Positions 1-64,000 of a DNA stretch of 64,000 bases are shown piece after piece. The DNA is taken from the NCBI RefSeq assembly GCF_001316265.1, contig NZ_BBDN01000001.1, forward strand, positions 62,001 to 126,000, given 5' to 3'. The DNA is from Vulcanisaeta sp. JCM 16159 (GTDB lineage: Archaea; Thermoproteota; Thermoprotei; Thermoproteales; Thermocladiaceae). How positions within the stretch are numbered: position 1 is the first letter of the stretch; every line of letters begins with the position of its first letter. Made by a program: the position numbers and the translations under genes. The notes under the pieces were generated by a model. The model had not been told where the DNA came from, did not search any database, and was given only the letters and a program-made list of their open reading frames with translations.

Positions 1-953
1 TTCACGGTACATCACCCGGCCGATGCCATAAATCTGAGGAATGTACTCTACTCGATGGATAGCGTTGGTATTATTGGTACTGGCTATATTGGGCTTGAGG
101 TTGCGAGCACTTAGGTTTAGGGGTAAGGAGGTGTTGATGATTGGTAGGTCTGGTTATCCATTACGTAAGTCCCTGGATGAGGATATGGGTAATATCGTTA
201 TAAATGAGTTAATTAAGCATGGCGTAAAGTTGCGATTGAATGAGAGAGTAATCGAGATTGATTACCAGGGTGATAAGCAGGTAATAATTACTGATGGTGG
301 TAAGCACGCTGTTGACGCCGTAATACTCGCAACGGGCATAAAACCAAATGCGGAATTGGCAAAACAACTCAATTTACGCATTGGTGAAACGGGTGCCGTG
401 TGGGTTGATAGTCGCATGAGGACAAGCATCGATAATGTCTATGCCGCGGGTGATATTGCCGAGACAAAGAACCTAATAACTGGTAAGCCCTACTGGCACC
501 CCTTTGGGACTACGGCTAATAAGATGGGGTTCGTGGCAGGTAGTAACATAGCTGGTAAGCCCATGGCCTTCCCCGGGGTTGTTGGTACCTCAATGACTAG
601 GTTCATGAACCTATACATAGCAAGTGCGGGATTAACAACGCAGGAAGCAATAAGGCATGGATTAAGGTGAGGAGTGCCGTAATAACCGCCAGGACTAAGG
701 CAAGGTATTACCCAGGCGGTGGTTATGTGACGATAAAACTAATAATTGATGAGGACAGCATGAGGATCCTGGGCGCCCAAGTACTTGGCGATGATGGCTC
801 CTACGTGCTTGGTAAAATCGATACATTAGCGGCATTAATGGCTAAGGGGGCAACCGTTGAAGACCTATTCATGAGCGACCTGGCTACCTACCTGCCGTAA
901 CCCAGGTCTGGGATCCATTAATAATTGCCGCGAGACAATTTCTCAGGAATTGA
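1..953 (+). CDS. FAD/NAD(P)-dependent disulfide reductase family protein (NADH oxidase / CoA-disulfide reductase type), 5' end missing, frameshifted
   Basis: The window opens inside this gene. Frame 1 reads the NAD-binding glycine motif GIIGTGYIGLEVA, then meets a stop near 115; the protein continues one frame over (FRGKEVLMIGRSGYPLRKS...), includes the second FAD motif VYAAGDIAE near 440, shifts again near 665 at a G run, and once more near 890. The final frame gives VWDPLIIAAR, the typical family C-terminus, ending at a TGA at 951-953. Members reduce O2, CoA disulfide or polysulfide with NAD(P)H; the active-site Cys lies in the missing N-terminal part, so the exact substrate cannot be assigned. 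The three frame changes look like indel errors because conserved sequence is kept on both sides. Confidence 0.85.
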
Positions 954-1057
954 CGCATTCTTTTATATTTAAATAAATTTAAGTATTTATAACTAAATGC
1001 TGATATTTTTAATGAACATACATATGCCTATTTAAGTAAAAATATAGGATGCATCAC

Positions 1058-1066
1058 TATATAAAT
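1058..1066 (+). promoter_or_regulatory. TATA box of cydA
   Basis: The stretch TATATAAAT lies about 29 bases before the cydA start at 1091 in a very AT-rich intergenic region (954-1090). In Thermoproteota this spacing places transcription start at or next to the ATG, so the mRNA is probably leaderless. No Shine-Dalgarno sequence is visible. Confidence 0.6.
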
Positions 1067-1090
1067 TGTTAATTCACATAACTATGCGCG

Positions 1091-2481
1091 ATGGTAGACC
1101 AACCCATACTCGGGGCGCCAACTGATGTTAGGGTTGTGACTGCGGTTGGTGTTTTAGCCCATTTAGCAATGGCATCGAGCTTCCTTGGCACAATACTCCT
1201 GGCCGTGGTTGCCGAGTACCTATACATAAGGAGCCGTAATCCCTTCTGGTATAACACTGCCAGGACGTTCTCAGTAATATCGACAATATTCTTCGGCGTT
1301 GGTGCGGCCTTCGGTACGCTGGTTGAGTTTGGCCTAGTTACGTTGTGGAGTAACTTCATATCGTTAATTGGCGAGACCATTGTGTTACCGTTTTACCTGG
1401 AGTTGTTTGCATTCCTAACTGAGGTAATAATATTGCCGCTCTATGTATTTACGTGGAACAAGATTGGGAATCAAGTCCTTCACTGGATAATAGGTATAGC
1501 CGCAGCATTTGGTGGCTATTATAGTGCCTACAACATATTGGCGGTCATGGCATCATTGAGCATGAGACCGCCAGGTCTCGAGGTTATTAACTTGTACCAG
1601 GCCACTGGCAGAACGTGGTTGGTTTAACGGATTACGTTGTTAAGTGGGCCTCGCCGACAGATGCTTGGAACATGTTCTGGTGGGGTGCCAATGTCTTCAT
1701 ATTCCACGGTATACTGGCCGCCGTCATACTTACCTGGTCGATAATAGCCGCGATATACCTATACCTATACATACGTGATAGGAAGCCCGAGAGACTAATG
1801 ATGCTTAAGGTACTGGTACCCACTGTGGCCGTGCTAACGGCAATTCAAGGCTTCGTACTTGGCCACCTACAGGGCGAGCTAGTTCTGCAGAATGACCCAC
1901 TTAAGTTGGCGGCTCTTGAGGGTATGTTCTGGAGTGGTCTCAGGGTTGATCCATTAACGAGCTTCCTTGCATATGGAACATTCAACCACGCCTTCTGGGG
2001 CTACTATAGCTGGCCTGCCTATGAGAGACCGCCAGCCTTCGTATTTGTGTTTTACTGGGCCTTCATGGTCATATTCGGAATATTACTCGGTATATGGAGC
2101 GGTGCCCTATCGCTTTGGTACCTATTCCCAGGCTTCTTTGGTCGTTTTGGCTGGGCTAGAGCGTTGGCGAACTTCTTTGAGAGGAGTGGCGTTTACTTAA
2201 TGCCTTTCTTCGCGGCCTTCGCATCGATTGGTGGCGCAGTTGCGGCTGAGTCGGGTAGGTACCCATTCATACTAGTTCAGGCAGACCCCAACCCAAATGG
2301 TGGCCCACCAATAATTACTGGTGTGCCCGTTGGACCAGGCGGCTTACTGAACCCAACGCTTTACTTCCCAGTTTGGTTGGCGGTGCTTGTGCTTATTGTT
2401 GAGGTTGCCATGCCGTCGCTAGCCGTGTTCATGGTTTACCTATACCTAAAGAGGGCGCTAGGTACGAAGAGACTAAGGTGA
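1091..2481 (+). CDS. cydA: Cytochrome bd-type oxygen reductase subunit I (CydA), one frameshift
   Basis: Integral membrane quinol:O2 oxidoreductase subunit. The first 178 residues hold an early TM helix with His24 (probable haem ligand), then GETIVLPFYLELFAFLTE, matching the CydA helix with the conserved acidic residues. After a one-base loss near 1620 the frame moves and the protein goes on from about 1615 to 2481, with the quinol-region pattern GHLQGELVLQNDPLKLAALEG and the late ESGRYPF motif that corresponds to GRQPW in bacterial CydA. About 460 residues together, normal for CydA. It is followed 27 bases later by a second subunit I homologue, the CydA-CydA' arrangement known from Caldivirga and relatives, in place of a classical CydB. 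Confidence 0.88.
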
Positions 2482-2508
2482 AGGCTGTGGAGTATTGAGG
2501 TGGTGGGT

Positions 2509-3782
2509 ATGGTCTCGGCAACAGACATTGCCGTGGGCTTAATCGCCTGGGCCTTTGCTGTTCACCTGCCCTGGTCTATACTGTGCTTGGCCTTGGGTGG
2601 ATATTACCAACACTTGAGTTAATTGGTTATAAGCGTAATAGGCAGGTCTACGTTGACCTGGCGCATAACATGGCTAATTACCTAATTACTATTTACGCAA
2701 TCGGTGGCCTCTTTGGCACGATAATAACCGTATTCCTCGCAGGCCTGCTGCCGATATTCACGAACATAGCTGGAGCCTTATTATGGCCCGTTTGGGGCGT
2801 CGCCATAGTCTTCGGCGTTGCCATAGCCCTACCCTTCATTGGCTTCTACTACAGGGGCTTTGGTAGGATTAGCCCAATGAAACATGTTATCATTGGTTAT
2901 GGCATGGCTGTATCGCTCACGGTTATACCGGCCATGTTCAGGCTCGTCTTCGCCTTCATTAATTACCCAGCCGGTGTTGAGGTGTTTAAGGATAACTCAT
3001 CAATTGTCGGCTTTACCCTAGGCATTAATTGGTCCCAGGTATTCCTAAACCCGACGTATGCCCCATTATTCCTAGCGACGCTCTTCGGCGCAATCGCGAT
3101 GACCGGGATACTCATAAGCTCCATATTTGGGTGGAGGTACTCAGTCGATAAGAGTGAGTATAGGCTGGTTGGGTATAGAATCAGTAATTGGGTGGGCCTA
3201 GCATTTGGTGTTCTCTACGCAGTATTCGCTGTATTGTACCTCTATGAGGTTTACCTACACTCGCCGACGGTTGCCTGGTCCATATTCGGTAAACCACCTG
3301 CATACCTACCATCAAGCCTATACCCGGTCTATGAACCAACCATGATATTGACCGGCGTATTCTACATGGACATAGCTCTGGGCTTAATACTGCTCGTATT
3401 AATAGTCTTATCCTTCAAGTTCATTAATAGGTCAATTTCGGCCCTTAAGTTAATCCTTGTATTGCTGTTGATGGTTAGTGCCGAGGTTATGAATGGGCTG
3501 GCGCACCTTCCCTACGCAATAGTCCCGCCATTATCTGCGGTGCCCGTGCTTGTTAAGGCGTACGGTCTACAATTCGCACTTCAGGTTGCCGATACATTAA
3601 AGGTCTCCACATTATTAACACCTGATTTGAACGCATTACTGCAGTTAGTGTCCGTGCAGCCCGGGCTACTTTACGGTAGTTTTGTTGTTTTTGCCCTATT
3701 TAATGCGTTGCTGCTTTACGTCATTTATGCCGCCCTCTCATGGAAGTGGACACCACAGGCACTTAGGGTTGAGGGGCAGTAA
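2509..3782 (+). CDS. CydA' - second CydA-like subunit of archaeal cytochrome bd-type oxidase, one frameshift
   Basis: A polytopic membrane protein that starts with ATG at 2509 (MVSATDIAVGLIAWAFAVHLPWS), contains a CydA-like early His, loses one base near 2580, and continues in the frame LGLGWILPTLELIGYKRN to 3782. About 424 residues with roughly nine hydrophobic helices. It resembles CydA at its N-terminus but lacks the GRQPW-like and quinol-loop motifs, as expected for CydA', which pairs with CydA in Thermoproteales. No CydB-like gene follows; the next gene is convergent and overlaps its 3' end by 20 bases. The assignment rests on context and similarity that I read by eye. Confidence 0.75.
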
Positions 3783-5279
3783 TCGCGTTGATTATCCTCC
3801 TTATTAAAATCATCACTATATTTCTCACATTCCCCGACACGGCCGTCGCAATTCCGAAGTAAATAATCAAAGTCATTATTGATGCAATAACCGCCTGCAT
3901 CAATGAAATAATAATGCTTGGGTAAAGCGTGAACCTCACCGCATGTGCAATAAGTGTTAGAATAATTATTGACAGTAGTGATGGTATTGCGTAATCCAGG
4001 ATTAATGCCCTGCCATTAAGCACAGATTTAAGGCTGCCCAACTTAATGAATCTAAACCCCAGCGCGGCCGTGTTTGCTAATAGTGATGATACTAATGCAC
4101 CAATTACTGCGTAGTACGTGAACCCCAAGTCCTTAAATAGTAGAATTGATGGTATCATCGTTGATAAATAAACAATGGTGAAGATAAGCTCGGCCAAGTG
4201 CGTATGTAGGATGAGACTCCTTAGGTAGACGCTGGGCCTTATTTCACGGGTATCTTGAATATCCCTCTTATCAATGCCCTGCATCACATTACTAATGAAT
4301 TGATTAACATTACCCAGGACGCTGTTTATCGCGAGGAGTATGATGGGTAGTACCAATAGGTTTATCTCACTCCGTATGCTTGGCCTAACAAGGTTTATGT
4401 AGATGCCGGGGAAGAACGACAGCGTTAGTGCCACATACGTTGTTATTAAGAGTAGTATTAGGAGGTCCCTATAGATTATGTTCAGTCTTCCGCGTTCAAG
4501 GAGCTCTCCGTATGTGACATTAATGAGTGTACCACCGTAGCCAAATGGCTTGCTGAGTATGAAGATAACGTACCAAATACCCAACTGGGCATAGCCGAAG
4601 ATCCCTATGAACATCGCGTCTAGGGACCTGAAGGAATTGATTGCGTATCCCATTAAAGGCACCCAGGATGCACTAAGGACCTCCTTCAGGTATCTGTGCG
4701 TGTCGTAGGCATGCACATTATACCTTAGTGAATATATGAAGGCGTATAGCGATGGTATGAATACTATGAAGAATGTTGACCACAAAATGACCTCTATGGT
4801 CCATCCAAGGACCATTATCACGGGTATTGCAATGAACTTAGTAATTGATTGAATAATGGACGTCACTACGAACCTACCCCTATCCTTAACCATCAATACG
4901 GAGTTAGTTATGGATTGAAGGTATGACGTTATTTCCGAGAGCACAGCTATAATAAGTACGAGCCAAGTGTAAGGCCCCATCTTAGACCAAACACTCGCTA
5001 GGTAGGCCATGGTTAGGGCGAGCGTCACTAGGTAGAAGATTGATGATACGTTTATGGCAGCCACAATGTTCAGTCCATTGTCCCTGGCCGTCAACCTTGG
5101 GTAGGCAAAGCTTATCAGTGCCGTTGGTAGGGTTGAGAAGGCTATTGTTGCGTTAAGTATGATAAAAGGCCAAGACCAGCCGTTGGTATCTTCCTCGTGA
5201 TGGCGATATTATATGTGAAACTACTTACTAGGGTAAGTAGTGACGCCAGCACGGCCATGGTCCTTATGTTCCTCGTCAT
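3763..5279 (-). CDS. MATE/MviN-like membrane flippase (polysaccharide or lipid-linked sugar export family), one frameshift
   Basis: About 500 residues with roughly 12-14 hydrophobic helices and few charged loops, in the pattern of Wzx/RfbX-type flippases. The start is ATG at 5277-5279 (MTRNIRTMAVLASLLTLVSS...); a frame change near 5165 joins this N-terminus to the long remainder beginning ...PTALISFAYPRLTARDNGL. It may move lipid-linked glycans for N-glycosylation or the S-layer, but no glycosyltransferase lies beside it, so the substrate is unknown. Its stop overlaps the 3' end of cydA' by 20 bases on the other strand. Confidence 0.65.
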
Positions 5280-5381
5280 TTATGCTGAACCTACGTAAAT
5301 TAATAATTTAAAATTTCCTCACATTGGGTTAGTCACGTTATTTTACTCGTTAATCTTTTCTACCGTGGGTAAAATAATGAT

Positions 5382-6315
5382 TTGATGATAATACTAGTAC
5401 ATGGGTCATTAGGACTTGATTATTTGATTCATAACATATTGCCAAATAATGACTGGGCGGTGTCCATGGTATGCCAAAGTAACGGTAATGAAACTGGCAT
5501 AGATGTAGAATTAACTCCGGGGATCATCACAAGGATCTCCTTACTATGGGGTAGAATACTTGATCTGAGGGATGATGACTTGAGACTACTGCTTGATGCC
5601 CTTGGTAATGCCTCAAGATTACGTGAGGCTGTAAACTACATACTTGAAACATACCTTGATTACAACGCATCAAGCTCTACTACTTCATGAGGCTAATGAA
5701 CATGGTCAATATCTGGAGGCCGATGGGTAAGGGCTGTATAAATGTCCCATTTATTGAACCAATAAAGTCCTTGGTAACCGCTGTAGTATTAGCCAATTAT
5801 GCATCTAACGGCATTAAGGGGTCAGCAATACTAGCATCGGATTATATAGATGAGATCAAAGATTCATTACAGGAGGTGAGGGGGCTTGGCAATATTTACG
5901 TTGTGACTAACCACGTACCTCACGATATTGGTATATTTGATGAACTAATAATGACCTCCATATCGATTCCGCAGGAACCTTTGGTAAATTAATTAGGGTT
6001 GGCGGTGGTGCAGGTTCTGAGGTATTAATTAAGAGACTTGGGTTGAGCGTCATAAGTAATAATTTCGAAAACAATAGGGAATTGTTAAGTGATATTGACC
6101 TAGAGATTTTGAGGACAGTTAATGAACTTGGGTTTACAACGATGGCGTCATTAATCGATATCGTATCACAATCAATGGGAACGTCCAAAAATAGCGTTAT
6201 TAAGGAATTAATTAAGCTTTCAAACATGAACCTAGTTAGGACTAGGTATTTAAGCGATGGCAGGGCCGTGGTCACACCAACCATGGCAGGCCTTAAGTTA
6301 CTAATGGCTAAATAA
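5382..6315 (+). CDS. Uncharacterised protein: ATPase-like N-terminal region plus C-terminal winged helix, two frameshifts
   Basis: Three consecutive frames form one protein of about 310 residues: 5382-5690, 5687-5992 and about 5975-6315. The junctions are TSGLMNMVNIW near 5688 and GTFGKLIRVGGGAG near 5980. The first part has the beta/alpha look of a P-loop fold but I see no Walker A. The last 75 residues (DIDLEILRTVNELGFTTMAS...) read as a winged-helix DNA-binding domain with a wing of RTRYLSDGRAVVTP. I do not recognise the family. It is divergent from the flippase and upstream of the aminotransferase; a transcription regulator or a degenerate ATPase regulator is possible. Confidence 0.55.
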
Positions 6316-6410
6316 GCTTGTTACAATTAGATATAACCTATTTACGTAATTATTCATCATGTAAAACTATAGAGAAGAATTTATTAATTAGATAAATCCC
6401 GGTAAAGCCG

Positions 6411-7794
6411 ATGCCACCCAAGTGGTACTGGCCAATAGACCCGAGCAACATTCCTAAAATAGTCGTTGAACCGCCAGGTCCAAAGGCCCAGGAGATAATA
6501 AAGATGGATGAATCACTGGTAATGCAGTCCTTTGGCCGGTGGTACCCACTGGTTATTCGGCGGGGTTATGGGCCCATCGTTGAGGACGCCGATGGTAACC
6601 TATACATTGACTTTAATGCTGGTATTGCGGTTATGAACGTTGGGCATAGCCATCCACGGGTTGTGGAGGCCATTAAGCGGCAGGCCGAGTTATTCACGCA
6701 CTATAGCATGACGGATTTCTACTATGAATTAATTGTTAAGCATGCATCAATGCTCAGGGAAATAGTGCCTATAAGTGGTGATAAACGTGTCTTCTACACA
6801 AACTCAGGTACTGAGTCAATAGAGGGGGCTATGAAGGTGGCACGTGGCCACTTCAGGAACCAGAGACCGTACATAGTCGCCTTCCTGGGCGCCTTCCACG
6901 GGAGGACCTACGGCTCTATGGCATTAACCGCAAGCAAGCCAATACAGAGGTTTGGTTTCAACCCGATGCTACCTAACGTAATACACATACCATACCCATA
7001 CCCCTACAGGTGCCCATTCGGAAAGAACTTAACCGAGGAGGAGTGCGGTGAGGCCGTTCTCGGTTACCTGGAGGATTGGATATTCGGAAAGATGGTTGAC
7101 CCAAGTGAGGTGTCGGCGATATTCTTCGAGCCAATACAGGGTGAGGGTGGCTATGTGGTTCCACCGAAAAACTTCTTCCCTGGACTGAGGAAGATTGCTG
7201 ATAAGTACGGCATATTACTCGTGGATGACGAGGTGCAGGCCGGATTTGGCAGGACTGGTAAGTGGTTCGCTATTGAGCATTGGGGTGTTGAGCCTGATGT
7301 AATAACAATGGCTAAGGCAATAGCTGCCGGTTTGCCACTCGGCGCCATAGTTGGTAGGGCAAACATAATGGACCTGCCAAGGGGGTCTCACGCCAATACC
7401 TTTGGCGGTAATCCAGTGGCCTTGGCAGCGGGTATTGAGGTCATAAACATAATAAATGATGAGGACCTGATGGTGAATGCGCAGAGTTGGTGATTACATT
7501 AAGAAGAGGTTTATGGAGGAGATGGACCGCGTGGAGTTGATCGGCGATGTGCGCGGTCTTGGTCTAATGATTGGTGTTGAGCTTGTTAGGAATAAGAGGA
7601 CCAAGGAGTATGCAATGAAGGAGATTGAGCGGGTGCTCTATGAATCATTTAAGAGGGGTGTTGCTGTGATTAGTGCTGGTAAGTCTACGATTAGGATTGC
7701 ACCACCGCTAAACATACCCATGGAGCTTGCCGAGAGGGCTGTGGATATAATGATTGATGTTATTAAGAAGGTTGATAGAGAACGTGTTAAGTGA
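6411..7794 (+). CDS. Class III PLP aminotransferase (4-aminobutyrate/acetylornithine type), one frameshift
   Basis: Fold-type I aminotransferase of about 460 residues. Visible are the substrate/cofactor segments FYTNSGTESIEGAMKVAR, FLGAFHGRTYGS, the aspartate in LLVDDEVQAGFGRTG that holds the pyridine nitrogen, and the PLP lysine in VITMAKAIAAGLPLGA. One base is lost near 7485: the first frame stops at 7493 and the C-terminal domain continues as RVGDYIKKRFMEEMDRVELIGDVRGLGLM to 7794. The class covers GABA, ornithine, lysine and adenosylmethionine donors; the sequence does not decide which. It ends two bases before a small convergent gene. Confidence 0.88.
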
Positions 7795-7796
7795 CT

Positions 7797-8030
7797 TTAA
7801 TTAATTAACGCATCCTTCAAAACCTCCTTCTCTTCCTCAAGGTACCACTCGAGCACGTAGTCATGCCTATCCGCGTAGTTCCTGGCGTATTCAAAGGCGT
7901 TTTTCCAGTCATCATCCTCATATATTATTCTCCAACCCTCCTCAATGAGTGACATATCCTCAGACTTACCACTGACTAGGATCCTACCCATCCTCCTGTT
8001 TATGAAGACTTTATACCTGCCAGTCATCAT
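7797..8030 (-). CDS. Small conserved-looking hypothetical protein, 77 aa
   Basis: A charged, soluble 77-residue protein (MMTGRYKVFINRRMGRILV..., ending in a Glu/Lys-rich helix). It begins with two ATG codons, and its stop lies two bases from the stop of the aminotransferase. I recognise no domain. The high content of Trp, Tyr and acidic residues and good codon use suggest a real gene rather than a chance ORF. Confidence 0.55.
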   Translation of the reverse strand: MMTGRYKVFINRRMGRILVSGKSEDMSLIEEGWRIIYEDDDWKNAFEYARNYADRHDYVLEWYLEEEKEVLKDALIN

Positions 8031-8105
8031 ATCACGTATACGTGTACAGGTTAAAAAGTCCTATCAGGTTTTTATTTAAAGAGTACACTGAAACTTTCAC
8101 TGAAC

Positions 8106-9026
8106 TTACGCAGAATTCACGAAACGATCTATGATATCCACGTACTTGTAAATATCATCAGGAAAAATCAGTAAGTAAGTAACATCACCAAACCTCTCCC
8201 TAACCCTTAGGAAGGCTTGAAAGACAGCGCCGCTGCTAAGACCAACGAGTAAGCCCGTATTCCTAGCCACGGTAATGACCCCCCTAATAGCCTCCTCAAG
8301 ACTAACATCAATAACCTCATCAACAACCTCACGAACCCACCTAGTCCCAGACTCAAGCCTCTTTATGCCAGGTATTGCGCTACCCACCGCAGGTTCAACA
8401 CCAACAACGTATACATCACCAAACTCATCCCTAAGCCTCCTGGCGATACCAGTTATATGCCCACCAGTGCCAACGCCAGCAATTAACACCTTAGGCACCT
8501 TACCAACACTCCTGAACTGCCTAACAATTTCCTCACCAGTGACGTAATAATGACCCTCGGGATTATCCACATTCTCAAACTGATTAAGATTAATCGCCTC
8601 ATTCCTAACGGCCTCCTCATTAACCCAACGCCAAAACTCCTCATCAATCATCTCCCTATCAACCCTAACAACCTCAGCACCCAAGACCTTGAGAAGCACC
8701 TCGGTGGTTTCGGGTAAGTGCTTCGTGGTATAAGCCCTGTACCTAAACCCATAAACATTAGCCAGAGCCGCCAAGGAAATCGCCACATTACCAGAGGAGG
8801 CCTCAAAGACTAGGTGACCACGTAAATCATTGCTTAAGTACTTACGGAGCAGGAATTGCACTGTTCTGTCCTTAATACTCCTACTAAGTGGATTGAAAAA
8901 CTCAAGCTTAGCCCAGGCATCACCAAAGCGATCAAGCCTAACGAGGGGCGTCGGGTAAAAACCACTTATGAAATCAATTACGCTAGGAAAAACATTCTTA
9001 CCATTGCTGCCTGCAAATACCAACAC
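8106..9026 (-). CDS. Cysteine synthase family PLP enzyme (O-acetyl- or O-phosphoserine sulfhydrylase type)
   Basis: 306 residues, fold-type II PLP enzyme. The PLP lysine is in NPLSRSIKDRTV, the asparagine loop in EASSGNVAISLAAL, the phosphate-binding glycine loop in GVGTGGHITGIARRL and the pyridine-side serine in GLSSGAVF. It would make cysteine from an activated serine and sulfide, or act as a cystathionine synthase homologue. The start is GTG at 9026 (MLVFAGSNGKN); an ATG six bases upstream is out of frame. A TTTTAAAG box about 35 bases upstream is a plausible promoter. Confidence 0.85.
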   Translation of the reverse strand: MLVFAGSNGKNVFPSVIDFISGFYPTPLVRLDRFGDAWAKLEFFNPLSRSIKDRTVQFLLRKYLSNDLRGHLVFEASSGNVAISLAALANVYGFRYRAYTTKHLPETTEVLLKVLGAEVVRVDREMIDEEFWRWVNEEAVRNEAINLNQFENVDNPEGHYYVTGEEIVRQFRSVGKVPKVLIAGVGTGGHITGIARRLRDEFGDVYVVGVEPAVGSAIPGIKRLESGTRWVREVVDEVIDVSLEEAIRGVITVARNTGLLVGLSSGAVFQAFLRVRERFGDVTYLLIFPDDIYKYVDIIDRFVNSA

Positions 9027-9130
9027 CTGCCATACTAACCCAGCAGGAATAACTAGGCCTTTAAAAGCATTATTTCAGGTTTCATTGTTGAAGAATTACC
9101 GATGTGCAAGTTCGCGATTTTCATTATGAA

Positions 9131-9235
9131 TGATTGAAAGAAAAAGTGTGGATGTACGGAATCCCCGCGGTTCGTCCGTCCACATTCATTGGGGACCGCC
9201 ACGGTCCTCTCTGGGACTGTCGCGGTGTTAATGCA
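9131..9235. other. Structured intergenic sequence of unknown role
   Basis: The 284-base gap between the Cys-synthase-like gene and rps17 is not plainly AT-rich like other gaps. It contains a hairpin whose outer arms are TGTGGA and TCCACA with inner arms CGGA and TCCG (about 9148-9186), then a perfect short hairpin GGACCG-CCA-CGGTCC (about 9195-9209). No C/D boxes, tRNA T-arm or clear ORF were seen. It could be a small RNA, the 5' region of rps17, or chance structure. Confidence 0.25.
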
Positions 9236-9310
9236 TTAATTGCCATGCTTATAAGTCTTTGGGTTCCTTTAAAAGAAATTGTTTTAAAGGGGTTATTTGT
9301 ACGCGGCTTG

Positions 9311-9762
9311 ATGGTTGAGGTCATTGTTAAGGAGCTGCCGGAGAGACCTAAGCCAGGTGAGAAGGTGCAATTACCCAATGGCGAGACTATTAGGGTTAGG
9401 CATGTTGGCATTCCCTGGCTCCTACCGCCTAAGAAGGTTTGCAATGACCCTGAGTGCCCATGGCATGGACACCTAAGTGTTAGGGGTCAGATCTTCACGG
9501 TAGTTGTTGAGAGTGTTCATGCAGGACTGCCACAATAATTCATGAATGGCTGCATTATGACCCTAAGTACAAGAGGTATGAGAGAAGGAGGAAGAAGATG
9601 CATGTTAGGGTTCCTCCATGCATTGACGTTAAGCCTGGCGACATTGTTTATATTGGCGAGACCAGGCCTTTGGGTAAGACTGTTAGGCATGTCGTCATTG
9701 GTAGGAGGGAGGATGTTACGGAGGTTAAATCCCAAGTTCTCAGGCTTGAGCAACAGCAATAA
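9311..9762 (+). CDS. rps17: Small ribosomal subunit protein uS17, one frameshift
   Basis: The archaeal uS17 has an N-terminal extension, then VGIPWLLPPKKVCNDPECPWHG with the CxxDPxCPxHG pattern, SVRGQIFT, and after a one-base loss near 9530 the second half TIIHEWLHYDPKYKRYERRR...PPCIDVKPGDIVYIGETRPLGKTVRHVV, ending at TAA 9760-9762. All hallmark segments are present across the two frames, so the frame change is almost certainly an error. The ATG at 9311 lies about 22 bases after TTTTAAAG, fitting a leaderless message. It stands outside a ribosomal protein operon. Confidence 0.93.
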
Positions 9763-9794
9763 CCCTTTAATAATCCCCAGCCTTAATGCGCATA

Positions 9795-10508
9795 ATGCTT
9801 TACGACGCGCATACGCACTTGCATGAGTTCCTGGACAGCAGGATTGCGGAGTTTGTTAGGGAGATAACCATTGCGGCCGTCTCCGATGATTACCCATCAT
9901 CAAGGAGAACAATCGAGTTATCGAGTAATTACGAGAATGTCATACCATGCGTAGGCATTCACCCCTGGAATGTGGATAAGGTTGGGCTTGATGAGTTAAG
10001 GCAGGTTGAGAAGTTACTATCTGAGGCCAGGTGCATTGGTGAGGTCGGGCTTGATAGGAGGTTTGTTCCCCAAACCTTTAATAGGCAGGTTGAGTTCTTT
10101 CAAGTCTTTGTCAATTGGGCTAGGGATTATGACCTGCCGCTTAATGTCCATGCGCCTGATGCCTGGAGGGATGTTCTTGAGATGGTTAGGAGGGCCGACG
10201 TGGATAGGGTCATGTTCCACTGGTATACCGGGCCTCTCAACCTTATTCAGGAGTTGAGGGATTATGGCTATTACGTGTCGATAAACGCGGCCATAAAGAT
10301 ACAGGAGAAGTCAAGGGCTGTGGCTAGGGAGGCGCCTCTTGGCATGATACTTCTCGAGAGCGATGGGCCATATGAGTATAGAGGTATAACGCTCGAGCCT
10401 CCTATGGTTAAAGATGCCGCCAACATTGTCGCTGAAGTAAAGGGCTTGAGTGTTGATGATGTTTGGGATGCGGTTAGTGCTAATTTCTCTAGACTTTTCA
10501 ACCTGTAG
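9795..10508 (+). CDS. TatD-family metal-dependent hydrolase
   Basis: About 237 residues, TIM-barrel amidohydrolase fold. Metal ligands are visible in order: YDAHTHLHEF, GIHPW, IGEVGLDRR, LPLNVHAPDA, MFHWYTG and LLESDGPYEY. Family members act as 3'-5' DNA/RNA exonucleases or D-aminoacyl-tRNA deacylase-like enzymes. ATG codons occur at 9786 and 9795; the TTTAATAA box centred near 9769 is 26 bases before the second, which I prefer. It lies 24 bases downstream of rps17. Confidence 0.85.
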   Translation: MLYDAHTHLHEFLDSRIAEFVREITIAAVSDDYPSSRRTIELSSNYENVIPCVGIHPWNVDKVGLDELRQVEKLLSEARCIGEVGLDRRFVPQTFNRQVEFFQVFVNWARDYDLPLNVHAPDAWRDVLEMVRRADVDRVMFHWYTGPLNLIQELRDYGYYVSINAAIKIQEKSRAVAREAPLGMILLESDGPYEYRGITLEPPMVKDAANIVAEVKGLSVDDVWDAVSANFSRLFNL

Positions 10509-10609
10509 TACTTAACCTATTTATTAATTGATACTCTATGTCCGTAACCACGTACATGCAGTATCAATAGTAATAGTTATTAAGACCCCAATTAATGGCT
10601 TAATTCCGT

Positions 10610-10936
10610 ATGGCAGAGAAGACAGGACCCTTCCAGAAGGTCGTTGTTGATCAAGACATATGCATCGGCTGTGGTGCGTGTGTGAGTGTATGTCCATACC
10701 AAGCATTGGAACTTGATGAGAATGGCAAGGCAAGGCTAATATGGGACATGTGCAAGGACGACTTCAGCTGCGTACCAGTCTGCCCAGTGAACTGTATATG
10801 GAAGACCAGCGAGGCGCCGGACTCAGCCAAGGGCAAGGCCAACTGGTACAGGTTCAGTAAGGCTTTAAGCGATGCTGAGAAGAAGGAGTTTGAGGATTGG
10901 AAGGCCAAGTTCAAGATCAGCTGGTCACCCGCGTAA
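10610..10936 (+). CDS. Ferredoxin with [4Fe-4S] motifs
   Basis: 108 residues. The first cluster motif is CIGCGACVSVCP. The second group reads CKDDFSCVPVCPVNCIW, with extra residues between ligands; the last Cys of one motif followed by Pro is typical of crenarchaeal dicluster ferredoxins. The C-terminal third is a charged helix (LSDAEKKEFEDWKAKFK). It would carry low-potential electrons for 2-oxoacid oxidoreductases and similar enzymes. Monocistronic, followed by a T-rich stretch. Confidence 0.88.
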   Translation: MAEKTGPFQKVVVDQDICIGCGACVSVCPYQALELDENGKARLIWDMCKDDFSCVPVCPVNCIWKTSEAPDSAKGKANWYRFSKALSDAEKKEFEDWKAKFKISWSPA

Positions 10937-10969
10937 TAGGGTTACTTATTTAATTAAATATTTAAAAGT

Positions 10970-10980
10970 AATTGTTTTTT
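10970..10980 (+). terminator. T-rich putative terminator after the ferredoxin gene
   Basis: A run of six T within TTGTTTTTTC lies about 35 bases after the ferredoxin stop, before the promoter of the next gene. Archaeal RNA polymerase terminates at such oligo-T tracts. No stem is needed or seen. Confidence 0.35.
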
Positions 10981-11025
10981 CATGAATAGAAAAATTAAAA
11001 CAGTGCACTTTCTGGACTTGCAACA

Positions 11026-11540
11026 ATGATAATGGATAAGTTGGATAAGGAGATACTAAAGGAGATCCAGAAAGATGGCCGATTACAATTGAGTAAGTTA
11101 GCAGAGATTCTGAATAGGCCGAGGACCACCGTAGCCACTAGGCTTGCCAGGCTTGAGGGAGACAAGGTAATAGCGTCCTACAGGGCCGTGATAGACCCGT
11201 TAAAGGTTGGTTTCTCACTACTGGCCTTTGTATTAATTAGTGTAAGGAGGAGCGCACCGAGTGGTGGTAAGTCGGCCCAGGTACTTCTCGTGGAGAAGAT
11301 CTTGAGGGATAGTGATGAGGATCCTAGGCTTCCCTGGATCGAGGAGCCTACGTAATAACTGGCCACTATGACCTTCTGCTTAAGGTTTGGGCTAAGGACC
11401 TCAGGCAACTCAGTTACTTCCTTATCAATTACTTGCCGACGCACCCCGACATTGCTCAGACGGAGACGATGCTCGTGCTGGAGCTTGTGTCTGATTGGAG
11501 GGATAGATTGTTGCCGATTGATAAGGTTATTCCCGATTAG
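11026..11540 (+). CDS. Lrp/AsnC-family transcription regulator, one frameshift
   Basis: The N-terminal helix-turn-helix (LDKEILKEIQKDGRLQLSKLAEILNRPRTTVATRLARLE) is followed by the RAM ligand domain. The frame changes near 11347; the continuation YVITGHYDLLLKVWAKDLRQL...LVSDWRDRLLPIDKVIPD contains the GxYD turn of RAM domains and ends at 11540. About 170 residues, slightly longer than usual because of a serine/glycine insert before the shift. It probably senses an amino acid or similar small molecule. Its 3' end overlaps the convergent pyrF by 14 bases. Confidence 0.85.
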
Positions 11541-12210
11541 GAATATCGCAATCGATTGGTTTCCTGATAATATTCAGGATATTGAGTGTCGTTTCCCTCG
11601 GTGAATTGCTATTAATTATAGACCTGCCGATTATCTCGAAATCAGCCCCATTAGCAATCGCGCAGCCCGGTTTACCGCCTTGAACACCGACACCCGGCGA
11701 CAATAATTGATAGCCATCACCCACCATGGACCTAACCCGCCTAATTATGCCTGGTTTTGTGGCCGGCACTATGAAACCACTAACACCGAGGTCCATACCA
11801 AGGGTCACGTTATACTCAAGGTTCCTTTCGTATAATTCGCCGCCGGAGCTCATGGACACGAGTAGGTACACATCAACACTAAGCTTATGGGCCACATCCA
11901 TGGTTGCTGCAAGGTTGTCCCTACCTGTTATTGCGTGCATTATTACGCCGTTTATTCCCAAGTCATGCACCTTCCTAATAACGTACGTATTTATATGCGC
12001 CACATCACCGAGCTTAATATCAAGAAGGAAGTACTTATTCATGCCTATCGTTAACTCCCTAATTCCCTGTGGGCCCATGTTTAGTAATTGATACCAACCA
12101 ATCTTCACCGCATCGATTAAATCAATAATGCCCTCTAGGAATGACCTTGTCCTTTCTATGTCCCACTCCGCATCGAGGGCTAGGATTATGCCTGTGGACT
12201 TCAGTATCAC
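11527..12210 (-). CDS. pyrF: Orotidine 5'-phosphate decarboxylase
   Basis: 227 residues, TIM barrel. ILALDAEW carries the first Asp, KIGWYQLL the first Lys, and LLDIKLGDVAHI is the catalytic Asp-x-Lys-x-x-Asp signature. FIVPATKP, LLSPGVGVQGG and IIGRSIINS form the phosphate-binding end of the barrel. It converts OMP to UMP in pyrimidine synthesis. No other pyr gene is adjacent. Confidence 0.92.
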   Translation of the reverse strand: MILKSTGIILALDAEWDIERTRSFLEGIIDLIDAVKIGWYQLLNMGPQGIRELTIGMNKYFLLDIKLGDVAHINTYVIRKVHDLGINGVIMHAITGRDNLAATMDVAHKLSVDVYLLVSMSSGGELYERNLEYNVTLGMDLGVSGFIVPATKPGIIRRVRSMVGDGYQLLSPGVGVQGGKPGCAIANGADFEIIGRSIINSNSPRETTLNILNIIRKPIDCDIPNRE

Positions 12211-12329
12211 TAGGTGCGGTTAGACCTGGTAATTTTAAATAGTTTATGATGCAGTAAACCGTGATAGTACGTAGTACTTGGAAATCTCCTCATTAGTTAT
12301 TTATAAGCCCTCCTGAGATTAACCATTGA

Positions 12330-13801
12330 ATGCTTGATAAGTGCTGCACCGAGGTTGGTATTACAACGAGCGGAGCATCAGTTGGTTTAGTGCCGATTCA
12401 GTTCTATAAGAAGGCTGAGAACCTGGCCCTGGAGGAGCAGTTAGTCATTATTCATGATCCATCCCTCGAGGATGAATTACTACTTGGTGTTGTTAGGAAT
12501 GTGACGAAGCTCGAGCCTCTCATTAGGGATAGGGTTAGGTCGCCCTTCGTAGATAGCCTGAGGTTCTTGATCAAACAATTCTCATGCCCTTCACCTCAGC
12601 TGCCGTTAGGCTTTATGCGGCATTAAAGCCAAGCACAAAGTCTGTGCTTGAGGTCAGGCACGTACCAACACCAGGCTCTAAGGTCTTTGTTATTAAGGAT
12701 GGCAAGTTCCTCAATGATTACGTAAAGTCTAACCTGCCAATTTACGTTGGCAGTCATAAGTACAGTGGTTGGCCCATTAGCCTGGACGCGAGCTTCGTTA
12801 ATCAGCACGTTGGCGTCTTTGGAGCCACTGGCGTGGGTAAGTCCAGGCTTGTTAAGGCCCTAGTTGAGGAGCTGGTTAGGGTTGGAAAGCACGTAATTGT
12901 CTTTGATCACAGTGGCGTAGATTACGCGCCGCATTTCAGGGATAGGGTAATAACCTCTAAGGAGATTGCCATCTCACCACCAACAATAGCCTCCGTAATC
13001 GCTGAGAAGGCCAGGCTTAATTGGCAGACCTTCGGTGAGTACCTGGAGGTCGCAGTGATCACTTACGTAAGTGGTGACAAGAAAATGAAGAGACAACAAT
13101 CGGCTCAACTAATTGATCCGCAGCCAAGCGCTCAAGCCAATCAAGTGGTTAGGTGGGATAAGGCATTATTCACGAAGCACCTCGTGGATAGTATGAGGGG
13201 GCTGGGCGCCAGGGACTCAACTGTTGAGAAGGCCAGGCTCTTCATTGACTACTTCATAGAGAATGAGTTCTTCGATGAGCTTAATAGGAGGACTTTATCG
13301 CCGATGGACATCGTAAACAAGGCATTGAAGTCAAGCCCGGTGGTCATTGACTTAAGCCTTGACCCTGAGCTGGTGGTTAAGCAAGCAATCGTCGCTGACG
13401 TCATAGATGCCGCCTGGAGGCTGGTCAAGACCAGTAAGACACCGCTTGACTTGGTCTTCGTCATTGATGAGGCCCAGAATTACGTGCCTGAGAATGAGTG
13501 GACGATATGTGGTGATGTCATTGAGACTACGGCTAGGGAGGGCCGTAAGTGGGGCTTATCGCTTATCGTTGCCAGCCAGAGGATTGCTAGGGATGTTAGG
13601 GCCAGTGTCAGGGCTAACCTCGGCACGGTATTCTTCAGTAGGTTGAGCGCCCAGGGCGACTTGAGGGAGATAGCCGCATACATGGACCTGGCGGACGTGA
13701 GCGAGGCAACCCTGGCCCAACTGGGTACTAGGGAATTCTTCGTGGCTGGATTGATGAATCCATTGAGGAAGCCAATACTGATTAGGGTTAGGGATGCCTA
13801 A
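12330..13801 (+). CDS. HerA-type FtsK/HerA superfamily ATPase, one frameshift
   Basis: About 490 residues in two frames. The first 90 residues look like the HerA beta-barrel (HAS) domain. The frame moves near 12585 (SHAMPFTSAAVRLYAALKP), then the motor domain follows: Walker A GVFGATGVGKSRLVKAL, Walker B LVFVIDEAQNY, and LIVASQRIARDVRASVRANLGT with the arginine region typical of HerA. HerA works as a hexameric DNA translocase with the nuclease NurA. A nurA gene lies 33 kb away rather than beside it, so this could be a paralogue. TTTATAAG sits 30 bases upstream of ATG 12330. Confidence 0.82.
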
Positions 13802-14209
13802 CAATCAATTCCCCGCTTACGCAACCCCTCCACAATCTTAATACCGAGCCTTGCAACCTCTCTATACTCCCTTACCTATTATTCTCCGGATCACGTTGAT
13901 GTCGATTATACCGTATTGATGAACCACAATATTCCTAAACCTAACGACAGACCTATACCTACTAAACTCCTCATCACTAAGCAATCCAGCACCCACCAAC
14001 TTATTACCGGCGTCTATGTAACCCTCAACCTCAAGGCCCATAGCCGATGCGGCCTTAACAGCCATATCAATGAGAGACTGGGCCTGAGCCTGCAGCAGGT
14101 ATACGGCTGAGAAGTACTTATACACGTCCTCCAGGTCATTAACGCTTAAGCCATCCAGCAAGGATGTGTAATGAAGGAGGAGCTTCAATAGGCGTTCTAT
14201 CGCACCCAT
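13798..14209 (-). CDS. hepT: HEPN-domain toxin of the HepT (DUF86) family, one frameshift near the C-terminus
   Basis: An all-helical protein with the HepT signature RNIVVHQY (R-x4-H-x-Y), the RNase active site. The first frame stops at 13862; shifting near 13868 gives the usual basic helix REYREVARLGIKIVEGLRKRGI ending at 13798, where it overlaps the herA-like stop. Total about 136 residues. HepT is an RNase toxin that is neutralised when MntA adds AMP to the Tyr of this motif. It overlaps the upstream nucleotidyltransferase by 13 bases. Confidence 0.85.
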
Positions 14210-14607
14210 TTCCTAGTCACCGCACCTATTTGGGTCCCCAATAAATCAAGCTTCTCGGCGTCAATCATGAAGTCAAGGCAGGGCGCTAGAACCTTCAACT
14301 TGATGTCGAGGTATTCATCAAGGTCCCTGTAGTAGATTACCCTGCCCCTACCCAAAGCGTCTATTATTAATGAGCAGGGCAGGTACTCATAATTATTAAG
14401 AATCACTAAGTCCACGTCCTCATCACGCACATGGAGAAACCTAGCCAATGCGTACTGAAGGTCGAGGTCCCTATTAACATCAGCTAGCCAAACGGTAATA
14501 TCCCAATCACCCTTAACTACCCTACCCCACACCCTAGAGCCAAATAGCACAGCGAAGACCACACCGTAATCGCTCCACGGAAATAACCTCAAATCACCAA
14601 CGCCCAT
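14197..14607 (-). CDS. mntA: MNT-domain nucleotidyltransferase, MntA antitoxin
   Basis: 136 residues of the minimal nucleotidyltransferase fold. FAVLFGSRVWGRVVKGDWDITVW contains the GS motif and the metal-binding Asp-x-Asp, and DVDLVIL supplies the third Asp. In MntA-HepT systems this enzyme AMPylates the HEPN toxin. It begins 18 bases after the end of the surface-protein operon on the same strand, so the two may share transcripts. Confidence 0.85.
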   Translation of the reverse strand: MGVGDLRLFPWSDYGVVFAVLFGSRVWGRVVKGDWDITVWLADVNRDLDLQYALARFLHVRDEDVDLVILNNYEYLPCSLIIDALGRGRVIYYRDLDEYLDIKLKVLAPCLDFMIDAEKLDLLGTQIGAVTRKWVR

Positions 14608-14625
14608 ACTTAATTCCTTAATTAA

Positions 14626-15177
14626 TCAGCCCTTACTTATACTTATTATTGCATAGCCCAACTGAATATCAGTACTATTCCAAGTACATGATGGGAGTGG
14701 GCTCGATGGTACTTGACATATCCATGATGAGTTAGCTAGAGTTACCTGTCGCCCTTCCCTGCAATTGTATGCAATAATAGTGTACGGCTGTGTTGATGAG
14801 TAGAGTAAGGTTGTTGTTCTCATCACTCTCGTTATGGGGCCCAAGCTTGCTGTCACGGTTATGTTGGCCATAAGCACCATCATGCAACTTTCACTCTTTG
14901 GATATAGCGTTATGTTGTAGTTTATGGCCAGTCCCTGAGTCGAGAAGGACGATGTAGGTAATAAGAACGTAAAGTTAAAATCCCCGGCAACATCGCTGAA
15001 GGACGCTATCGAGACGGCAGTCTCCATCTCATGCTTAAGCGCTGACGTTATCAGCGAGGTTATATAATTGGCAGTGTTTAGTAGGTTCATGGATATGTAG
15101 TAATTCATATACCAGGTAAAGACTATCACAAGCGCCATTAGAGCCACCGTCATTATTATGAAGGCCAGCGTGTCCAT
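14626..15177 (-). CDS. Pilin-like membrane-anchored surface protein F
   Basis: About 183 residues. One long N-terminal hydrophobic helix (MDTLAFIIMTVALMALVIVFTWYM) is followed by a short helix and a beta-rich ectodomain with Asn-x-Ser/Thr sites and several Cys. Unlike its upstream neighbours it has no Lys/Arg-Gly before the hydrophobic stretch, so class III signal processing is not evident. The start is taken at ATG 15177, since that begins five bases after the preceding stop at 15182; an earlier ATG at 15198 would overlap. Last gene of the six-gene operon. Function unknown. Confidence 0.7.
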   Translation of the reverse strand: MDTLAFIIMTVALMALVIVFTWYMNYYISMNLLNTANYITSLITSALKHEMETAVSIASFSDVAGDFNFTFLLPTSSFSTQGLAINYNITLYPKSESCMMVLMANITVTASLGPITRVMRTTTLLYSSTQPYTIIAYNCREGRQVTLANSSWICQVPSSPLPSCTWNSTDIQLGYAIISISKG

Positions 15178-15181
15178 AACC

Positions 15182-16018
15182 TCACCCGAAGCCAACACCT
15201 ATCTGAACTATGGTTACGTACACGGTATTACCCAACACAACAGCGCTCGAGCTATTGGTTTAACACCATTACCGAAGTAACAAACCTCACTAATCTTCAA
15301 TATACCACCATTTCTAAGAACTATTGACTGAGAACTAATATTCTGAATGCTAATGATCAACCTGCCCCTACCCTGATTACTAATTAGGTTAAGCACGGGT
15401 ATGTACACATACCCAATCCCACCAGGTCCAGTGCCGTTTATAGCCATAACCCTAGGAACCATGACCAAGTAAGTGCCATAGTTAATGCCATTGAGGTTAC
15501 CATAACCAAACTGCAGAACGGCCATTGATGTACCCAGCAACACACGTGTTTGGTAACTAACAATTAGGGATAAGTCGTTTAATGATGATGTGGGTACTCC
15601 GTTGATCGTCGAACCCCTCCATACACTACTAAAACCTGGTGGTAATGAGAAGTAGGTGGGTGGTACACCGTATACTAATCCACCGGTTGTCTCATTAATA
15701 ATGTTATTATTCGATGCTGTATTAACGGATATAACGCATAGCGAATTCATAAAGTTATAAGTTCCGTAATTAGTATTCGGTAATTGATACGTGAGTACAG
15801 CGCCTGGCACGAACATGAATGTATCAATGTCATCCGCGACATTCGTTAGAATGATGCAACGTACTCAATGGATGATTGGGAAACCTCATTACCAAACTGC
15901 ACCATGGAGAAAACCATGAATATGCACTCACAACCATTATCACGGCAATCAAAATGACAATACTCAGCACGTCGCTCTGCCCAACCCTCCATCTCGTATT
16001 GACGGGTCTACTTATCAT
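15182..16018 (-). CDS. Type IV pilin-like surface protein E, paralogue of D, frameshifted
   Basis: Reconstructed from four frame segments: N-terminus WRVGQSDVLSIVILIAVIMVV (16018 onward), then MVQFGNEVSQSSIEYVASF, then LTNVADDIDTFMFVPGAV, and near 15240 a shift to NSSSAVVLGNTVYVTIVQIG, ending with TGA at 15182. About 275 residues. The N-terminus has the shape of an archaeal class III (pilin) signal: basic stretch, Gly, then a hydrophobic helix. The ectodomain shares NYGTYN, a following Cys, GVxPxY, LPxGF and a late VC-x-x-GN with gene D, so D and E arose by duplication. Confidence 0.7.
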
Positions 16019-16022
16019 TCAA

Positions 16023-16775
16023 TCACCCATAATACACATATATGTATACTGGAAGTATTTCAATTTTTCCACTAAGCACAGCACCACTACTCACCACTTC
16101 ATTGCCGATACCACACACGTAGTTAATGATGTATGTTCCAGGGTTATCATAGTTGTAATTAATGGAGATCGGGTACGTCACATTAAACACAATTAAATTA
16201 CTCAGGTTGGGCTTGAAACGACCAATCAACACAGGCACCATCAATTCATACTGATCACCACCCATAGTAAATACAGCTACCCTGGGATACAACGCGATGA
16301 ACTCGCCATAAGTCACGCCAGAGATTGTGGATGCTCCATAGAACACCACATTAAATAAATTACTTGATCCATTAACCGCTATTAAACTTTTATTTCCCAG
16401 GAGCACGTTAATGTATCCACTGGGCATTGAACCATAGCTTGGCGATACGCCGAAAATTACACCGCCACTACTATACACGGTTGCCCCATTAATTGTTAAA
16501 TTACAGAAGGATGGCACAACGTTGTAAGTCCCGTAATTAGTCATAAAGACCGGGTAACTAAGCACATTAGATGGTATTGGGCTAGACAAGGCACTGTCCA
16601 GGTCAGTGGCTATGTTGTCGAATAAGGTCTCGACCTGCGAGACCGACACACTTGCAGACGCCTTACCAAAGTTGATCCCAACGATTATGTAGAATATGAG
16701 GCCCAGGGCAATCACCACACCCATCATAATGACCATACTAATAGTCTCACTCAAGCCCCTCGACATACCCATCAC
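16023..16775 (-). CDS. Type IV pilin-like surface protein D
   Basis: 250 residues, intact. The N-terminus MMGMSRGLSETISMVIMMGVV is a clear archaeal pilin-type signal: Arg-Gly cleavage site, Glu shortly after it, then a hydrophobic helix of about 20 residues. The rest is beta-rich, with many Asn-x-Ser/Thr sites and two Cys that match gene E (in SFCNLTI and YVCGIGN), possibly a disulfide. It ends in the aromatic string VYIYVYYG. Its ATG overlaps the stop of gene C by four bases, indicating translational coupling. Confidence 0.75.
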   Translation of the reverse strand: MMGMSRGLSETISMVIMMGVVIALGLIFYIIVGINFGKASASVSVSQVETLFDNIATDLDSALSSPIPSNVLSYPVFMTNYGTYNVVPSFCNLTINGATVYSSGGVIFGVSPSYGSMPSGYINVLLGNKSLIAVNGSSNLFNVVFYGASTISGVTYGEFIALYPRVAVFTMGGDQYELMVPVLIGRFKPNLSNLIVFNVTYPISINYNYDNPGTYIINYVCGIGNEVVSSGAVLSGKIEILPVYIYVYYG

Positions 16776-18541
16776 CCACCAGCCACACTCATTAGGCCCA
16801 GGTAAACCAGGTAATAAGTGCCATTGGACAGCTGAATGATGGCGTAAGCCGACGCCGTTGGTGCGAAGCCGCTTAGGAAGAACCTCTCCCTATACTGCGG
16901 AGGCACCATGTTGTACTTATTAAGTAATTCGAAGTTGTAGGAAGTCGTGATGGGCATGTAGTAAGACGTAGTTGGTGATGGTGTTACCCATAGATCATAG
17001 ACTATGGTCGTGGCATTATAGGCATACCAAACAACATTATTATTCGGATTTTGTGGCGTACTTTGCCGTACTAGTAAGCTGCCGGGCACAATAATTAGGC
17101 TTATACTTGTTATGTTTGGGTTCATCATTAATTGAGTACAGTTGAGCCCATTATTGCTTGTTAAGTTATAGAAATACGAAAGTGAAGTACTACTCATCGT
17201 AACTAGGTCATATATTGATGCGTTTATATCTATTCCACATCTCGCAGGATCTAGCGATAACGATAGTGTGAGTATGTATGCATAGTAGTAACTAGGTAGT
17301 TGCGTGGTATTAATATTACCATTAATACTTAGAGATAGGTATTCATGGGTATTTCCATACGTCTCGATCACGTTTATGTTACCAATACCCATTGGGAAAG
17401 AAGCGCTGGCGATTGACCCAGTATAGTCATTTACACACGTATTATTGATGAAGCAGATATTTAGCTCGACATTAACATTATTAAAGCCTAGCGTGAAGTT
17501 CGTACCTGGTATCGATGTCATTAATTGTCCAATTAGATAGGCGTTAATTCCACCTACGTTACTACTAATGCTTACTGGTAAGGTGCAGCTGGCCGTCGTT
17601 GGAGCATTTAGGCTTTGCCCTGATGCAGTTCCACCACTCGTTAATATCTTAACTAGGTAATTACTACCGCTGTACATACCATTACCACTTGAGTAGCATT
17701 GAGATAGAGATTGCTGGGTATAATAGTTCATGAACTGTGGCTCATTATTATATGGAGCAGTGAATGAGGAGTACATGATGTTGCTGACGCCACCGATTGG
17801 GTAGCAATATGGGTATTGACAATAAGAATTACTTAACACATTGAAGGGGGTACTCCCGTTAGACACGAGCATGTAAACATTGCCGGTGGCATTAAGCCAA
17901 ACCACGGCAACGCCAGTGCGTGGATCGAAGAACTCAAGCCACCAACTGAGCATCCTAACATTACCGCTTTCAAGACATTGTGTTATGTTCGTCTCAAGTG
18001 GGTTCTTGCACTGTATAAAGGCCACGTTTGATAATGGTGCACTGGTATTTATTGAATAACTACCACCAAGTAGGGAGTTTATTGCGTATATGTTTAGCGA
18101 GAGCATTGACGCACTCGTACTGGTCACAAATATTGGCATGCCCAACGGAGGCGCGTAGTAAACACTCGGTATTATACTCAGCGGTACCAGTGCGTAATTT
18201 CCACGATTCACAACAGACGTTAAGACCACAATGTCTCTATACGGAACCACAGCAATATACCAATCATACTGAGGACCAACAATCGTATTGAGCAGTGAAC
18301 GTATGGCGTTCCAGTTACCGTGCTGTACGTAATACGTGAACTGCGGATTGCTGATGGCCGTTAGTAATATGTCGTATGCGTACCACTCGGTATTCGTCTG
18401 CACCTGGCTCCTCAGTGTCGTTGTTGGTGAGTTGAAGATTATTGGTAACAACGCCGCCAATATGAGCACGATTATCGTAGCCGCAATTGCCTCGATAATC
18501 CTTGCCTGACCGCGGTTAAACCCATTGGCTGGCTCTGTCAT
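16772..18541 (-). CDS. Large pilin-like surface protein C
   Basis: About 589 residues from ATG 18541. The first residues FNRGQARIIEAIAATIIVLILAALLP form a class III-like signal (Arg-Gly, then Glu and a hydrophobic helix). The ectodomain is very rich in Asn, Ser, Thr and Tyr, has scattered Cys pairs and many glycosylation sites, and ends SNGTYYLVYLGLMSVAGG. An upstream in-frame start at 18589 would add a second hydrophobic segment but would bury the signal, so I prefer 18541. No known domain is recognised. Size is far above ordinary pilins (about 100-150 residues). Confidence 0.7.
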   Translation of the reverse strand: MTEPANGFNRGQARIIEAIAATIIVLILAALLPIIFNSPTTTLRSQVQTNTEWYAYDILLTAISNPQFTYYVQHGNWNAIRSLLNTIVGPQYDWYIAVVPYRDIVVLTSVVNRGNYALVPLSIIPSVYYAPPLGMPIFVTSTSASMLSLNIYAINSLLGGSYSINTSAPLSNVAFIQCKNPLETNITQCLESGNVRMLSWWLEFFDPRTGVAVVWLNATGNVYMLVSNGSTPFNVLSNSYCQYPYCYPIGGVSNIMYSSFTAPYNNEPQFMNYYTQQSLSQCYSSGNGMYSGSNYLVKILTSGGTASGQSLNAPTTASCTLPVSISSNVGGINAYLIGQLMTSIPGTNFTLGFNNVNVELNICFINNTCVNDYTGSIASASFPMGIGNINVIETYGNTHEYLSLSINGNINTTQLPSYYYAYILTLSLSLDPARCGIDINASIYDLVTMSSTSLSYFYNLTSNNGLNCTQLMMNPNITSISLIIVPGSLLVRQSTPQNPNNNVVWYAYNATTIVYDLWVTPSPTTSYYMPITTSYNFELLNKYNMVPPQYRERFFLSGFAPTASAYAIIQLSNGTYYLVYLGLMSVAGG

Positions 18542-20745
18542 AATCACCACCATGGTGAATATTGTTGCTGCTGACAGGATGGTAACCACTGGCTTGGCGT
18601 ATAGCGTAGTACTGAAGTTGGCCGTTTACAAATACGTAATATAGATTATAGTTGACATACATATTACCGTTCTGAGATGTTCCCTGGCAGTTTAATATTG
18701 TGTAGTTGAAGTATGTGTAGGGTAGTGTTTGGTTGGGGAAGTGCTCGTACTCAGTTATCCAGTTATAGAGCCGCGTGGGTAATTAGCCGTGTTGCCATAA
18801 CCGGTTATGCTCGTTTGTGCCGGTGGAACCACCTGACTTATTACTGTGTAGCCTGTGGCCAAGTTGTACAGGGTCTCGTTGAATGTGAATATTGACATTA
18901 CGTGCATTGGGAACACATTATTAACCTTGAGTATGTTTAATGTCGATATTGGTATTACTGGACCTATTACTGCATATTCATATCTATTGATTATATTCGT
19001 TATGTACAGACCCGTGCTTGAACCGTATATCGATAGTAATGTAGGTACGCCAAGGTTTATGAAGTAAGTATTAGTAATTAGCTCGTTACTTGTTTCATTA
19101 AGTACATAAGCAATGTATGGTATGAGGGATGTAGCCGAGTAACCTCGCGGGACCACCGAGTTTTGCGGGCGGGCCCAGGGATTTAGTGCGAGTATTATGT
19201 TGCTGTAATTAACGAGTATTAGGTACTGGGTTGTTGGGTAGCCCGTGGGCGGCCAGGGCATTTGCACGTTGAATACTATTGCGTTACTTGTTATGTTACA
19301 TACGGTGTAGTTAATGCTGAAGCTTTTTGTTCCCAATGTGGGTGTTACGGCTAGTCCACTGAGTGTTGTGCCCAGTGCCGGGTTATTGTTTATGGATACC
19401 TCTATTGGTATGTTTATGGGCAGGCTGTAGCTGTTGAGGTACTTTACTGAGGCGTTTATTACCGCGGCATTACTAAGTATTAGGGCTATCCAGGAACCAA
19501 CGTACACGCCATAATTAGTGTCATAGCCGCTCAATATATATGCATTATTGTTGAATATCGTATTTGGTATTAGGTGGAGGTTGGGTAGGTAAACCGTGAT
19601 TTTACCTGCGGTATTGCCGTTAACGTATATTGTGGCGGTCCCAGTGGCACTACCACCAAGTAGGTTAATTGGTTCATTTGGAGTTACGATTACCGTCACA
19701 TTTATTATAGTTGAACTTGATGAATAACTAACAGTACATCCACTATTGCTGTAACTGTACTTACTATTGCCGGATTGCGTATTTAATGGTGTTATGCAGA
19801 TTGTGTAGCCTTTATTGCCTGTGCCGCTGGTTGGTGGTGTTGGTGTTAGGAAGTTTATGCCCACTAGGTAGTTGTTTGGTGATTGGGTCACGTTAAAGGT
19901 TGCGGATATTACGAAGCCGCCTTGCCCCATGAGTTCATCGACTGGGTACGTGAACACCAGCGGGTATGTGCCTGAGGAGACTACCCAACCAACGCCCTTT
20001 TGCCAATACTCCTGGCTTGGGTATGCCCCGTAATAAGGTGCCCATAGTGAGTTGGCTTGCCCGGTGGAGTATATTCCGGGTCCTGTGCATGTGTAGGTGT
20101 TTGTTTTGAAGTTGAATGTGCACTCTAGTGTTGCGTTGTAGGTCATCGTGTTTGGGCTTATATTGCATGCGCTATTTGGTGCTATTGATGCTGTTAGGTT
20201 TATGGCGTAGTTTAGTGTTAGGTGTTGTATTCCTAGGCTTGGTAGGTCGTAGGTTTGTTGGGCACTTGCCAGTATTAGTGATTTATTGCCTCCTGAGTAC
20301 ACGTACTTAATGCCGGGTATGCTGAGTGCTCCGTAGAACCCGGTTACGGCTGTTATGCTTGTGTTTAGGCTGCTTTCTGGTACTATTAGTCCTGTTGGTG
20401 TGTATATGCTGTTTATCATTAGTTTTAGCTGTGATTCAATCACGTTGGAGAGTGAGTATGATACTGGCATGGAGGTTAGTGCGTGTAGGTATAGGGCTAT
20501 TCCCTCATTCATTAGGAATTGGCTGTAGTTTATGGCGTAGCTGTGACTACGGCATTCATTACCTGTATTAATTGTTCAACGATTACCTGTGGGTCGTACT
20601 TGAGGGCGTAGTACACGCTCCTTTGGTATATGTATGCTGGGGTCATGGTGAATTCCCTGTAGATGAGGGCTATAACGAGTATGAGGAGGACCAGCAATAT
20701 GGCAATTATTAGGAGTCCCTGGCCCCCCTTGCTTATGCTGGCCAT
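18516..20745 (-). CDS. Large membrane-anchored surface protein B, frameshifted
   Basis: Starts MASISKGGQGLLIIAILLVL, a Lys-Gly site before a strong hydrophobic helix. A frame change near 20545 joins QVMNAVV to SYAINYSQFLMNEGIALYL and the long ectodomain. A second near 18778 gives RLYNWITEYEHFPNQTLPYTYF and an end at 18516, where it overlaps the start of gene C. About 740 residues, mostly beta-strand-like with Tyr, Asn, Thr and Gly, several Cys and no recognised domain. The very C-terminus is uncertain because of possible extra indels. Its ATG lies seven bases after the stop of gene A. Confidence 0.65.
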
Positions 20746-20751
20746 GCTTTA

Positions 20752-22253
20752 TCACCCCATTGGCCCGAAGGCGTTTCCTCCGTAGTATAGGTATAGGGTT
20801 GCGTAGTAGCTGAGTCCCCAATGTATACTAGGGACGTTGCCGTGCCCACGGGGGCGTCCTTTATCGATTCACCGAATACTATGACCCTATTACTTAGGTA
20901 GAATTGTGGTGATATTCCGTAGGGTATTACGAGAATTTGTGACTTAGGTATAGTATTTGGCTGTCCCTGGGAGTTTCTGTAGACCGTGACTATGAGGAAC
21001 ATTGGTGAGCTTGGTACGTTCCAGTAACACACGGAACTCTTTTGACCGCTGTTGGGGTTGTTACTTGGGTAGGTGGTTGTGCAGGGTACTGGATATGACT
21101 GTTGGCTATTACCGTTAGCTGGACTCAGGGTAAAATTGGTTTCTTGAAATACGTAACCGTAGACTGATTTATATATCGCCATTACCCTAAGCCCGAGTGA
21201 ACGCTTTCCAGTAATATTGTAAATGATTTCTAGGCAGGTTGTGTTGAGGGCGCTTGGGTCTATGAAGAGTATGGAGTTCATGTTTGTGCTGTTGGGCAAT
21301 ATCATTACCATTAGTAGCGGTATTGTTATGTTGTTCGGCCACACTAGGTAGCCGTGGTCCCCAATCCCGCTTATGCTTGCGTATGCGTCTATGTATATGC
21401 TTGATGCGTTGCTTATGTATGGGTGGTTCACGGTTATGTTTCCTGCCGTATTTGTACAGTTTAGGGTTGCCATGTTGAAGACCGCTATCCCATTATTGTT
21501 AGTGGTCTCCGGCGGTGATGTTCCTGCACATATTGCAAAACTGAATTTATTACCACCTGAGCTGCTATAGTACATTATTGTGTATGTTATTTGTACGGTC
21601 GCGTTAGGTACTGGTTGTTGTGGGTTTGTGTTGAATCTCGTTACTTTTACCATTACTGTATTTGTTAATGTGTTATTGGTTACTGTAACGTTAAACACCG
21701 GGTATATTACCAGTTTGAAGTTGTAGTTCTTGCTAAGACCCAGCATTTCCTTTACACTTGCGTAGTTGAGGGATGCCTTTGCCAGGCTGGTGGGCATTAT
21801 TATGAAGTAGTTCGTTATGTATAGGCTCGTAATGTTGAGACTGTTTAGGTACCCGAAGAAGCCGGTGCTTGATTGTGGTACTTGACATATGGCTGATGTT
21901 CCCGAGGGTGGTGGTAATGGGTTTATCCCGTTTTGGTAGTCCCAGTAGGTTAGGGCTAGTACCTTGAATGGGTCTAGGCTGTATGGCTGGTTTGGTTCGG
22001 CTAGTCCGAAGGCGGCTAGTTGGCTTGCGTTTAGTCCCCAACTGGGTGGGTTTCCGGGGTTAGTGACTATGTATTGGAGTAATGATTGTGCCATGGCGTT
22101 TAGTTGGAATGTGTTTACTTCCGAGCCTGCGGAGTAGGAGTAATTGGGTATGAGGGCTATAAATACGATTATTGCGATTATTATTGCCGGTATTATTATT
22201 GCTATTTCAATCGCGCTTGTTTGGCCCTTGGTCGTTGTTTTAGAATTGATCAT
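20752..22253 (-). CDS. Large pilin-like surface protein A, first gene of the operon, one frameshift
   Basis: The N-terminus TTTKGQTSAIEIAIIIPAII is a class III-like signal: Lys-Gly, then Glu six residues later inside a hydrophobic helix. The ectodomain of about 460 residues has many Asn-x-Thr/Ser sites and at least eight Cys. The annotated frame runs past the next gene's start; a shift near 20825 gives WGLSYYATLYLYYGGNAFGPMG and TGA at 20752, which places the next ATG seven bases later, so I prefer that end. TTTAAAAAC about 31 bases upstream is the likely operon promoter, divergent from rpl6. Confidence 0.7.
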
Positions 22254-22371
22254 TATATTAATAAATTGAATGGTCGGTTTTTAAATCTAGCTGATCGTAA
22301 ACTCCCAAAGTGGTTATGGTCTTTGTAGGGCAAAAAACGCTTTAATAGGGGTTTGCGCCATGGTTTTCGTC

Positions 22372-22943
22372 ATGGTTAGGCAGCCGTACGTGTTTGAGGA
22401 AGTGGAGGTTCCGGAGGGTGTTAAGGTTGATGTTAGTGGCAGTAAGGTCGTTGTTAAGGGGCCATTGGGTACCTGGAGAGGGACTTCGGTAATATACCCG
22501 TCATTATAAGGTCTTCCAATGGTTCCATAATCGTTGAGTCCTACTTCGCGGGTAGGAGTGAGAAGGCTGTTGTTGGTACTGTGGCTGGTCACATTAGGAA
22601 TATGATTCTTGGCGTTACGAGGGGCTGGAGGTATAAGCTTAAGATCGTGTTTTCCCACTTCCCAATGAATGCCAAGGTTCAGGGTAATCAATTGGTCATT
22701 GAGAATTTCATGGGTAGGAGATCGAAGATAATCCTCAACATACCCAAGGGCATTAAGGTCTCAACGACTAAGGATGACATTGTCGTGGAGGGCATTGATA
22801 AGGAGGTCGTTAGCCAGTTTGCCGCTTCCGTTGAGTTGGCAACTACTTTGAGGGGTGAGGAAAGGATTAGCCCGCATGGTCGTGAGGGTGGTCCTGGCGT
22901 TCTCGACGGTATTTATGTTTATGCTGTTGAGCACATGAAGTAA
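22372..22943 (+). CDS. rpl6: Large ribosomal subunit protein uL6, one frameshift
   Basis: FEEVEVPEGVKVDVSGSKVVVKGPLG opens the first uL6 repeat. The frame shifts near 22472 to ERDFGNIPVIIRSSNGSIIVES and continues to 22943 with the archaeal signature TVAGHIRNMILGVTRGWRYKLKIV. About 190 residues, normal. Of two in-frame ATGs (22360, 22372) the second is 28 bases after TTTAATAG and gives the usual length. It is not in a ribosomal operon; the surface-protein operon diverges from it. Confidence 0.93.
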
Positions 22944-22944
22944 T

Positions 22945-23545
22945 TTATTCAAGGTATATGCCGGATTTCTCGAGTCTCCTCTCTATTGAGTCCTTATCAT
23001 CTGTGTAGTAATTAATGGCTCTTTTTAGGTATTCCTTGTCAATGCTTACTTTACTCTCTGGATCTGCGAGTATTTCGGCAATCCTCGATAGGAATTCATC
23101 ACCCTCCTCACTGGCCTCCCTGGCCTTTAGGACCAGTAGGTCCTCAAGCCTTATGCTCCTTATTTCGAGTCCGTTGACCTTAACCTTAACCGCATTTCTT
23201 ATCATTTCCTCAGGTATGTAGATATCGAGGATATTCTCCATGAGGTCAACCCTAATTATCTGGCATTAACGAGTATTTCGTAGTACATCATGCCGTTCAT
23301 GTCCATGCCCACGTCCCAATCATTTTCCCTGGCGATTTCCTCAAATATTTCGGCTCTGTTATTGTTGATTTGTTCGTGATGAATACGTCTATGTCGTGTA
23401 CGTTCCAATCAATTCCGTAAAGCAGGGGTAGCACTGCACTGCCAATTAGGACAAAGTCAACGCCCCTCTTGCTTAATTCGGAACCAACCTTTACCAATGC
23501 CTTTCTTATTAGATCCACTGTTTCCTTTGATTGATTACTACCCAT
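22945..23545 (-). CDS. Nucleotidyltransferase-fold protein (AbiEii/DUF6036-like), two frameshifts
   Basis: Begins GSNQSKETVDLIRKALVKVG, then VLIGSAVLPLLYGIDWNVHDIDVFI with the Gly-Ser and Asp-x-Asp pattern of the nucleotidyltransferase fold. The frame changes near 23390 (NRAEIFEEIARENDWDVGMDM) and near 23262 (IIRVDLMENILDIYIPEE). The C-terminal part IRLEDLLVLKAREASEEGDEF is typical of this group. About 200 residues. Relatives are antitoxin-like or tRNA/protein-modifying transferases; no partner toxin is visible here. Its stop is two bases beyond the end of rpl6. Confidence 0.65.
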
Positions 23546-23590
23546 GCGTAGGCTTTAAAATACCATTTGAATTTAAGTGTTTTGCCAAGT

Positions 23591-24016
23591 ATGTCTGGGA
23601 TATCGTTTAGGGCAGTGGGTATAAGGTTTGATTACCTACATGCGGAACGCCTACAATTAATACCACCGCAGACTCAGGTTGCGTTTAATGTGAACTTGGT
23701 CATTGGGCCGAACGCCGTGGTTAGGGGCGACCTTGTAGAGATACCCTTCTCGCTGGCGGCTAGTTCAAGCCCATCAATTGTTAGTATATCGATTAGAGGC
23801 GCGTTGATTCTTCAGGGCGACCCAAGGCAGCTCGAGGACATTGCAAAATCTGTGAATTCCGGCAAGTCACCGCAGATTATTCAGATGATGATTGGCCAGT
23901 ACGTATTCTTTGAAGTAAACCTACTACTTAAGGAGTTGGGTATCCCACCTGCAATGCCGATTGTGCCTCCGCCACAACAACAGAGGCAGGGTGAGGGGAC
24001 AACTATGTACGCCTAA
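23591..24016 (+). CDS. Conserved crenarchaeal protein of unknown function, beta-rich
   Basis: About 141 residues from ATG 23591 (MSGISFRAVGIRFDYL). Alternating hydrophobic strands are followed by two helices and a Pro/Gln-rich tail. The layout recalls crenarchaeal DUF2258-like proteins, but I am not certain of the family. Another in-frame ATG at 23567 is possible. The stop overlaps the convergent priL stop. Confidence 0.6.
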   Translation: MSGISFRAVGIRFDYLHAERLQLIPPQTQVAFNVNLVIGPNAVVRGDLVEIPFSLAASSSPSIVSISIRGALILQGDPRQLEDIAKSVNSGKSPQIIQMMIGQYVFFEVNLLLKELGIPPAMPIVPPPQQQRQGEGTTMYA

Positions 24017-25136
24017 CCCTGTGCTTGTTTCATTGATTGAAATTTCTTAATTGCCTTAACTGTGTACTGAAGTGGATTCTTAACGCCGCAGCCCAGGTTT
24101 GTTGGGCATAGGCCAAGGCTATTCATTTCCTGACAGGACGGTGGCATGTAGAACTTATGCCCACCCCTAAGGCCGGCTATGTGCTCCACCTGTACCTAGT
24201 CTTCTTCTCGTCAAAGTCGGCCACCGTCTTAAATAAATTAATAATCTCTTCGACGCAGTCCTCCATGGGCTTCCCCTCAAGGTCGTGGCACCTCCTGAGC
24301 ATGTAGGCGGCCACGGCAAACCTTGCCTGGTGACTTGGGTTGCCTCCGGACTTAATCTCATTAATTATTGTCTCCATGCATGGTGGTGTTAACCCGGTTA
24401 TTTGAACCCTGACCCTGTTCGTAAACCCTGACCTATATTCCATGAGTTCCTTCATACCACCGAGCGCATCGATTAATGGCCTCGTCTCATCTAAATTCTC
24501 GTGCGCCTTACTTATTAGTTCAAGGACTCTTTTCTCAACAGCCTCCTCCACCAGCCTAACAAGGTCCTTATACGTCATTAACACCCAACCCTTAAGCAGG
24601 TACCTATTGACTAGCTTCCAGTAAGGGTCATTCCTAGGCATGAACCTCAGGTAATCCCAAACCCTAACACCAACATCAAACGCCAGCGCCAGGACTTCAT
24701 CATAAATATCGAGGTCTCTAAGTCTCACGACATTAATACCGAATTCCCTAGCAATGTATATCACGCAGTCGGGATCCTCAAGCGCCAACTTACCCGAGAA
24801 CCTCTTACTCTCAACATCCGCAAACCTCCTCCAGAGTGACTTATCGAGGTGCGCCGCAAGCACTATGGCTATGTAGTGAGCCAGCAGCTCATCCTCACCT
24901 AGGTCTACGTCATCAGTTATTGAGTTTTTCAGTACAGCCTCACTAAGTATTTCGTAGGCCCGCTGAAGCAATTGCCTACCTACTACCGAATTCGCAAGGT
25001 CGTTAATGTATATCCCCCTCTCACTCGTTATTTCCCTGAACCTTGTGAGCCCCTCCTTACTGAATGGGTACTTCACTATGAAGCTCACGAAATCGCTGAA
25101 GCACCTAAGCACTGAAGTCACCGAGTTAATAATCAC
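24013..25136 (-). CDS. priL: DNA primase large subunit PriL, one frameshift
   Basis: The helical N-terminal domain is followed by the Fe-S domain: LTPPCMETIINEIKSGGNPSHQARF, then DFDEKKTRY, a frame change near 24195, and QVEHIAGLRGG, MPPSCQEMNSLGLCPTNLGCG. The four Cys that bind the [4Fe-4S] cluster are thus present across the break. About 370 residues, normal. It starts and extends primers with PriS, which is not in this window. GTG 25136 is the longest start; the TATA box suggests GTG at 25121. Confidence 0.9.
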
Positions 25137-25143
25137 ATGTAGG

Positions 25144-25152
25144 TATATAAAG
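25144..25152 (-). promoter_or_regulatory. TATA box of priL
   Basis: On the minus strand this reads CTTTATATA. Its centre is about 27 bases from GTG 25121 and only about 12 from GTG 25136, so a leaderless transcript would favour the shorter PriL start. Confidence 0.5.
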
Positions 25153-25190
25153 AAAACAAGTTTATACCCAATGTATTATGAGAGGCTAAA

Positions 25191-26711
25191 TCACATGCTA
25201 TGCAGCTTATCCATTATCAATGCCTTACCCAGATCATGAATGCTGCTGATCTTTATGAATAGGCCACCGCCAATCTTCGAAAGCCTCATTAACAATTCAT
25301 CATCACTATTCTCGCCAATGGCTATTGTAGATATTGTAGCGCCGCCCCTCCTAAGCCTAACAGCCTCCTTAATACACATGCTTGAGTTCACAGTCCTGCC
25401 ATCAGTCACGCAGATTACATGCTTAGAATTGCTCCTCGACCTGGTAAGCACCTCCCTGGATCTCTCGAGGGCGTTTGCCAGGTTTGTGCCGCCGCCGGCG
25501 TACACGTACTTAAGCATGTAATTCATTTGCTGCCAATACCTCCTAACCTGGTGCAATCCCCAAAGTACGTCAGCCCTGAAGTTGAATAGTACCATGGCAA
25601 GCCTATCATTGGTTTTTGATAGGAATTGTATGTACTGGCCCACTGCATCCTTGGCGATCTCTATCTTGGGCATCCCATTACTGAGCTCCCTCATGCTTCC
25701 CGATACGTCTAAACAAAGCACGATGTCTATGGTCTTAACATTCGCGTACTCCTTAACCACGATGTCCTTGTTAGTGAATAGTTTATGCATTATGGACTTC
25801 CTGCTCAGGTTCATAGCCGTCTTCTGCAGGTCAACGTCGAAGTAATTATCGCCAATTTTGTACTCCCTAACGCTGACTACGTACGTTGGGTACTTATCAA
25901 TGTCCGTAAACCTAACAACCTTAACCTGCCCCATACCACTCATTGCATTCTTAACCACATTCCTCAAAGCCTCAAACACCCTCTCCCCATCCCTATTCCT
26001 CCTGAAGTCGGTAGGCAATAGGCCGTAGTTCCTGAGGTACGGCTCCATCTTCCTGAGGACCTTGGTTTTCTCCACAATATTTGCGTATGGATCAATGAAC
26101 ATATTTATTAATTGGGCAAGGTTTAGGAAATTGACTGTGCCGACACCGCCATATAGAATTTCATATATTGTTGATATTATTGAGTCAAGCTTTGCGTCCT
26201 TACCATGATCATCAACATTGGCAACCAATGACCTACCCATCTGTAACTCCTGGCCCTCCTCAGCACTATACTCAGCGCCAAACCCACCGCTAATACTGCC
26301 CGTACCACTCTCATAATCGCTTCTCTCCACATTCTCATTAATTTCACCACCATTGCTAACATTAAATCCAGCAACCTGCTGTGTTGAAGCCTCCTCGGTC
26401 TTCTCCTGCCTTTTCTCGGCATCCTCAAATGCCCTTTCAAAGGCCTCCTCAAGGACCTTCCTTTTATCATCTGGATTTGACGTCTCTACAGATAGGTACA
26501 GGTTCTCAATGCCCACTCGGATCACCGTCTCCTTAAACTTATCATAATCAAAGCCACCCTCAATCAATATTCTCATCATTATGTCGCTAGCCGCAGCCTC
26601 AAAGCTCCTCACCGAGCCAGGCCGAATAACTCTAAAATCTTCCCGTAAATACTCATAAACCTTGCTAAGTACCTTCGTGATTATTTGTACTGGGTCAATA
26701 TTCATGCTCAA
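25191..26711 (-). CDS. VWA-domain (MIDAS) protein, partner of MoxR ATPase
   Basis: 506 residues. The N-terminal third is helical; residues about 115-165 form an acidic, Ser/Gly-rich linker. The VWA domain follows from about residue 325: VLCLDVSGSM (DxSxS MIDAS), then GGGTNLANALE (Thr) and VTDGRT (Asp), a complete metal site. VWA proteins of this type work with MoxR AAA+ ATPases as chaperones for metal or cofactor insertion or complex assembly. The moxR gene lies directly upstream on the same strand. Cytosolic, since no signal or TM is seen. Confidence 0.82.
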   Translation of the reverse strand: MSMNIDPVQIITKVLSKVYEYLREDFRVIRPGSVRSFEAAASDIMMRILIEGGFDYDKFKETVIRVGIENLYLSVETSNPDDKRKVLEEAFERAFEDAEKRQEKTEEASTQQVAGFNVSNGGEINENVERSDYESGTGSISGGFGAEYSAEEGQELQMGRSLVANVDDHGKDAKLDSIISTIYEILYGGVGTVNFLNLAQLINMFIDPYANIVEKTKVLRKMEPYLRNYGLLPTDFRRNRDGERVFEALRNVVKNAMSGMGQVKVVRFTDIDKYPTYVVSVREYKIGDNYFDVDLQKTAMNLSRKSIMHKLFTNKDIVVKEYANVKTIDIVLCLDVSGSMRELSNGMPKIEIAKDAVGQYIQFLSKTNDRLAMVLFNFRADVLWGLHQVRRYWQQMNYMLKYVYAGGGTNLANALERSREVLTRSRSNSKHVICVTDGRTVNSSMCIKEAVRLRRGGATISTIAIGENSDDELLMRLSKIGGGLFIKISSIHDLGKALIMDKLHSM

Positions 26712-26791
26712 GACTTAACCCCACTATAGATGGTGTGCGCCGTATTAAATAACTTACCCATTTAATTACTTATGCCTGTTCATATTAATGG

Positions 26792-27792
26792 CTATCTCCT
26801 TGAATATCTCCTATACATCATCACAGCCTCATCAAACTTACGGGAAAGATAATCCCTCTTCTCGGTTTCATTGGCGAAGTTTCCGCGAACGACATTAACC
26901 ATATTACTAATGATTTCCCTCTTCAGGTCATTTAACGAAACTTCCCTACCCTCAAGCCATGCCTTCGACATTGCCGTGGTTATTGCGTAGATCGCCGACC
27001 TAATGCTCGGGCCAACCTCAATATTGCTGTCCTGGGAGACTAAGGTCATGAATGTTGCAGTGACCTCCGTTAATGCATCGGGGGCCTTAAGGCCTAGGTG
27101 TTCCATGTACAGGCCGCTCTTCCAGGATAGTATTGACTTGAGGAGATCCTTGTCTGGGTATGGTATTTCCACGACCTTCATCCTATCCGCCAAAGCCTCA
27201 CTGAGTTCATAAACGCCTGAGTACTCGGATGGGTTTGATGTGGCAATTACTAGGAAGTCACTCCTTATCTTAAAGCCCCTAATGAACACGTAGTGCTCCT
27301 GTAATACCTGAAGCAGCGCTGCTTGGCTGTAGGGGTTTAACCTATTTATCTCATCAAGTATTAGTATGCCGCCATGAGCCATCACAAGAGGACCGGGTAT
27401 GTAGCCAGTGGGTGATCAAGCCCTGCCTGTAGGGCTACGGCAATATCAATATCGCCGGTCAATTCCGTGGCTGTCATGTGGCTGTGGCATGCGACCTCGA
27501 TATATGGGGGTTCTGATACGTGTATTATTTCTGCCAAACTCTCAGCCAATGTGGTTTTTCCTACGCCCACAGGCCCCATTATCAGCACGTGCCTACCAAC
27601 GGCAAGGCTACTTAATACGTCCATCGCTATGTCATCCAAGCCCTTAAGCTCCCTCTCCAACTCCGTAAGTATCTTCTTAACGCCCTTGGTCCTTATCGCA
27701 TCTGTGACTAATTTATTAACCTGTATCTCCTCCCTCTTAACCAGGTCTGATAGCCTTGGTAGTAATGCCATCAATTCCTTGCCTGTTGCCAT
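26792..27792 (-). CDS. MoxR-family AAA+ ATPase, one frameshift
   Basis: Walker A is LIMGPVGVGKTTLAESLAE. The frame moves near 27400 (YIPGPLVMAHGG) into Walker B GILILDEINRLNPYSQAALLQVLQEH, then sensor 1 VIATSNPSEYSG, sensor 2 region and helical lid. About 330 residues, normal for MoxR. It sits 80 bases upstream of the VWA gene, a conserved pairing. The client is unknown; no oxidoreductase target is adjacent. Confidence 0.87.
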
Positions 27793-27916
27793 TCAGTACA
27801 AACGCAGTTCTTGAGCTTTAAATTTTTAGTGCTACATCGTTTTAACTAATTTGCCTTTGCATGAGGAGAAAGGTATTAATATCCTTATTCAATAACGCCT
27901 TAGTCGTTTCGAAAAG

Positions 27917-28237
27917 GTGGTTTTAGTGAGGTATGGTTACTCGGATGAAGAGGATTTAAATGAATATGAACTAAAGCGAGAGATAAGGGATCCAAAGCAG
28001 AGGTGGATCGTTAGGATAGTTAGGTCAATGAAGGACTACTACAAGAAGTGCCCATACTACGACACAAGGTCCGGCGACTGCTTCATACTATTTAATACCG
28101 AGGACCATAAATGCCCTAGAGACGGCAAGTACGAGGGATGCCCAATACTTGAGGCCTTCCTGGCCAGTAGGTATGACGAGCTTAAGAAAAAGGGCAAGCC
28201 AATACCATACGACTTCAGGGACTTGGCATTATACTGA
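27917..28237 (+). CDS. Conserved-looking hypothetical protein with four cysteines
   Basis: 106 residues, strongly charged. Cysteines occur in KKCPYYD, SGDCFIL, DHKCPRD and YEGCPIL, a spacing that could bind zinc or an Fe-S cluster. GTG 27917 is the longest start, with another GTG at 27926. I recognise no family. Codon use matches its neighbours. Confidence 0.6.
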   Translation: MVLVRYGYSDEEDLNEYELKREIRDPKQRWIVRIVRSMKDYYKKCPYYDTRSGDCFILFNTEDHKCPRDGKYEGCPILEAFLASRYDELKKKGKPIPYDFRDLALY

Positions 28238-28301
28238 GCTGATTTACCCATCATCCCTATTGAGTAATCAAGCTTAAATAATTACGTTTAGTAATTCCAT
28301 C

Positions 28302-29624
28302 GTGGAAATCCAATCCATAGGCCCCAATGAATTCCTAAGCATTGATGGCCCAGCCAGTGTTAGGGTAATTGATGGCAGGCTCTATGTATTGGGTGTTGAG
28401 TATGGGCCAGGGAGTTCCTTTACTGTTATGAGAGGTAGAAGAATAATAGCGAAGTCACTCAGCGAATGTAAGATAGAGACTGTACTTGGTCCTGATGGAA
28501 AGATCGAAACAATAAATGGAGCCAACGAGGTAATTGACATTTGGGATAAGGCATTATCTACAATAAGGCTGAGAAACTCCACAGTCGTGGTAATGGGCGC
28601 CATGGATGTTGGTAAGACCACGGTAACCACAATACTCGTTAATAAGGGCGTGAAGGAAGGACTTAAGGTTGGGGTCATTGATGGTGATCCGGGGCAAAAC
28701 GATATTGGCCCGCCAACGACTATATCAGCCTCGATAGCCACCAGCTTCATAACACACCTAACTCAACTAAGGAATTTGAGGTCAATATTCGTGAAAACAA
28801 CGAGCATAGAGCACGTTTGGGATTACGTATTAAACTCCATGACAAAGATAGTTAATGAGCTTTGGCATAATTACAATGTTGATGCCGTAGTAATTAATAC
28901 CGATGGATGGATCTCGGAGGAAAATGCCATAAAGTTTAAACTCGAACTAACAAGGCGCACCGGCGCTAATCATGTAGTGGTGATTAAACGTGGCGATGAA
29001 TCAACCGATTTACTCAAAGAGTTAATGAAGATTGCAGTTAATGTCATCACAATACCATCCCCACCCAACGCCAGGGTTAGGGATAGGGATGATAGGAAGA
29101 TACGTAGGGAAATGGGTTATAGCAAGTACCTTATGCCATCTAGGGAATTGAACGTTAACCTCAGGGAGAAGCCCATCGTGAACCTACCACTATTTAATGG
29201 ACTAAGGTATGACAACTACATTACGAGACTAATACGGAGGAGTCTCAACATGGCAATACATTATATTGAGCAATGGAGGGGCGCGGCTGTGGCTATAGGC
29301 AATGTTAAGGACTTTCAGATTAGGAACATCGGCGGTGTGAACATAGCCATATTACCCATGAATTGGGAGAGGGGGCTACTTGTGGCACTTGAGGATAGGG
29401 ATAATTATCTACTATCGCTTGGTGTACTACGAAAGATATACTATAATACAGGTAAGGCCGTGATATCCGTGCCCAAGACCTTCATTAATGAGGGCTTGGT
29501 CGACCACATAAGGCTTGGCATGATCAGGGTCAATGATAATTATGAGGAGGTTGAGAAGGTACTCTATATTAACAGAATTGAATCATTACTATCTTCACAA
29601 AACATACTTGAAAATAGCAATTAA
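28302..29624 (+). CDS. Clp1/Grc3-type polyribonucleotide 5'-hydroxyl kinase
   Basis: 440 residues. An N-terminal beta domain is followed by the P-loop kinase: Walker A VVMGAMDVGKTTVTT, the family motif GVIDGDPGQNDIGPPTT, and VVINTDGWI (Walker B-like). A C-terminal beta domain follows. Archaeal Clp1 phosphorylates RNA 5'-OH ends, probably in RNA repair or processing. The start is GTG 28302. Transcribed alone. Confidence 0.85.
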   Translation: MEIQSIGPNEFLSIDGPASVRVIDGRLYVLGVEYGPGSSFTVMRGRRIIAKSLSECKIETVLGPDGKIETINGANEVIDIWDKALSTIRLRNSTVVVMGAMDVGKTTVTTILVNKGVKEGLKVGVIDGDPGQNDIGPPTTISASIATSFITHLTQLRNLRSIFVKTTSIEHVWDYVLNSMTKIVNELWHNYNVDAVVINTDGWISEENAIKFKLELTRRTGANHVVVIKRGDESTDLLKELMKIAVNVITIPSPPNARVRDRDDRKIRREMGYSKYLMPSRELNVNLREKPIVNLPLFNGLRYDNYITRLIRRSLNMAIHYIEQWRGAAVAIGNVKDFQIRNIGGVNIAILPMNWERGLLVALEDRDNYLLSLGVLRKIYYNTGKAVISVPKTFINEGLVDHIRLGMIRVNDNYEEVEKVLYINRIESLLSSQNILENSN

Positions 29625-29698
29625 GTCAAATACGGATTAATTAATTAGAGAAAGATATTTAAAGATATTTTAGGTAGCGACTTATTTAGTAATTACTT

Positions 29699-29977
29699 AT
29701 GGTAAATAAGGTAATTAAGAGGGATGGCTCTGAGGAGGACTTCGTGATCGAGAAGATTGTGGTCAGCATACTCAAGACTGGCGCGCCAATTGACGTAGCG
29801 AGGAGGATTGCCAGGAAGATTGAGTGCCAGTTCATGGATGTTGATAAGGTAACCGCCAAGGACCTAACCAAGGCAATACTCACAGAGCTTAAGAAGACCA
29901 ATGAGGAGTGGTATAGGAATTGGGTGGTTTTTGACAGGGCTGTAAAACGTAGATTAACTGAGAAGGAGCTAGAGTAA
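29699..29977 (+). CDS. Stand-alone ATP-cone domain protein
   Basis: 92 residues, almost entirely one ATP-cone: VIKRDGSEEDFVIEKIVVSIL, then the central helices and EWYRNWVVFDRAVKRRLTEKE. ATP-cones bind ATP/dATP and regulate ribonucleotide reductase or, with a zinc ribbon, form NrdR repressors. Here there is no zinc ribbon and no catalytic domain. The TATTTAAAG box 30-40 bases upstream supports its own promoter. Partner unknown. Confidence 0.8.
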   Translation: MVNKVIKRDGSEEDFVIEKIVVSILKTGAPIDVARRIARKIECQFMDVDKVTAKDLTKAILTELKKTNEEWYRNWVVFDRAVKRRLTEKELE

Positions 29978-29999
29978 ATGTTGTCATGTTGAATTTAAA

Positions 30000-30341
30000 T
30001 TACTTCCTGCCCCTCTCTTTCTTCTTTCTCTCCTCTTCCCTTCTTTTCATAATCCTCTTCTCCTTACTCACAGGCTTTAGGCTATTTTCATAAACCATGT
30101 TAACTAAAACAATGAACAATGTTGAAATGATCATAACCATAATGATCCACGGAACGACACCAAGCAATAATGGTCCTCCCAACGCCCCCGACTCAAATAT
30201 CTGGTAAATACTTATTGAGCCTGATGGTACGAACGTGTAGCCATGCTTAATTAATATTACGAAGTAGGCGGCTAGTCCTATCATTAAGCCGGCATAGGCC
30301 GCGTTTGCGTACTTAACAATACTCCCAAGGTTCATACGCAT
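30000..30341 (-). CDS. Small membrane protein with basic C-terminal tail
   Basis: 113 residues with two or three hydrophobic segments (ANAAYAGLMIGLAAYFVILI; LLLGVVPWIIMVMIISTLFIV) and a Lys/Arg/Glu-rich tail (KEKRIMKRREEERKKKERG). The basic tail would lie in the cytoplasm. No known family. It diverges from the ASCH gene and shares an AT box with it. Confidence 0.6.
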   Translation of the reverse strand: MRMNLGSIVKYANAAYAGLMIGLAAYFVILIKHGYTFVPSGSISIYQIFESGALGGPLLLGVVPWIIMVMIISTLFIVLVNMVYENSLKPVSKEKRIMKRREEERKKKERGRK

Positions 30342-30357
30342 ATACCGCGAATAAACG

Positions 30358-30367
30358 CTTTTAAAAG
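30358..30367. promoter_or_regulatory. Palindromic TATA-like box between divergent genes
   Basis: CTTTTAAAAG is self-complementary. It lies about 22-28 bases from the two possible ATGs of the minus-strand membrane protein (30341, 30335) and about 32 bases from ATG 30394 of the ASCH gene. One TATA-binding site could serve both directions. Confidence 0.45.
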
Positions 30368-30393
30368 TGCTCTCTCCCTCATTAACCGTAAGG

Positions 30394-30966
30394 ATGCGTA
30401 GGGTCGTTTACCTGGGTAGGCACCTAATGCTTAAGTCGAAGTATCTGGACAAGCTGAGTAACGGTAGGTTCACAACGATTAGGCTCGGCATAATTAGGCC
30501 AAAGTACAGGGAGGTCTTTATTCATAGTGGCGGTATGGTCGTTGCTAAAGCACGCATAACTAACGTACTTTACAAGAGAGTTTCTGAGTTAACGGATGAG
30601 GATGCCGTTGCCGATGGCTTCACAGGCCGTGAGGCGTTAATTGACGAGTTAAGGGGCATCTATGGCAACATCACCAATAATGACTGGGTCACAATACTCA
30701 CACTGGAGGTTACTAAGGCAATTGGGCGTAGGGATGATGGTTCCATCGGGCTTAGCCCCGTCGATGTTGCCAGGCTGGCGCTTAGGTATAATGTACCATT
30801 GAGTGAGGGAGAGAGGAGGGTATTGCAGGAGTTAGTTAATGAGGGGAGTGTTCGTAAGGCGGCGGTTAAGTTATTCAATTCCCTCAGGGGTAGGGTCGTG
30901 ATTAGGAGGATTGTTAGGAAGTCGCTTAAGTACCTTATTCGCATGGGCGTTATAACGGATTATTGA
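30394..30966 (+). CDS. ASCH-domain RNA-binding protein with C-terminal helical domain
   Basis: About 190 residues from ATG 30394. The ASCH fold is shown by RFTTIRLGIIRPKYRE near the start and RVSELTDEDAVADGFTGREALIDEL. The last 60 residues form a helical extension. ASCH proteins bind RNA and some hydrolyse modified nucleosides. GTG 30367 lies inside the promoter box, so the ATG is preferred. It overlaps the ileS stop by seven bases. Confidence 0.75.
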   Translation: MRRVVYLGRHLMLKSKYLDKLSNGRFTTIRLGIIRPKYREVFIHSGGMVVAKARITNVLYKRVSELTDEDAVADGFTGREALIDELRGIYGNITNNDWVTILTLEVTKAIGRRDDGSIGLSPVDVARLALRYNVPLSEGERRVLQELVNEGSVRKAAVKLFNSLRGRVVIRRIVRKSLKYLIRMGVITDY

Positions 30967-33900
30967 GTAATGCGTTCTATCCCTATCCTAACCCTCATGT
31001 CCTCAATGTCCCAATCCATGGCGAAGGTATTTACCGGCACGTTACCAACAATGACGTCTGTTGCCCTGACCTCATTCGTTATGTAGCTCATGAACTCCTT
31101 AATGGCTGATACTAAGTCATCACTTCCCGTACTCACGTATACCCTAATCCTCTCATCAACCTTAAGGTTGGCCTTAGCCCTCATGGTCTGTATACGCCTT
31201 ACGACCTCCCTGGCCAATGCCTCATAGTACAATTTCTTATCCATGACCTTACTGAGGCATATTTCGTAACCCCTTCCCTGAGCCCTGACATACTCCTCCT
31301 CACCGCATTGGCCAATCTCGTTAACGAACTCCACCTCCTTAATATTGGCTAAGTATTCAAGCAGGTGCTTCACTTGCCTCAGCATTTCTAGGCTATTGGC
31401 GTTTTCAACCCTAATTACGGCCTTAGCTAACGGCCACCTAAGCTTAACCTTTATCCTATTCCTCATCTCCGCAATGTCTGAGAACATGGCAAATAGCAAA
31501 TCAAAGGCTCCCTCCAATTTTTCATCCACATGCTTTTCATTCACCTGAGGTAGCAATGTTAAGTGCACACTCTCCGCTTCATTTTTCTCAAGCCTTCTAA
31601 CAAACGCATTCCAAAGATACTCGGTTATATGTGGCACTAGGCTGAACCCATTATTAATGCCCCCTTAATCACGTGGTAAAGCACAGCATAGGCTGCGTAC
31701 TTATCCTCCTACTCTCCTCAGTCCAGACCCTACGCCTAATCAGCCTAATATAGCCATGGCTCAAGTCATCAACGACGAGACCAACCCACTCCCTGCTGCC
31801 ATGTGAAGTTCCATGTTGCCCATATAATCAATGAACCTACGCAACCTACTATTGAACCTACTGAGTAACCACCTATCCTCGATCAACCCCTTATCGATCA
31901 ACCCCTCAAGCCTATGCACCGCTGGGTCAAACCTGTCAAGGGTCATGTATGTGTCCGCGAACTTAACCACATTCCAAAGTATTGAAAGTACGCTCCTGGC
32001 CTCAGCAATCTCGTCAGGGTCAACGGACATGGTATCCCAGGGAGCGGACTTAGTAAGTAGGTAGAGCCTCGTTGGGTCTGCACCCCACTTATTGAATAGG
32101 TCCTCAGCCCAAACCACGTTGCCCTTGGACTTACTCATCTTCTGCCCATACTTATCAACAACATGGCCACTAATTAGTATGGATTTATAGGGCGCCCTGC
32201 CCATCCATAGGACCGATGTGACGAGTAATGAGTAGAACCAGCCCCTTGTCTGGTCTATAGCCTCCGTTACCCAGTCATAGGGGTATAACCTATCGAATAA
32301 CTCCTTATTCCTAAGACCATCAACGCTGGCTATCCAGGCAACGCCACTATCCATCCAAACATCAACAACGAATGGTTCCCTAACCCACTCCCTGCAGTCC
32401 TCAGTCTCTATCTTCACCATGTCAATCCACGGCCTATGAACAAGCATCTCACTCGGTACATTGGGTATGAACTTGGCGTATTTCCTCAACTCATCCAGTG
32501 AACCTATCACCAAGACCTTACTCGGGTCATCCCTACAGCGCCAGACAGGTAATGGCGTACCCCAGACCCTACTCCTCGATATAGTCCAATCCCTGGCATT
32601 CGCAACCCAGTTATCGAACCTATCCCTAAGGAAGTCCGGGTATATCTTCACCTTCTTAAGCTCCTCAACAAGCCTGTCCCTATAGGCCGACACCCTAATG
32701 AACCACTGTCTATCAGACCTGTAAATCAATGGTGTACCGCATCTCCAGCAGTGTGGGTATGCATGTACTATGGTCTCGTAATGAAGGAGCAAGCCCCTTT
32801 CCTTCAAATCCCTGATTACCTCCTGAGAGACATCGAGCCAGTACTTACCCCGGAATTCACCACCATTCTCATTAAATATGCCGTTAATCTCCACGGAATT
32901 CGTAATAGGCAAACCATACTTCTTGGCAACCTCAAAGTCCTCAGGGCCATGGGCAGGGGCTATATGGACAAGCCCAGTACCCTCCTCAAGCGTCACGAAA
33001 TCCGCCAAAGCCACGTAGTGAGCCTTCTCAATGTGGGTTGCATGTATTGGCACCCTCTCCATGTATATATGCCTATACCTAGTCCCAGCCAATTCTGAAC
33101 CCTTAACAACCCTAACAATCTCGTAATCCTTAATGCCGAACTTCTCCATCAACTTCGGCACAAGTGGTTCGGCAAGCCATAGGTACTCCGTGTTATTGTT
33201 TATATTGACCCTGACCAATGCATAGTTAAAGTTTGGATTGACAGCAACAGCCTCATTATCAATTAATGTCCAGGGTGTCGTGGTCCAGATGACCAGGTAA
33301 GTGTTGCTTGTACCCTCAACGGGGAACTTAACGTATATTGATGGGTCCTCCCTATCCTCATAGCCCTGGTCGACCTCCGCATCGCTTAATGCCGTTTCAC
33401 ACCTTGGACAGAATGGTAATACCCTGTAATCCTCGAATAAAAGCCCCTTTTCCCAGGCATCCTTTAGGAATGACCATACATGCTCTATGTAGTAGGGCTT
33501 CCTGGTCTCATAGGCCCTCTCAAGGTCGAGCCATAGACCAAGCCTCCTTGTACCAACCTCCCTCCACTTCTCGAGGTAATAATCAACAAGTGAGTTACAC
33601 TCAAGGCTGAACTTGTCATAACCAACCTTCTCAATATCCTTCTTAGTCTTAAGGCCAAGCTTCTTCTCAACCTCAATCTCCACGGGAAGTCCCTGCTCGT
33701 CCCAGCCACCCTGAGCCCAAACCCTATAACCAAGTAGCCTATGGTACCTAAGTACAACGTCCTTGTACGTCCTACCCCTAATATGGCCAACGTGTGGAAA
33801 GCATTAGTTGTTGGCGGCCCCTCAAGGAATGTGTACCACCTAGTGGCGTTCTTAGGTCCTTCATGCCACTTACCCTCAATATTCGCCTCACGCCAATACT

Positions 33901-33973
33901 GCCTAACTACTTCCTCAATCCTTTTTACATCGAACTGAGCATCCAGTGTGAAGCGTGAATCAATAACGGACAC
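30960..33973 (-). CDS. ileS: Isoleucyl-tRNA synthetase, at least four frameshifts
   Basis: About 1000 residues of a class I synthetase spread over several frames. The HIGH-type motif PHVGHIRGRTYKD appears after a shift near 33796. The long middle frame (33683-31761) carries the CP1 editing domain, zinc-like Cys clusters (CPRCETALS; CWRCGTPLI) and QKMSKSKGN. Further shifts near 31805, 31700 and 31648 join SREWVGLVVDDLSHG, DKYAAYAVLYHVIKGAL and FSLVPHITEYLWNAF to the anticodon and C-terminal domains. All catalytic motifs are present, so the breaks are best read as indel errors. GTG 33973 follows TTTAAATAC by about 27 bases. Confidence 0.92.
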
Positions 33974-34006
33974 CCAATCCTAAGGCATATTGAGTATTTA
34001 AAAATT

Positions 34007-34600
34007 TCACGCAATGAGGTTGCCGTAAACTCTCATTAGCTCATTAACAATATTCCCTGCCAGCATCATGAATGCATTAATTGGTGTACCAACACTCTCC
34101 GTCAATAAATGGACCAGTATCTCGGTGTAGAATGAGGCAGTTAAGGTGGAGAGCTTACCTAGCGTAATTATTATTTGATCCTCAAGTTTATTGTCTCTCT
34201 TAATCCTTGAAGTAGCCAATGAGGTAAGTTGTATTGGTAAGGCTATCAATGCAGCGACACCAACATTGGCACTAAATAGTTTAAGTACGTAAATTCCCAT
34301 CCTAACCCAATGCTCATTTTTATCAACATCCGTTATTAAATCACGCCAATATTTACTAATTAATCCCACACACTCACCTCCTCTAAAGAAGTCAATGCCC
34401 GTTGTCGACATAATCGTACAATAAATCTCCGCCAACTCATCACCAATACCCAACAAGTAATCCCTATAATCACTAAGAAGCTTTACATCCAATGAACCCA
34501 TCTTAAAGGCATCCGGTATTTGATTAAGAATGTGATTCACGAAAACCATGTAATTACCTTTCCTCACCTCATCCATATACAATGCCTGGTAATTCTCCAT
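34007..34600 (-). CDS. Hypothetical helical protein, 197 aa
   Basis: A mostly helical protein (MENYQALYMDEVRKGNYMVF...) with a moderately hydrophobic middle (SANVGVAALIALPIQLTSLA) that may be a buried helix or a TM segment. No motif is recognised. It lies between surE and ileS on the same strand. Confidence 0.5.
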   Translation of the reverse strand: MENYQALYMDEVRKGNYMVFVNHILNQIPDAFKMGSLDVKLLSDYRDYLLGIGDELAEIYCTIMSTTGIDFFRGGECVGLISKYWRDLITDVDKNEHWVRMGIYVLKLFSANVGVAALIALPIQLTSLATSRIKRDNKLEDQIIITLGKLSTLTASFYTEILVHLLTESVGTPINAFMMLAGNIVNELMRVYGNLIA

Positions 34601-34636
34601 ACCATGCCAAAAACAAATGCATGTTGTATTTAAGTT

Positions 34637-35463
34637 CTATTTTCCATAGCCTCGGGAATGCAATAGCGCCGTATTTAACGTATCAACGAGCTTATTAAGG
34701 CTGTCTATGTCAACCCCCTGCCGTGGACCTATGGCGTTCATGTCCAGGGTTAGCGGCGTAAGCGCGATATTGCCCTCCCTATGAACCACATACGTATCGG
34801 TGTCTGGTTCAGGTTCAAGCAATGAACCAAATAGCCAATAATACTTACCTCCACGTGGGTCAACCCTAACATCTATCTTCTCCGAGAACTTAAGCTTCGA
34901 GCCCTAACAAGCTTAACCCCAGCACCCCTACTGACCACCCTTGGGAAATTAATACTAATTACATCAACCCCCCTGGGCATCCCATGCTTAAGTACAAACA
35001 TTGCAGACTCCCTAATCACAGCCTTAAGCAAAGGCTCAAGTTCCTCATTACCCTCAAGTTCATCACTGCTCTCAACATCCACTGAGTATGCTATGGCAGG
35101 GATACCAAGCAGTGCCGCCTGGAATGCGGCGCCGAGTGTTCCTGATGATAGTATTACCTGTAATGATGTGTTATCGCCAATATTTATGCCGGAGAGCACG
35201 AGGTCCACATTCCCCGTTATCTCCAGGGCAGCTAAGTATATAGTATCTGACGGTGTCCCTGAGGTTGCATACACCTTAAAGCCGCATAGGTCCATCACCG
35301 ATACCCTGAGGGGCTTGTGAAGCGTTATACCGAGACCAGAGGCCGACTTTGGTGTTTCTGGGGCTACGACGTATACCTCGCCTAGGTCCTTTACGTATTC
35401 ATACAGCATCCTAAGCCCTGGGCTGTATATGCCGTCATCGTTTGTTACGAGTATCTTGACCAC
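34637..35463 (-). CDS. surE: 5'/3'-nucleotidase SurE, one frameshift
   Basis: [16 protein letters not shown] holds the metal-binding Asp-Asp pair; [29 protein letters not shown] and [11 protein letters not shown] are the other SurE active-site loops. The frame shifts near 34885 and continues [25 protein letters not shown]... to 34637. About 275 residues. GTG 35463 begins the conserved part and lies 24 bases after CTTTATAAAC. It dephosphorylates nucleoside monophosphates. Confidence 0.9.
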
Positions 35464-35547
35464 AATGGCTTTTAGGGTATAGTTTATAAAGGGTTTCGTG
35501 CTCACTAGTCAAGGACTATAAGTCAGGGTTTGAGTGGTGAATGAGCC

Positions 35548-36115
35548 ATGAGTAAGGAGATCGTTGTTCCAGGAGATGTTGTTGGTGTTGCTGAGGAGTA
35601 TTTGCCGGGGGAGAATGTTGAGGTTGATGCGGATGGTAAATTAAGGGCTCAGGTTATGGGGATTGTCATACGCAATGATAAGGAGCATGTAGTAAGTGTT
35701 AAGCCCATAAGGAGTAGTAATTCATTGTTAAGAATGAATGACATTGTTTATGGTAAGGTTGTGGCAATACCAAATGATAGGGTTGTTATTGTGAAAATAA
35801 TTGGCGTTGAAAATAATGGTAGTAAGGTGGTGCTAAGGGATGACGTGACGGGTATAGTACCTCCATCCCAATTATTGAACGGGAAACCCAGTAGCGCCAG
35901 TGAGGTTCTTGGTATTGGCGATATAATTAGGGCAAGGGTAATATCGAGGGATCCGCCGTACACATTGACCCTAAGAGATGCGCAGCTTGGTGTGGTTTAT
36001 GCCAAGTGCCTAGGTGTGGTCATCCGTTAAGGTGGAGGGGTGGGGAGTTGCTTCAGTGCCTAATTGTGGTGCTGTGGTTAGGCGTAGGGTTAGCCTTGTT
36101 GAGTATTGGGCTTGA
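35548..36115 (+). CDS. csl4: Exosome RNA-binding subunit Csl4, two frameshifts
   Basis: N-terminal domain VVPGDVVGVAEEYLPGENVEVDADG, then the S1 domain (MNDIVYGKVVAIPNDRVVIVKI...). After indels near 36015 and 36060 the zinc ribbon is recovered as VYAKCLRCGHPLR and LLQCPNCGAVVRRR (two CxxC pairs), with a stop at 36113-36115. About 188 residues. Csl4 caps the archaeal exosome with the DnaG subunit. The 3' end abuts a minus-strand C/D sRNA. Confidence 0.88.
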
Positions 36116-36168
36116 TCAGTCGTAATACCACTCCTCATTGCTCAGGGGTCGAGGTGGTCATCACTGTA
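36114..36168 (-). ncRNA. C/D box sRNA 1 (2'-O-methylation guide)
   Basis: On the minus strand: C box GTGATGA (36164-36158), a 12-nt guide CCACCTCGACCC, D' box CTGA (36145-36142), spacer GCA, C' box ATGAGGA (36138-36132), a 12-nt guide GTGGTATTACGA and D box CTGA (36119-36116). Spacing is exactly that of archaeal dual-guide sRNAs. Nine bases of the second guide (TGGTATTAC) are complementary to GUAAUACCA, the conserved 530 loop of 16S rRNA, which is a possible target. It would work with L7Ae, Nop5 and fibrillarin. Confidence 0.85.
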
Positions 36169-36186
36169 TTAAATGCGTTGAGGTAG

Positions 36187-36197
36187 GTATTAAAAAC
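36187..36197. promoter_or_regulatory. Shared TATA-like box between two divergent C/D sRNAs
   Basis: The stretch GTATTAAAAAC reads as an AT-rich TATA element on both strands. Its centre is about 25 bases from the predicted 5' end of each sRNA (near 36168 on minus and 36216 on plus). No other promoter-like element lies between them. Confidence 0.5.
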
Positions 36198-36215
36198 TTC
36201 CTTAATTGATATTGC

Positions 36216-36270
36216 CTCAGTGATGATGACTGGTATTTCTGAGCAGTGAGGATTGGCACCAGAGCTGATG
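36216..36270 (+). ncRNA. C/D box sRNA 2 (2'-O-methylation guide)
   Basis: C box GTGATGA (36220-36226), 12-nt guide TGACTGGTATTT, D' box CTGA (36239-36242), spacer GCA, C' box GTGAGGA (36246-36252), 12-nt guide TTGGCACCAGAG, D box CTGA (36265-36268). The element lies in a gap without coding capacity and mirrors sRNA 1 across the shared AT box. The spacer is identical to that of sRNA 1. Targets were not determined. Confidence 0.87.
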
Positions 36271-36312
36271 CCTGGGTAAAAGTATTAATACCGCGGATTG
36301 CAGCGCTATCAT

Positions 36313-37009
36313 GTGAAATTCTCAATAGATGGTAAGCTCAGGGGTAAGGTCTTCGTCGGCGTGGGCATCGTTCGCGACGTGAGGAATAGCGAGTACTAGT
36401 GGGTTGTTAAGTATGATTGATGATGCCGTTAGGGAAGTTAGGTCCAGGTATAGCCTTGATAGCCTTAAGGATGACCCAATCATTAGGTATTACAGGGACT
36501 TTTACTGGCATGAGCTTGGTATTGACCCGACAAAGCAGAGACCTGCCCAGGAGGCTTTGCTTAGGAGGATTCTCAGGGGTGAGGATTTGCCGAGAATTAA
36601 CCCGATGGTTGATATTGGTAATGTGGCGAGTATAAAGTTCCTCGTGCCTATTGGGCTCTACGATATTGATAGCTTTGGTGGTAAGGACCTCGTCATTCGC
36701 TATGCCAAGGATGGCGAGGTCTTCAACCCAATCGGCTCGCCACAGAGGGTATTGACCAAGAATCAGATCATACTATCGACCGTGGATGGCTTAATCCTGC
36801 ATGTATATCCCTATAGGGATTCCGAGATTACCAGGATAAGGCCGGAGACGAGGAATGTCTTAATCGTAACGGCTGGGGTATCCGGAATCGATGAAGATAG
36901 GTTGGTTGATTCCGCTCAATTCATAATTGACTTGGCGATTAAGTACCTGGGAGGGGGCGCCTACGTTAATCCTACGGTGATTAGGGATGAAAAGGTTATA
37001 AACGTATGA
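36313..37009 (+). CDS. B3/B4 tRNA-binding-domain protein, stand-alone, one frameshift
   Basis: GTG 36313 starts MKFSIDGKLRGKVFVGVGIVRDV; an extra base near 36400 moves the frame, and the rest includes YYRDFYWHELGIDPTKQRPAQEALLRR and LVPIGLYDIDSFGG, the signature of B3/B4 domains as in the PheRS beta editing domain. About 232 residues. Stand-alone copies are thought to hydrolyse mischarged tRNA or bind amino acid adducts. The TATTAATA box about 26 bases upstream supports the GTG start. Confidence 0.8.
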
Positions 37010-37047
37010 GGGTTATGGTTTTGATATCATTTAGGAGGGGCTCACGT

Positions 37048-38240
37048 TCACTTAGCCTCATTTAGTAATGCCGGGTCTGGTTCATAAAACTCCCTTAGGT
37101 CTGGCATTAGGTCGCTCATTCTTCGCAATGTACTTACCACATCCCTAGCCGTGAAGTCCCTGCCGTATATCTCAAACAAGCCCCTTGGCCAGTTATAACC
37201 AAGCTTTAGTGCCTTATCTATATCACTCCTGGTGCATATATCCAACCTCTCCATCCTTAGTGATTCGTTTACCATGGGCGCCAGCAGGTCCAGTAGGTTC
37301 ACCCTATCCGCCAGTTCCCTCGGTATATCCGGCCTAACCCACTTACCTGGCTCCGGGTATTCATAGAATCCCTTCCCGGTTCTTATGCCTATCCTGTCCT
37401 CCTTGTACATTTTCTCAATTAGGCTGAATACGACGGCCCTAGCCTTAGCCAGCCCCTTAGACGGCTCGGTCTCGGGCGCCACCCTATCTATTTCCTCAAA
37501 CAGGTTCCTGCTCTCATAGCTTAGCTTTATCCCTCCCGTGAAGTCCGTGAGTGCGAAGACGCCCATTGGTAGCCCGAGTTTGTAAATCAATGCTGAATCA
37601 ATTGCCCTATAATCATAAACGCCGCGCATGTATAGTATGAAGGATTGCGTACTCAGCACACCAAACACCCTATTGGCTATGAAACCCCTGACATCACGCC
37701 TAACGAGTATTGGTTCCTTACCAACCCTCCTCGCCAAGTCCATGAGCGCATTAGCTGTTTCATCACTTGTGTCCTTACCCTTTATGACCTCCACAAGTCT
37801 CATGAGCACTGGCGGGTTAAACCAGTGGAAGCCTGCGAATCTGTCCTTGTACTGAAGCACTGATTGTAGGTAGGTTATTGGTATACCGCTTGTATTGCTT
37901 GCAATTATTGTATTCCTCCTAACATAGCCCTCCAATTCCCTGTATACCTGGTGCTTGACCTTGGGGTCCTCGAACACAGCCTCAATTGCTAGGTCTACAT
38001 CCTTAGCCGCATTGCTTAGGTTATCAAATACGTGGATTCTTCTCATGATTGTATCAACATCCTCGTGCAAAGACCCCTTCTCACGTAATTTATTAAGGCT
38101 CCACCTAATGCCTTCAAGGCTCTTGGTATTACGTCTCTATACATATCATACACATTGACCTCAAAGCCGTTCATTGCGAAGACCTCGGTTATGCCGCTTC
38201 CCATGGTTCCAAATCCAATCATAAGTATTCTCTCGGGCAT
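37048..38240 (-). CDS. 3-hydroxyacyl-CoA dehydrogenase, one frameshift
   Basis: The N-terminal Rossmann motif is MIGFGTMGSGITEVFAMNGF with the following Asp for NAD. The frame changes near 38060; the rest has AIEAVFEDPKVK (Glu), ASNTSGIPIT, and the catalytic His in AGFHWFNPP, then two C-terminal dimerisation domains. About 395 residues, without a fused enoyl-CoA hydratase. It oxidises L-3-hydroxyacyl-CoA. First in position of a minus-strand group with a DUF35 protein, thiolase and acyl-CoA synthetase. Confidence 0.88.
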
Positions 38241-38325
38241 ACACTAAGTTAACTATTACGTGGGTGTAAATATTAAGTGTATTTTTACTCCTAATATATT
38301 AACTTATATAATCAATATATACCTA

Positions 38326-38667
38326 TTAATAATTCGTAAAGTATATATTACCATCCTTCCTAACAACCCTTACCCTAGCACCTATCCTCAACGCATTTAA
38401 TTCACCAACGTAATTCGCCTTAACCTTGGCTCCGTCAAAATCCACGATAACAACGATGGTCCTTGCCGGTAACCCCCTCTCTATTATTGTGTATGAGTAG
38501 ATGGTGCCCTCGCCATAGCCAATAACCGTGAGATTCGCTGAGCCGCACTTGGGGCATTTGGTCCTTGGCATGTGGAATTTATAGCCGCATGCCCTGCACT
38601 GGGTTATTGGTATTTGTCCACTTTCATAGATTTTATCATATTCTTTCAACAATTCATTGAGTTCCAT
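38326..38667 (-). CDS. DUF35 OB-fold/zinc-ribbon acyl-CoA-associated protein
   Basis: About 114 residues. The rubredoxin-like zinc ribbon is ITQCRACGYKFHMPRTKCPKCGS, followed by an OB-fold (GEGTIYSYTIIERGLPARTIVVIVDF). Such proteins form obligate complexes with non-decarboxylating thiolases or aldolases, as with HMG-CoA synthase or the Ltp2-ChsH2 aldolase. ATG 38667 lies one base after the thiolase stop, pointing to coupled translation. Confidence 0.85.
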   Translation of the reverse strand: MELNELLKEYDKIYESGQIPITQCRACGYKFHMPRTKCPKCGSANLTVIGYGEGTIYSYTIIERGLPARTIVVIVDFDGAKVKANYVGELNALRIGARVRVVRKDGNIYFTNY

Positions 38668-38668
38668 A

Positions 38669-39825
38669 TTAAACACCAAGGATTAATGTCGTTGAGTGAT
38701 TAAGTATGCCACCAATTGCATTAACAAGCGCCTTGCTGACCCCCTTGACCTGTCTTTCACCGGCCATTCCAGATAATTGGGTTAATGCCTCGGTGAGTAT
38801 CACGCCACCGCTCATGTATGCTGGCTGTCCCGTGTTTAGAGAACCACCGTTAACATTTATTGGGTATGTGGATGATGGTGAGAAATCATGCTCCTCGGCA
38901 AACCGCCAACCCAGGCCCTTCTCGGCCAAGCCTATACCCTCTATTTCCAATACGACCATTATTGTGTAAGCATCATAAAGCATGAATAGGTCAATATCGT
39001 TTAAGCCGATGCTGGCCTCACTAAGTGCCTTACCTGCGCTTATTGGAATCACGGTATTTAATATATCATCCCTATCAAAGAGTGGGGAGGGGTCGTGAGC
39101 CTCACCATAGCCAAGAACAGAGATCGGTGTGATCCTCGATTTCCAAGCCAGACCTTCATCGACGACTAGGAATGCTGACATACCATCTACTGGCATTACA
39201 ACCTCCAGCAACCTCAGTGGGTAACTCACCATTGGTGAACCCAGCACATCAGCGACGCTTATAGGTTCCCTAAACAATGCATCCTTATTGTACCTTGCAT
39301 TGGCTCTCTCCCTAACGGCAATCATTGCCCTACCCTCATCAGTGGCATTATACACATGCGAGTACCTCAGGGCTACCATAGCGTAGTCGCTGGTTGGTAA
39401 GAATTCAATAACCCTGTGGTACTCACGTAGTTCCTAGCCACAAGACTCTCATCAATGCCCCTCCTCCTAAATACGCTACTCTTACCACCGCCAATTACCA
39501 AGACAGCCCTCGCAAGGCCATTCTCAATAGCCCTAACGGCCCGATAAACAAGGGCATTGAATGAAGCGCCCCCAAACTCGGCTACATCAATGTACCTAAG
39601 CCTCCTTATGCCCAGGTAATTGGCAACCTGGTTAGCGAGCATTATCCTGATCGGCCTTTCATCAACCGCGGTGGTATGCACAACACCTAACCCATCAATT
39701 TCGTCAATACTGATACCGCCCATCTCAAGAGCCCCCTGCACAGTCTCGCCAATCAACTCGAAGAAGCCTCTCCTGCTCTCCTTCTCAATTACTTGATGAA
39801 AACCTGTTATGTATGCCCTTCCCAT
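38669..39825 (-). CDS. Thiolase-family protein (SCP-x/acetyl-CoA acetyltransferase-like), one frameshift
   Basis: About 385 residues. It starts MGRAYITGFHQVIEKESRRG and shifts frame near 39425 to EYHRVIEFLPTSDYAMVALRY. Late motifs include DLFMLYDAYTIMVVLEIE, INVNGGSLNTGQPAYMSG and the NAIGGILNHST end. The nucleophile Cys position of true thiolases reads FGGASF here, without Cys, and the CxG motif near the end is replaced by GGIL. That matches the DUF35-linked aldolase or degenerate thiolase group rather than a beta-ketothiolase. Confidence 0.8.
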
Positions 39826-39888
39826 AAATTATCCTAGGTAATTAGGAATAAATTTATTTTTAATTCTTAAAGAGAATAATTATTTTCA

Positions 39889-41653
39889 CTACTTAATCAA
39901 TACATCCCTATATCTATCCCTAAGCACCTTCTTATCAATCTTAGCGGCGCCGGTCTTCGGCAATTCATCAACAAATATCACCTTATCAGGTACCCACCAC
40001 TTCGGTATGACACCCTCATCCACGAATTTCCTCACGTGATTTATAATATCCTCCTCCTTAACCCTGCCCTTAAACTCCTGCCTTAGCACAACGATGGCCA
40101 CGGGCCTCTCACCCCACTTCTCATGCACAGCGCCTATGACCGCCACCTCCCCAACTGCTGGATGTAGCGATATTAAACTCTCGAGTTTAAGGCTTGATAT
40201 CCACTCACCACCGCTCTTGATAACGTCCTTAGCCCTATCTACGATGTAGATAAAGCCCCTCTCATCCACGTTGCCAAGTCCCCAGTGTGGAACCAACCAT
40301 CCCTAAAGGCGGCCCTTGTTTTCTCCGGATCTCCGTAATAGCCTAGGGTTATCCAGGGAGCCCTCAGCACCAGTTCGCCCACGGTTTTTCCATCCTTAGG
40401 CACATCCTTACCATTCTCATCAACTACCCTGGCTTGAACAAAGGGTAGGGGCTTTCCAATGCTGTTGACTATTAATTCCTGAAGTTCTTCCTCGCTTAGG
40501 CTCGTTATTAGGTCTGGCGACAATGCAGGCGCTATAACGACTGGTGCCGTCTCTGTTAATCCGTAACCATTAGTTAATATCACACCCCTCTTCCTAGCCT
40601 CCTCAATCAACCCCTTAGTAGCTGCCGCACCGCCCAGGCTCCACAGGAACCCCCTCAGGTCCACGTCCTTGAGCTCAGGACTGCCTAGCATTAGGTATAG
40701 CATTGTTGGCACACCCGCTGCGTTCTTTACCTTCTCTTCCTTGATCAACCTAATGATGTGATTCCACTCATACCTACCCGGCAGTACTATCTTCGGCGTA
40801 CCACCCATGATGTTGTAATACGGCGCTCCCCAACCAAGTACGTGGTAGAATGGTACGAGGAGGAGCGATGGCTCACCGAGTGGGTTATAGGCATTCCTGA
40901 TGAATCTCAGATAATGTACTGGGTACCAATTCCACACCGCGATTATCAATACGGCAATTGCATGTAGTACAATTTCCCTATGCCTAAATATCGTTGCCTT
41001 GGGCAGCCCAGTGGTGCCTGATGTGTACATCATCACCATAACAGTCCTCTCATCGAGCTCCTCTGGGTAATTGAATTCCCTGGCCTCCTTCATTAACTCC
41101 TCATAATCGTACACCTCAGCATTGCCAATACGCTCAATCCTTATTGCTCCTCGCCATCATGCATAACGACTATCTTCCTTAGGTACTCAAGCTTTGGGAC
41201 TATTGCCTTTATCAATGGCAGGAAGTCAGAATACACAAAGGCTACCTCGTCCTTGGACTTATTCATCACGTAAATAATCTCCTCAGGGGCCAGCCTGATA
41301 TTAACCGGTTGGAGCACCGCGCCGTACATTGGAATAGCATATAGCAACTCAAGGAATCTATGTGTATTCCAATCGAGGATGGCAACCCTCGTACCCATCC
41401 TCCTCGGGTCACCACCAACTACACCAAGCTCCTTAAGGACCCAGCCAAGTTTGTTAACCCTCTCATTAAACTCACTAAATGTAAAACGAAGCCTACGGCC
41501 ATTTGGAGGCCAGTAAACAATTTCATTATTGGGAAATAACGTTACGCCTGTCTTGAGTACTTTGTCAATGGTTAATTGATAACCAGGTATAATCTCATTA
41601 AAGATTTCTTCTTCAGTATCATACTTATGTTCTTGCGAGACCTGCTCTTTCAT
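39889..41653 (-). CDS. Acyl-CoA synthetase (AMP-forming), frameshifted
   Basis: Three frames make one protein of about 580 residues. Visible are the AMP-binding loop MMYTSGTTGLPKATIFRHRE, VPFYHVLGW, GYGLTETAPVV, GWFHTGDLA, DRAKDVIKSGGEWIS and the C-terminal lysine in PKTGAAKIDKKVLRDRY. Shifts are near 41130 and 40280. It activates a carboxylic acid with ATP and CoA, probably a fatty or branched acid given the neighbours. Diverges from the acyl-CoA dehydrogenase genes across a 186-base AT-rich gap. Confidence 0.9.
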
Positions 41654-41839
41654 TAAATTTATTATAAATAAAATTTATTTAAATTTTTCTCGGAAATACG
41701 TATTATTTAATTCGTTCATTAAATCATATAAGTTATTAAATATACTATAGGAAAAATTATACTGCTATTATTTTATGCATGTCATTTATTTACGATAAAG
41801 CAATGTTTATAAAATAACTTAATTAACTAGAAATTTTAT

Positions 41840-42971
41840 ATGCCAGAGACTGAACTCGAGGGGTTCAGGAATTATGTTAGGGATTGGTTCATTAGGAATG
41901 CTCCTCCCGAGATGAGGATTAGGCGTGGTGGTATTGGTTGGTATTATGAAGATCCTAAATTCATTGATGCAGCCATTAAGTGGCATAGAACGCTTTATGA
42001 AGCTGGTTTAGTTGGTATAAGTTGGCCTAAGGAGTATGGTGGGCTCGGCGATGATGTTAGGAAGGAATTAATAGTAAGGGATGTTGCGCTGAGCTTGGTA
42101 TTGTTTATCCTGGCTGCCCGGGCATTGGCTTATCCGTTGCTGGCCCGGCTATTCTTTATCATGGCAATGAGGAACAGAAAAAGAAATACCTGAAGAGAAT
42201 ACTAACGTGCGAGGACGTTTGGGCCCAGGGTTTCTCAGAACCATGCTGCGCCTCCGACTTAGCCGCAATAACCACAAGGGCCGAGGACAAGGGTGATTAT
42301 TTCATAATAAATGGTAGGAAGGTCTGGAGCAGTGACTTTCACCTAGCCAATTACTACCTACTGCTCGCCAGGACAGGCTCGCCTGAGGAGAGGCATAGGG
42401 GCTTGACGATGTTTATCGTGGACACAAAATCCGAGGGAATTACCTACAGGCCCATTAAGCAGATCAATGGCAGGCCAGGGTTTAGTGAGGTTTTCCTGGA
42501 TAACGTTAAGGTTCCCAAGGAGAACGTTGTTGGTAAGGTCGGTGAGGGCTGGAGGGTTGCCATGACTACCTTGAACTTCGAGAGACTGAACATAGGTGGC
42601 GCCTTCGCCTACGCCGCAGCAAGTGCAGCCAGGCACTTAGTAGAGATAAAGCGTGATGCAGATACGTTGGCGCTGCTCGAGGAGGCCTTAGCCATTAAGG
42701 AGCTCTATGATAGGATGCTCATGCTTGCATTGAGGGGCGAGATTATAGGCCTGAAACCGCTTCAATAAAGTTGTTGGCTTCTGAGGCGCTTGAGAAGATA
42801 TACATAACCGCTATTTCAAAGTTGGGTCCTGAGGTGCTTGTGGAGGGTGACCTGTTTGATTGGTCCTTTGGGTACATAGATAGTAAGGGCTATACACTGC
42901 TCTCCGGCACCTCTGAAATCCTGCGTAACCTCCTTGGAGAACTCGTACTGGGACTTCCAAAGGGTGTTTAG
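41840..42971 (+). CDS. Acyl-CoA dehydrogenase subunit 1, frameshifted
   Basis: About 378 residues over three frames, with shifts near 42100-42170 and 42765. The N-terminal helical domain ends with GISWPKEYGGLG. Then come HGNEEQKKKYLKRIL, QGFSEPCCASDLA (family motif GFTEPxAGSDLA, with Gly replaced), VNGRKVWSS-like GRKVWSS, and the C-terminal TLLSGTSEILRNLLGELVLGLP. The GTSEI segment binds FAD from the partner subunit. The next gene begins two bases later and encodes a second, divergent dehydrogenase, suggesting a heteromeric enzyme. Confidence 0.87.
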
Positions 42972-42972
42972 T

Positions 42973-43883
42973 ATGATTATTGGCGTTAAGGATTACCTAA
43001 GTGATGAATTGAAGTTAATACTGAATAACGTGAATGAACTCTTTAGTAAGACTTGGTCAACGACTAAATTAAGGAGTTATGGTGAGGGCGATGCATCAGT
43101 ACTTGATGAGTTATGGAGGGCCTTGGTGGATTTTGGTTTGTTTGAGTTTTTCAGAGATGCTAAGCGAGGGACGCGGCAATACTTATGGAGGAGGTAAGTT
43201 CAAGGCTCCCGCCTGGTATTGTCATAACGACGATAATAGGTGCCGCAGCCACGGGTAACGAACTCGGTGATGAGAAGTATGAGGGTAGGTTAAAAATATC
43301 GATATCAAACATCGCAAACATGGCGCCCGAGGCGCATAGGGCCGATGCCATAATAATCGGCGATAACCTAATCTGGAAAGATGATGCCACGGTAAAACCC
43401 CTGAACTCCCTCGATAACTCGATAAAGTGGTGTCAAGTCAGCTTTAGGAGGAGTACTAAGGTAAGTGTGAATAGGGACTTAGTAGCGCTCTTATTATCCG
43501 CAGCCATAGTGGGCACTGGTAAGCCGCCTCTCGAGTTATCAGTGGATTATGCAAAGAAGAGGATTGCCTTCGGTAGACCAATAGGTGCATTCCAAGCTGT
43601 GAAGCATAAATTGGTGAACATGGCACTCAACATAGAACTCGCCAGGTCACTATACTTAAGGGCTGCCGATGACCTGAAGCTGTCGCCTATGGCGTTGGAT
43701 TACGCATCAAGGGTTGTCCCAAACACGATTAGGGATAGCATTCAGGTGCATGGGGGTATAGGGTTTACTGATGAGCTTGACCTGCACCTATATCTGAGGC
43801 GTAGTGTTACTTTGGGTAAGGTCTACAGTTTTAGCATGGATGAGTTGTGGGAATCATATGATAGGTCCAGGGTTCATGAATAA
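42973..43883 (+). CDS. Acyl-CoA dehydrogenase subunit 2 (divergent), frameshifted
   Basis: About 303 residues. It starts MIIGVKDYLSDELKLILNN; a shift near 43165 leads to MEEVSSRLPPGIV. The C-terminal domain has DYAKKRIAFGRPIGAFQAVKH and QVHGGIGFTDELDLHLYLRRS. It lacks the GTSEI segment and its middle beta domain is shortened. This division of motifs matches the alpha2beta2 acyl-CoA dehydrogenases known from bacterial steroid degradation, where two unlike subunits share FAD sites. Confidence 0.82.
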
Positions 43884-43943
43884 GTAAGAAGCTATGGTAA
43901 TTCTTAAATTAATTCAAGAATTAATTCAAAACTTGCTAATTGC

Positions 43944-44573
43944 ATGGGTTTTCGTAGGGTTAAGGTGACAAGGTACAGTGAGAGAGCCTCGTATGACAAG
44001 AATGAATTAATGAGGATATTGAATAGGAATTTTGTATGTCACGTTGGCTTCATTGACAATAATGAACCATACGTAATACCAATGCTTTATGTTAATGATG
44101 ATCAATACATATACATGCATGGTTCACCGGACAGCAGGTTGATTAAGATAATTGGTAATGGGTCTCCTATTGTGATAGCTGTTACCGAGGTTCATGGCAT
44201 AGCGCTCTCGAGCAATTTATGCAATAACTCGATAAATTACGAATCAGCCATCGTATATGGCAGGGGATCCTTCATTAACGACTTAAGCGAAAAACTCCGT
44301 GTGTTTCAATTAATAATTAATCGATTAGTGCCTGGCAGACTAAACGATACTGAGTTACCAACAACCAATGAGTTGGAATCGGTAGCCGTTGTTAAGATCA
44401 GGATTGAGGACTTTGCAATTAAGAGGAGGGTTGGTGGGCCGATAGTTAGTAGTGATAGGCATTGGGAGGGTATAATTCCGATAATTGTGAATTACGGCAT
44501 GCCCATAGGTACGAATAATAAGCCAATACCGAAATATTTAATGGATTTGGTCACGTCCCGCAAACCTACTTAA
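43944..44573 (+). CDS. Pyridoxamine 5'-phosphate oxidase-like FMN-binding protein
   Basis: 209 residues. The split-barrel flavin fold appears as NRNFVCHVGFIDNNEPYVIPMLYVNDDQYIYMHGSPDSRLIK, typical of NimA/PPOX-related proteins that bind FMN and reduce or sequester small molecules. True PdxH residues are not evident. The stop overlaps the convergent cDPGS gene by eight bases. Confidence 0.82.
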   Translation: MGFRRVKVTRYSERASYDKNELMRILNRNFVCHVGFIDNNEPYVIPMLYVNDDQYIYMHGSPDSRLIKIIGNGSPIVIAVTEVHGIALSSNLCNNSINYESAIVYGRGSFINDLSEKLRVFQLIINRLVPGRLNDTELPTTNELESVAVVKIRIEDFAIKRRVGGPIVSSDRHWEGIIPIIVNYGMPIGTNNKPIPKYLMDLVTSRKPT

Positions 44574-45891
44574 GCCTTGCACGCTCAAGGAATTCATCAA
44601 TTAATTGACCCACCGTTGGCCCCTCAAGAACCTTAAGCCTCCACCTGGCCCTAACGATGGACTTATCGATCTTAACCACATCCTCGATGCGGGCTGGAGT
44701 ACCCATGATGACTACGTCAGCAGGTATCCTCCTTATAGTCTCTTCCAAATCCCTAATCTGCTCTGGCGTGTAGCCTAGGCTTGGTAGTACGGGCCCCATG
44801 TGCGTGTACTTTGCGTAGGTCTCCTTTATTATGCCCACGGCGTACGGCTTCGGATCCACTATCTCGGCATTATACTTCTTAGCGGCTATGTACCCCGCCG
44901 CGTATGGTAAGCCGCCATGCGTTACCGTCGGCGCATCCTCGATTATCACCACCCTTTTACCAGCCACAGCATTTGGATCCTCTAGGTATACCTCGAGATC
45001 TGCCTGCGTTATTGACACCCTTGGGTTAACAGCCTTTATATTATTGATTATGGTCCTTACATTCTCGGGGGTTGAGTCCGAGACCTTAGTCACAATTACA
45101 GCATCGGCGAGCCTAGTATTCACCTCGCCTGGGAAGCTCCCAACCTCATGCCCTGGTCTTCTAGCGTCAGTAACCGTTATTAGGTAATCTGTGTAGTAAA
45201 ATGGAAAGTCGTTGTTTCCGCCATCCCACAATAACACGTCTGCCATGGACTCAGCCTCATTGAGTATCATCTCATAATCAACGCCGGCAAGTACAGGTAC
45301 ACCAACGTCTACGTAGTGCTCATACTCCTCCCTCTCCTCAAAGGTGATCTTCATTAGGTCCTGCTTAGTCCTAAATATCTGCACCAACATGTCGTCTGGG
45401 TTCATGTATATCATTGGATGCCTAATCGCTGCGACCTTCAACCCCCTCCTAACGAGTTCGAGCGTTACCTCATGAGAGACCGTTGACTTGCCGGCGCCGG
45501 TCCTCGTAGCCACTACGCCGATCATGGGCTTTGATGACTTTATCATGGTATCCCTAGGGCCAAGAATACTGAAGCTAGCGCCATTTGCCAGCACAATACT
45601 TATTATCCTACCCACATCATTATAGAGCAGGTCACTATAGGCTAAGATAACCTCGTCAGCGCCCAAATCCCTTATTAAGCGCCCAAGGTCCTCAAGATCC
45701 TTAAGCCCAATAAGCGGTATACCACCTGGTTGATATAGGTCTCCAGCACCCTTTATGTACCGCTTACCGCCAATACCCGGTATTTGAACCTGGGCGACAG
45801 CCACAACCTTATACTCTGGGTTATGCCTATAGTACATGTTAAATACGTGCAGGTCTCGACCACCCGCGCCCAGTATTATTACCCTCCGCAA
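44566..45891 (-). CDS. Cyclic 2,3-diphosphoglycerate synthetase-like P-loop protein
   Basis: 441 residues. An N-terminal Rossmann-like half (VIILGAGGRDLHVFNMYY) precedes a P-loop half with GVVATRTGAGKSTVSHEV and LLWDGGNNDFPFYYTDYLI. This is the organisation of archaeal cDPGS, which cyclises 2,3-bisphosphoglycerate into a thermoprotective solute in methanogens. Crenarchaeal homologues are common and their product is less certain. Read through without breaks. Confidence 0.8.
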   Translation of the reverse strand: MRRVIILGAGGRDLHVFNMYYRHNPEYKVVAVAQVQIPGIGGKRYIKGAGDLYQPGGIPLIGLKDLEDLGRLIRDLGADEVILAYSDLLYNDVGRIISIVLANGASFSILGPRDTMIKSSKPMIGVVATRTGAGKSTVSHEVTLELVRRGLKVAAIRHPMIYMNPDDMLVQIFRTKQDLMKITFEEREEYEHYVDVGVPVLAGVDYEMILNEAESMADVLLWDGGNNDFPFYYTDYLITVTDARRPGHEVGSFPGEVNTRLADAVIVTKVSDSTPENVRTIINNIKAVNPRVSITQADLEVYLEDPNAVAGKRVVIIEDAPTVTHGGLPYAAGYIAAKKYNAEIVDPKPYAVGIIKETYAKYTHMGPVLPSLGYTPEQIRDLEETIRRIPADVVIMGTPARIEDVVKIDKSIVRARWRLKVLEGPTVGQLIDEFLERARLK

Positions 45892-45932
45892 TGAGGAACC
45901 ACCATTCCCTAGTGATAAACCAGAACTATTTA

Positions 45933-46349
45933 TTATTTACCCACTACACCATCAATCTTGTTAATACAGGGGCAACCCCGTAAATTCTCAATAATGCTCC
46001 TCGATAGTGAGATTTCGGTACCATCGTTAAACACGAATGTTATTATCGATTGCTCATTACGTATGGTGATTAATTCATCCCATGGGTAAAATATGTCCAT
46101 GGGCTTTACGTATATACCCCTCTCATAAATTGCGTAATTATCAATATTCAATAACTGCGAACCCCACATGCTCAATAGCCTTCTATTTATTATCCTATTA
46201 AGAAGAATGATAAGCACAAGTAGGGTCAGTATTATTACTGGCGCGAAGATCGAGTTGACAAACCTTATACCCACAACCGCGGCTATCGCCAGCGATAGGA
46301 ATACGGAAACCTTAATTATTAAGCCCATCATCCTAACACCAATCCTCAT
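45933..46349 (-). CDS. Small membrane protein with PH-like C-terminal domain
   Basis: 138 residues. Two adjacent hydrophobic helices (GLIIKVSVFLSLAIAAVVGI; SIFAPVIILTLLVLIILLN) form an N-terminal hairpin. The rest (YAIYERGIYVKPMDIFYPWDELITI...) looks like a small beta domain of the bacterial PH type. Function unknown. Confidence 0.6.
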   Translation of the reverse strand: MRIGVRMMGLIIKVSVFLSLAIAAVVGIRFVNSIFAPVIILTLLVLIILLNRIINRRLLSMWGSQLLNIDNYAIYERGIYVKPMDIFYPWDELITIRNEQSIITFVFNDGTEISLSRSIIENLRGCPCINKIDGVVGK

Positions 46350-46407
46350 TACAAAACGATTCTTCCCTACAAATTATTAAAGATAGCTCACCTTATTAAT
46401 CACTCAA

Positions 46408-47603
46408 TCACGCCTCAAGTCTCCTCACCAGGTAAGCCTTCTGTGGATTTGTCAATTGAAGCATTGTTAACAGGGCTGGGTTTAAGTCCTTCGAACCCTT
46501 GATTATTAAATTCCTCACGTAATCCAGTATTTTGGGATCAAGTCTCACATACTCATCAACCTATCAAGCAGGAATGGGTAACCAGTATCTGTCGTCTGTG
46601 ACTCAAGATACACCACCAGCTCCTCAATACTCACCCTATCATTCGGGTTGAAGACCTCGAGTTTGACAGCGGGTGCACCATTACGCGGCTTATAAAATAC
46701 CACGTATATATCCCTAAGCATCCTCAAACCTGGATGTTTAGAACCGCTAAATACCCCCTCAAGGTTTGCCAGACCCTCGCTGAGTCTCCTACTCATTAAG
46801 TCCCTTACGCCATCACAATTCGCACTCTTACACCTTTTCCTTAACTCGCAGTCACTATAGTTTACCTTAATCCACTGGGGCAGGATATCACCATAGCTAC
46901 CGAGTATCATATACTCACCATTATTGAGTACCAGGCTTGCAATGAGTTTATCATTCATTGGCAGGCACTCATTAGTTAGTATTGATAGGAACCTCGACCT
47001 AACCCTCTTAACAACACCAATAATCGGTGTATTGGTCCTCACGGCCAGGTCCATCAAGTCACCAATTACGTTAGTCACGCGGGCGAGCACGCCACCCTCA
47101 ACCGGTAAGTTGTATGGTAGTGGGTGTATTGGTATTTCACCATCAAGAATTATTAGGTCAACCTCCTTCCTCCCCCTGGCCTTATTACGAAGAAGCCTAA
47201 TCGCCAACTCCCTCTCCCTAACCTGAGCCCTCCTCGTAATCACCCTCTCAAACTCACCAACATCCTCAAAAACAACCTCACCAGTCATGTACCTATCGTA
47301 GGAACCATTGAGGTAACCAACATAGCCATAGGAAAGCACGGTCATAACACCGCCAATTAACTCAAGAGGCGGCGCTGGATAGCTCGAATCAATTGCATAG
47401 GCATTAAAGGCCTTTGCCGATGAATTAATATTCCTAATTAAACCCTTATCCTCGATAATCTTCCTTAACCCACGGACCAGGGTAAGTATTTGAGAATCAA
47501 CACCTTCATCCAACATCCTCTTAACATCAGATTGTATGGAGAGTAGTAATGGAGGCTCAATCCAAAATTCAATATCTCCAGGTCCATAATCACTGGGTAA
47601 CAT
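46408..47603 (-). CDS. nurA: NurA-domain 5'-3' nuclease, one frameshift
   Basis: About 397 residues. AYAIDSSYPAPPLELIGG carries the first metal Asp and VDLIILDGEIPIHPLPY the second; the C-terminal part ends in the usual helical segment. The frame changes near 46555 and runs DEYVRLDPKILDYVRNLII...AYLVRRLEA to 46408. NurA with HerA resects DNA ends for recombination. It is separated from the HerA-type gene at 12.3-13.8 kb. Confidence 0.8.
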
Positions 47604-47689
47604 CTAGGAAATAAACACAGAGAGATATATAAAGCACTAATGAATAGGAGCGATGAATTCGTAACTATTTCCTGAACATTATTCCCTCC

Positions 47690-48439
47690 CTACTTTATTA
47701 ATATTGCGAAAGTCCTGCCTTGAGGACTACTCATAGCCTTTAGTGTAAATGACTTAAGGAAAATAACCTCTCTAAAGCCGGCATTCATTGCTTTATCAAT
47801 GAAAAGACCAGTTTTTGGTAATAATAAAGTATCCTGAGACTTAATGACCACATAATTTCCGCACTTCAACTCCAGCACCTCGACAAAATGATCGCTTCGA
47901 ATAGATTCAATAACATGCTTAGCTGTGCACTCCATATTTAGATACTTCATATCCCATTCATCGCATACGCCTATACAGGGAGGTCTCTCTAGGACTAGAT
48001 CTACAATGTACATACCATTATTCTTAAGCACTCTATGCACTTCTAAAAGGTGATGGTAAAGTTCGTTAATGGTATCTACATGATTAACTGTTGCTAATAG
48101 ACTGTAGGCCACATTAATAGATCTATCCCTGATTGGAATATTAAGCATATCGGCATTAATGCGCATAATCTCGTCATTACTAATATAAAGAAGCATGTTA
48201 AGAGATAAATCTAGGCATATAACATCCCTCACATACCTTAGTAACTTCTTAGCAACCCTACCAGTTCCGCACCCAATATCCAACGTAGATAATGCAAAAG
48301 TATTTGTATTTTCTACAAGAAAGCGCCTCATAATCTTAATAATGTACCTGGTCTCAATATTAGGATCCCACGAGAAAATGGTATCATAAACGTCAGGACG
48401 ACTATATAAATCCCAATGTATACTCCTTCTTAGTTTCAT
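47690..48439 (-). CDS. Class I SAM-dependent methyltransferase
   Basis: About 249 residues from ATG 48439 (MKLRRSIHWDLYSR); an upstream in-frame ATG at 48460 is less likely because the TTTTAATT box is about 30 bases before 48439. Motif I is STLDIGCGTGRVAKKL, then VICLDLS (acidic loop), INADMLNIPI and VAYSLLATVNHV. Substrate unknown. It follows nuoD by 45 bases on the same strand. Confidence 0.82.
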   Translation of the reverse strand: MKLRRSIHWDLYSRPDVYDTIFSWDPNIETRYIIKIMRRFLVENTNTFALSTLDIGCGTGRVAKKLLRYVRDVICLDLSLNMLLYISNDEIMRINADMLNIPIRDRSINVAYSLLATVNHVDTINELYHHLLEVHRVLKNNGMYIVDLVLERPPCIGVCDEWDMKYLNMECTAKHVIESIRSDHFVEVLELKCGNYVVIKSQDTLLLPKTGLFIDKAMNAGFREVIFLKSFTLKAMSSPQGRTFAILIK

Positions 48440-48484
48440 AATTTTAATGACAATATTCAAAAATTAATTAAAAGAATTTCGTAA

Positions 48485-49764
48485 CTATCTATCGGCCTCT
48501 GGTGGGAAGTAGCCGAAGCTTCCGTATATGGCCGGTACATCTGCTAACCTATAGCCCTTCAATGCCTCCATGAATCCCCTGAGCAGGAGCCATGATGGCG
48601 TGACCATCCTTAACCTATATGGCACGTTGCTGTGGCCATCGGATATTAATGTGAATAGTAATAGTCCTCTTGAGGCCTCCGTTAATGTTGTTGCCTCGCC
48701 AGCGCCTGGCGTCAATCCCACGTGGGTCTTTGTTAGGAATGTCCTTACATCCTTGGCTGCCTGCGGTCTGTCCTTTGGTGGTATTCTTGATAGTATTTTC
48801 TCACTTAGTATTGGTGTGTCTGGTATGTTCTTAACCGCCTGCCTAATTATCTTAATGCTCTGCCTAATCTCCTCAACCCTAACAAGGAACCTCGAGTATG
48901 AATCACCCTCATCAGCCACCGGTATATCCCACTCAAACTCGTTATAGACCTCGTAAGGTTCCACCTTCCTAACATCATACTCAACACCGGAGGCCCTTAG
49001 GAATGGGCCGACTAATCCATACTTAATCGCCTCGTCCTTCGTTAACACGCCGACCTCCTTAAGCCTATGTATTGTGACTGGGTTCTTAACGAATATGGAC
49101 TCCATATCCTTCATCTTCCTCTCCAGGTAGTTCGTTAATTCATAAACAAAGTTGAGTACATCGGGCTTAACATCCCACCTGACACCACCCGGCACGGTAT
49201 AGCTAAGCGTTGTTCTTGTGCCTGTTATTCTCACGAAGCCTCATTAATCACGTCCCTAAGTCCAAAGGCCCACATGTAGCCCGTGCTATGGCCAATGAAT
49301 ACGGCAAGGATTCCAGTATCGTATAGATGCGTAGCAATCCTACTTAACTCAGCCAGAATTACCCTAATGTACTGGGCCCTCTTGGGCACGTCTAAGTCAG
49401 CCAGCTTCTCCACTGCACGTGAGTAGCCAAGGTCGAAGTTTGCCGAGTCCTGAATCGTGGGTCTCTCGATGAGTGGTAATATGTGTATGTAGAGCCTGGT
49501 CTCGGCAAGCTTCTCCACACCCCTATGGACATAACCCGGATCCGGTATTGCATCGACAATGTAATCACCCTTGAGCCTAAGTATTATCCTCATGTGCCCA
49601 CTACCTGGATGTTGAGGCCCAATGAAGACCAGGTACTCCTCGCTCCTGTAGGCCTCCTCGACGTACTCCTTTGGTATTGGTACGAAGTTCTTAACGAACT
49701 CCTCAGGTACCTCCATCCTAACGGGCAACTCTGCATACCTCTCATTACTACCCATGCCAATCAC
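48485..49764 (-). CDS. nuoD: NADH dehydrogenase/complex I-like subunit NuoD (49 kDa), one frameshift
   Basis: FIGPQHPGSGHMRIILRLKGD and DPGYVHRGVEKLAE are the quinone-pocket motifs; IERPTIQDSANF and YMWAFGLRDVINEAS follow. A one-base indel near 49232 leads to RITGTRTTLSYTVPGGVRWDV and the end YGSFGYFPPEADR. About 425 residues. Its start (GTG 49764 or ATG 49755) overlaps the nuoBC stop. With NuoBC it forms the quinone-reducing arm. Confidence 0.9.
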
Positions 49765-51026
49765 CCGGTGCTACCCACCTCCTGCTTACCCTCACCTGGC
49801 TTTTCCTGAGCTGGCTTTGACTGCGGTGCAGCCTCTGTGGGCTTTGGTTGCGGAGCCTGCTGTGCGGGTTTCGGTTGGGCTGGTGCCTGGGCTGGCTTCT
49901 GCGGTGCTGCAGTCGGTTTCGGCTGTGGCGGCGCCACTGGTAGTCCAGGGAATTCCCTATCGACTATGTAGAACTCCCTAACTATTGGTACGTCCTTCCT
50001 AAGTGGGAACTTAACAGGGGTGTCTGGGTCAAGCAGGAAGTTCTTTCCCATCCATGGGTTACCCTCGAACCAAACGCCGAAGAAGTCATACATTTCACGC
50101 TCCATGTAGTCGGCGCTCGGCCAAATGTCGATTAGGCTTGGCACCCTGGGGTTGTCCCTCGTTATCTCCGTTGTTAATGAAATGAGCACTGGCATTAGCT
50201 CCTTCTTGCTGTAACTCGATATCCAGTACTCAATGTAGAACTTGTTCTCGTGGGGTGCATCAATAACGTTAACCGACTTAACATGGTCAAAGCCGAGCTT
50301 TGACAACGATAATGCGGCATCCCTTAATTTATTGGGTTCCGTATCAATGCATATTCTATTAATGTCAGTTACAACGATCTTCTTGGCCGATTCCTTGAGC
50401 GCGGGCATTAATTGATTGTTTATTAATTCATAACCGAAGGGCCACTCCACCTTCTTCTCCTGGCAAATGGGTATGTGCGGGTTTGGGGTTATCCTGTGCG
50501 GTGGGTTTGGTGCGGGTTGTTTAGTCGGTGATGGCGTGAATATTTTCGTTAAATCAATCGTCTTTGGCTTAACATTGGCCTTGGCCTCACCCGTCTCTAT
50601 CTTCCTCTGGACGATCCTAATCATCTGAATAACGGCCTCTGGCGTTGGTGGACAACCAATGGCGTATGCGTCAATTGGTATTATTTTATTAACGGGGACC
50701 GCGTGGTAGCTATTCCAGAATATGCCGCCCTCAGCGGCGCAGGAGCCCATGGCAATTACGTACTTTGGATCACTCATTTGCTCCCAAACATACCTGAGGA
50801 CTCTGGCCATCTTGAAGGTTATTGTACCCTCAACAAGGATTAGGTTTGTCTGCCTTGGTGCATGCCATGGTAACGAACCAAGCCTCTCCGCATCGTAGGT
50901 TGGGTTCCAGGTATGCGCCATCTCAACGCCGCAGCATGCCGTTACGAGGTGGACAGGCCATAGGGAGTACTTCGTGCCCCACTTCTTGTAGGGTTCTAAA
51001 TATTTGTCAAGTGACATTCGCGTCAC
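49761..51026 (-). CDS. NuoB-NuoC fusion with proline-rich C-terminal tail
   Basis: Residues about 1-145 are NuoB (PSST): VTACCGVEM, AMGSCAAEGGIF and IGCPPTPEAV supply the N2 cluster cysteines. Residues about 200-365 are NuoC (30 kDa): WPSADYMEREMYDFFGVWFEGNP and LDPDTPVKFPLRKD. A linker rich in Pro and Asn joins them, and the last 60 residues are a low-complexity Ala/Pro/Lys/Gln tail. One continuous frame, so the fusion is not an assembly join. GTG start overlaps the nuoA stop. Confidence 0.88.
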   Translation of the reverse strand: MTRMSLDKYLEPYKKWGTKYSLWPVHLVTACCGVEMAHTWNPTYDAERLGSLPWHAPRQTNLILVEGTITFKMARVLRYVWEQMSDPKYVIAMGSCAAEGGIFWNSYHAVPVNKIIPIDAYAIGCPPTPEAVIQMIRIVQRKIETGEAKANVKPKTIDLTKIFTPSPTKQPAPNPPHRITPNPHIPICQEKKVEWPFGYELINNQLMPALKESAKKIVVTDINRICIDTEPNKLRDAALSLSKLGFDHVKSVNVIDAPHENKFYIEYWISSYSKKELMPVLISLTTEITRDNPRVPSLIDIWPSADYMEREMYDFFGVWFEGNPWMGKNFLLDPDTPVKFPLRKDVPIVREFYIVDREFPGLPVAPPQPKPTAAPQKPAQAPAQPKPAQQAPQPKPTEAAPQSKPAQEKPGEGKQEVGSTG

Positions 51027-51418
51027 CTACCGCTTGACCTTCTTATAAATTCTTTGGGATACGCTATTTTTAATGCGTATTTATAACCAACATAGATACT
51101 TGGTAGGGTTATTACAAGCACAGCCAGTATTATATAGGTCATTGGTAGTGCCTTGATGGCGATTGATGATAGGATTAGTAATATGACAATGATAGGCTCC
51201 ATACCGAGAAACATGAGTAGGAAACCTACGTACTGTATGGGGAAGACATACCTAGCCTCACCAACCGGTGGGTTACCAGCCTCATACCTCTGGAGCTTAG
51301 ATGCGTTTGGGTTCCTTGCGGCAATTCTCCTCGCTATGTATATTATTGAGGCATCGGCTATTAGGGCTATCACCACAAGCACTATCAGTATCGCCAATGC
51401 ATCAATGAAGGCTGACAT
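51023..51418 (-). CDS. nuoA: Complex I-like membrane subunit NuoA
   Basis: Three TM helices and the motif YEAGNPPVGEARYVFPIQYVGFLL, the NuoA loop with the conserved Gly-Ala-Arg region. About 131 residues from ATG 51418 (MSAFIDALAILIVL); a longer start at 51466 overlaps the previous stop. CTTAAAAATG about 30 bases before 51418 supports the shorter form. It heads the nuoA-nuoBC-nuoD group. Confidence 0.85.
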   Translation of the reverse strand: MSAFIDALAILIVLVVIALIADASIIYIARRIAARNPNASKLQRYEAGNPPVGEARYVFPIQYVGFLLMFLGMEPIIVILLILSSIAIKALPMTYIILAVLVITLPSIYVGYKYALKIAYPKEFIRRSSGR

Positions 51419-51462
51419 CGTGACCGAAAGAACTAATAATGAAGCATTTTTAAGTAATAACC

Positions 51463-51918
51463 TCATTCAACACATTGTCCAAGCAATTTATTAAGCGCCA
51501 GTGTTAGTAGTGCCGTACTACCCACGTCCCTACCAACAACCTTAACCTGCCGCCCCAGGCTCAACTCGCTCTGCATAAATGGCTGGTCAGACGCCTGTAT
51601 CACAACCAAAACCCTACCCCTAACCTCATCCCCCATGGAATCACCCCTGGTGCTCAAGAAGTATACAGAGTCTGGGTGAAGAAGCTCAACGGCATCCTTA
51701 ATGTCAGGCAGTACAATCAATGTAGCCCCAGACCTGAGCACAAGCCTAAAGGCCTCAGGCACGCCCTGCTGAGCCGCTGTACCCACGGCCTTAGTAACCA
51801 CTATGGTCTTCAAGCCAAAGCCAAGCGAGACCTTAACCGCATCCAGTAATTTCTGCACACTGGCTGGGTTATGGATTACGGGTATTACGTTGTTAACGGC
51901 TTGTTGGCAATCCATCAC
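51463..51918 (-). CDS. SPOUT-like (COG4080-type) putative RNA methylase
   Basis: 151 residues. VIPVIHNPASVQKLLDAVKVSLGFGLKTIVVTKAVGTAAQQGVPEAF resembles small archaeal SPOUT-fold proteins that have been mislabelled as RecB-family nucleases. No further catalytic residue can be fixed. Directly upstream of nuoA on the same strand. Family assignment from memory of the motif, moderate confidence. Confidence 0.55.
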   Translation of the reverse strand: MMDCQQAVNNVIPVIHNPASVQKLLDAVKVSLGFGLKTIVVTKAVGTAAQQGVPEAFRLVLRSGATLIVLPDIKDAVELLHPDSVYFLSTRGDSMGDEVRGRVLVVIQASDQPFMQSELSLGRQVKVVGRDVGSTALLTLALNKLLGQCVE

Positions 51919-51991
51919 GCCGCAACCCAGCGTCTCCTATAAAACTATAACCCAATTAAATTATTAAAGGGCCTTACAAATTAAATTCCCA

Positions 51992-53148
51992 ATGAGTACA
52001 CCACTGGTCAGTGAACTCATGGATAACGTAGTAGTTATTGCAAAGCCCAAGGACATTATTTCCAAGATAATTTCAGACATGAGGGATTATAAGGCTTGGG
52101 TTGTCCCAGTCATTAACGAGAACGGCAAATTAGTGGGCGTACTGAGCTACAGGGATTTGCTTGAGCGAAGGATCAGCTTAGATCAAAGGTTTCAAGCGCC
52201 ATGTCACCACCATACTCGATAAGCCAGGACTCAGACCTCGTTAAGGCAATGACTAAGATACTAACCCTAAGGGTTAGGGCGATACCCGTGATTGACTCAA
52301 ACATGAGCCTTGTCGGTATACTGACAAGAGAGAAGATAATGAGGTACCTACTTAATAATAAGATGCTACCCCGCATGTCTGTTTCATCAGTGATGTCTAA
52401 GCCGGCAATTACGATTGATGCCGACGAGGCTGTGGCAAGGGCCAAGTGGCTCATGATTAGGCATGGAATAACACGCCTACCAGTGCTTGATTCAGGGAAG
52501 CTTTACGGCATAGTTTCAATGCGAGACATAGTTGAGCGATTATACTATGCATCAATACCACGGCGTAGCAGAAGGGGCGACGTTGTTGGTACCGAGGACG
52601 ACGTACTCGCGGCCCCCGTGAAGGCGATAGCAACTACTCCGGTAATAACCGTTAATGAAGCCGATGATGTTTACACAACGGTCAATTTAATGCTTGATAA
52701 GGGCATTTCAGGAATGCCCGTGGTTTCAGGAGAGTCCGTGGTGGGCGTCGTATCGAGCTACGACGTGATAAGGGCCGTACTTAAACCCTACGAGGAGATA
52801 CCCGTTGAGGCGAAGCTCACCGAGATTGACGAGGACACTAAGCCACTAGTTGAGAAGGTTGTTTCAAATTACATCGCCAAGATCAATAGGATGACTAATG
52901 TCATCGACATGAAGATAAACATTAAGAAGTACGAGAGAGGAGGCGAGGAAAAGAGGAGTAAGTACTCAGTCCACATAATGCTCAAGGACAATGCAAACAC
53001 GTACACGGTCAACGAGGTTGATTGGGACCCAGTAAACGCCGTCAGGTACGCCTTTGAGACCTTGATCAAGAGAATCGAAAGGGAAATAAACAGAACAAGG
53101 GACATAAAGAGGAGAGGAAGGCTACGCGGAGGACCACCCAGCGAGTAA
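51992..53148 (+). CDS. Tandem CBS-domain protein with HPF-like C-terminal domain, one frameshift
   Basis: About 385 residues. Four CBS repeats: SELMDNVVVIAKPKD..., SAMSPPYSISQDSD..., SVSSVMSKPAITIDADE... and PVKAIATTPVITVNEADD.... A shift near 52190 lies between the first two. The last 100 residues (VIDMKINIKKYERGGEEKRSKYSVHIMLKDN..., basic tail) resemble the S30AE/HPF ribosome-binding fold. Such a protein could link adenine nucleotide levels to ribosome hibernation. Followed nine bases later by a C/D sRNA. Confidence 0.8.
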
Positions 53149-53156
53149 TTGATTAG

Positions 53157-53211
53157 CCCGTGATGAACGCACCCTTTAATGACCGGTGATTACTTCGCCA
53201 ACGACTGACAC
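53157..53211 (+). ncRNA. C/D box sRNA 3
   Basis: C box GTGATGA (53160-53166), 12-nt guide ACGCACCCTTTA, degenerate D' ATGA (53179-53182), spacer CCG, C' GTGATTA (53186-53192), 12-nt guide CTTCGCCAACGA, D box CTGA (53205-53208). The geometry equals the other three sRNAs. It begins about nine bases after the CBS gene stop, so it may be cut from the same transcript. Targets not identified. Confidence 0.78.
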
Positions 53212-53337
53212 AAAACAAAAGAATATCACTACATTTCACAAAACAAGCATGATAAACATCAAGACCTCATTACCTTAGTCCCTAACCCGTGCGCCAACAT
53301 CATGCGCTTCCAATAGGCTTTAAGCTTCGTTTCCTAT

Positions 53338-53820
53338 TTAGCCTGTGCATGCCTGTGTTGTTTGGTTCGTTGGTATGTACGTCGTTGCTGTGCATGTTAT
53401 TGTTCTCGTGCCAAGTGGCGTTTGGTATGTTGATTGCCAGGTGACTACGAAGCTTGTTGGTGGTGAGAGCATGAGCTGTGCGGCCTGGCTCAGTGATATG
53501 CCGCCTATCAACACAGTAACATTCACAGAATTTGGCTGCAGCTCAACCGGTAGGTACTCTGGCTGTAGTGTTATGGTTACGCCATCACTGAAAGCCACAG
53601 TGGCGCTAGAACTAACTAGACTCACTGGGTACGGGTTCGGATTCTCAAGCCAATACCTAACATAAATAACAACACTTGCTATGGAACTCTGGCTCGAAAT
53701 ACCCCAATCGCTCGAGACGACCTCTGGAGACTTAAAAGTCATGTATGGGTACAAAAACACGAGGACCAGAGCTACAACAATAATAACCACAACAATCAAA
53801 ACCAAAGTACGAAAATGCAT
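53338..53820 (-). CDS. Membrane-anchored LEA14/WHy-like extracellular protein
   Basis: 160 residues. One N-terminal TM anchor (LVLIVVVIIVVALVLVFLYPYM), then an Ig-like beta domain: YVRYWLENPNPYPVSLVSSSATVAF, with the NPNPYPV turn typical of LEA14/WHy domains. Ends with a Thr-rich strand and two Cys (TITCTATTY; TQACTG). Probably outside the cell. Function unknown; relatives are linked to desiccation or stress. Confidence 0.65.
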   Translation of the reverse strand: MHFRTLVLIVVVIIVVALVLVFLYPYMTFKSPEVVSSDWGISSQSSIASVVIYVRYWLENPNPYPVSLVSSSATVAFSDGVTITLQPEYLPVELQPNSVNVTVLIGGISLSQAAQLMLSPPTSFVVTWQSTYQTPLGTRTITCTATTYIPTNQTTQACTG

Positions 53821-53872
53821 ACAAAAAGAAAAACAAAGAGACCCATATTAAAGCATTGCAATGCCGCTACAC

Positions 53873-55055
53873 TTACGTATCAACGCCCTTAATTAACTCC
53901 ATAAGCTTGGCAACACCTGCCCCTCCTGGTCTTACGTCTTCTGCCGTGTCAATTCCGTTGTTACGTAGTTTCTCTCTCACGCTATTCGGCACGGTATAGC
54001 GTGTAACGAGTATTGCCCTTCTAGCATGAACTGCCTGATGTATGGTATGACTTGCTCGTCAATATCATTCTCCCAATTTCCATAGGGTAATGCCTTACAC
54101 TTAATCAATAAGTCAATCCCACTGCTTGACTTAATGAGGTCGGTGACGTTGTCAAACCTGCCCCTAACAACAATGTTGTCAGGCCTAACAGTCCTTCTAC
54201 CTGGTGGTCTAACAAACACTAACTTACCGTTTTCATGAACAATATTGGCATCCAGAAATACATGAATGGCCGGGTTTACCTGGAATTCTACCACATTGTA
54301 AATTCGCCATGTGGCGTGTCGAGCATTGCGAAGCTTGTTTCACCACCCTGCTCAAACCAAACAGTTACTGGTCTATTGGCAAATGATTCAATAGTCTCCC
54401 AACTCCTCCTTATCAACTCCCTCGTATTCAATGCCTCGGCGACCTTTGCGGCTACCCAATTCTCGTAGATTAGGGACATGGTTGTTTTTAACATCTCTAA
54501 CCCTACCGGCATCACTCGGTATGCTTAACTCCGTGAAGTAGTAAATCCTTGGGTCAGTGAAGAATTCATGTCCCCTAGAGGCATGACCCATGAAGCTCAA
54601 TTCGCCATTAATTGACTTCCAATAGTTCCTTGTCTCATTAGTCATTACAACGAACTCGCTAAATAACTCACTCAGTAAGTCCCTTAACTCGGGGTTTTGA
54701 ACTCTGAAGCTAACATTCTAACATTGCTCAGCCAATCATTTACCGCATCCTCGATGGTCTTACTCTCGCAACGTCCTACAGAGGACGTTGCATCGACGTA
54801 GTCACCGGGTGGGCATCTAATGACACTGCCATAACCACTTCTACTGAAGTGGAATATGTATATCCAGGGTGAGACGTTGCTCGGTACTTCATATACATAC
54901 TCATCATCACCACGCCTAACAAGCCTACCAACCTCAGAGACATGAACAAGCTCATTACCAATGAGGACGTAGGCATGCACAGAGCCACGGGTACCACCCC
55001 TCCTCAACTCACGAATAAGCATAAACCATTCACAGGAACTAGTAAGTGAATGCAA
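53873..55055 (-). CDS. Putative PD-(D/E)xK-type nuclease, four frameshifts
   Basis: Four frame changes (near 54705, 54490, 54292, 54000) join segments into about 390 residues. Order: RRGGTRGSVHAYVLIGNELVHV, LSNVRMLASEFRVQNPELRDLL, MTNETRNYWKSINGELSF, IYENWVAAKVAEALNTRELI, then VFLDANIVHENGKLVFVRPPG, RPDNIVVRGRF, and SSGIDLLIKCKALPYGNWEND. The RPDN...LLIKCKAL pattern looks like a PD-(D/E)xK core in which the usual Glu before x-Lys is Lys. The end is EKLRNNGIDTAEDVRPGG. The start is uncertain (ATG 55055 or 55022). Confidence 0.5.
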
Positions 55056-55120
55056 TTAAGTGTTCCTAAGTTATGAATTGACAAAGCAGACAATGAACTC
55101 GTATAAAGCTGGGTTAGGTG

Positions 55121-55176
55121 TGGTCAGTCGGTACGTGAATTCTTCATTGGTCTGTTCCGGGGGTTGTCATCACTTT
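55121..55176 (-). ncRNA. C/D box sRNA 4
   Basis: Minus strand: C box GTGATGA (55173-55167), 12-nt guide CAACCCCCGGAA, degenerate D' CAGA (55154-55151), spacer CCA, C' ATGAAGA (55147-55141), 13-nt guide ATTCACGTACCGA, D box CTGA (55127-55124). It lies in the non-coding gap between the nuclease-like gene and rpo11. Guide targets not found by eye. Confidence 0.75.
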
Positions 55177-55248
55177 GTTATTCGCTTAATGTATTATTTT
55201 TAAGCTAGAGCTAAAGCTTTTATTTTGCTACTATTCCACATTGTTTTC

Positions 55249-55563
55249 GTGATCAAGATAAACATTGTTAGGGCTGAGGATAACTACCTGGAGGCTGTGG
55301 TGCAGGGTGAGACGTATACGTTGTTCGCGCCGTTGATTGAGTACTTACTTAAGAGGCCTGATGTTGAGTATGCAATGTACGATGTTGATCACCCATTGAC
55401 TCAGAATGTTAGGTTTAGGATAAAGACCAAGGGGAAGCCACCGCTTGATGTTATTAAGGATGCCGTAAATGCGATATTGAAGGATATTGAGGAGTTGGAG
55501 AACGGTTTTTTTTACACTCGTCTTAAGTGGTTAATTTTTCCATCCCTGGTGATTGAGCCTTGA
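55249..55563 (+). CDS. rpo11: RNA polymerase subunit Rpo11 (L)
   Basis: IKINIVRAEDNYLEAVVQGE, TLFAPLIEYLLKRPDVEYAMYDVDHPLTQNVRFRIKTKG and the C-terminal helix are characteristic. Rpo11 pairs with Rpo3 in the polymerase platform. Starts with GTG 55249. The frame runs to 55563, adding about 15 residues after a run of eight T near 55506-55513; one more T would end the protein at about 55522 (ENGFFLHSS), near the family's usual length, so the stop is uncertain. Confidence 0.88.
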   Translation: MIKINIVRAEDNYLEAVVQGETYTLFAPLIEYLLKRPDVEYAMYDVDHPLTQNVRFRIKTKGKPPLDVIKDAVNAILKDIEELENGFFYTRLKWLIFPSLVIEP

Positions 55564-56141
55564 TTTATATATTTGGTAAATCACCACAATGGCTTGTTGA
55601 TGTGGTTAGGAAGTTGGGTGAAGAGGTTGTGGAGGTTGGTAATTGTGACGTGCCCCCACGTAGTGTCGTTATTTCGATAAGTGGTGCATGCAGAGCTAGG
55701 GGTTCCGTTGTTTTATCGTTGCTGCCCTATGGAAATTCCATACCAATTCAAAGGGGTACTGCGAGGGGTGTATTATTGTCGGTAGTGAACATGCTTAGGA
55801 AAATTCAGGGCGTGGGTACCATGGGTGATGCGTTGTCGCTGCTCGGCTTTGTTAGTGTTAATGTAATTGATGTGGTTGGTGTGGCTGAAATTGCGGTTAG
55901 TGACCGTGTGGTCCCTGGTTCTATTTATACCGTTGTTATGGCCAATAAGGACCAGGGGGAGTACGTTGTGGCGTTGGGTAGGGGTACTGCAAGGAATACG
56001 TTGCTTCTTGATTCACCAGTAACCTGGCTGTTGGATAATGGTGGTGATACGTATTTGGCCAGGGGTGATTTAATGCTCGAGCTCGTTGCCCTGTCCATGA
56101 TTTTTGGAATTAGCCTTAGGCGTTCGAACCCGCCTTATTAG
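55560..56141 (+). CDS. Hypothetical protein, 193 aa, downstream of rpo11
   Basis: Begins MIYIFGKSPQWLVDVVRKLG at a TTG that touches the rpo11 frame end. Alternating strands and helices (VVISISGACRARGSVVLSLLPYG) suggest an alpha/beta fold. No motif is recognised. Its 3' end overlaps a minus-strand membrane protein gene. Confidence 0.55.
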   Translation: MIYIFGKSPQWLVDVVRKLGEEVVEVGNCDVPPRSVVISISGACRARGSVVLSLLPYGNSIPIQRGTARGVLLSVVNMLRKIQGVGTMGDALSLLGFVSVNVIDVVGVAEIAVSDRVVPGSIYTVVMANKDQGEYVVALGRGTARNTLLLDSPVTWLLDNGGDTYLARGDLMLELVALSMIFGISLRRSNPPY

Positions 56142-56345
56142 GTTGATTGCGGAGAGTATTGTTGATGCGCCGTTTAGTACTAGGAATATGGTGTTCCAAT
56201 TTAGTGCTGAGTATACCGTTAATAGGGTGCTCCCTAGTAAGTACGGTATTGTTAACTTAAGTGGTGGTACATCACCTAGCGTGAGTGTCCAGCCTACTGC
56301 GATGAATACTAGTCCGAGTATGCCGATAATCATTGCTGTTAGCAT
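56070..56345 (-). CDS. Small three-helix membrane protein
   Basis: 91 residues with three hydrophobic helices (MIIGILGLVFIAVGWTLTL; LTIPYLLGSTLLTVYSAL; IFLVLNGASTILSAINLI) and a polar tail. The pattern recalls SemiSWEET-like bundles, but no diagnostic motif is present. CTTAAAAACC lies about 26 bases upstream of the ATG, supporting a leaderless gene. It overlaps the end of the preceding plus-strand gene by about 70 bases. Confidence 0.5.
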   Translation of the reverse strand: MLTAMIIGILGLVFIAVGWTLTLGDVPPLKLTIPYLLGSTLLTVYSALNWNTIFLVLNGASTILSAINLIRRVRTPKANSKNHGQGNELEH

Positions 56346-56446
56346 TCAGGTAGGTGCCTACCCGCGGTTTTTAAGGCATACATTACAGGGGTTTCTGATG
56401 GGTGGTAAAAAAATAAAATTCCTTGATTATTCTATAATTAGCAAAG

Positions 56447-57435
56447 ATGAAGGGATTATTGATAGCGATGCCCAGTGTTATTGATGAGGTTAAGAAGATC
56501 ATTGGCAATTATTCTTCCTTCACCGTCGTCACCGAGGTAGGTAGTGATGTCGATGGATATGATGTAGTGGGTGTTATTGGGACAGATAGGTTCATACTCA
56601 TGAACCTTCATAGGTTGAATTCGTGGGAGGGGCCTGTCCTTACCGTGGGCTTCGGATTAAGTTTTTTTTGAATTCCGTGGATATAACGAACCTAGATAAG
56701 GCATTGACCACAATAGTTGATGGTAATTACGATATTGAGGAGATACTGAGACTTTCCGTGAATATTAAGGGGAAGAAATTACCATATGCAATAAATGAGG
56801 TTGCGATATTCCCGTCAAGGAGTGCGATGACGCTTGAGTATAGCCTTTACGTGAATAATGAGTACCTATGGCATGATGTGGCTGATGGTCTAATAATATC
56901 GACGCCCACGGGCTCCACGGCGTACGCGATGTCGGCGGGAGGCCCATTAATACACTCGAGAGCCCAGGTCATCGAGATCGTGCCTGTAAATAGTACGAAT
57001 TTGGCTCGCGTACCCGTTATCGTGCCCAGTGATTCTGTGATCATGATTAGGGACCTAATCTCCAGGTCTAGGGTTGAAGCGATAATTGACGGTAGTATTA
57101 GGACATACGTGGGTAGCGAAGTCAGGATAATGTCTGGGAAACCACTCAAGCTTATTAGGATTGGTGAGATCTCGAGTGCGATTGGCCGTTATGAGAAGAA
57201 GATAAGTCTACTGGCTAACATGGACCTGCCTCCAAGTGCTAAGTTCATACTTAAGATCCTTGAGTACGAGGGTCAATTAACGCAGAAGGAGATTGTTGAG
57301 AAGACCATGCTTCCGAGCAGGACTGTTAGAAATGCATTGAGCATTTTAATTAGGAAGGGTTTGATCCAGAGGCAAGTAATTATTAGGGGTAATAAGGAGG
57401 TCATTGTTTATTCCCTTAAGTCAGCTGAGAGGTGA
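56447..57435 (+). CDS. NAD kinase-like protein fused to a winged-helix domain, one frameshift
   Basis: About 329 residues. The catalytic NAD kinase domain shows ADGLIISTPTGSTAYAMSAGGPLI and ARVPVIVPSDSVI. The usual GGDGT motif is IGTDRFIL here: the Asp is kept but two Gly and the Thr are replaced. An indel at a run of eight T near 56665 joins VGFGLSFF to LNSVDITNLDKAL. From about residue 255 a winged-helix HTH follows (LPPSAKFILKILEYEGQLTQKEIVEKTMLPSRTVRNAL). It may make NADP, sense NAD, or both. Confidence 0.82.
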
Positions 57436-57606
57436 GCCACGCTTCATTAATTCAATACTTGAGCACCTAATGTTCCTGACCTCGTCTTTACCTGTTGTAC
57501 TTACGGTTAGCAGTATCTTGATGTGGTTTTTCATATTTATGACTAATCTGGGCCACATAATTAATTGTCCATAGGTTATGTACTTTCTTAATTCATGCTT
57601 TATCAT
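57421..57606 (-). CDS. Small hypothetical protein, 61 aa
   Basis: MIKHELRKYITYGQLIMWPR... is basic and soluble. A CTTTTTAATG box about 28 bases upstream of the ATG supports transcription. Its last codons overlap the NAD kinase stop by 15 bases on the other strand. No family is recognised. Confidence 0.4.
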   Translation of the reverse strand: MIKHELRKYITYGQLIMWPRLVINMKNHIKILLTVSTTGKDEVRNIRCSSIELMKRGSPLS

Positions 57607-57733
57607 ACAATTAATTGTTGCTATGCCTCATTAAAAAGTAGTTTGTAAGGTGCATAATCTGCACAATTTCCACATGGCAATATTATCATTATGAACCATA
57701 AATTTAATAAATTCTATAAGGTATAGAATATTG

Positions 57734-58387
57734 ATGGCTATTAACGATGAATCGAATAAGGTGAGTAATGAGGGAATCATTGAGGAAGGTCAGGATTTCA
57801 TAAGGAGGATAATAGAACCCTCACCGGCAATTATTAGGGTTCATTGCTATAATTGTAATTTCGACAGTATAAAAATACCCAATGGTGTCGAGTTCAGGTT
57901 TAGGTTGTTGATGCCTTTCATGGCTGCCGTGATTAGGTATAGGCAATTCATTAAGGACTTATTAATGCTTGATTCTAAACCTGTAATAACGGCAATTTAC
58001 CAATCAAGAGTTAGGGAGAAAAAGACCGAGAGACCTGTCGTAGTGATTTACGGGGAGATAAACCCGATAAAAAGGATATGGAGGGTATTGAGCATCTATA
58101 ACCTGGTCCTCGATGATTATAAGGACTCCATAGTTAAGCAATTCAACATAATAACTAAGAAGGAGATTTGGCACTATCACCAGAGCGTCTCGCTTAATGG
58201 TAAGACACAGCACATAGGCATAGTCCTTGCAAACAAGGTACTTCTTAGGTACTTAACGAGGTTCGGTGAGGACGGTGCATCAGTGAAGATGGTATTACTT
58301 ACGCCCGATGGAATGCAGACAAGAAGGCTACATGTTGACTCAGAGGAGGAGATAACCGCTGAAGAAAAGTCAATGATTGGCGATTAA
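57734..58387 (+). CDS. Hypothetical protein, 217 aa
   Basis: From ATG 57734 (MAINDESNKVSNEGIIEEG). An alpha/beta protein with two Cys (HCYNCNFDS) and a run AVIRYRQFIKDLLMLDSKPVITAIYQSRVREKK that is strongly basic. It ends in an acidic tail. I do not recognise the family. AT-rich promoter sequence precedes it. Confidence 0.6.
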   Translation: MAINDESNKVSNEGIIEEGQDFIRRIIEPSPAIIRVHCYNCNFDSIKIPNGVEFRFRLLMPFMAAVIRYRQFIKDLLMLDSKPVITAIYQSRVREKKTERPVVVIYGEINPIKRIWRVLSIYNLVLDDYKDSIVKQFNIITKKEIWHYHQSVSLNGKTQHIGIVLANKVLLRYLTRFGEDGASVKMVLLTPDGMQTRRLHVDSEEEITAEEKSMIGD

Positions 58388-58515
58388 GTAATATTAGTAA
58401 AAATTAAACAATTACATTGAATAAACTTAGTATGATTTGACGGTTTGTTCACGTGCTCGAGGTCGAACATGTAGGCGAGTTCACTATCGAGAGATATTGC
58501 CAGTACCATTCCTGG
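58384..58515 (-). CDS. Possible small ORF, 43 aa, in the gap before acnA
   Basis: The gap 58388-58605 contains a minus-strand ORF MVLAISLDSELAYMFDLEH... that stops at the end of the neighbouring gene. TTATATTATC about 30 bases upstream of its ATG is the main support. It could equally be a remnant. A short hairpin (ACCATT-CCTGGT-AATGGT, about 58506-58523) overlaps its start. Confidence 0.3.
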   Translation of the reverse strand, partial: PGMVLAISLDSELAYMFDLEHVNKPSNHTKFIQCNCLIFTNIT

Positions 58516-58605
58516 TAATGGTTAGTGCGCCTTCGGGATAATATAATTCGCTAAATAGTACATTGAGAGCAAATAATTAAAAAAACCATAACTAATCATA
58601 ACCTC

Positions 58606-61336
58606 GTGGCCAAGAACCTGCCCAATTTATGGAATACTTTAAGCGTAATGGATGTGGGCGGCATCAAGGTTCGCTATTACTCATTAAGGGCGCTTGAAAG
58701 GGAGGGCTTTGACATTGCCAGGTTCCCATACACGATCAAGGTCTTCATAGAGAACCTGCTCAGGAATTACGACGGGCAAGCAATCACTGAGGAGGATATC
58801 GAGAATTTACTGCACTGGAACCCGAAGAGCCCAGGGACTAAGGAGGTCCCAATAAAGGTGGCGAGGGTCCTAATGCAGGACTACACGGGAGTACCCGCCC
58901 TAGTCGACTTGGCAGTGATGAGGGAGATAGTGGCTAAGTACGGTATCGACCCAAAGGTCATTAATCCACAGGTACCGACAGACCTAATAATCGACCACAG
59001 CGTACAGGCCGACTACTGGGGCAGGCCTGACGCTGTTAGATTGAACATTAAGCTTGAGGTTGAGAGGAACGCGGAGAGGTATGAGTTCCTTAAGTGGCTC
59101 AGAACGCCTTTAGGAACTTCAGGGTCTTCCCGCCGGGCACTGGTATAATACACCAGGTGCACCTTGAGCATATTGCGAGGGTTGTGATGACAGAGGACCT
59201 CGGGCCTAACGAGAGGCTTGCGTATTTCGACACCGTCGTTGGCATGGACTCCCACACCACGATGATTAATGGGCTTGGTGTTGTTGGTTGGGGCGTTGGT
59301 GGTGTTGAGGCCGAGGCTGCGCTCCTTGGTCAACCAATAGCGGTATTACCGCCGCAAGTCATTGGTGTTCACCTTTATGGTAAGCCGAGACCTGGCGTCA
59401 CGGCTACAGACATAGTGCTGTACGTAACTGAGACCCTTAGGAAGTATAACGTGGTTGATAAGTTCGTTGAGTTCTTCGGAGAGGGTGTTAAGGAATTGCC
59501 CGTCCCTGACAGGGCAACAATAGCCAACATGGCGCCTGAGTACGGCGCAACAACTGGGTTATTCCCAGTGGATGAGCAGACGCTGGCTTACCTAAGGCTT
59601 ACGGGTAGGGATGAGTGGTTAATATCGCTTGTTGAGAGGTATTTCATGGAACAGGGAGTCTTTGGCTCGCCGAAGGAGGGCGATGTTGAGTATAGCCAGG
59701 TGATTAATATTGACTTATCCGCCATAGAGCCGAGTCTCGCCGGTCCCTCGCTTCCGTGGCAGAGGAGGTCATTGAGCGACGTGCCTAAGAGCCTTGAACC
59801 GGTCATCGAGGATAGGAATAAGAAGAGGAACATAAGTGGTAGGAAGAAGGTCGTCATAGAGCTTGACGGTAAGAAGGTAGAGCTTGAGGATGGTTTTGTG
59901 GCCATTGCCGCAATAACAAGTTGCACTAACACGAGTAACCCATACCTATTAATGGCATCTGGTTTAGTTGCTAAGAAGGCTGTGGAGCTTGGTGTCTCAC
60001 CGCCTCCGTACGTTAAGACCGTGTTGGCGCCAGGTTCTAGGGTTGTTGAGGAGTACTTAAGGAGGTCAGGACTACTCCAGTACCTTGAGAAGATTGGCTT
60101 CTACATAACTGGCTTTGGCTGTATGGTCTGCATTGGCAATACAGGCCCATTGCCAGAGCCCGTTGTTAAGGCAATTAGGGAGAATGACTTGGTGGCGGCG
60201 GCCGTACTCTCCGGTAACAGGAACTTTGAGGGTAGGATACACCAGACGTCAGGGCTAATTACCTGGCCTCACCACCCATGGTCGTGGTTTACGCATTAGC
60301 GGGCACCATCAATAAGGACCTAACGAAGGAGCCTGTGGCGTATACCAGCGATGGCAAGCCCGTTTACCTGAAGGACCTATGGCCCAGTGATGACGAGGTT
60401 AGAAGTTACGTTGAGAGGTACGTAACACCTGACGAATTCACGGAGAAGTACACGAAAATAGGAGACCTAGTGCCTGATGAATGGAACACGTTGAAGGCGC
60501 CAAGTGGTGACCTGTATCAGTGGAATCCAAAGAATACGTACATAAGGAGACCACCGTTCTTTGATGACTTTGATCCAGATAGGCTTGTGGAGGTTAAGGA
60601 CATAGTTGGCGCCAGGGCATTACTGGTGCTTGGCGATAACATAACCACGGACCACATATCACCGGCAAGCTCAATACCCGCTGACTCACCCGCGGGTAAG
60701 TACTTAACATCGCTTGGCGTTAAACCAAGTGACTTCAACACCTTCGGTACTAGGAGGGGTAATTGGGAGGTTATGGTGAGGGGCGCATTCTGGAACAAGG
60801 GCGTTAGGAACAAGATGGGTGGTAAGGTCATTGAGGGTGGGTATACCATTCACTGGCCTGATGGTCAGTTAATGACCGTGTTTGACGCAGCCATGAGGTA
60901 CAAGGATGAACATGTACCATTAATAATACTGGCTGGGCAGACCTACGGTGCCGGTAGCTCGAGGGACTGGGCTGCGAAGGGTCCGAAGCTCCTGGGCATT
61001 AAGGCAGTTATTGCGAAGAGTTTCGAGAGGATACACAGGAGTAACCTGGTTGAGATGGGTATACTACCGCTACAGTTCATGGAGGGTGAGGACGCGGATA
61101 AGCTGGGTATAGCCGGTGATGAGACCTTCGACATAGTGGGGCTATCCCAGGGATTAAAGCCAAGGCAAACTGTTGAATTAGTCGTACATAAGCCCGATGG
61201 TAGGGTTATTAAGACGAAACTGCTCGTGAGGCTTGACACGCCGATGGAGGTTCAGTACTTCCTTAATGGAGGAATTCTGCAGTACGTGCTTAGGCAAATA
61301 ATTAAGAGGCATAGGCAGGAGGGCAAACAATCATAA
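58606..61336 (+). CDS. acnA: Aconitate hydratase (AcnA/IRP1 type), two frameshifts
   Basis: About 900 residues over three frames, joined near 59090 (KWAQNAFRNFRVFPPGTGIIHQ) and 60245 (PDVRANYLASPPMVVVYALAG). The [4Fe-4S] ligands are in ITSCTNTSNP and GFGCMVCIGNTGPL. Substrate motifs include YFDTVVGMDSHTTM, LGDNITTDHISPASSIP and AGQTYGAGSSRDWAAKG. It interconverts citrate and isocitrate in the TCA cycle. GTG 58606 lies about 27 bases after AATTAAAAAA. Confidence 0.93.
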
Positions 61337-61459
61337 TCGCTTAGCCGCTTCTCGGTAAATACTGTCTAAAAATTCGTAATCCTTAATTATACTAAAAGGC
61401 ATCAGCCTATTAATGATAATCCTCAGCTCATATACTTCATTGAAAAGCTTACTCCTCAC
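61331..61459 (-). CDS. Possible small ORF next to tandem palindromes
   Basis: A 42-codon reading frame, MRSKLFNEVYELRIIINRLM..., begins at GTG 61459 and ends at the aconitase stop. It is open for about nine codons upstream without a standard start. The predicted helices look protein-like, and an adjacent frame (ENEYVIERFRF-type) suggests that an indel may hide a longer gene. No family is recognised. Confidence 0.3.
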   Translation of the reverse strand: MRSKLFNEVYELRIIINRLMPFSIIKDYEFLDSIYREAAKRL

Positions 61460-61480
61460 TTTTAGGCCTTGAATTAAATA

Positions 61481-61515
61481 AGTTCCGCACTAGAACTTAG
61501 TTCCGCTCCGGAACT
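61481..61515. promoter_or_regulatory. Tandem pair of 17-bp palindromes, probable operator
   Basis: AGTTCCGCACTAGAACT (61481-61497) and AGTTCCGCTCCGGAACT (61499-61515) are two inverted repeats separated by one base. Half-sites AGTTC/GAACT match in both. They lie between divergent short ORFs, one beside TATTTAAT (minus) and the other beside CTATAAAC (plus). The 18-bp phase places two dimers on nearly the same helix region. A dimeric repressor binding site is the natural reading. Confidence 0.55.
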
Positions 61516-61551
61516 ATAAACCTAAAACGTTCTATAACGTACTCATTCTCG

Positions 61552-61730
61552 ATGAGTTCGGTTTTAAGTCACGATGACATATTAAGTATGCCATGAAGAT
61601 AAGCCGTAGAGATGACGGATTAACAAGGAAGAGCGAGGAAACGTACTTAACGCTTGTCCAGTGGGTGATTAATTACATTGGTAGGTTAAGGTTTTCACAT
61701 AGGATAGCTGGGAATAATCATAATAAGTAA
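61552..61730 (+). CDS. Possible small ORF downstream of tandem palindromes, one frameshift
   Basis: MSSVLSHDDILSM runs from ATG 61552; after a shift near 61594 it joins KISRRDDGLTRKSEETYLTLVQWVINY... and ends near 61730. About 58 residues, basic and helical at the end. It is 35 bases from the CTATAAAC box that abuts the palindromes. Evidence is weak and the product is unknown. Together with the palindromes and the minus ORF it accounts for the 400-base gap between acnA and tpiA. Confidence 0.3.
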
Positions 61731-61735
61731 GTCAA

Positions 61736-62406
61736 TTAATGCAGGGCATTCGCGAGTTCCATTATTTTCTGCCTCCAATCCTTAGCCCTAACTATCGCAC
61801 TTGCCACCAACACGCCCTGCGTACCAAGCTCCAGGGCTTTCTTAACATCTTCATAACTCTCAATACCAGCCCCCGTAATCACGGGAATACCTGGGTTAAC
61901 CCGCTTCACGAGCTCCACAGTCTTCACAATTACGTCAGGCTTCTCCCTACTCACGGCCTTACCCGTACCAATCAGCTCAGGCGGCTCAACAGCCACAGCC
62001 GTTGGCTCCAGGGCCGCGGCGGCCGCACTTGTGTATGGATCTGGCGCACACACAAGGGTTTCCAGACCGAGACCCTTCGCCCTACTAACGAGCCAGCCGA
62101 GATCATTTAGAAGAAGCCTATTCTCGCTGTGGTTAAGGATTACCCCCGACGCCCCAGTCTCCTTAATGAACTCAAGCGGCACATGCCCTGTCCTAGCCCC
62201 GGGCTCGACCGGGTCAGCGCCCTGGGCATAAACGGGTATTCCCACGTTCTCAGCCACAAGCCTAAGCTCAGTGATTGGTGGGGCTATCGCGATTGATACG
62301 CCCAATTCCCTAGATACGGCCTCGGCCACTTTGGCCAGTTCGAGAGCCTTTTACCAAGTACCTCAGGGTACACCTTCATGTTTATGATAAGTATCGGTAA
62401 CCTCAT
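61736..62406 (-). CDS. tpiA: Triosephosphate isomerase (archaeal short type), one frameshift
   Basis: About 224 residues. [14 protein letters not shown] has the substrate Asn-x-Lys, [14 protein letters not shown] the catalytic His, and [35 protein letters not shown] the phosphate loop with its Gly-rich end. The N-terminal stretch from ATG 62404-62406 is joined by an indel near 62340 ([13 protein letters not shown]). Archaeal TIM lacks some bacterial helices, which fits the length. Confidence 0.92.
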
Positions 62407-62655
62407 ACGCGCAATAAGCAGGACTAATGCTTATTAAATTACTAGGGTTTAATGGGAATAATTATTACAATACCCACTAGACAATCCTTAACTGCATATT
62501 TGATGTGCCAATTATTACCAGTGTTGAGTATAGTAGGTGCTTGCTGTGGTCAGTGGTACGAATAACCCGGTAAGTGGCGTAGATAAGTTATGATTACATG
62601 AAATATTAAATCATCCCTGATTTTGTCGTAACTGTCTTAAATGGCATTACATAGC

Positions 62656-62763
62656 TTAATTGAGGCCCGCATTAACCGTTATCATTATAATGAGAGTCAC
62701 TGTGATAACGGCAATTATTGAGATAATCATTATCAAATGCCTCGTTCTTAATTCCATAGACAT
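62656..62763 (-). CDS. Small single-TM membrane protein, 35 aa
   Basis: In the 500-base gap between tpiA and the phosphoesterase gene a minus-strand ORF reads MSMELRTRHL, then a 20-residue hydrophobic helix and VNAGLN. Its ATG is about 25 bases from ACTTAAAAGC, the normal leaderless distance, which supports a real gene. It is too short for usual gene finders. The rest of the gap (62407-62655) shows no further feature. Confidence 0.45.
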   Translation of the reverse strand: MSMELRTRHLIMIISIIAVITVTLIIMITVNAGLN

Positions 62764-62907
62764 TAGTTATTATTTCCTATAGAGCTTTTAAGTCCAGTTA
62801 CTTCATTTTAATAAATATGAATTAAGAATGTAAATTACTTTTAACATTTATTAATGCATAATGTCGAGAAATTCCCATTGAGATTCCGAGCTCCTTATTC
62901 GTAACTC

Positions 62908-63762
62908 TTATAGCCAATCAATGTCATAACCCCCCTCGCCAATGTCCTCCCTTATCCTGGCAAGTATATCCATTGTGCCGAGGTACGTCATGTCAGTCAG
63001 GTAAACCTCAATGTTACCTAGTATCTCCCAGGTGCGTGCATAGTGGAGTATGGTTTCAACCTCTACTAGATCCTTTGGGAATATCTCGAACACATCCATA
63101 CCCACGGTCAGTGGGTTAAATGTGGGTAGTACTATTATGTTCATGGGCCCCGTGGCGCCTATTTCGGCATTATACATGTTCTTACCGAAAACGGACTTAT
63201 CGACACGTACCTTAACAATGACTGGCGCCCTCATTACGTAACCGGTCACGTCCTGTATGAATATGGCTGGGTGGGTGTGCCCCATTATTATTACATCGGC
63301 ATTCATGAAATCCTCAATTCTAGGCTTTGAATTTCCATGGAGTAATAGGAGGTTTTTACCATCTTTACTCTTTATTATGAAGCCCCTGGAGTCTATGAGG
63401 TATACATTGGGCTTTGCATCACTACTGAGTATTAGGTCTAGGTTACCATCATGGTTACCCTTAACCAGAACCACCTTATTGAATTTACCACTAATCCTAT
63501 CTAGGAATTCTCTAACCTCCCTGACGCTCTCGACTATGCTCGCTATCTCATGCTTAACATCACCGAGTATTGCCAGCGAGGTCGCCCCGGTCCTCTCGGC
63601 GAAGTCCAGGACTAGCTGTGCTATCCTGGCTGATTGGCTAGGTATCCTAACACCCTTCTTACCAAGTTCAACCTCCAGGCCGACGTGAGTATCGGCAATA
63701 AGTAGCCACCTCTCACCATCATCAGAATCCACGGTAATGCCTCGAAACTCCTCAACGGACAC
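62908..63762 (-). CDS. Metallophosphoesterase (COG1407-like)
   Basis: 284 residues. Metal ligands: LLIADTHVGLEVE, LAILGDVKHE, LVKGNHDGNLD, LLLHGNSKP and IIMGHTHPAIF. This is the calcineurin-like fold of a predicted archaeal phosphoesterase family sometimes linked to DNA repair. The C-terminal 80 residues are family specific. Substrate unknown. Confidence 0.83.
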   Translation of the reverse strand: MSVEEFRGITVDSDDGERWLLIADTHVGLEVELGKKGVRIPSQSARIAQLVLDFAERTGATSLAILGDVKHEIASIVESVREVREFLDRISGKFNKVVLVKGNHDGNLDLILSSDAKPNVYLIDSRGFIIKSKDGKNLLLLHGNSKPRIEDFMNADVIIMGHTHPAIFIQDVTGYVMRAPVIVKVRVDKSVFGKNMYNAEIGATGPMNIIVLPTFNPLTVGMDVFEIFPKDLVEVETILHYARTWEILGNIEVYLTDMTYLGTMDILARIREDIGEGGYDIDWL

Positions 63763-63813
63763 CGCATTAATGACTAGTAATTAATGCCTTAAAACCATTT
63801 TGCGTAACATCTA

Positions 63814-64000
63814 CTAACTTAGTATCTCCCTAATTACGTATGACAAAGCCTCTTTGACACCAGCACCATACTGACTAACACCATCATGAACCCACCTAAT
63901 TACCCAGGGATCATAATGAACCACGCTGGGCTCCAAACCAACGAGCTTACCAACGGCGGCAACCCACTGCTTACCCAGGGACTCCCTAAACATATTAATC
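63814..64000 (-). CDS. Partial gene, C-terminal 61 residues, unidentified
   Basis: The minus strand at the window edge reads INMFRESLGKQWVAAVGKLV... and ends ALSYVIREILS with TAG at 63814-63816. It is open to the edge. The segment is soluble and helical with several Trp. I cannot name the family from this part. Confidence 0.55.
   Translation of the reverse strand, partial: INMFRESLGKQWVAAVGKLVGLEPSVVHYDPWVIRWVHDGVSQYGAGVKEALSYVIREILS

Follow-up and report, generated by a model that had tools for sequence, protein, structure and literature searches.

An operon of pilin-like surface proteins in Vulcanisaeta that probably encodes the minor pilins of an archaeal type IV filament machine whose motor lies elsewhere in the genome

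The window analysed here, 64,000 nucleotides long, belongs to contig 1 of a draft genome of 2.25 Mb (G000), whose same-genus relatives are named Vulcanisaeta. Its minus strand carries six co-directional genes, A to F (22253-14629), which follow each other with overlaps or gaps of a few bases, as an earlier note on this DNA had described:

Gene A, 20755-22253, minus strand: about 500 residues; leader KGQTSAIE and hydrophobic helix, then a large ectodomain with conserved Cys
Gene B, 18609-20745, minus strand: about 730 residues in intact relatives; leader K-G-G-Q and helix, then a very large ectodomain
Gene C, 16772-18541, minus strand: about 590-600 residues; leader RGQARIIE and helix, then a large ectodomain
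Gene D, 16023-16775, minus strand: 250 residues; leader RGLSE, a predicted helix of about 60 residues and a putative beta-rich domain; paralog of E
Gene E, 15185-16018, minus strand: about 280 residues in relatives; leader RVGQSD and helix; frame broken here
Gene F, 14626-15177, minus strand: about 190 residues; Met directly before the helix, with no class III leader, like nearly all its homologs

The products of intact relatives measure about 500 (A), 730 (B) and 600 (C), and 250 (D), 280 (E) and 190 (F) residues. In this assembly, the frame of A is broken near 20808, and its true C-terminus lies in a shifted frame reaching to about 20755; B is spread over three frames, with breaks near 20539 and near 18.7 kb, and E is broken near 15925, 15849 and 15250. 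Because the genes of the relatives are intact, and because SecY and the secretion ATPase TadA are likewise split into several frames in the same draft (TadC is also split), errors of assembly are the most likely cause of the breaks in A, B and E; the frequency of such breaks probably also lowers the apparent completeness of the draft. Gene C probably starts at MTEPANGFNRGQ, and not at the first GTG of its frame. Directly downstream of F lies a nucleotidyltransferase/HepT-like gene pair of the toxin-antitoxin type (13862-14607, minus strand), and upstream of the operon (25191-27792, minus strand) genes for a vWA-domain-like protein and a MoxR-type ATPase were recognized by eye; the latter are found upstream in the Vulcanisaeta loci, not in Caldivirga, and vWA/MoxR pairs have been discussed as possible regulators of type IV pili (PMC4858521). 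A HerA/DUF87-family ATPase (12584-13801, plus strand) is convergent with the operon and is conserved there in several Vulcanisaeta genomes; as a candidate motor it was rejected, being of the HerA/DUF87 family, convergent, and not conserved beside the operon in Caldivirga.

Five of the six proteins had been credited with a basic residue and Gly before an N-terminal hydrophobic helix, as in archaeal class III signals. We scanned class-wide homologs for such leaders ([KRH]G followed by a helix) and, with start codons picked mechanically, found them in 18 of 23 B, 15 of 22 C, 12 of 24 A and 12 of 27 D/E homologs, compared with 38 of 854 background ORFs (Fisher p 5e-19 to 3e-9). The signals thus hold for A to E, and a leader of class III type followed by a helix is present in all five in the Vulcanisaeta orthologs; in the host genome itself, however, the leaders of B and E read KGGQ and RVGQ, with no basic residue immediately before the Gly. 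Among the homologs of F, which the note had implicitly left without a leader, a class III leader is almost never found. The leaders of B, C and D are retained in most lineages. Gene A carries one in Vulcanisaeta and Caldivirga, but not outside the Thermoproteales, where the helix begins at the Met and an acidic residue is found around position 5-7 (METVLEY, MAGSTIDH). Lacking a leader, F and, outside the Thermoproteales, A may be processed unlike filament subunits, to judge from their mechanically picked start codons.

None of the six proteins matched a Pfam or NCBIfam family at the curated cut-offs, and profile searches of PDB sequences gave no match. The AlphaFold models, made from few input sequences, were of low confidence for D (a helix at 5-64 followed by strands; mean pLDDT 51) and poor for A (mean pLDDT 40), and a fold search of the PDB with the D model returned only noise (best E 0.18); we therefore make no structural claim. 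Weak matches, specific to each gene and all below the Pfam cut-offs, were obtained to families of haloarchaeal pilin-like proteins: B to DUF7261, F to DUF7266, D to DUF7289, A to DUF7287, and C to DUF7262 and DUF7288. The best E-values, 6e-5 for DUF7289 and 4.2e-6 for DUF7266 in a genome search, do not reach the curated cut-off; the matches of DUF7261 and DUF7266 in genomes fall on the B and F genes.

Within the family, gene A is matched in 17 of 25 genomes and gene C in 16 of 25. The Vulcanisaeta genomes inspected have the genes in the order A-B-C-D-E-F, those of Caldivirga in the order A-B-C-D-F; gene E, a duplicate of D, was seen at no inspected locus outside Vulcanisaeta. Orthologs of B occur in the loci inspected of both genera, whose flanking genes differ. 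Gene A is the best-conserved member, and its profile detects weak but significant homologs across the class, next to which lie homologs of the other members; a broader A profile has matches in 120 of 397 Thermoproteota genomes. Elsewhere in the class the order is rearranged, to D-F-A-C-B in genomes that we take to be of the Thermofilum type and to A-C-B-D-F in genomes that we take to be Pyrobaculum and Thermoproteus. Profile-profile comparison (hhalign) paired A, C, D and F with genes of the same letter at 92-99.9% probability in at least one lineage pair (P_A/V_A 99.9, T_A/V_A 98.6, P_D/V_D 97.4, T_C/V_C 94.0, P_F/V_F 92.4), and the best pair of different letters reached 57%. Gene B is linked between lineages by its position, its RGQ N-terminus and its size only, at a profile match below 20%. 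The C homologs of most Pyrobaculum and Thermofilum-type loci have just 121-197 residues, and the match of the short Thermofilum-type homologs is to the N-terminal part of gene C (hhalign 94%). Thus, the oversized ectodomains remarked on earlier are present in Vulcanisaeta but are not general; they are lineage-specific. B and C fell into one BLAST cluster, as paralogs might, but profile comparison did not support such a relationship; the cluster probably stems from frame-shifted, fused ORFs. Two Thermocladium loci (L071, L073) have the order A-C-B, and since this order is also that of the Pyrobaculum and Thermofilum-type loci, the A-B-C order of Vulcanisaeta and Caldivirga appears to be a local swap.

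No assembly ATPase, platform protein or prepilin peptidase is encoded in the 64-kb window, in agreement with the earlier reading. In other classes of Thermoproteota such genes are attached to the pilin set. Of 20 loci read there, 19 have homologs of A, B, C, D and F clustered with a T2SSE/TadA-type ATPase and a TadC with a double T2SSF domain, usually in the order TadA-TadC-D-F-A-C-B: in 16 of the 20, TadC is followed by an uninterrupted D-F-A-C-B (the ATPase is divergent in one of the 16), and three have the order D-F-TadA-TadC-A-C-B. The twentieth ends at a contig end, with PilA, TadA, TadC, D and F visible. These operons carry a set homologous to ours, mostly as D-F-A-C-B, and the operon of the window is therefore the pilin half of the TadA-TadC-D-F-A-C-B cluster; unlike ours, they have the machine genes attached, an A without a leader, and subunits of varying size (C 141-466 and B 254-1186 residues, by mechanical ORF calls). 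The cluster often has PilA-like pilins or a prepilin peptidase as neighbours, with PilA-type pilins of 150-200 residues at many loci; a peptidase also adjoins the operon of a relative at one locus (PF06847, 1e-22; also PF01478). The second version of the cluster (D-F-TadA-TadC-A-C-B), seen in some genomes of other classes (L219, L221, L224), has shorter subunits and adjoining PilA-like genes.

Two genomes closer to Vulcanisaeta, G045 and G043, have the five genes next to an ATPase and a double TadC. In a genome that we take to be that of Vulcanisaeta distributa, the ATPase is found apart, with a membrane protein and a cytoplasmic protein as its neighbours, and the TadC stands alone; these two orphans and the linked pair of G045 and G043 are mutually best-scoring partners across lineages, at 47-49% identity for the ATPase and 27-29% for the TadC, well above other paralogs. 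Both Vulcanisaeta and Caldivirga keep orthologs of the ATPase and the TadC as orphans, away from the operon. In the host genome they, together with a prepilin peptidase, are located as follows:

Orphan ATPase, G000:C7:119851-121380
Orphan TadC, G000:C2:100364-102216
A24 prepilin peptidase, G000:C10:31046-31387 (PF01478 match)

The machinery is thus encoded elsewhere in the same genome, as the earlier note had supposed. One genus (g3, five genomes) has neither A nor C, nor this TadC, nor this ATPase (at >60% identity), and every genome of the family that bears A also has this TadC (Fisher p 1.6e-4, a statistic that counts genomes, the loss being essentially that of one clade). We relied on the mutual best matches and on this co-absence for the assignment of the TadC because the tree of double TadC proteins is weak in its deep branches.

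Taken together, we consider it likely, and with good confidence, that A to F serve an archaeal type IV filament machine as minor (non-filament) pilins, that their genes have been split from those of the motor, and that they are assembled by the orphan ATPase and TadC, most likely into a tip complex. Its core subunits are A, B, C, D and F; Vulcanisaeta has a second copy of D, gene E. At most of the Thermoproteota loci examined the core genes lie together with those for a VirB11/TadA-type ATPase and a double-domain TadC, at several also with genes for an A24 prepilin peptidase and a PilA pilin, and this cluster has been split in Vulcanisaeta and Caldivirga. The leaders would be cut by the A24 peptidase of the genome (at about 31 kb of C10), and assembly would most likely proceed via the orphan ATPase (119.9-121.4 kb of C7) and the orphan TadC (100.4-102.2 kb of C2). 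The subunits would insert through their N-terminal helices and join at the platform into a complex which primes assembly and finishes at the pilus tip, with the large ectodomains exposed as adhesive modules; A and F, leaderless in most lineages, may stay membrane-anchored as an assembly or scaffold part. Bacterial minor pilins initiate assembly as a complex at the tip and may bear grafted adhesive domains (PMC10191384), and it is by analogy with these that we infer the likely priming role, the tip location and the adhesion; the choice of major pilin is inferred as well.

Because of the leaderless subunits, the main rival is a membrane-anchored scaffold: the five subunits would surround the base of the machine as a stator-like complex or a short pseudopilus, comparable to ArlF and ArlG of the archaellum or to T2SS pseudopilins, instead of sitting at the tip of an extended pilus. 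A helix running straight from the Met in F almost always, and in A outside the Thermoproteales, together with the acidic residue kept in A, would suit such a role, and a precedent is found in ArlF and ArlG, duplicated filament subunits turned putative stator (PMC8667602) which, like A to F, are pilin-derived, helix-anchored partners of a TadA/TadC-type motor. However, B, C and D keep leaders of cleavable type in most lineages, as does A in Vulcanisaeta and Caldivirga; the profiles of F and D gave no match to ArlF or ArlG in Pfam, NCBIfam or PDB sequences; A to F are larger, and the locus has no other archaellum genes. We regard the scaffold as possible but unlikely. Still less probable is that the operon builds a filament of its own, the new appendage of the earlier note, with D and/or E as major pilins and A to C as decoration: although the N-termini of D and E resemble PilA (Pilin_N matches in three of 15 D homologs, best 0.005), D is a single gene per operon with a product of 250-290 residues, many loci have separate PilA-type pilins within the cluster or close to it, and single genes for A, B, C, D and F fit minor subunits. 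The large Asn/Thr/Tyr-rich ectodomains with conserved Cys, and the absence of machine genes from the locus, had also allowed the reading that the proteins have no part in type IV filament assembly and form a surface coat, an adhesin or a protease complex; this is strongly disfavoured by the phylum-wide synteny with TadA and TadC, and the class III leaders and the co-absence with the motor add to making it very improbable. Its protease version finds no support, the sole protease match being a weak one (PF00026, E 0.031) on an A homolog.

The minor-pilin reading has a precedent in the literature, contrary to the view that no pilus of this make-up had been described in Archaea. Makarova, Koonin and Albers (2016; PMC4858521) noted that Vulcanisaeta and Caldivirga have a locus (arCOG05475 signature) that lacks ATPase and TadC and encodes predicted minor pilins or adhesins; they related it to loci of two Thermofilum species and of Pyrobaculum subclade 4E. 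The affiliation of the ATPase was uncertain, the best candidate being one that adjoins a cytoplasmic and a membrane protein. Our operon and orphan ATPase match that locus in its described features, on which the comparison rests: the genera are the same, as are the predicted minor pilins, the lack of ATPase and TadC, and the similar loci in Thermofilum and Pyrobaculum. New here are the assigned motor, now supported by linkage, mutual best matches and co-absence, the platform TadC, the phylum-wide cluster, and the leader pattern in which A and F are usually leaderless. The bacterial PilHIJK/GspHIJK tip complex and the modular pilins (S. sanguinis PilB/PilC) are similar in that each machine has a number of conserved minor pilins, some of which carry large grafted domains (PMC10191384), which the F5/8 discoidin-type domain of one B homolog (E 5e-11) resembles, but they share no detectable sequence homology with A to F, and the present set has five core subunits instead of four, some of them leaderless. 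The weak, below-cut-off matches to DUF7261/7262/7266/7287/7288/7289 hint, at the level of sequence, at a pan-archaeal module. A wider proposal, which we put forward as a speculation more doubtful than probable, is that a pilin-like complex of five subunits, homologous in Thermoproteota and haloarchaea, belongs to the ancestral core of archaeal type IV machines; in it A and F would be natively leaderless, would stay in the membrane and would form a fixed scaffold, onto which lineages would graft very large adhesive ectodomains.

Thermoproteota have many type IV machines with unassigned pilin sets, and in the 2016 census no motor was assigned to this locus; the link of orphan pilins to one ATPase and one TadC provides a directly testable partner set, and the five-gene signature a means of locating the same machine across the phylum. 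It also raises the question of why two pilin-like subunits lack a cleavable leader. The choice of partners may not be exclusive, since in one genome (G017, presumably V. moutnovskia) a second, solitary A paralog, about 48% identical (L196, 6140-7648), adjoins a different, 4B-like ATPase, two single-domain TadC genes and two PilA-like pilins.
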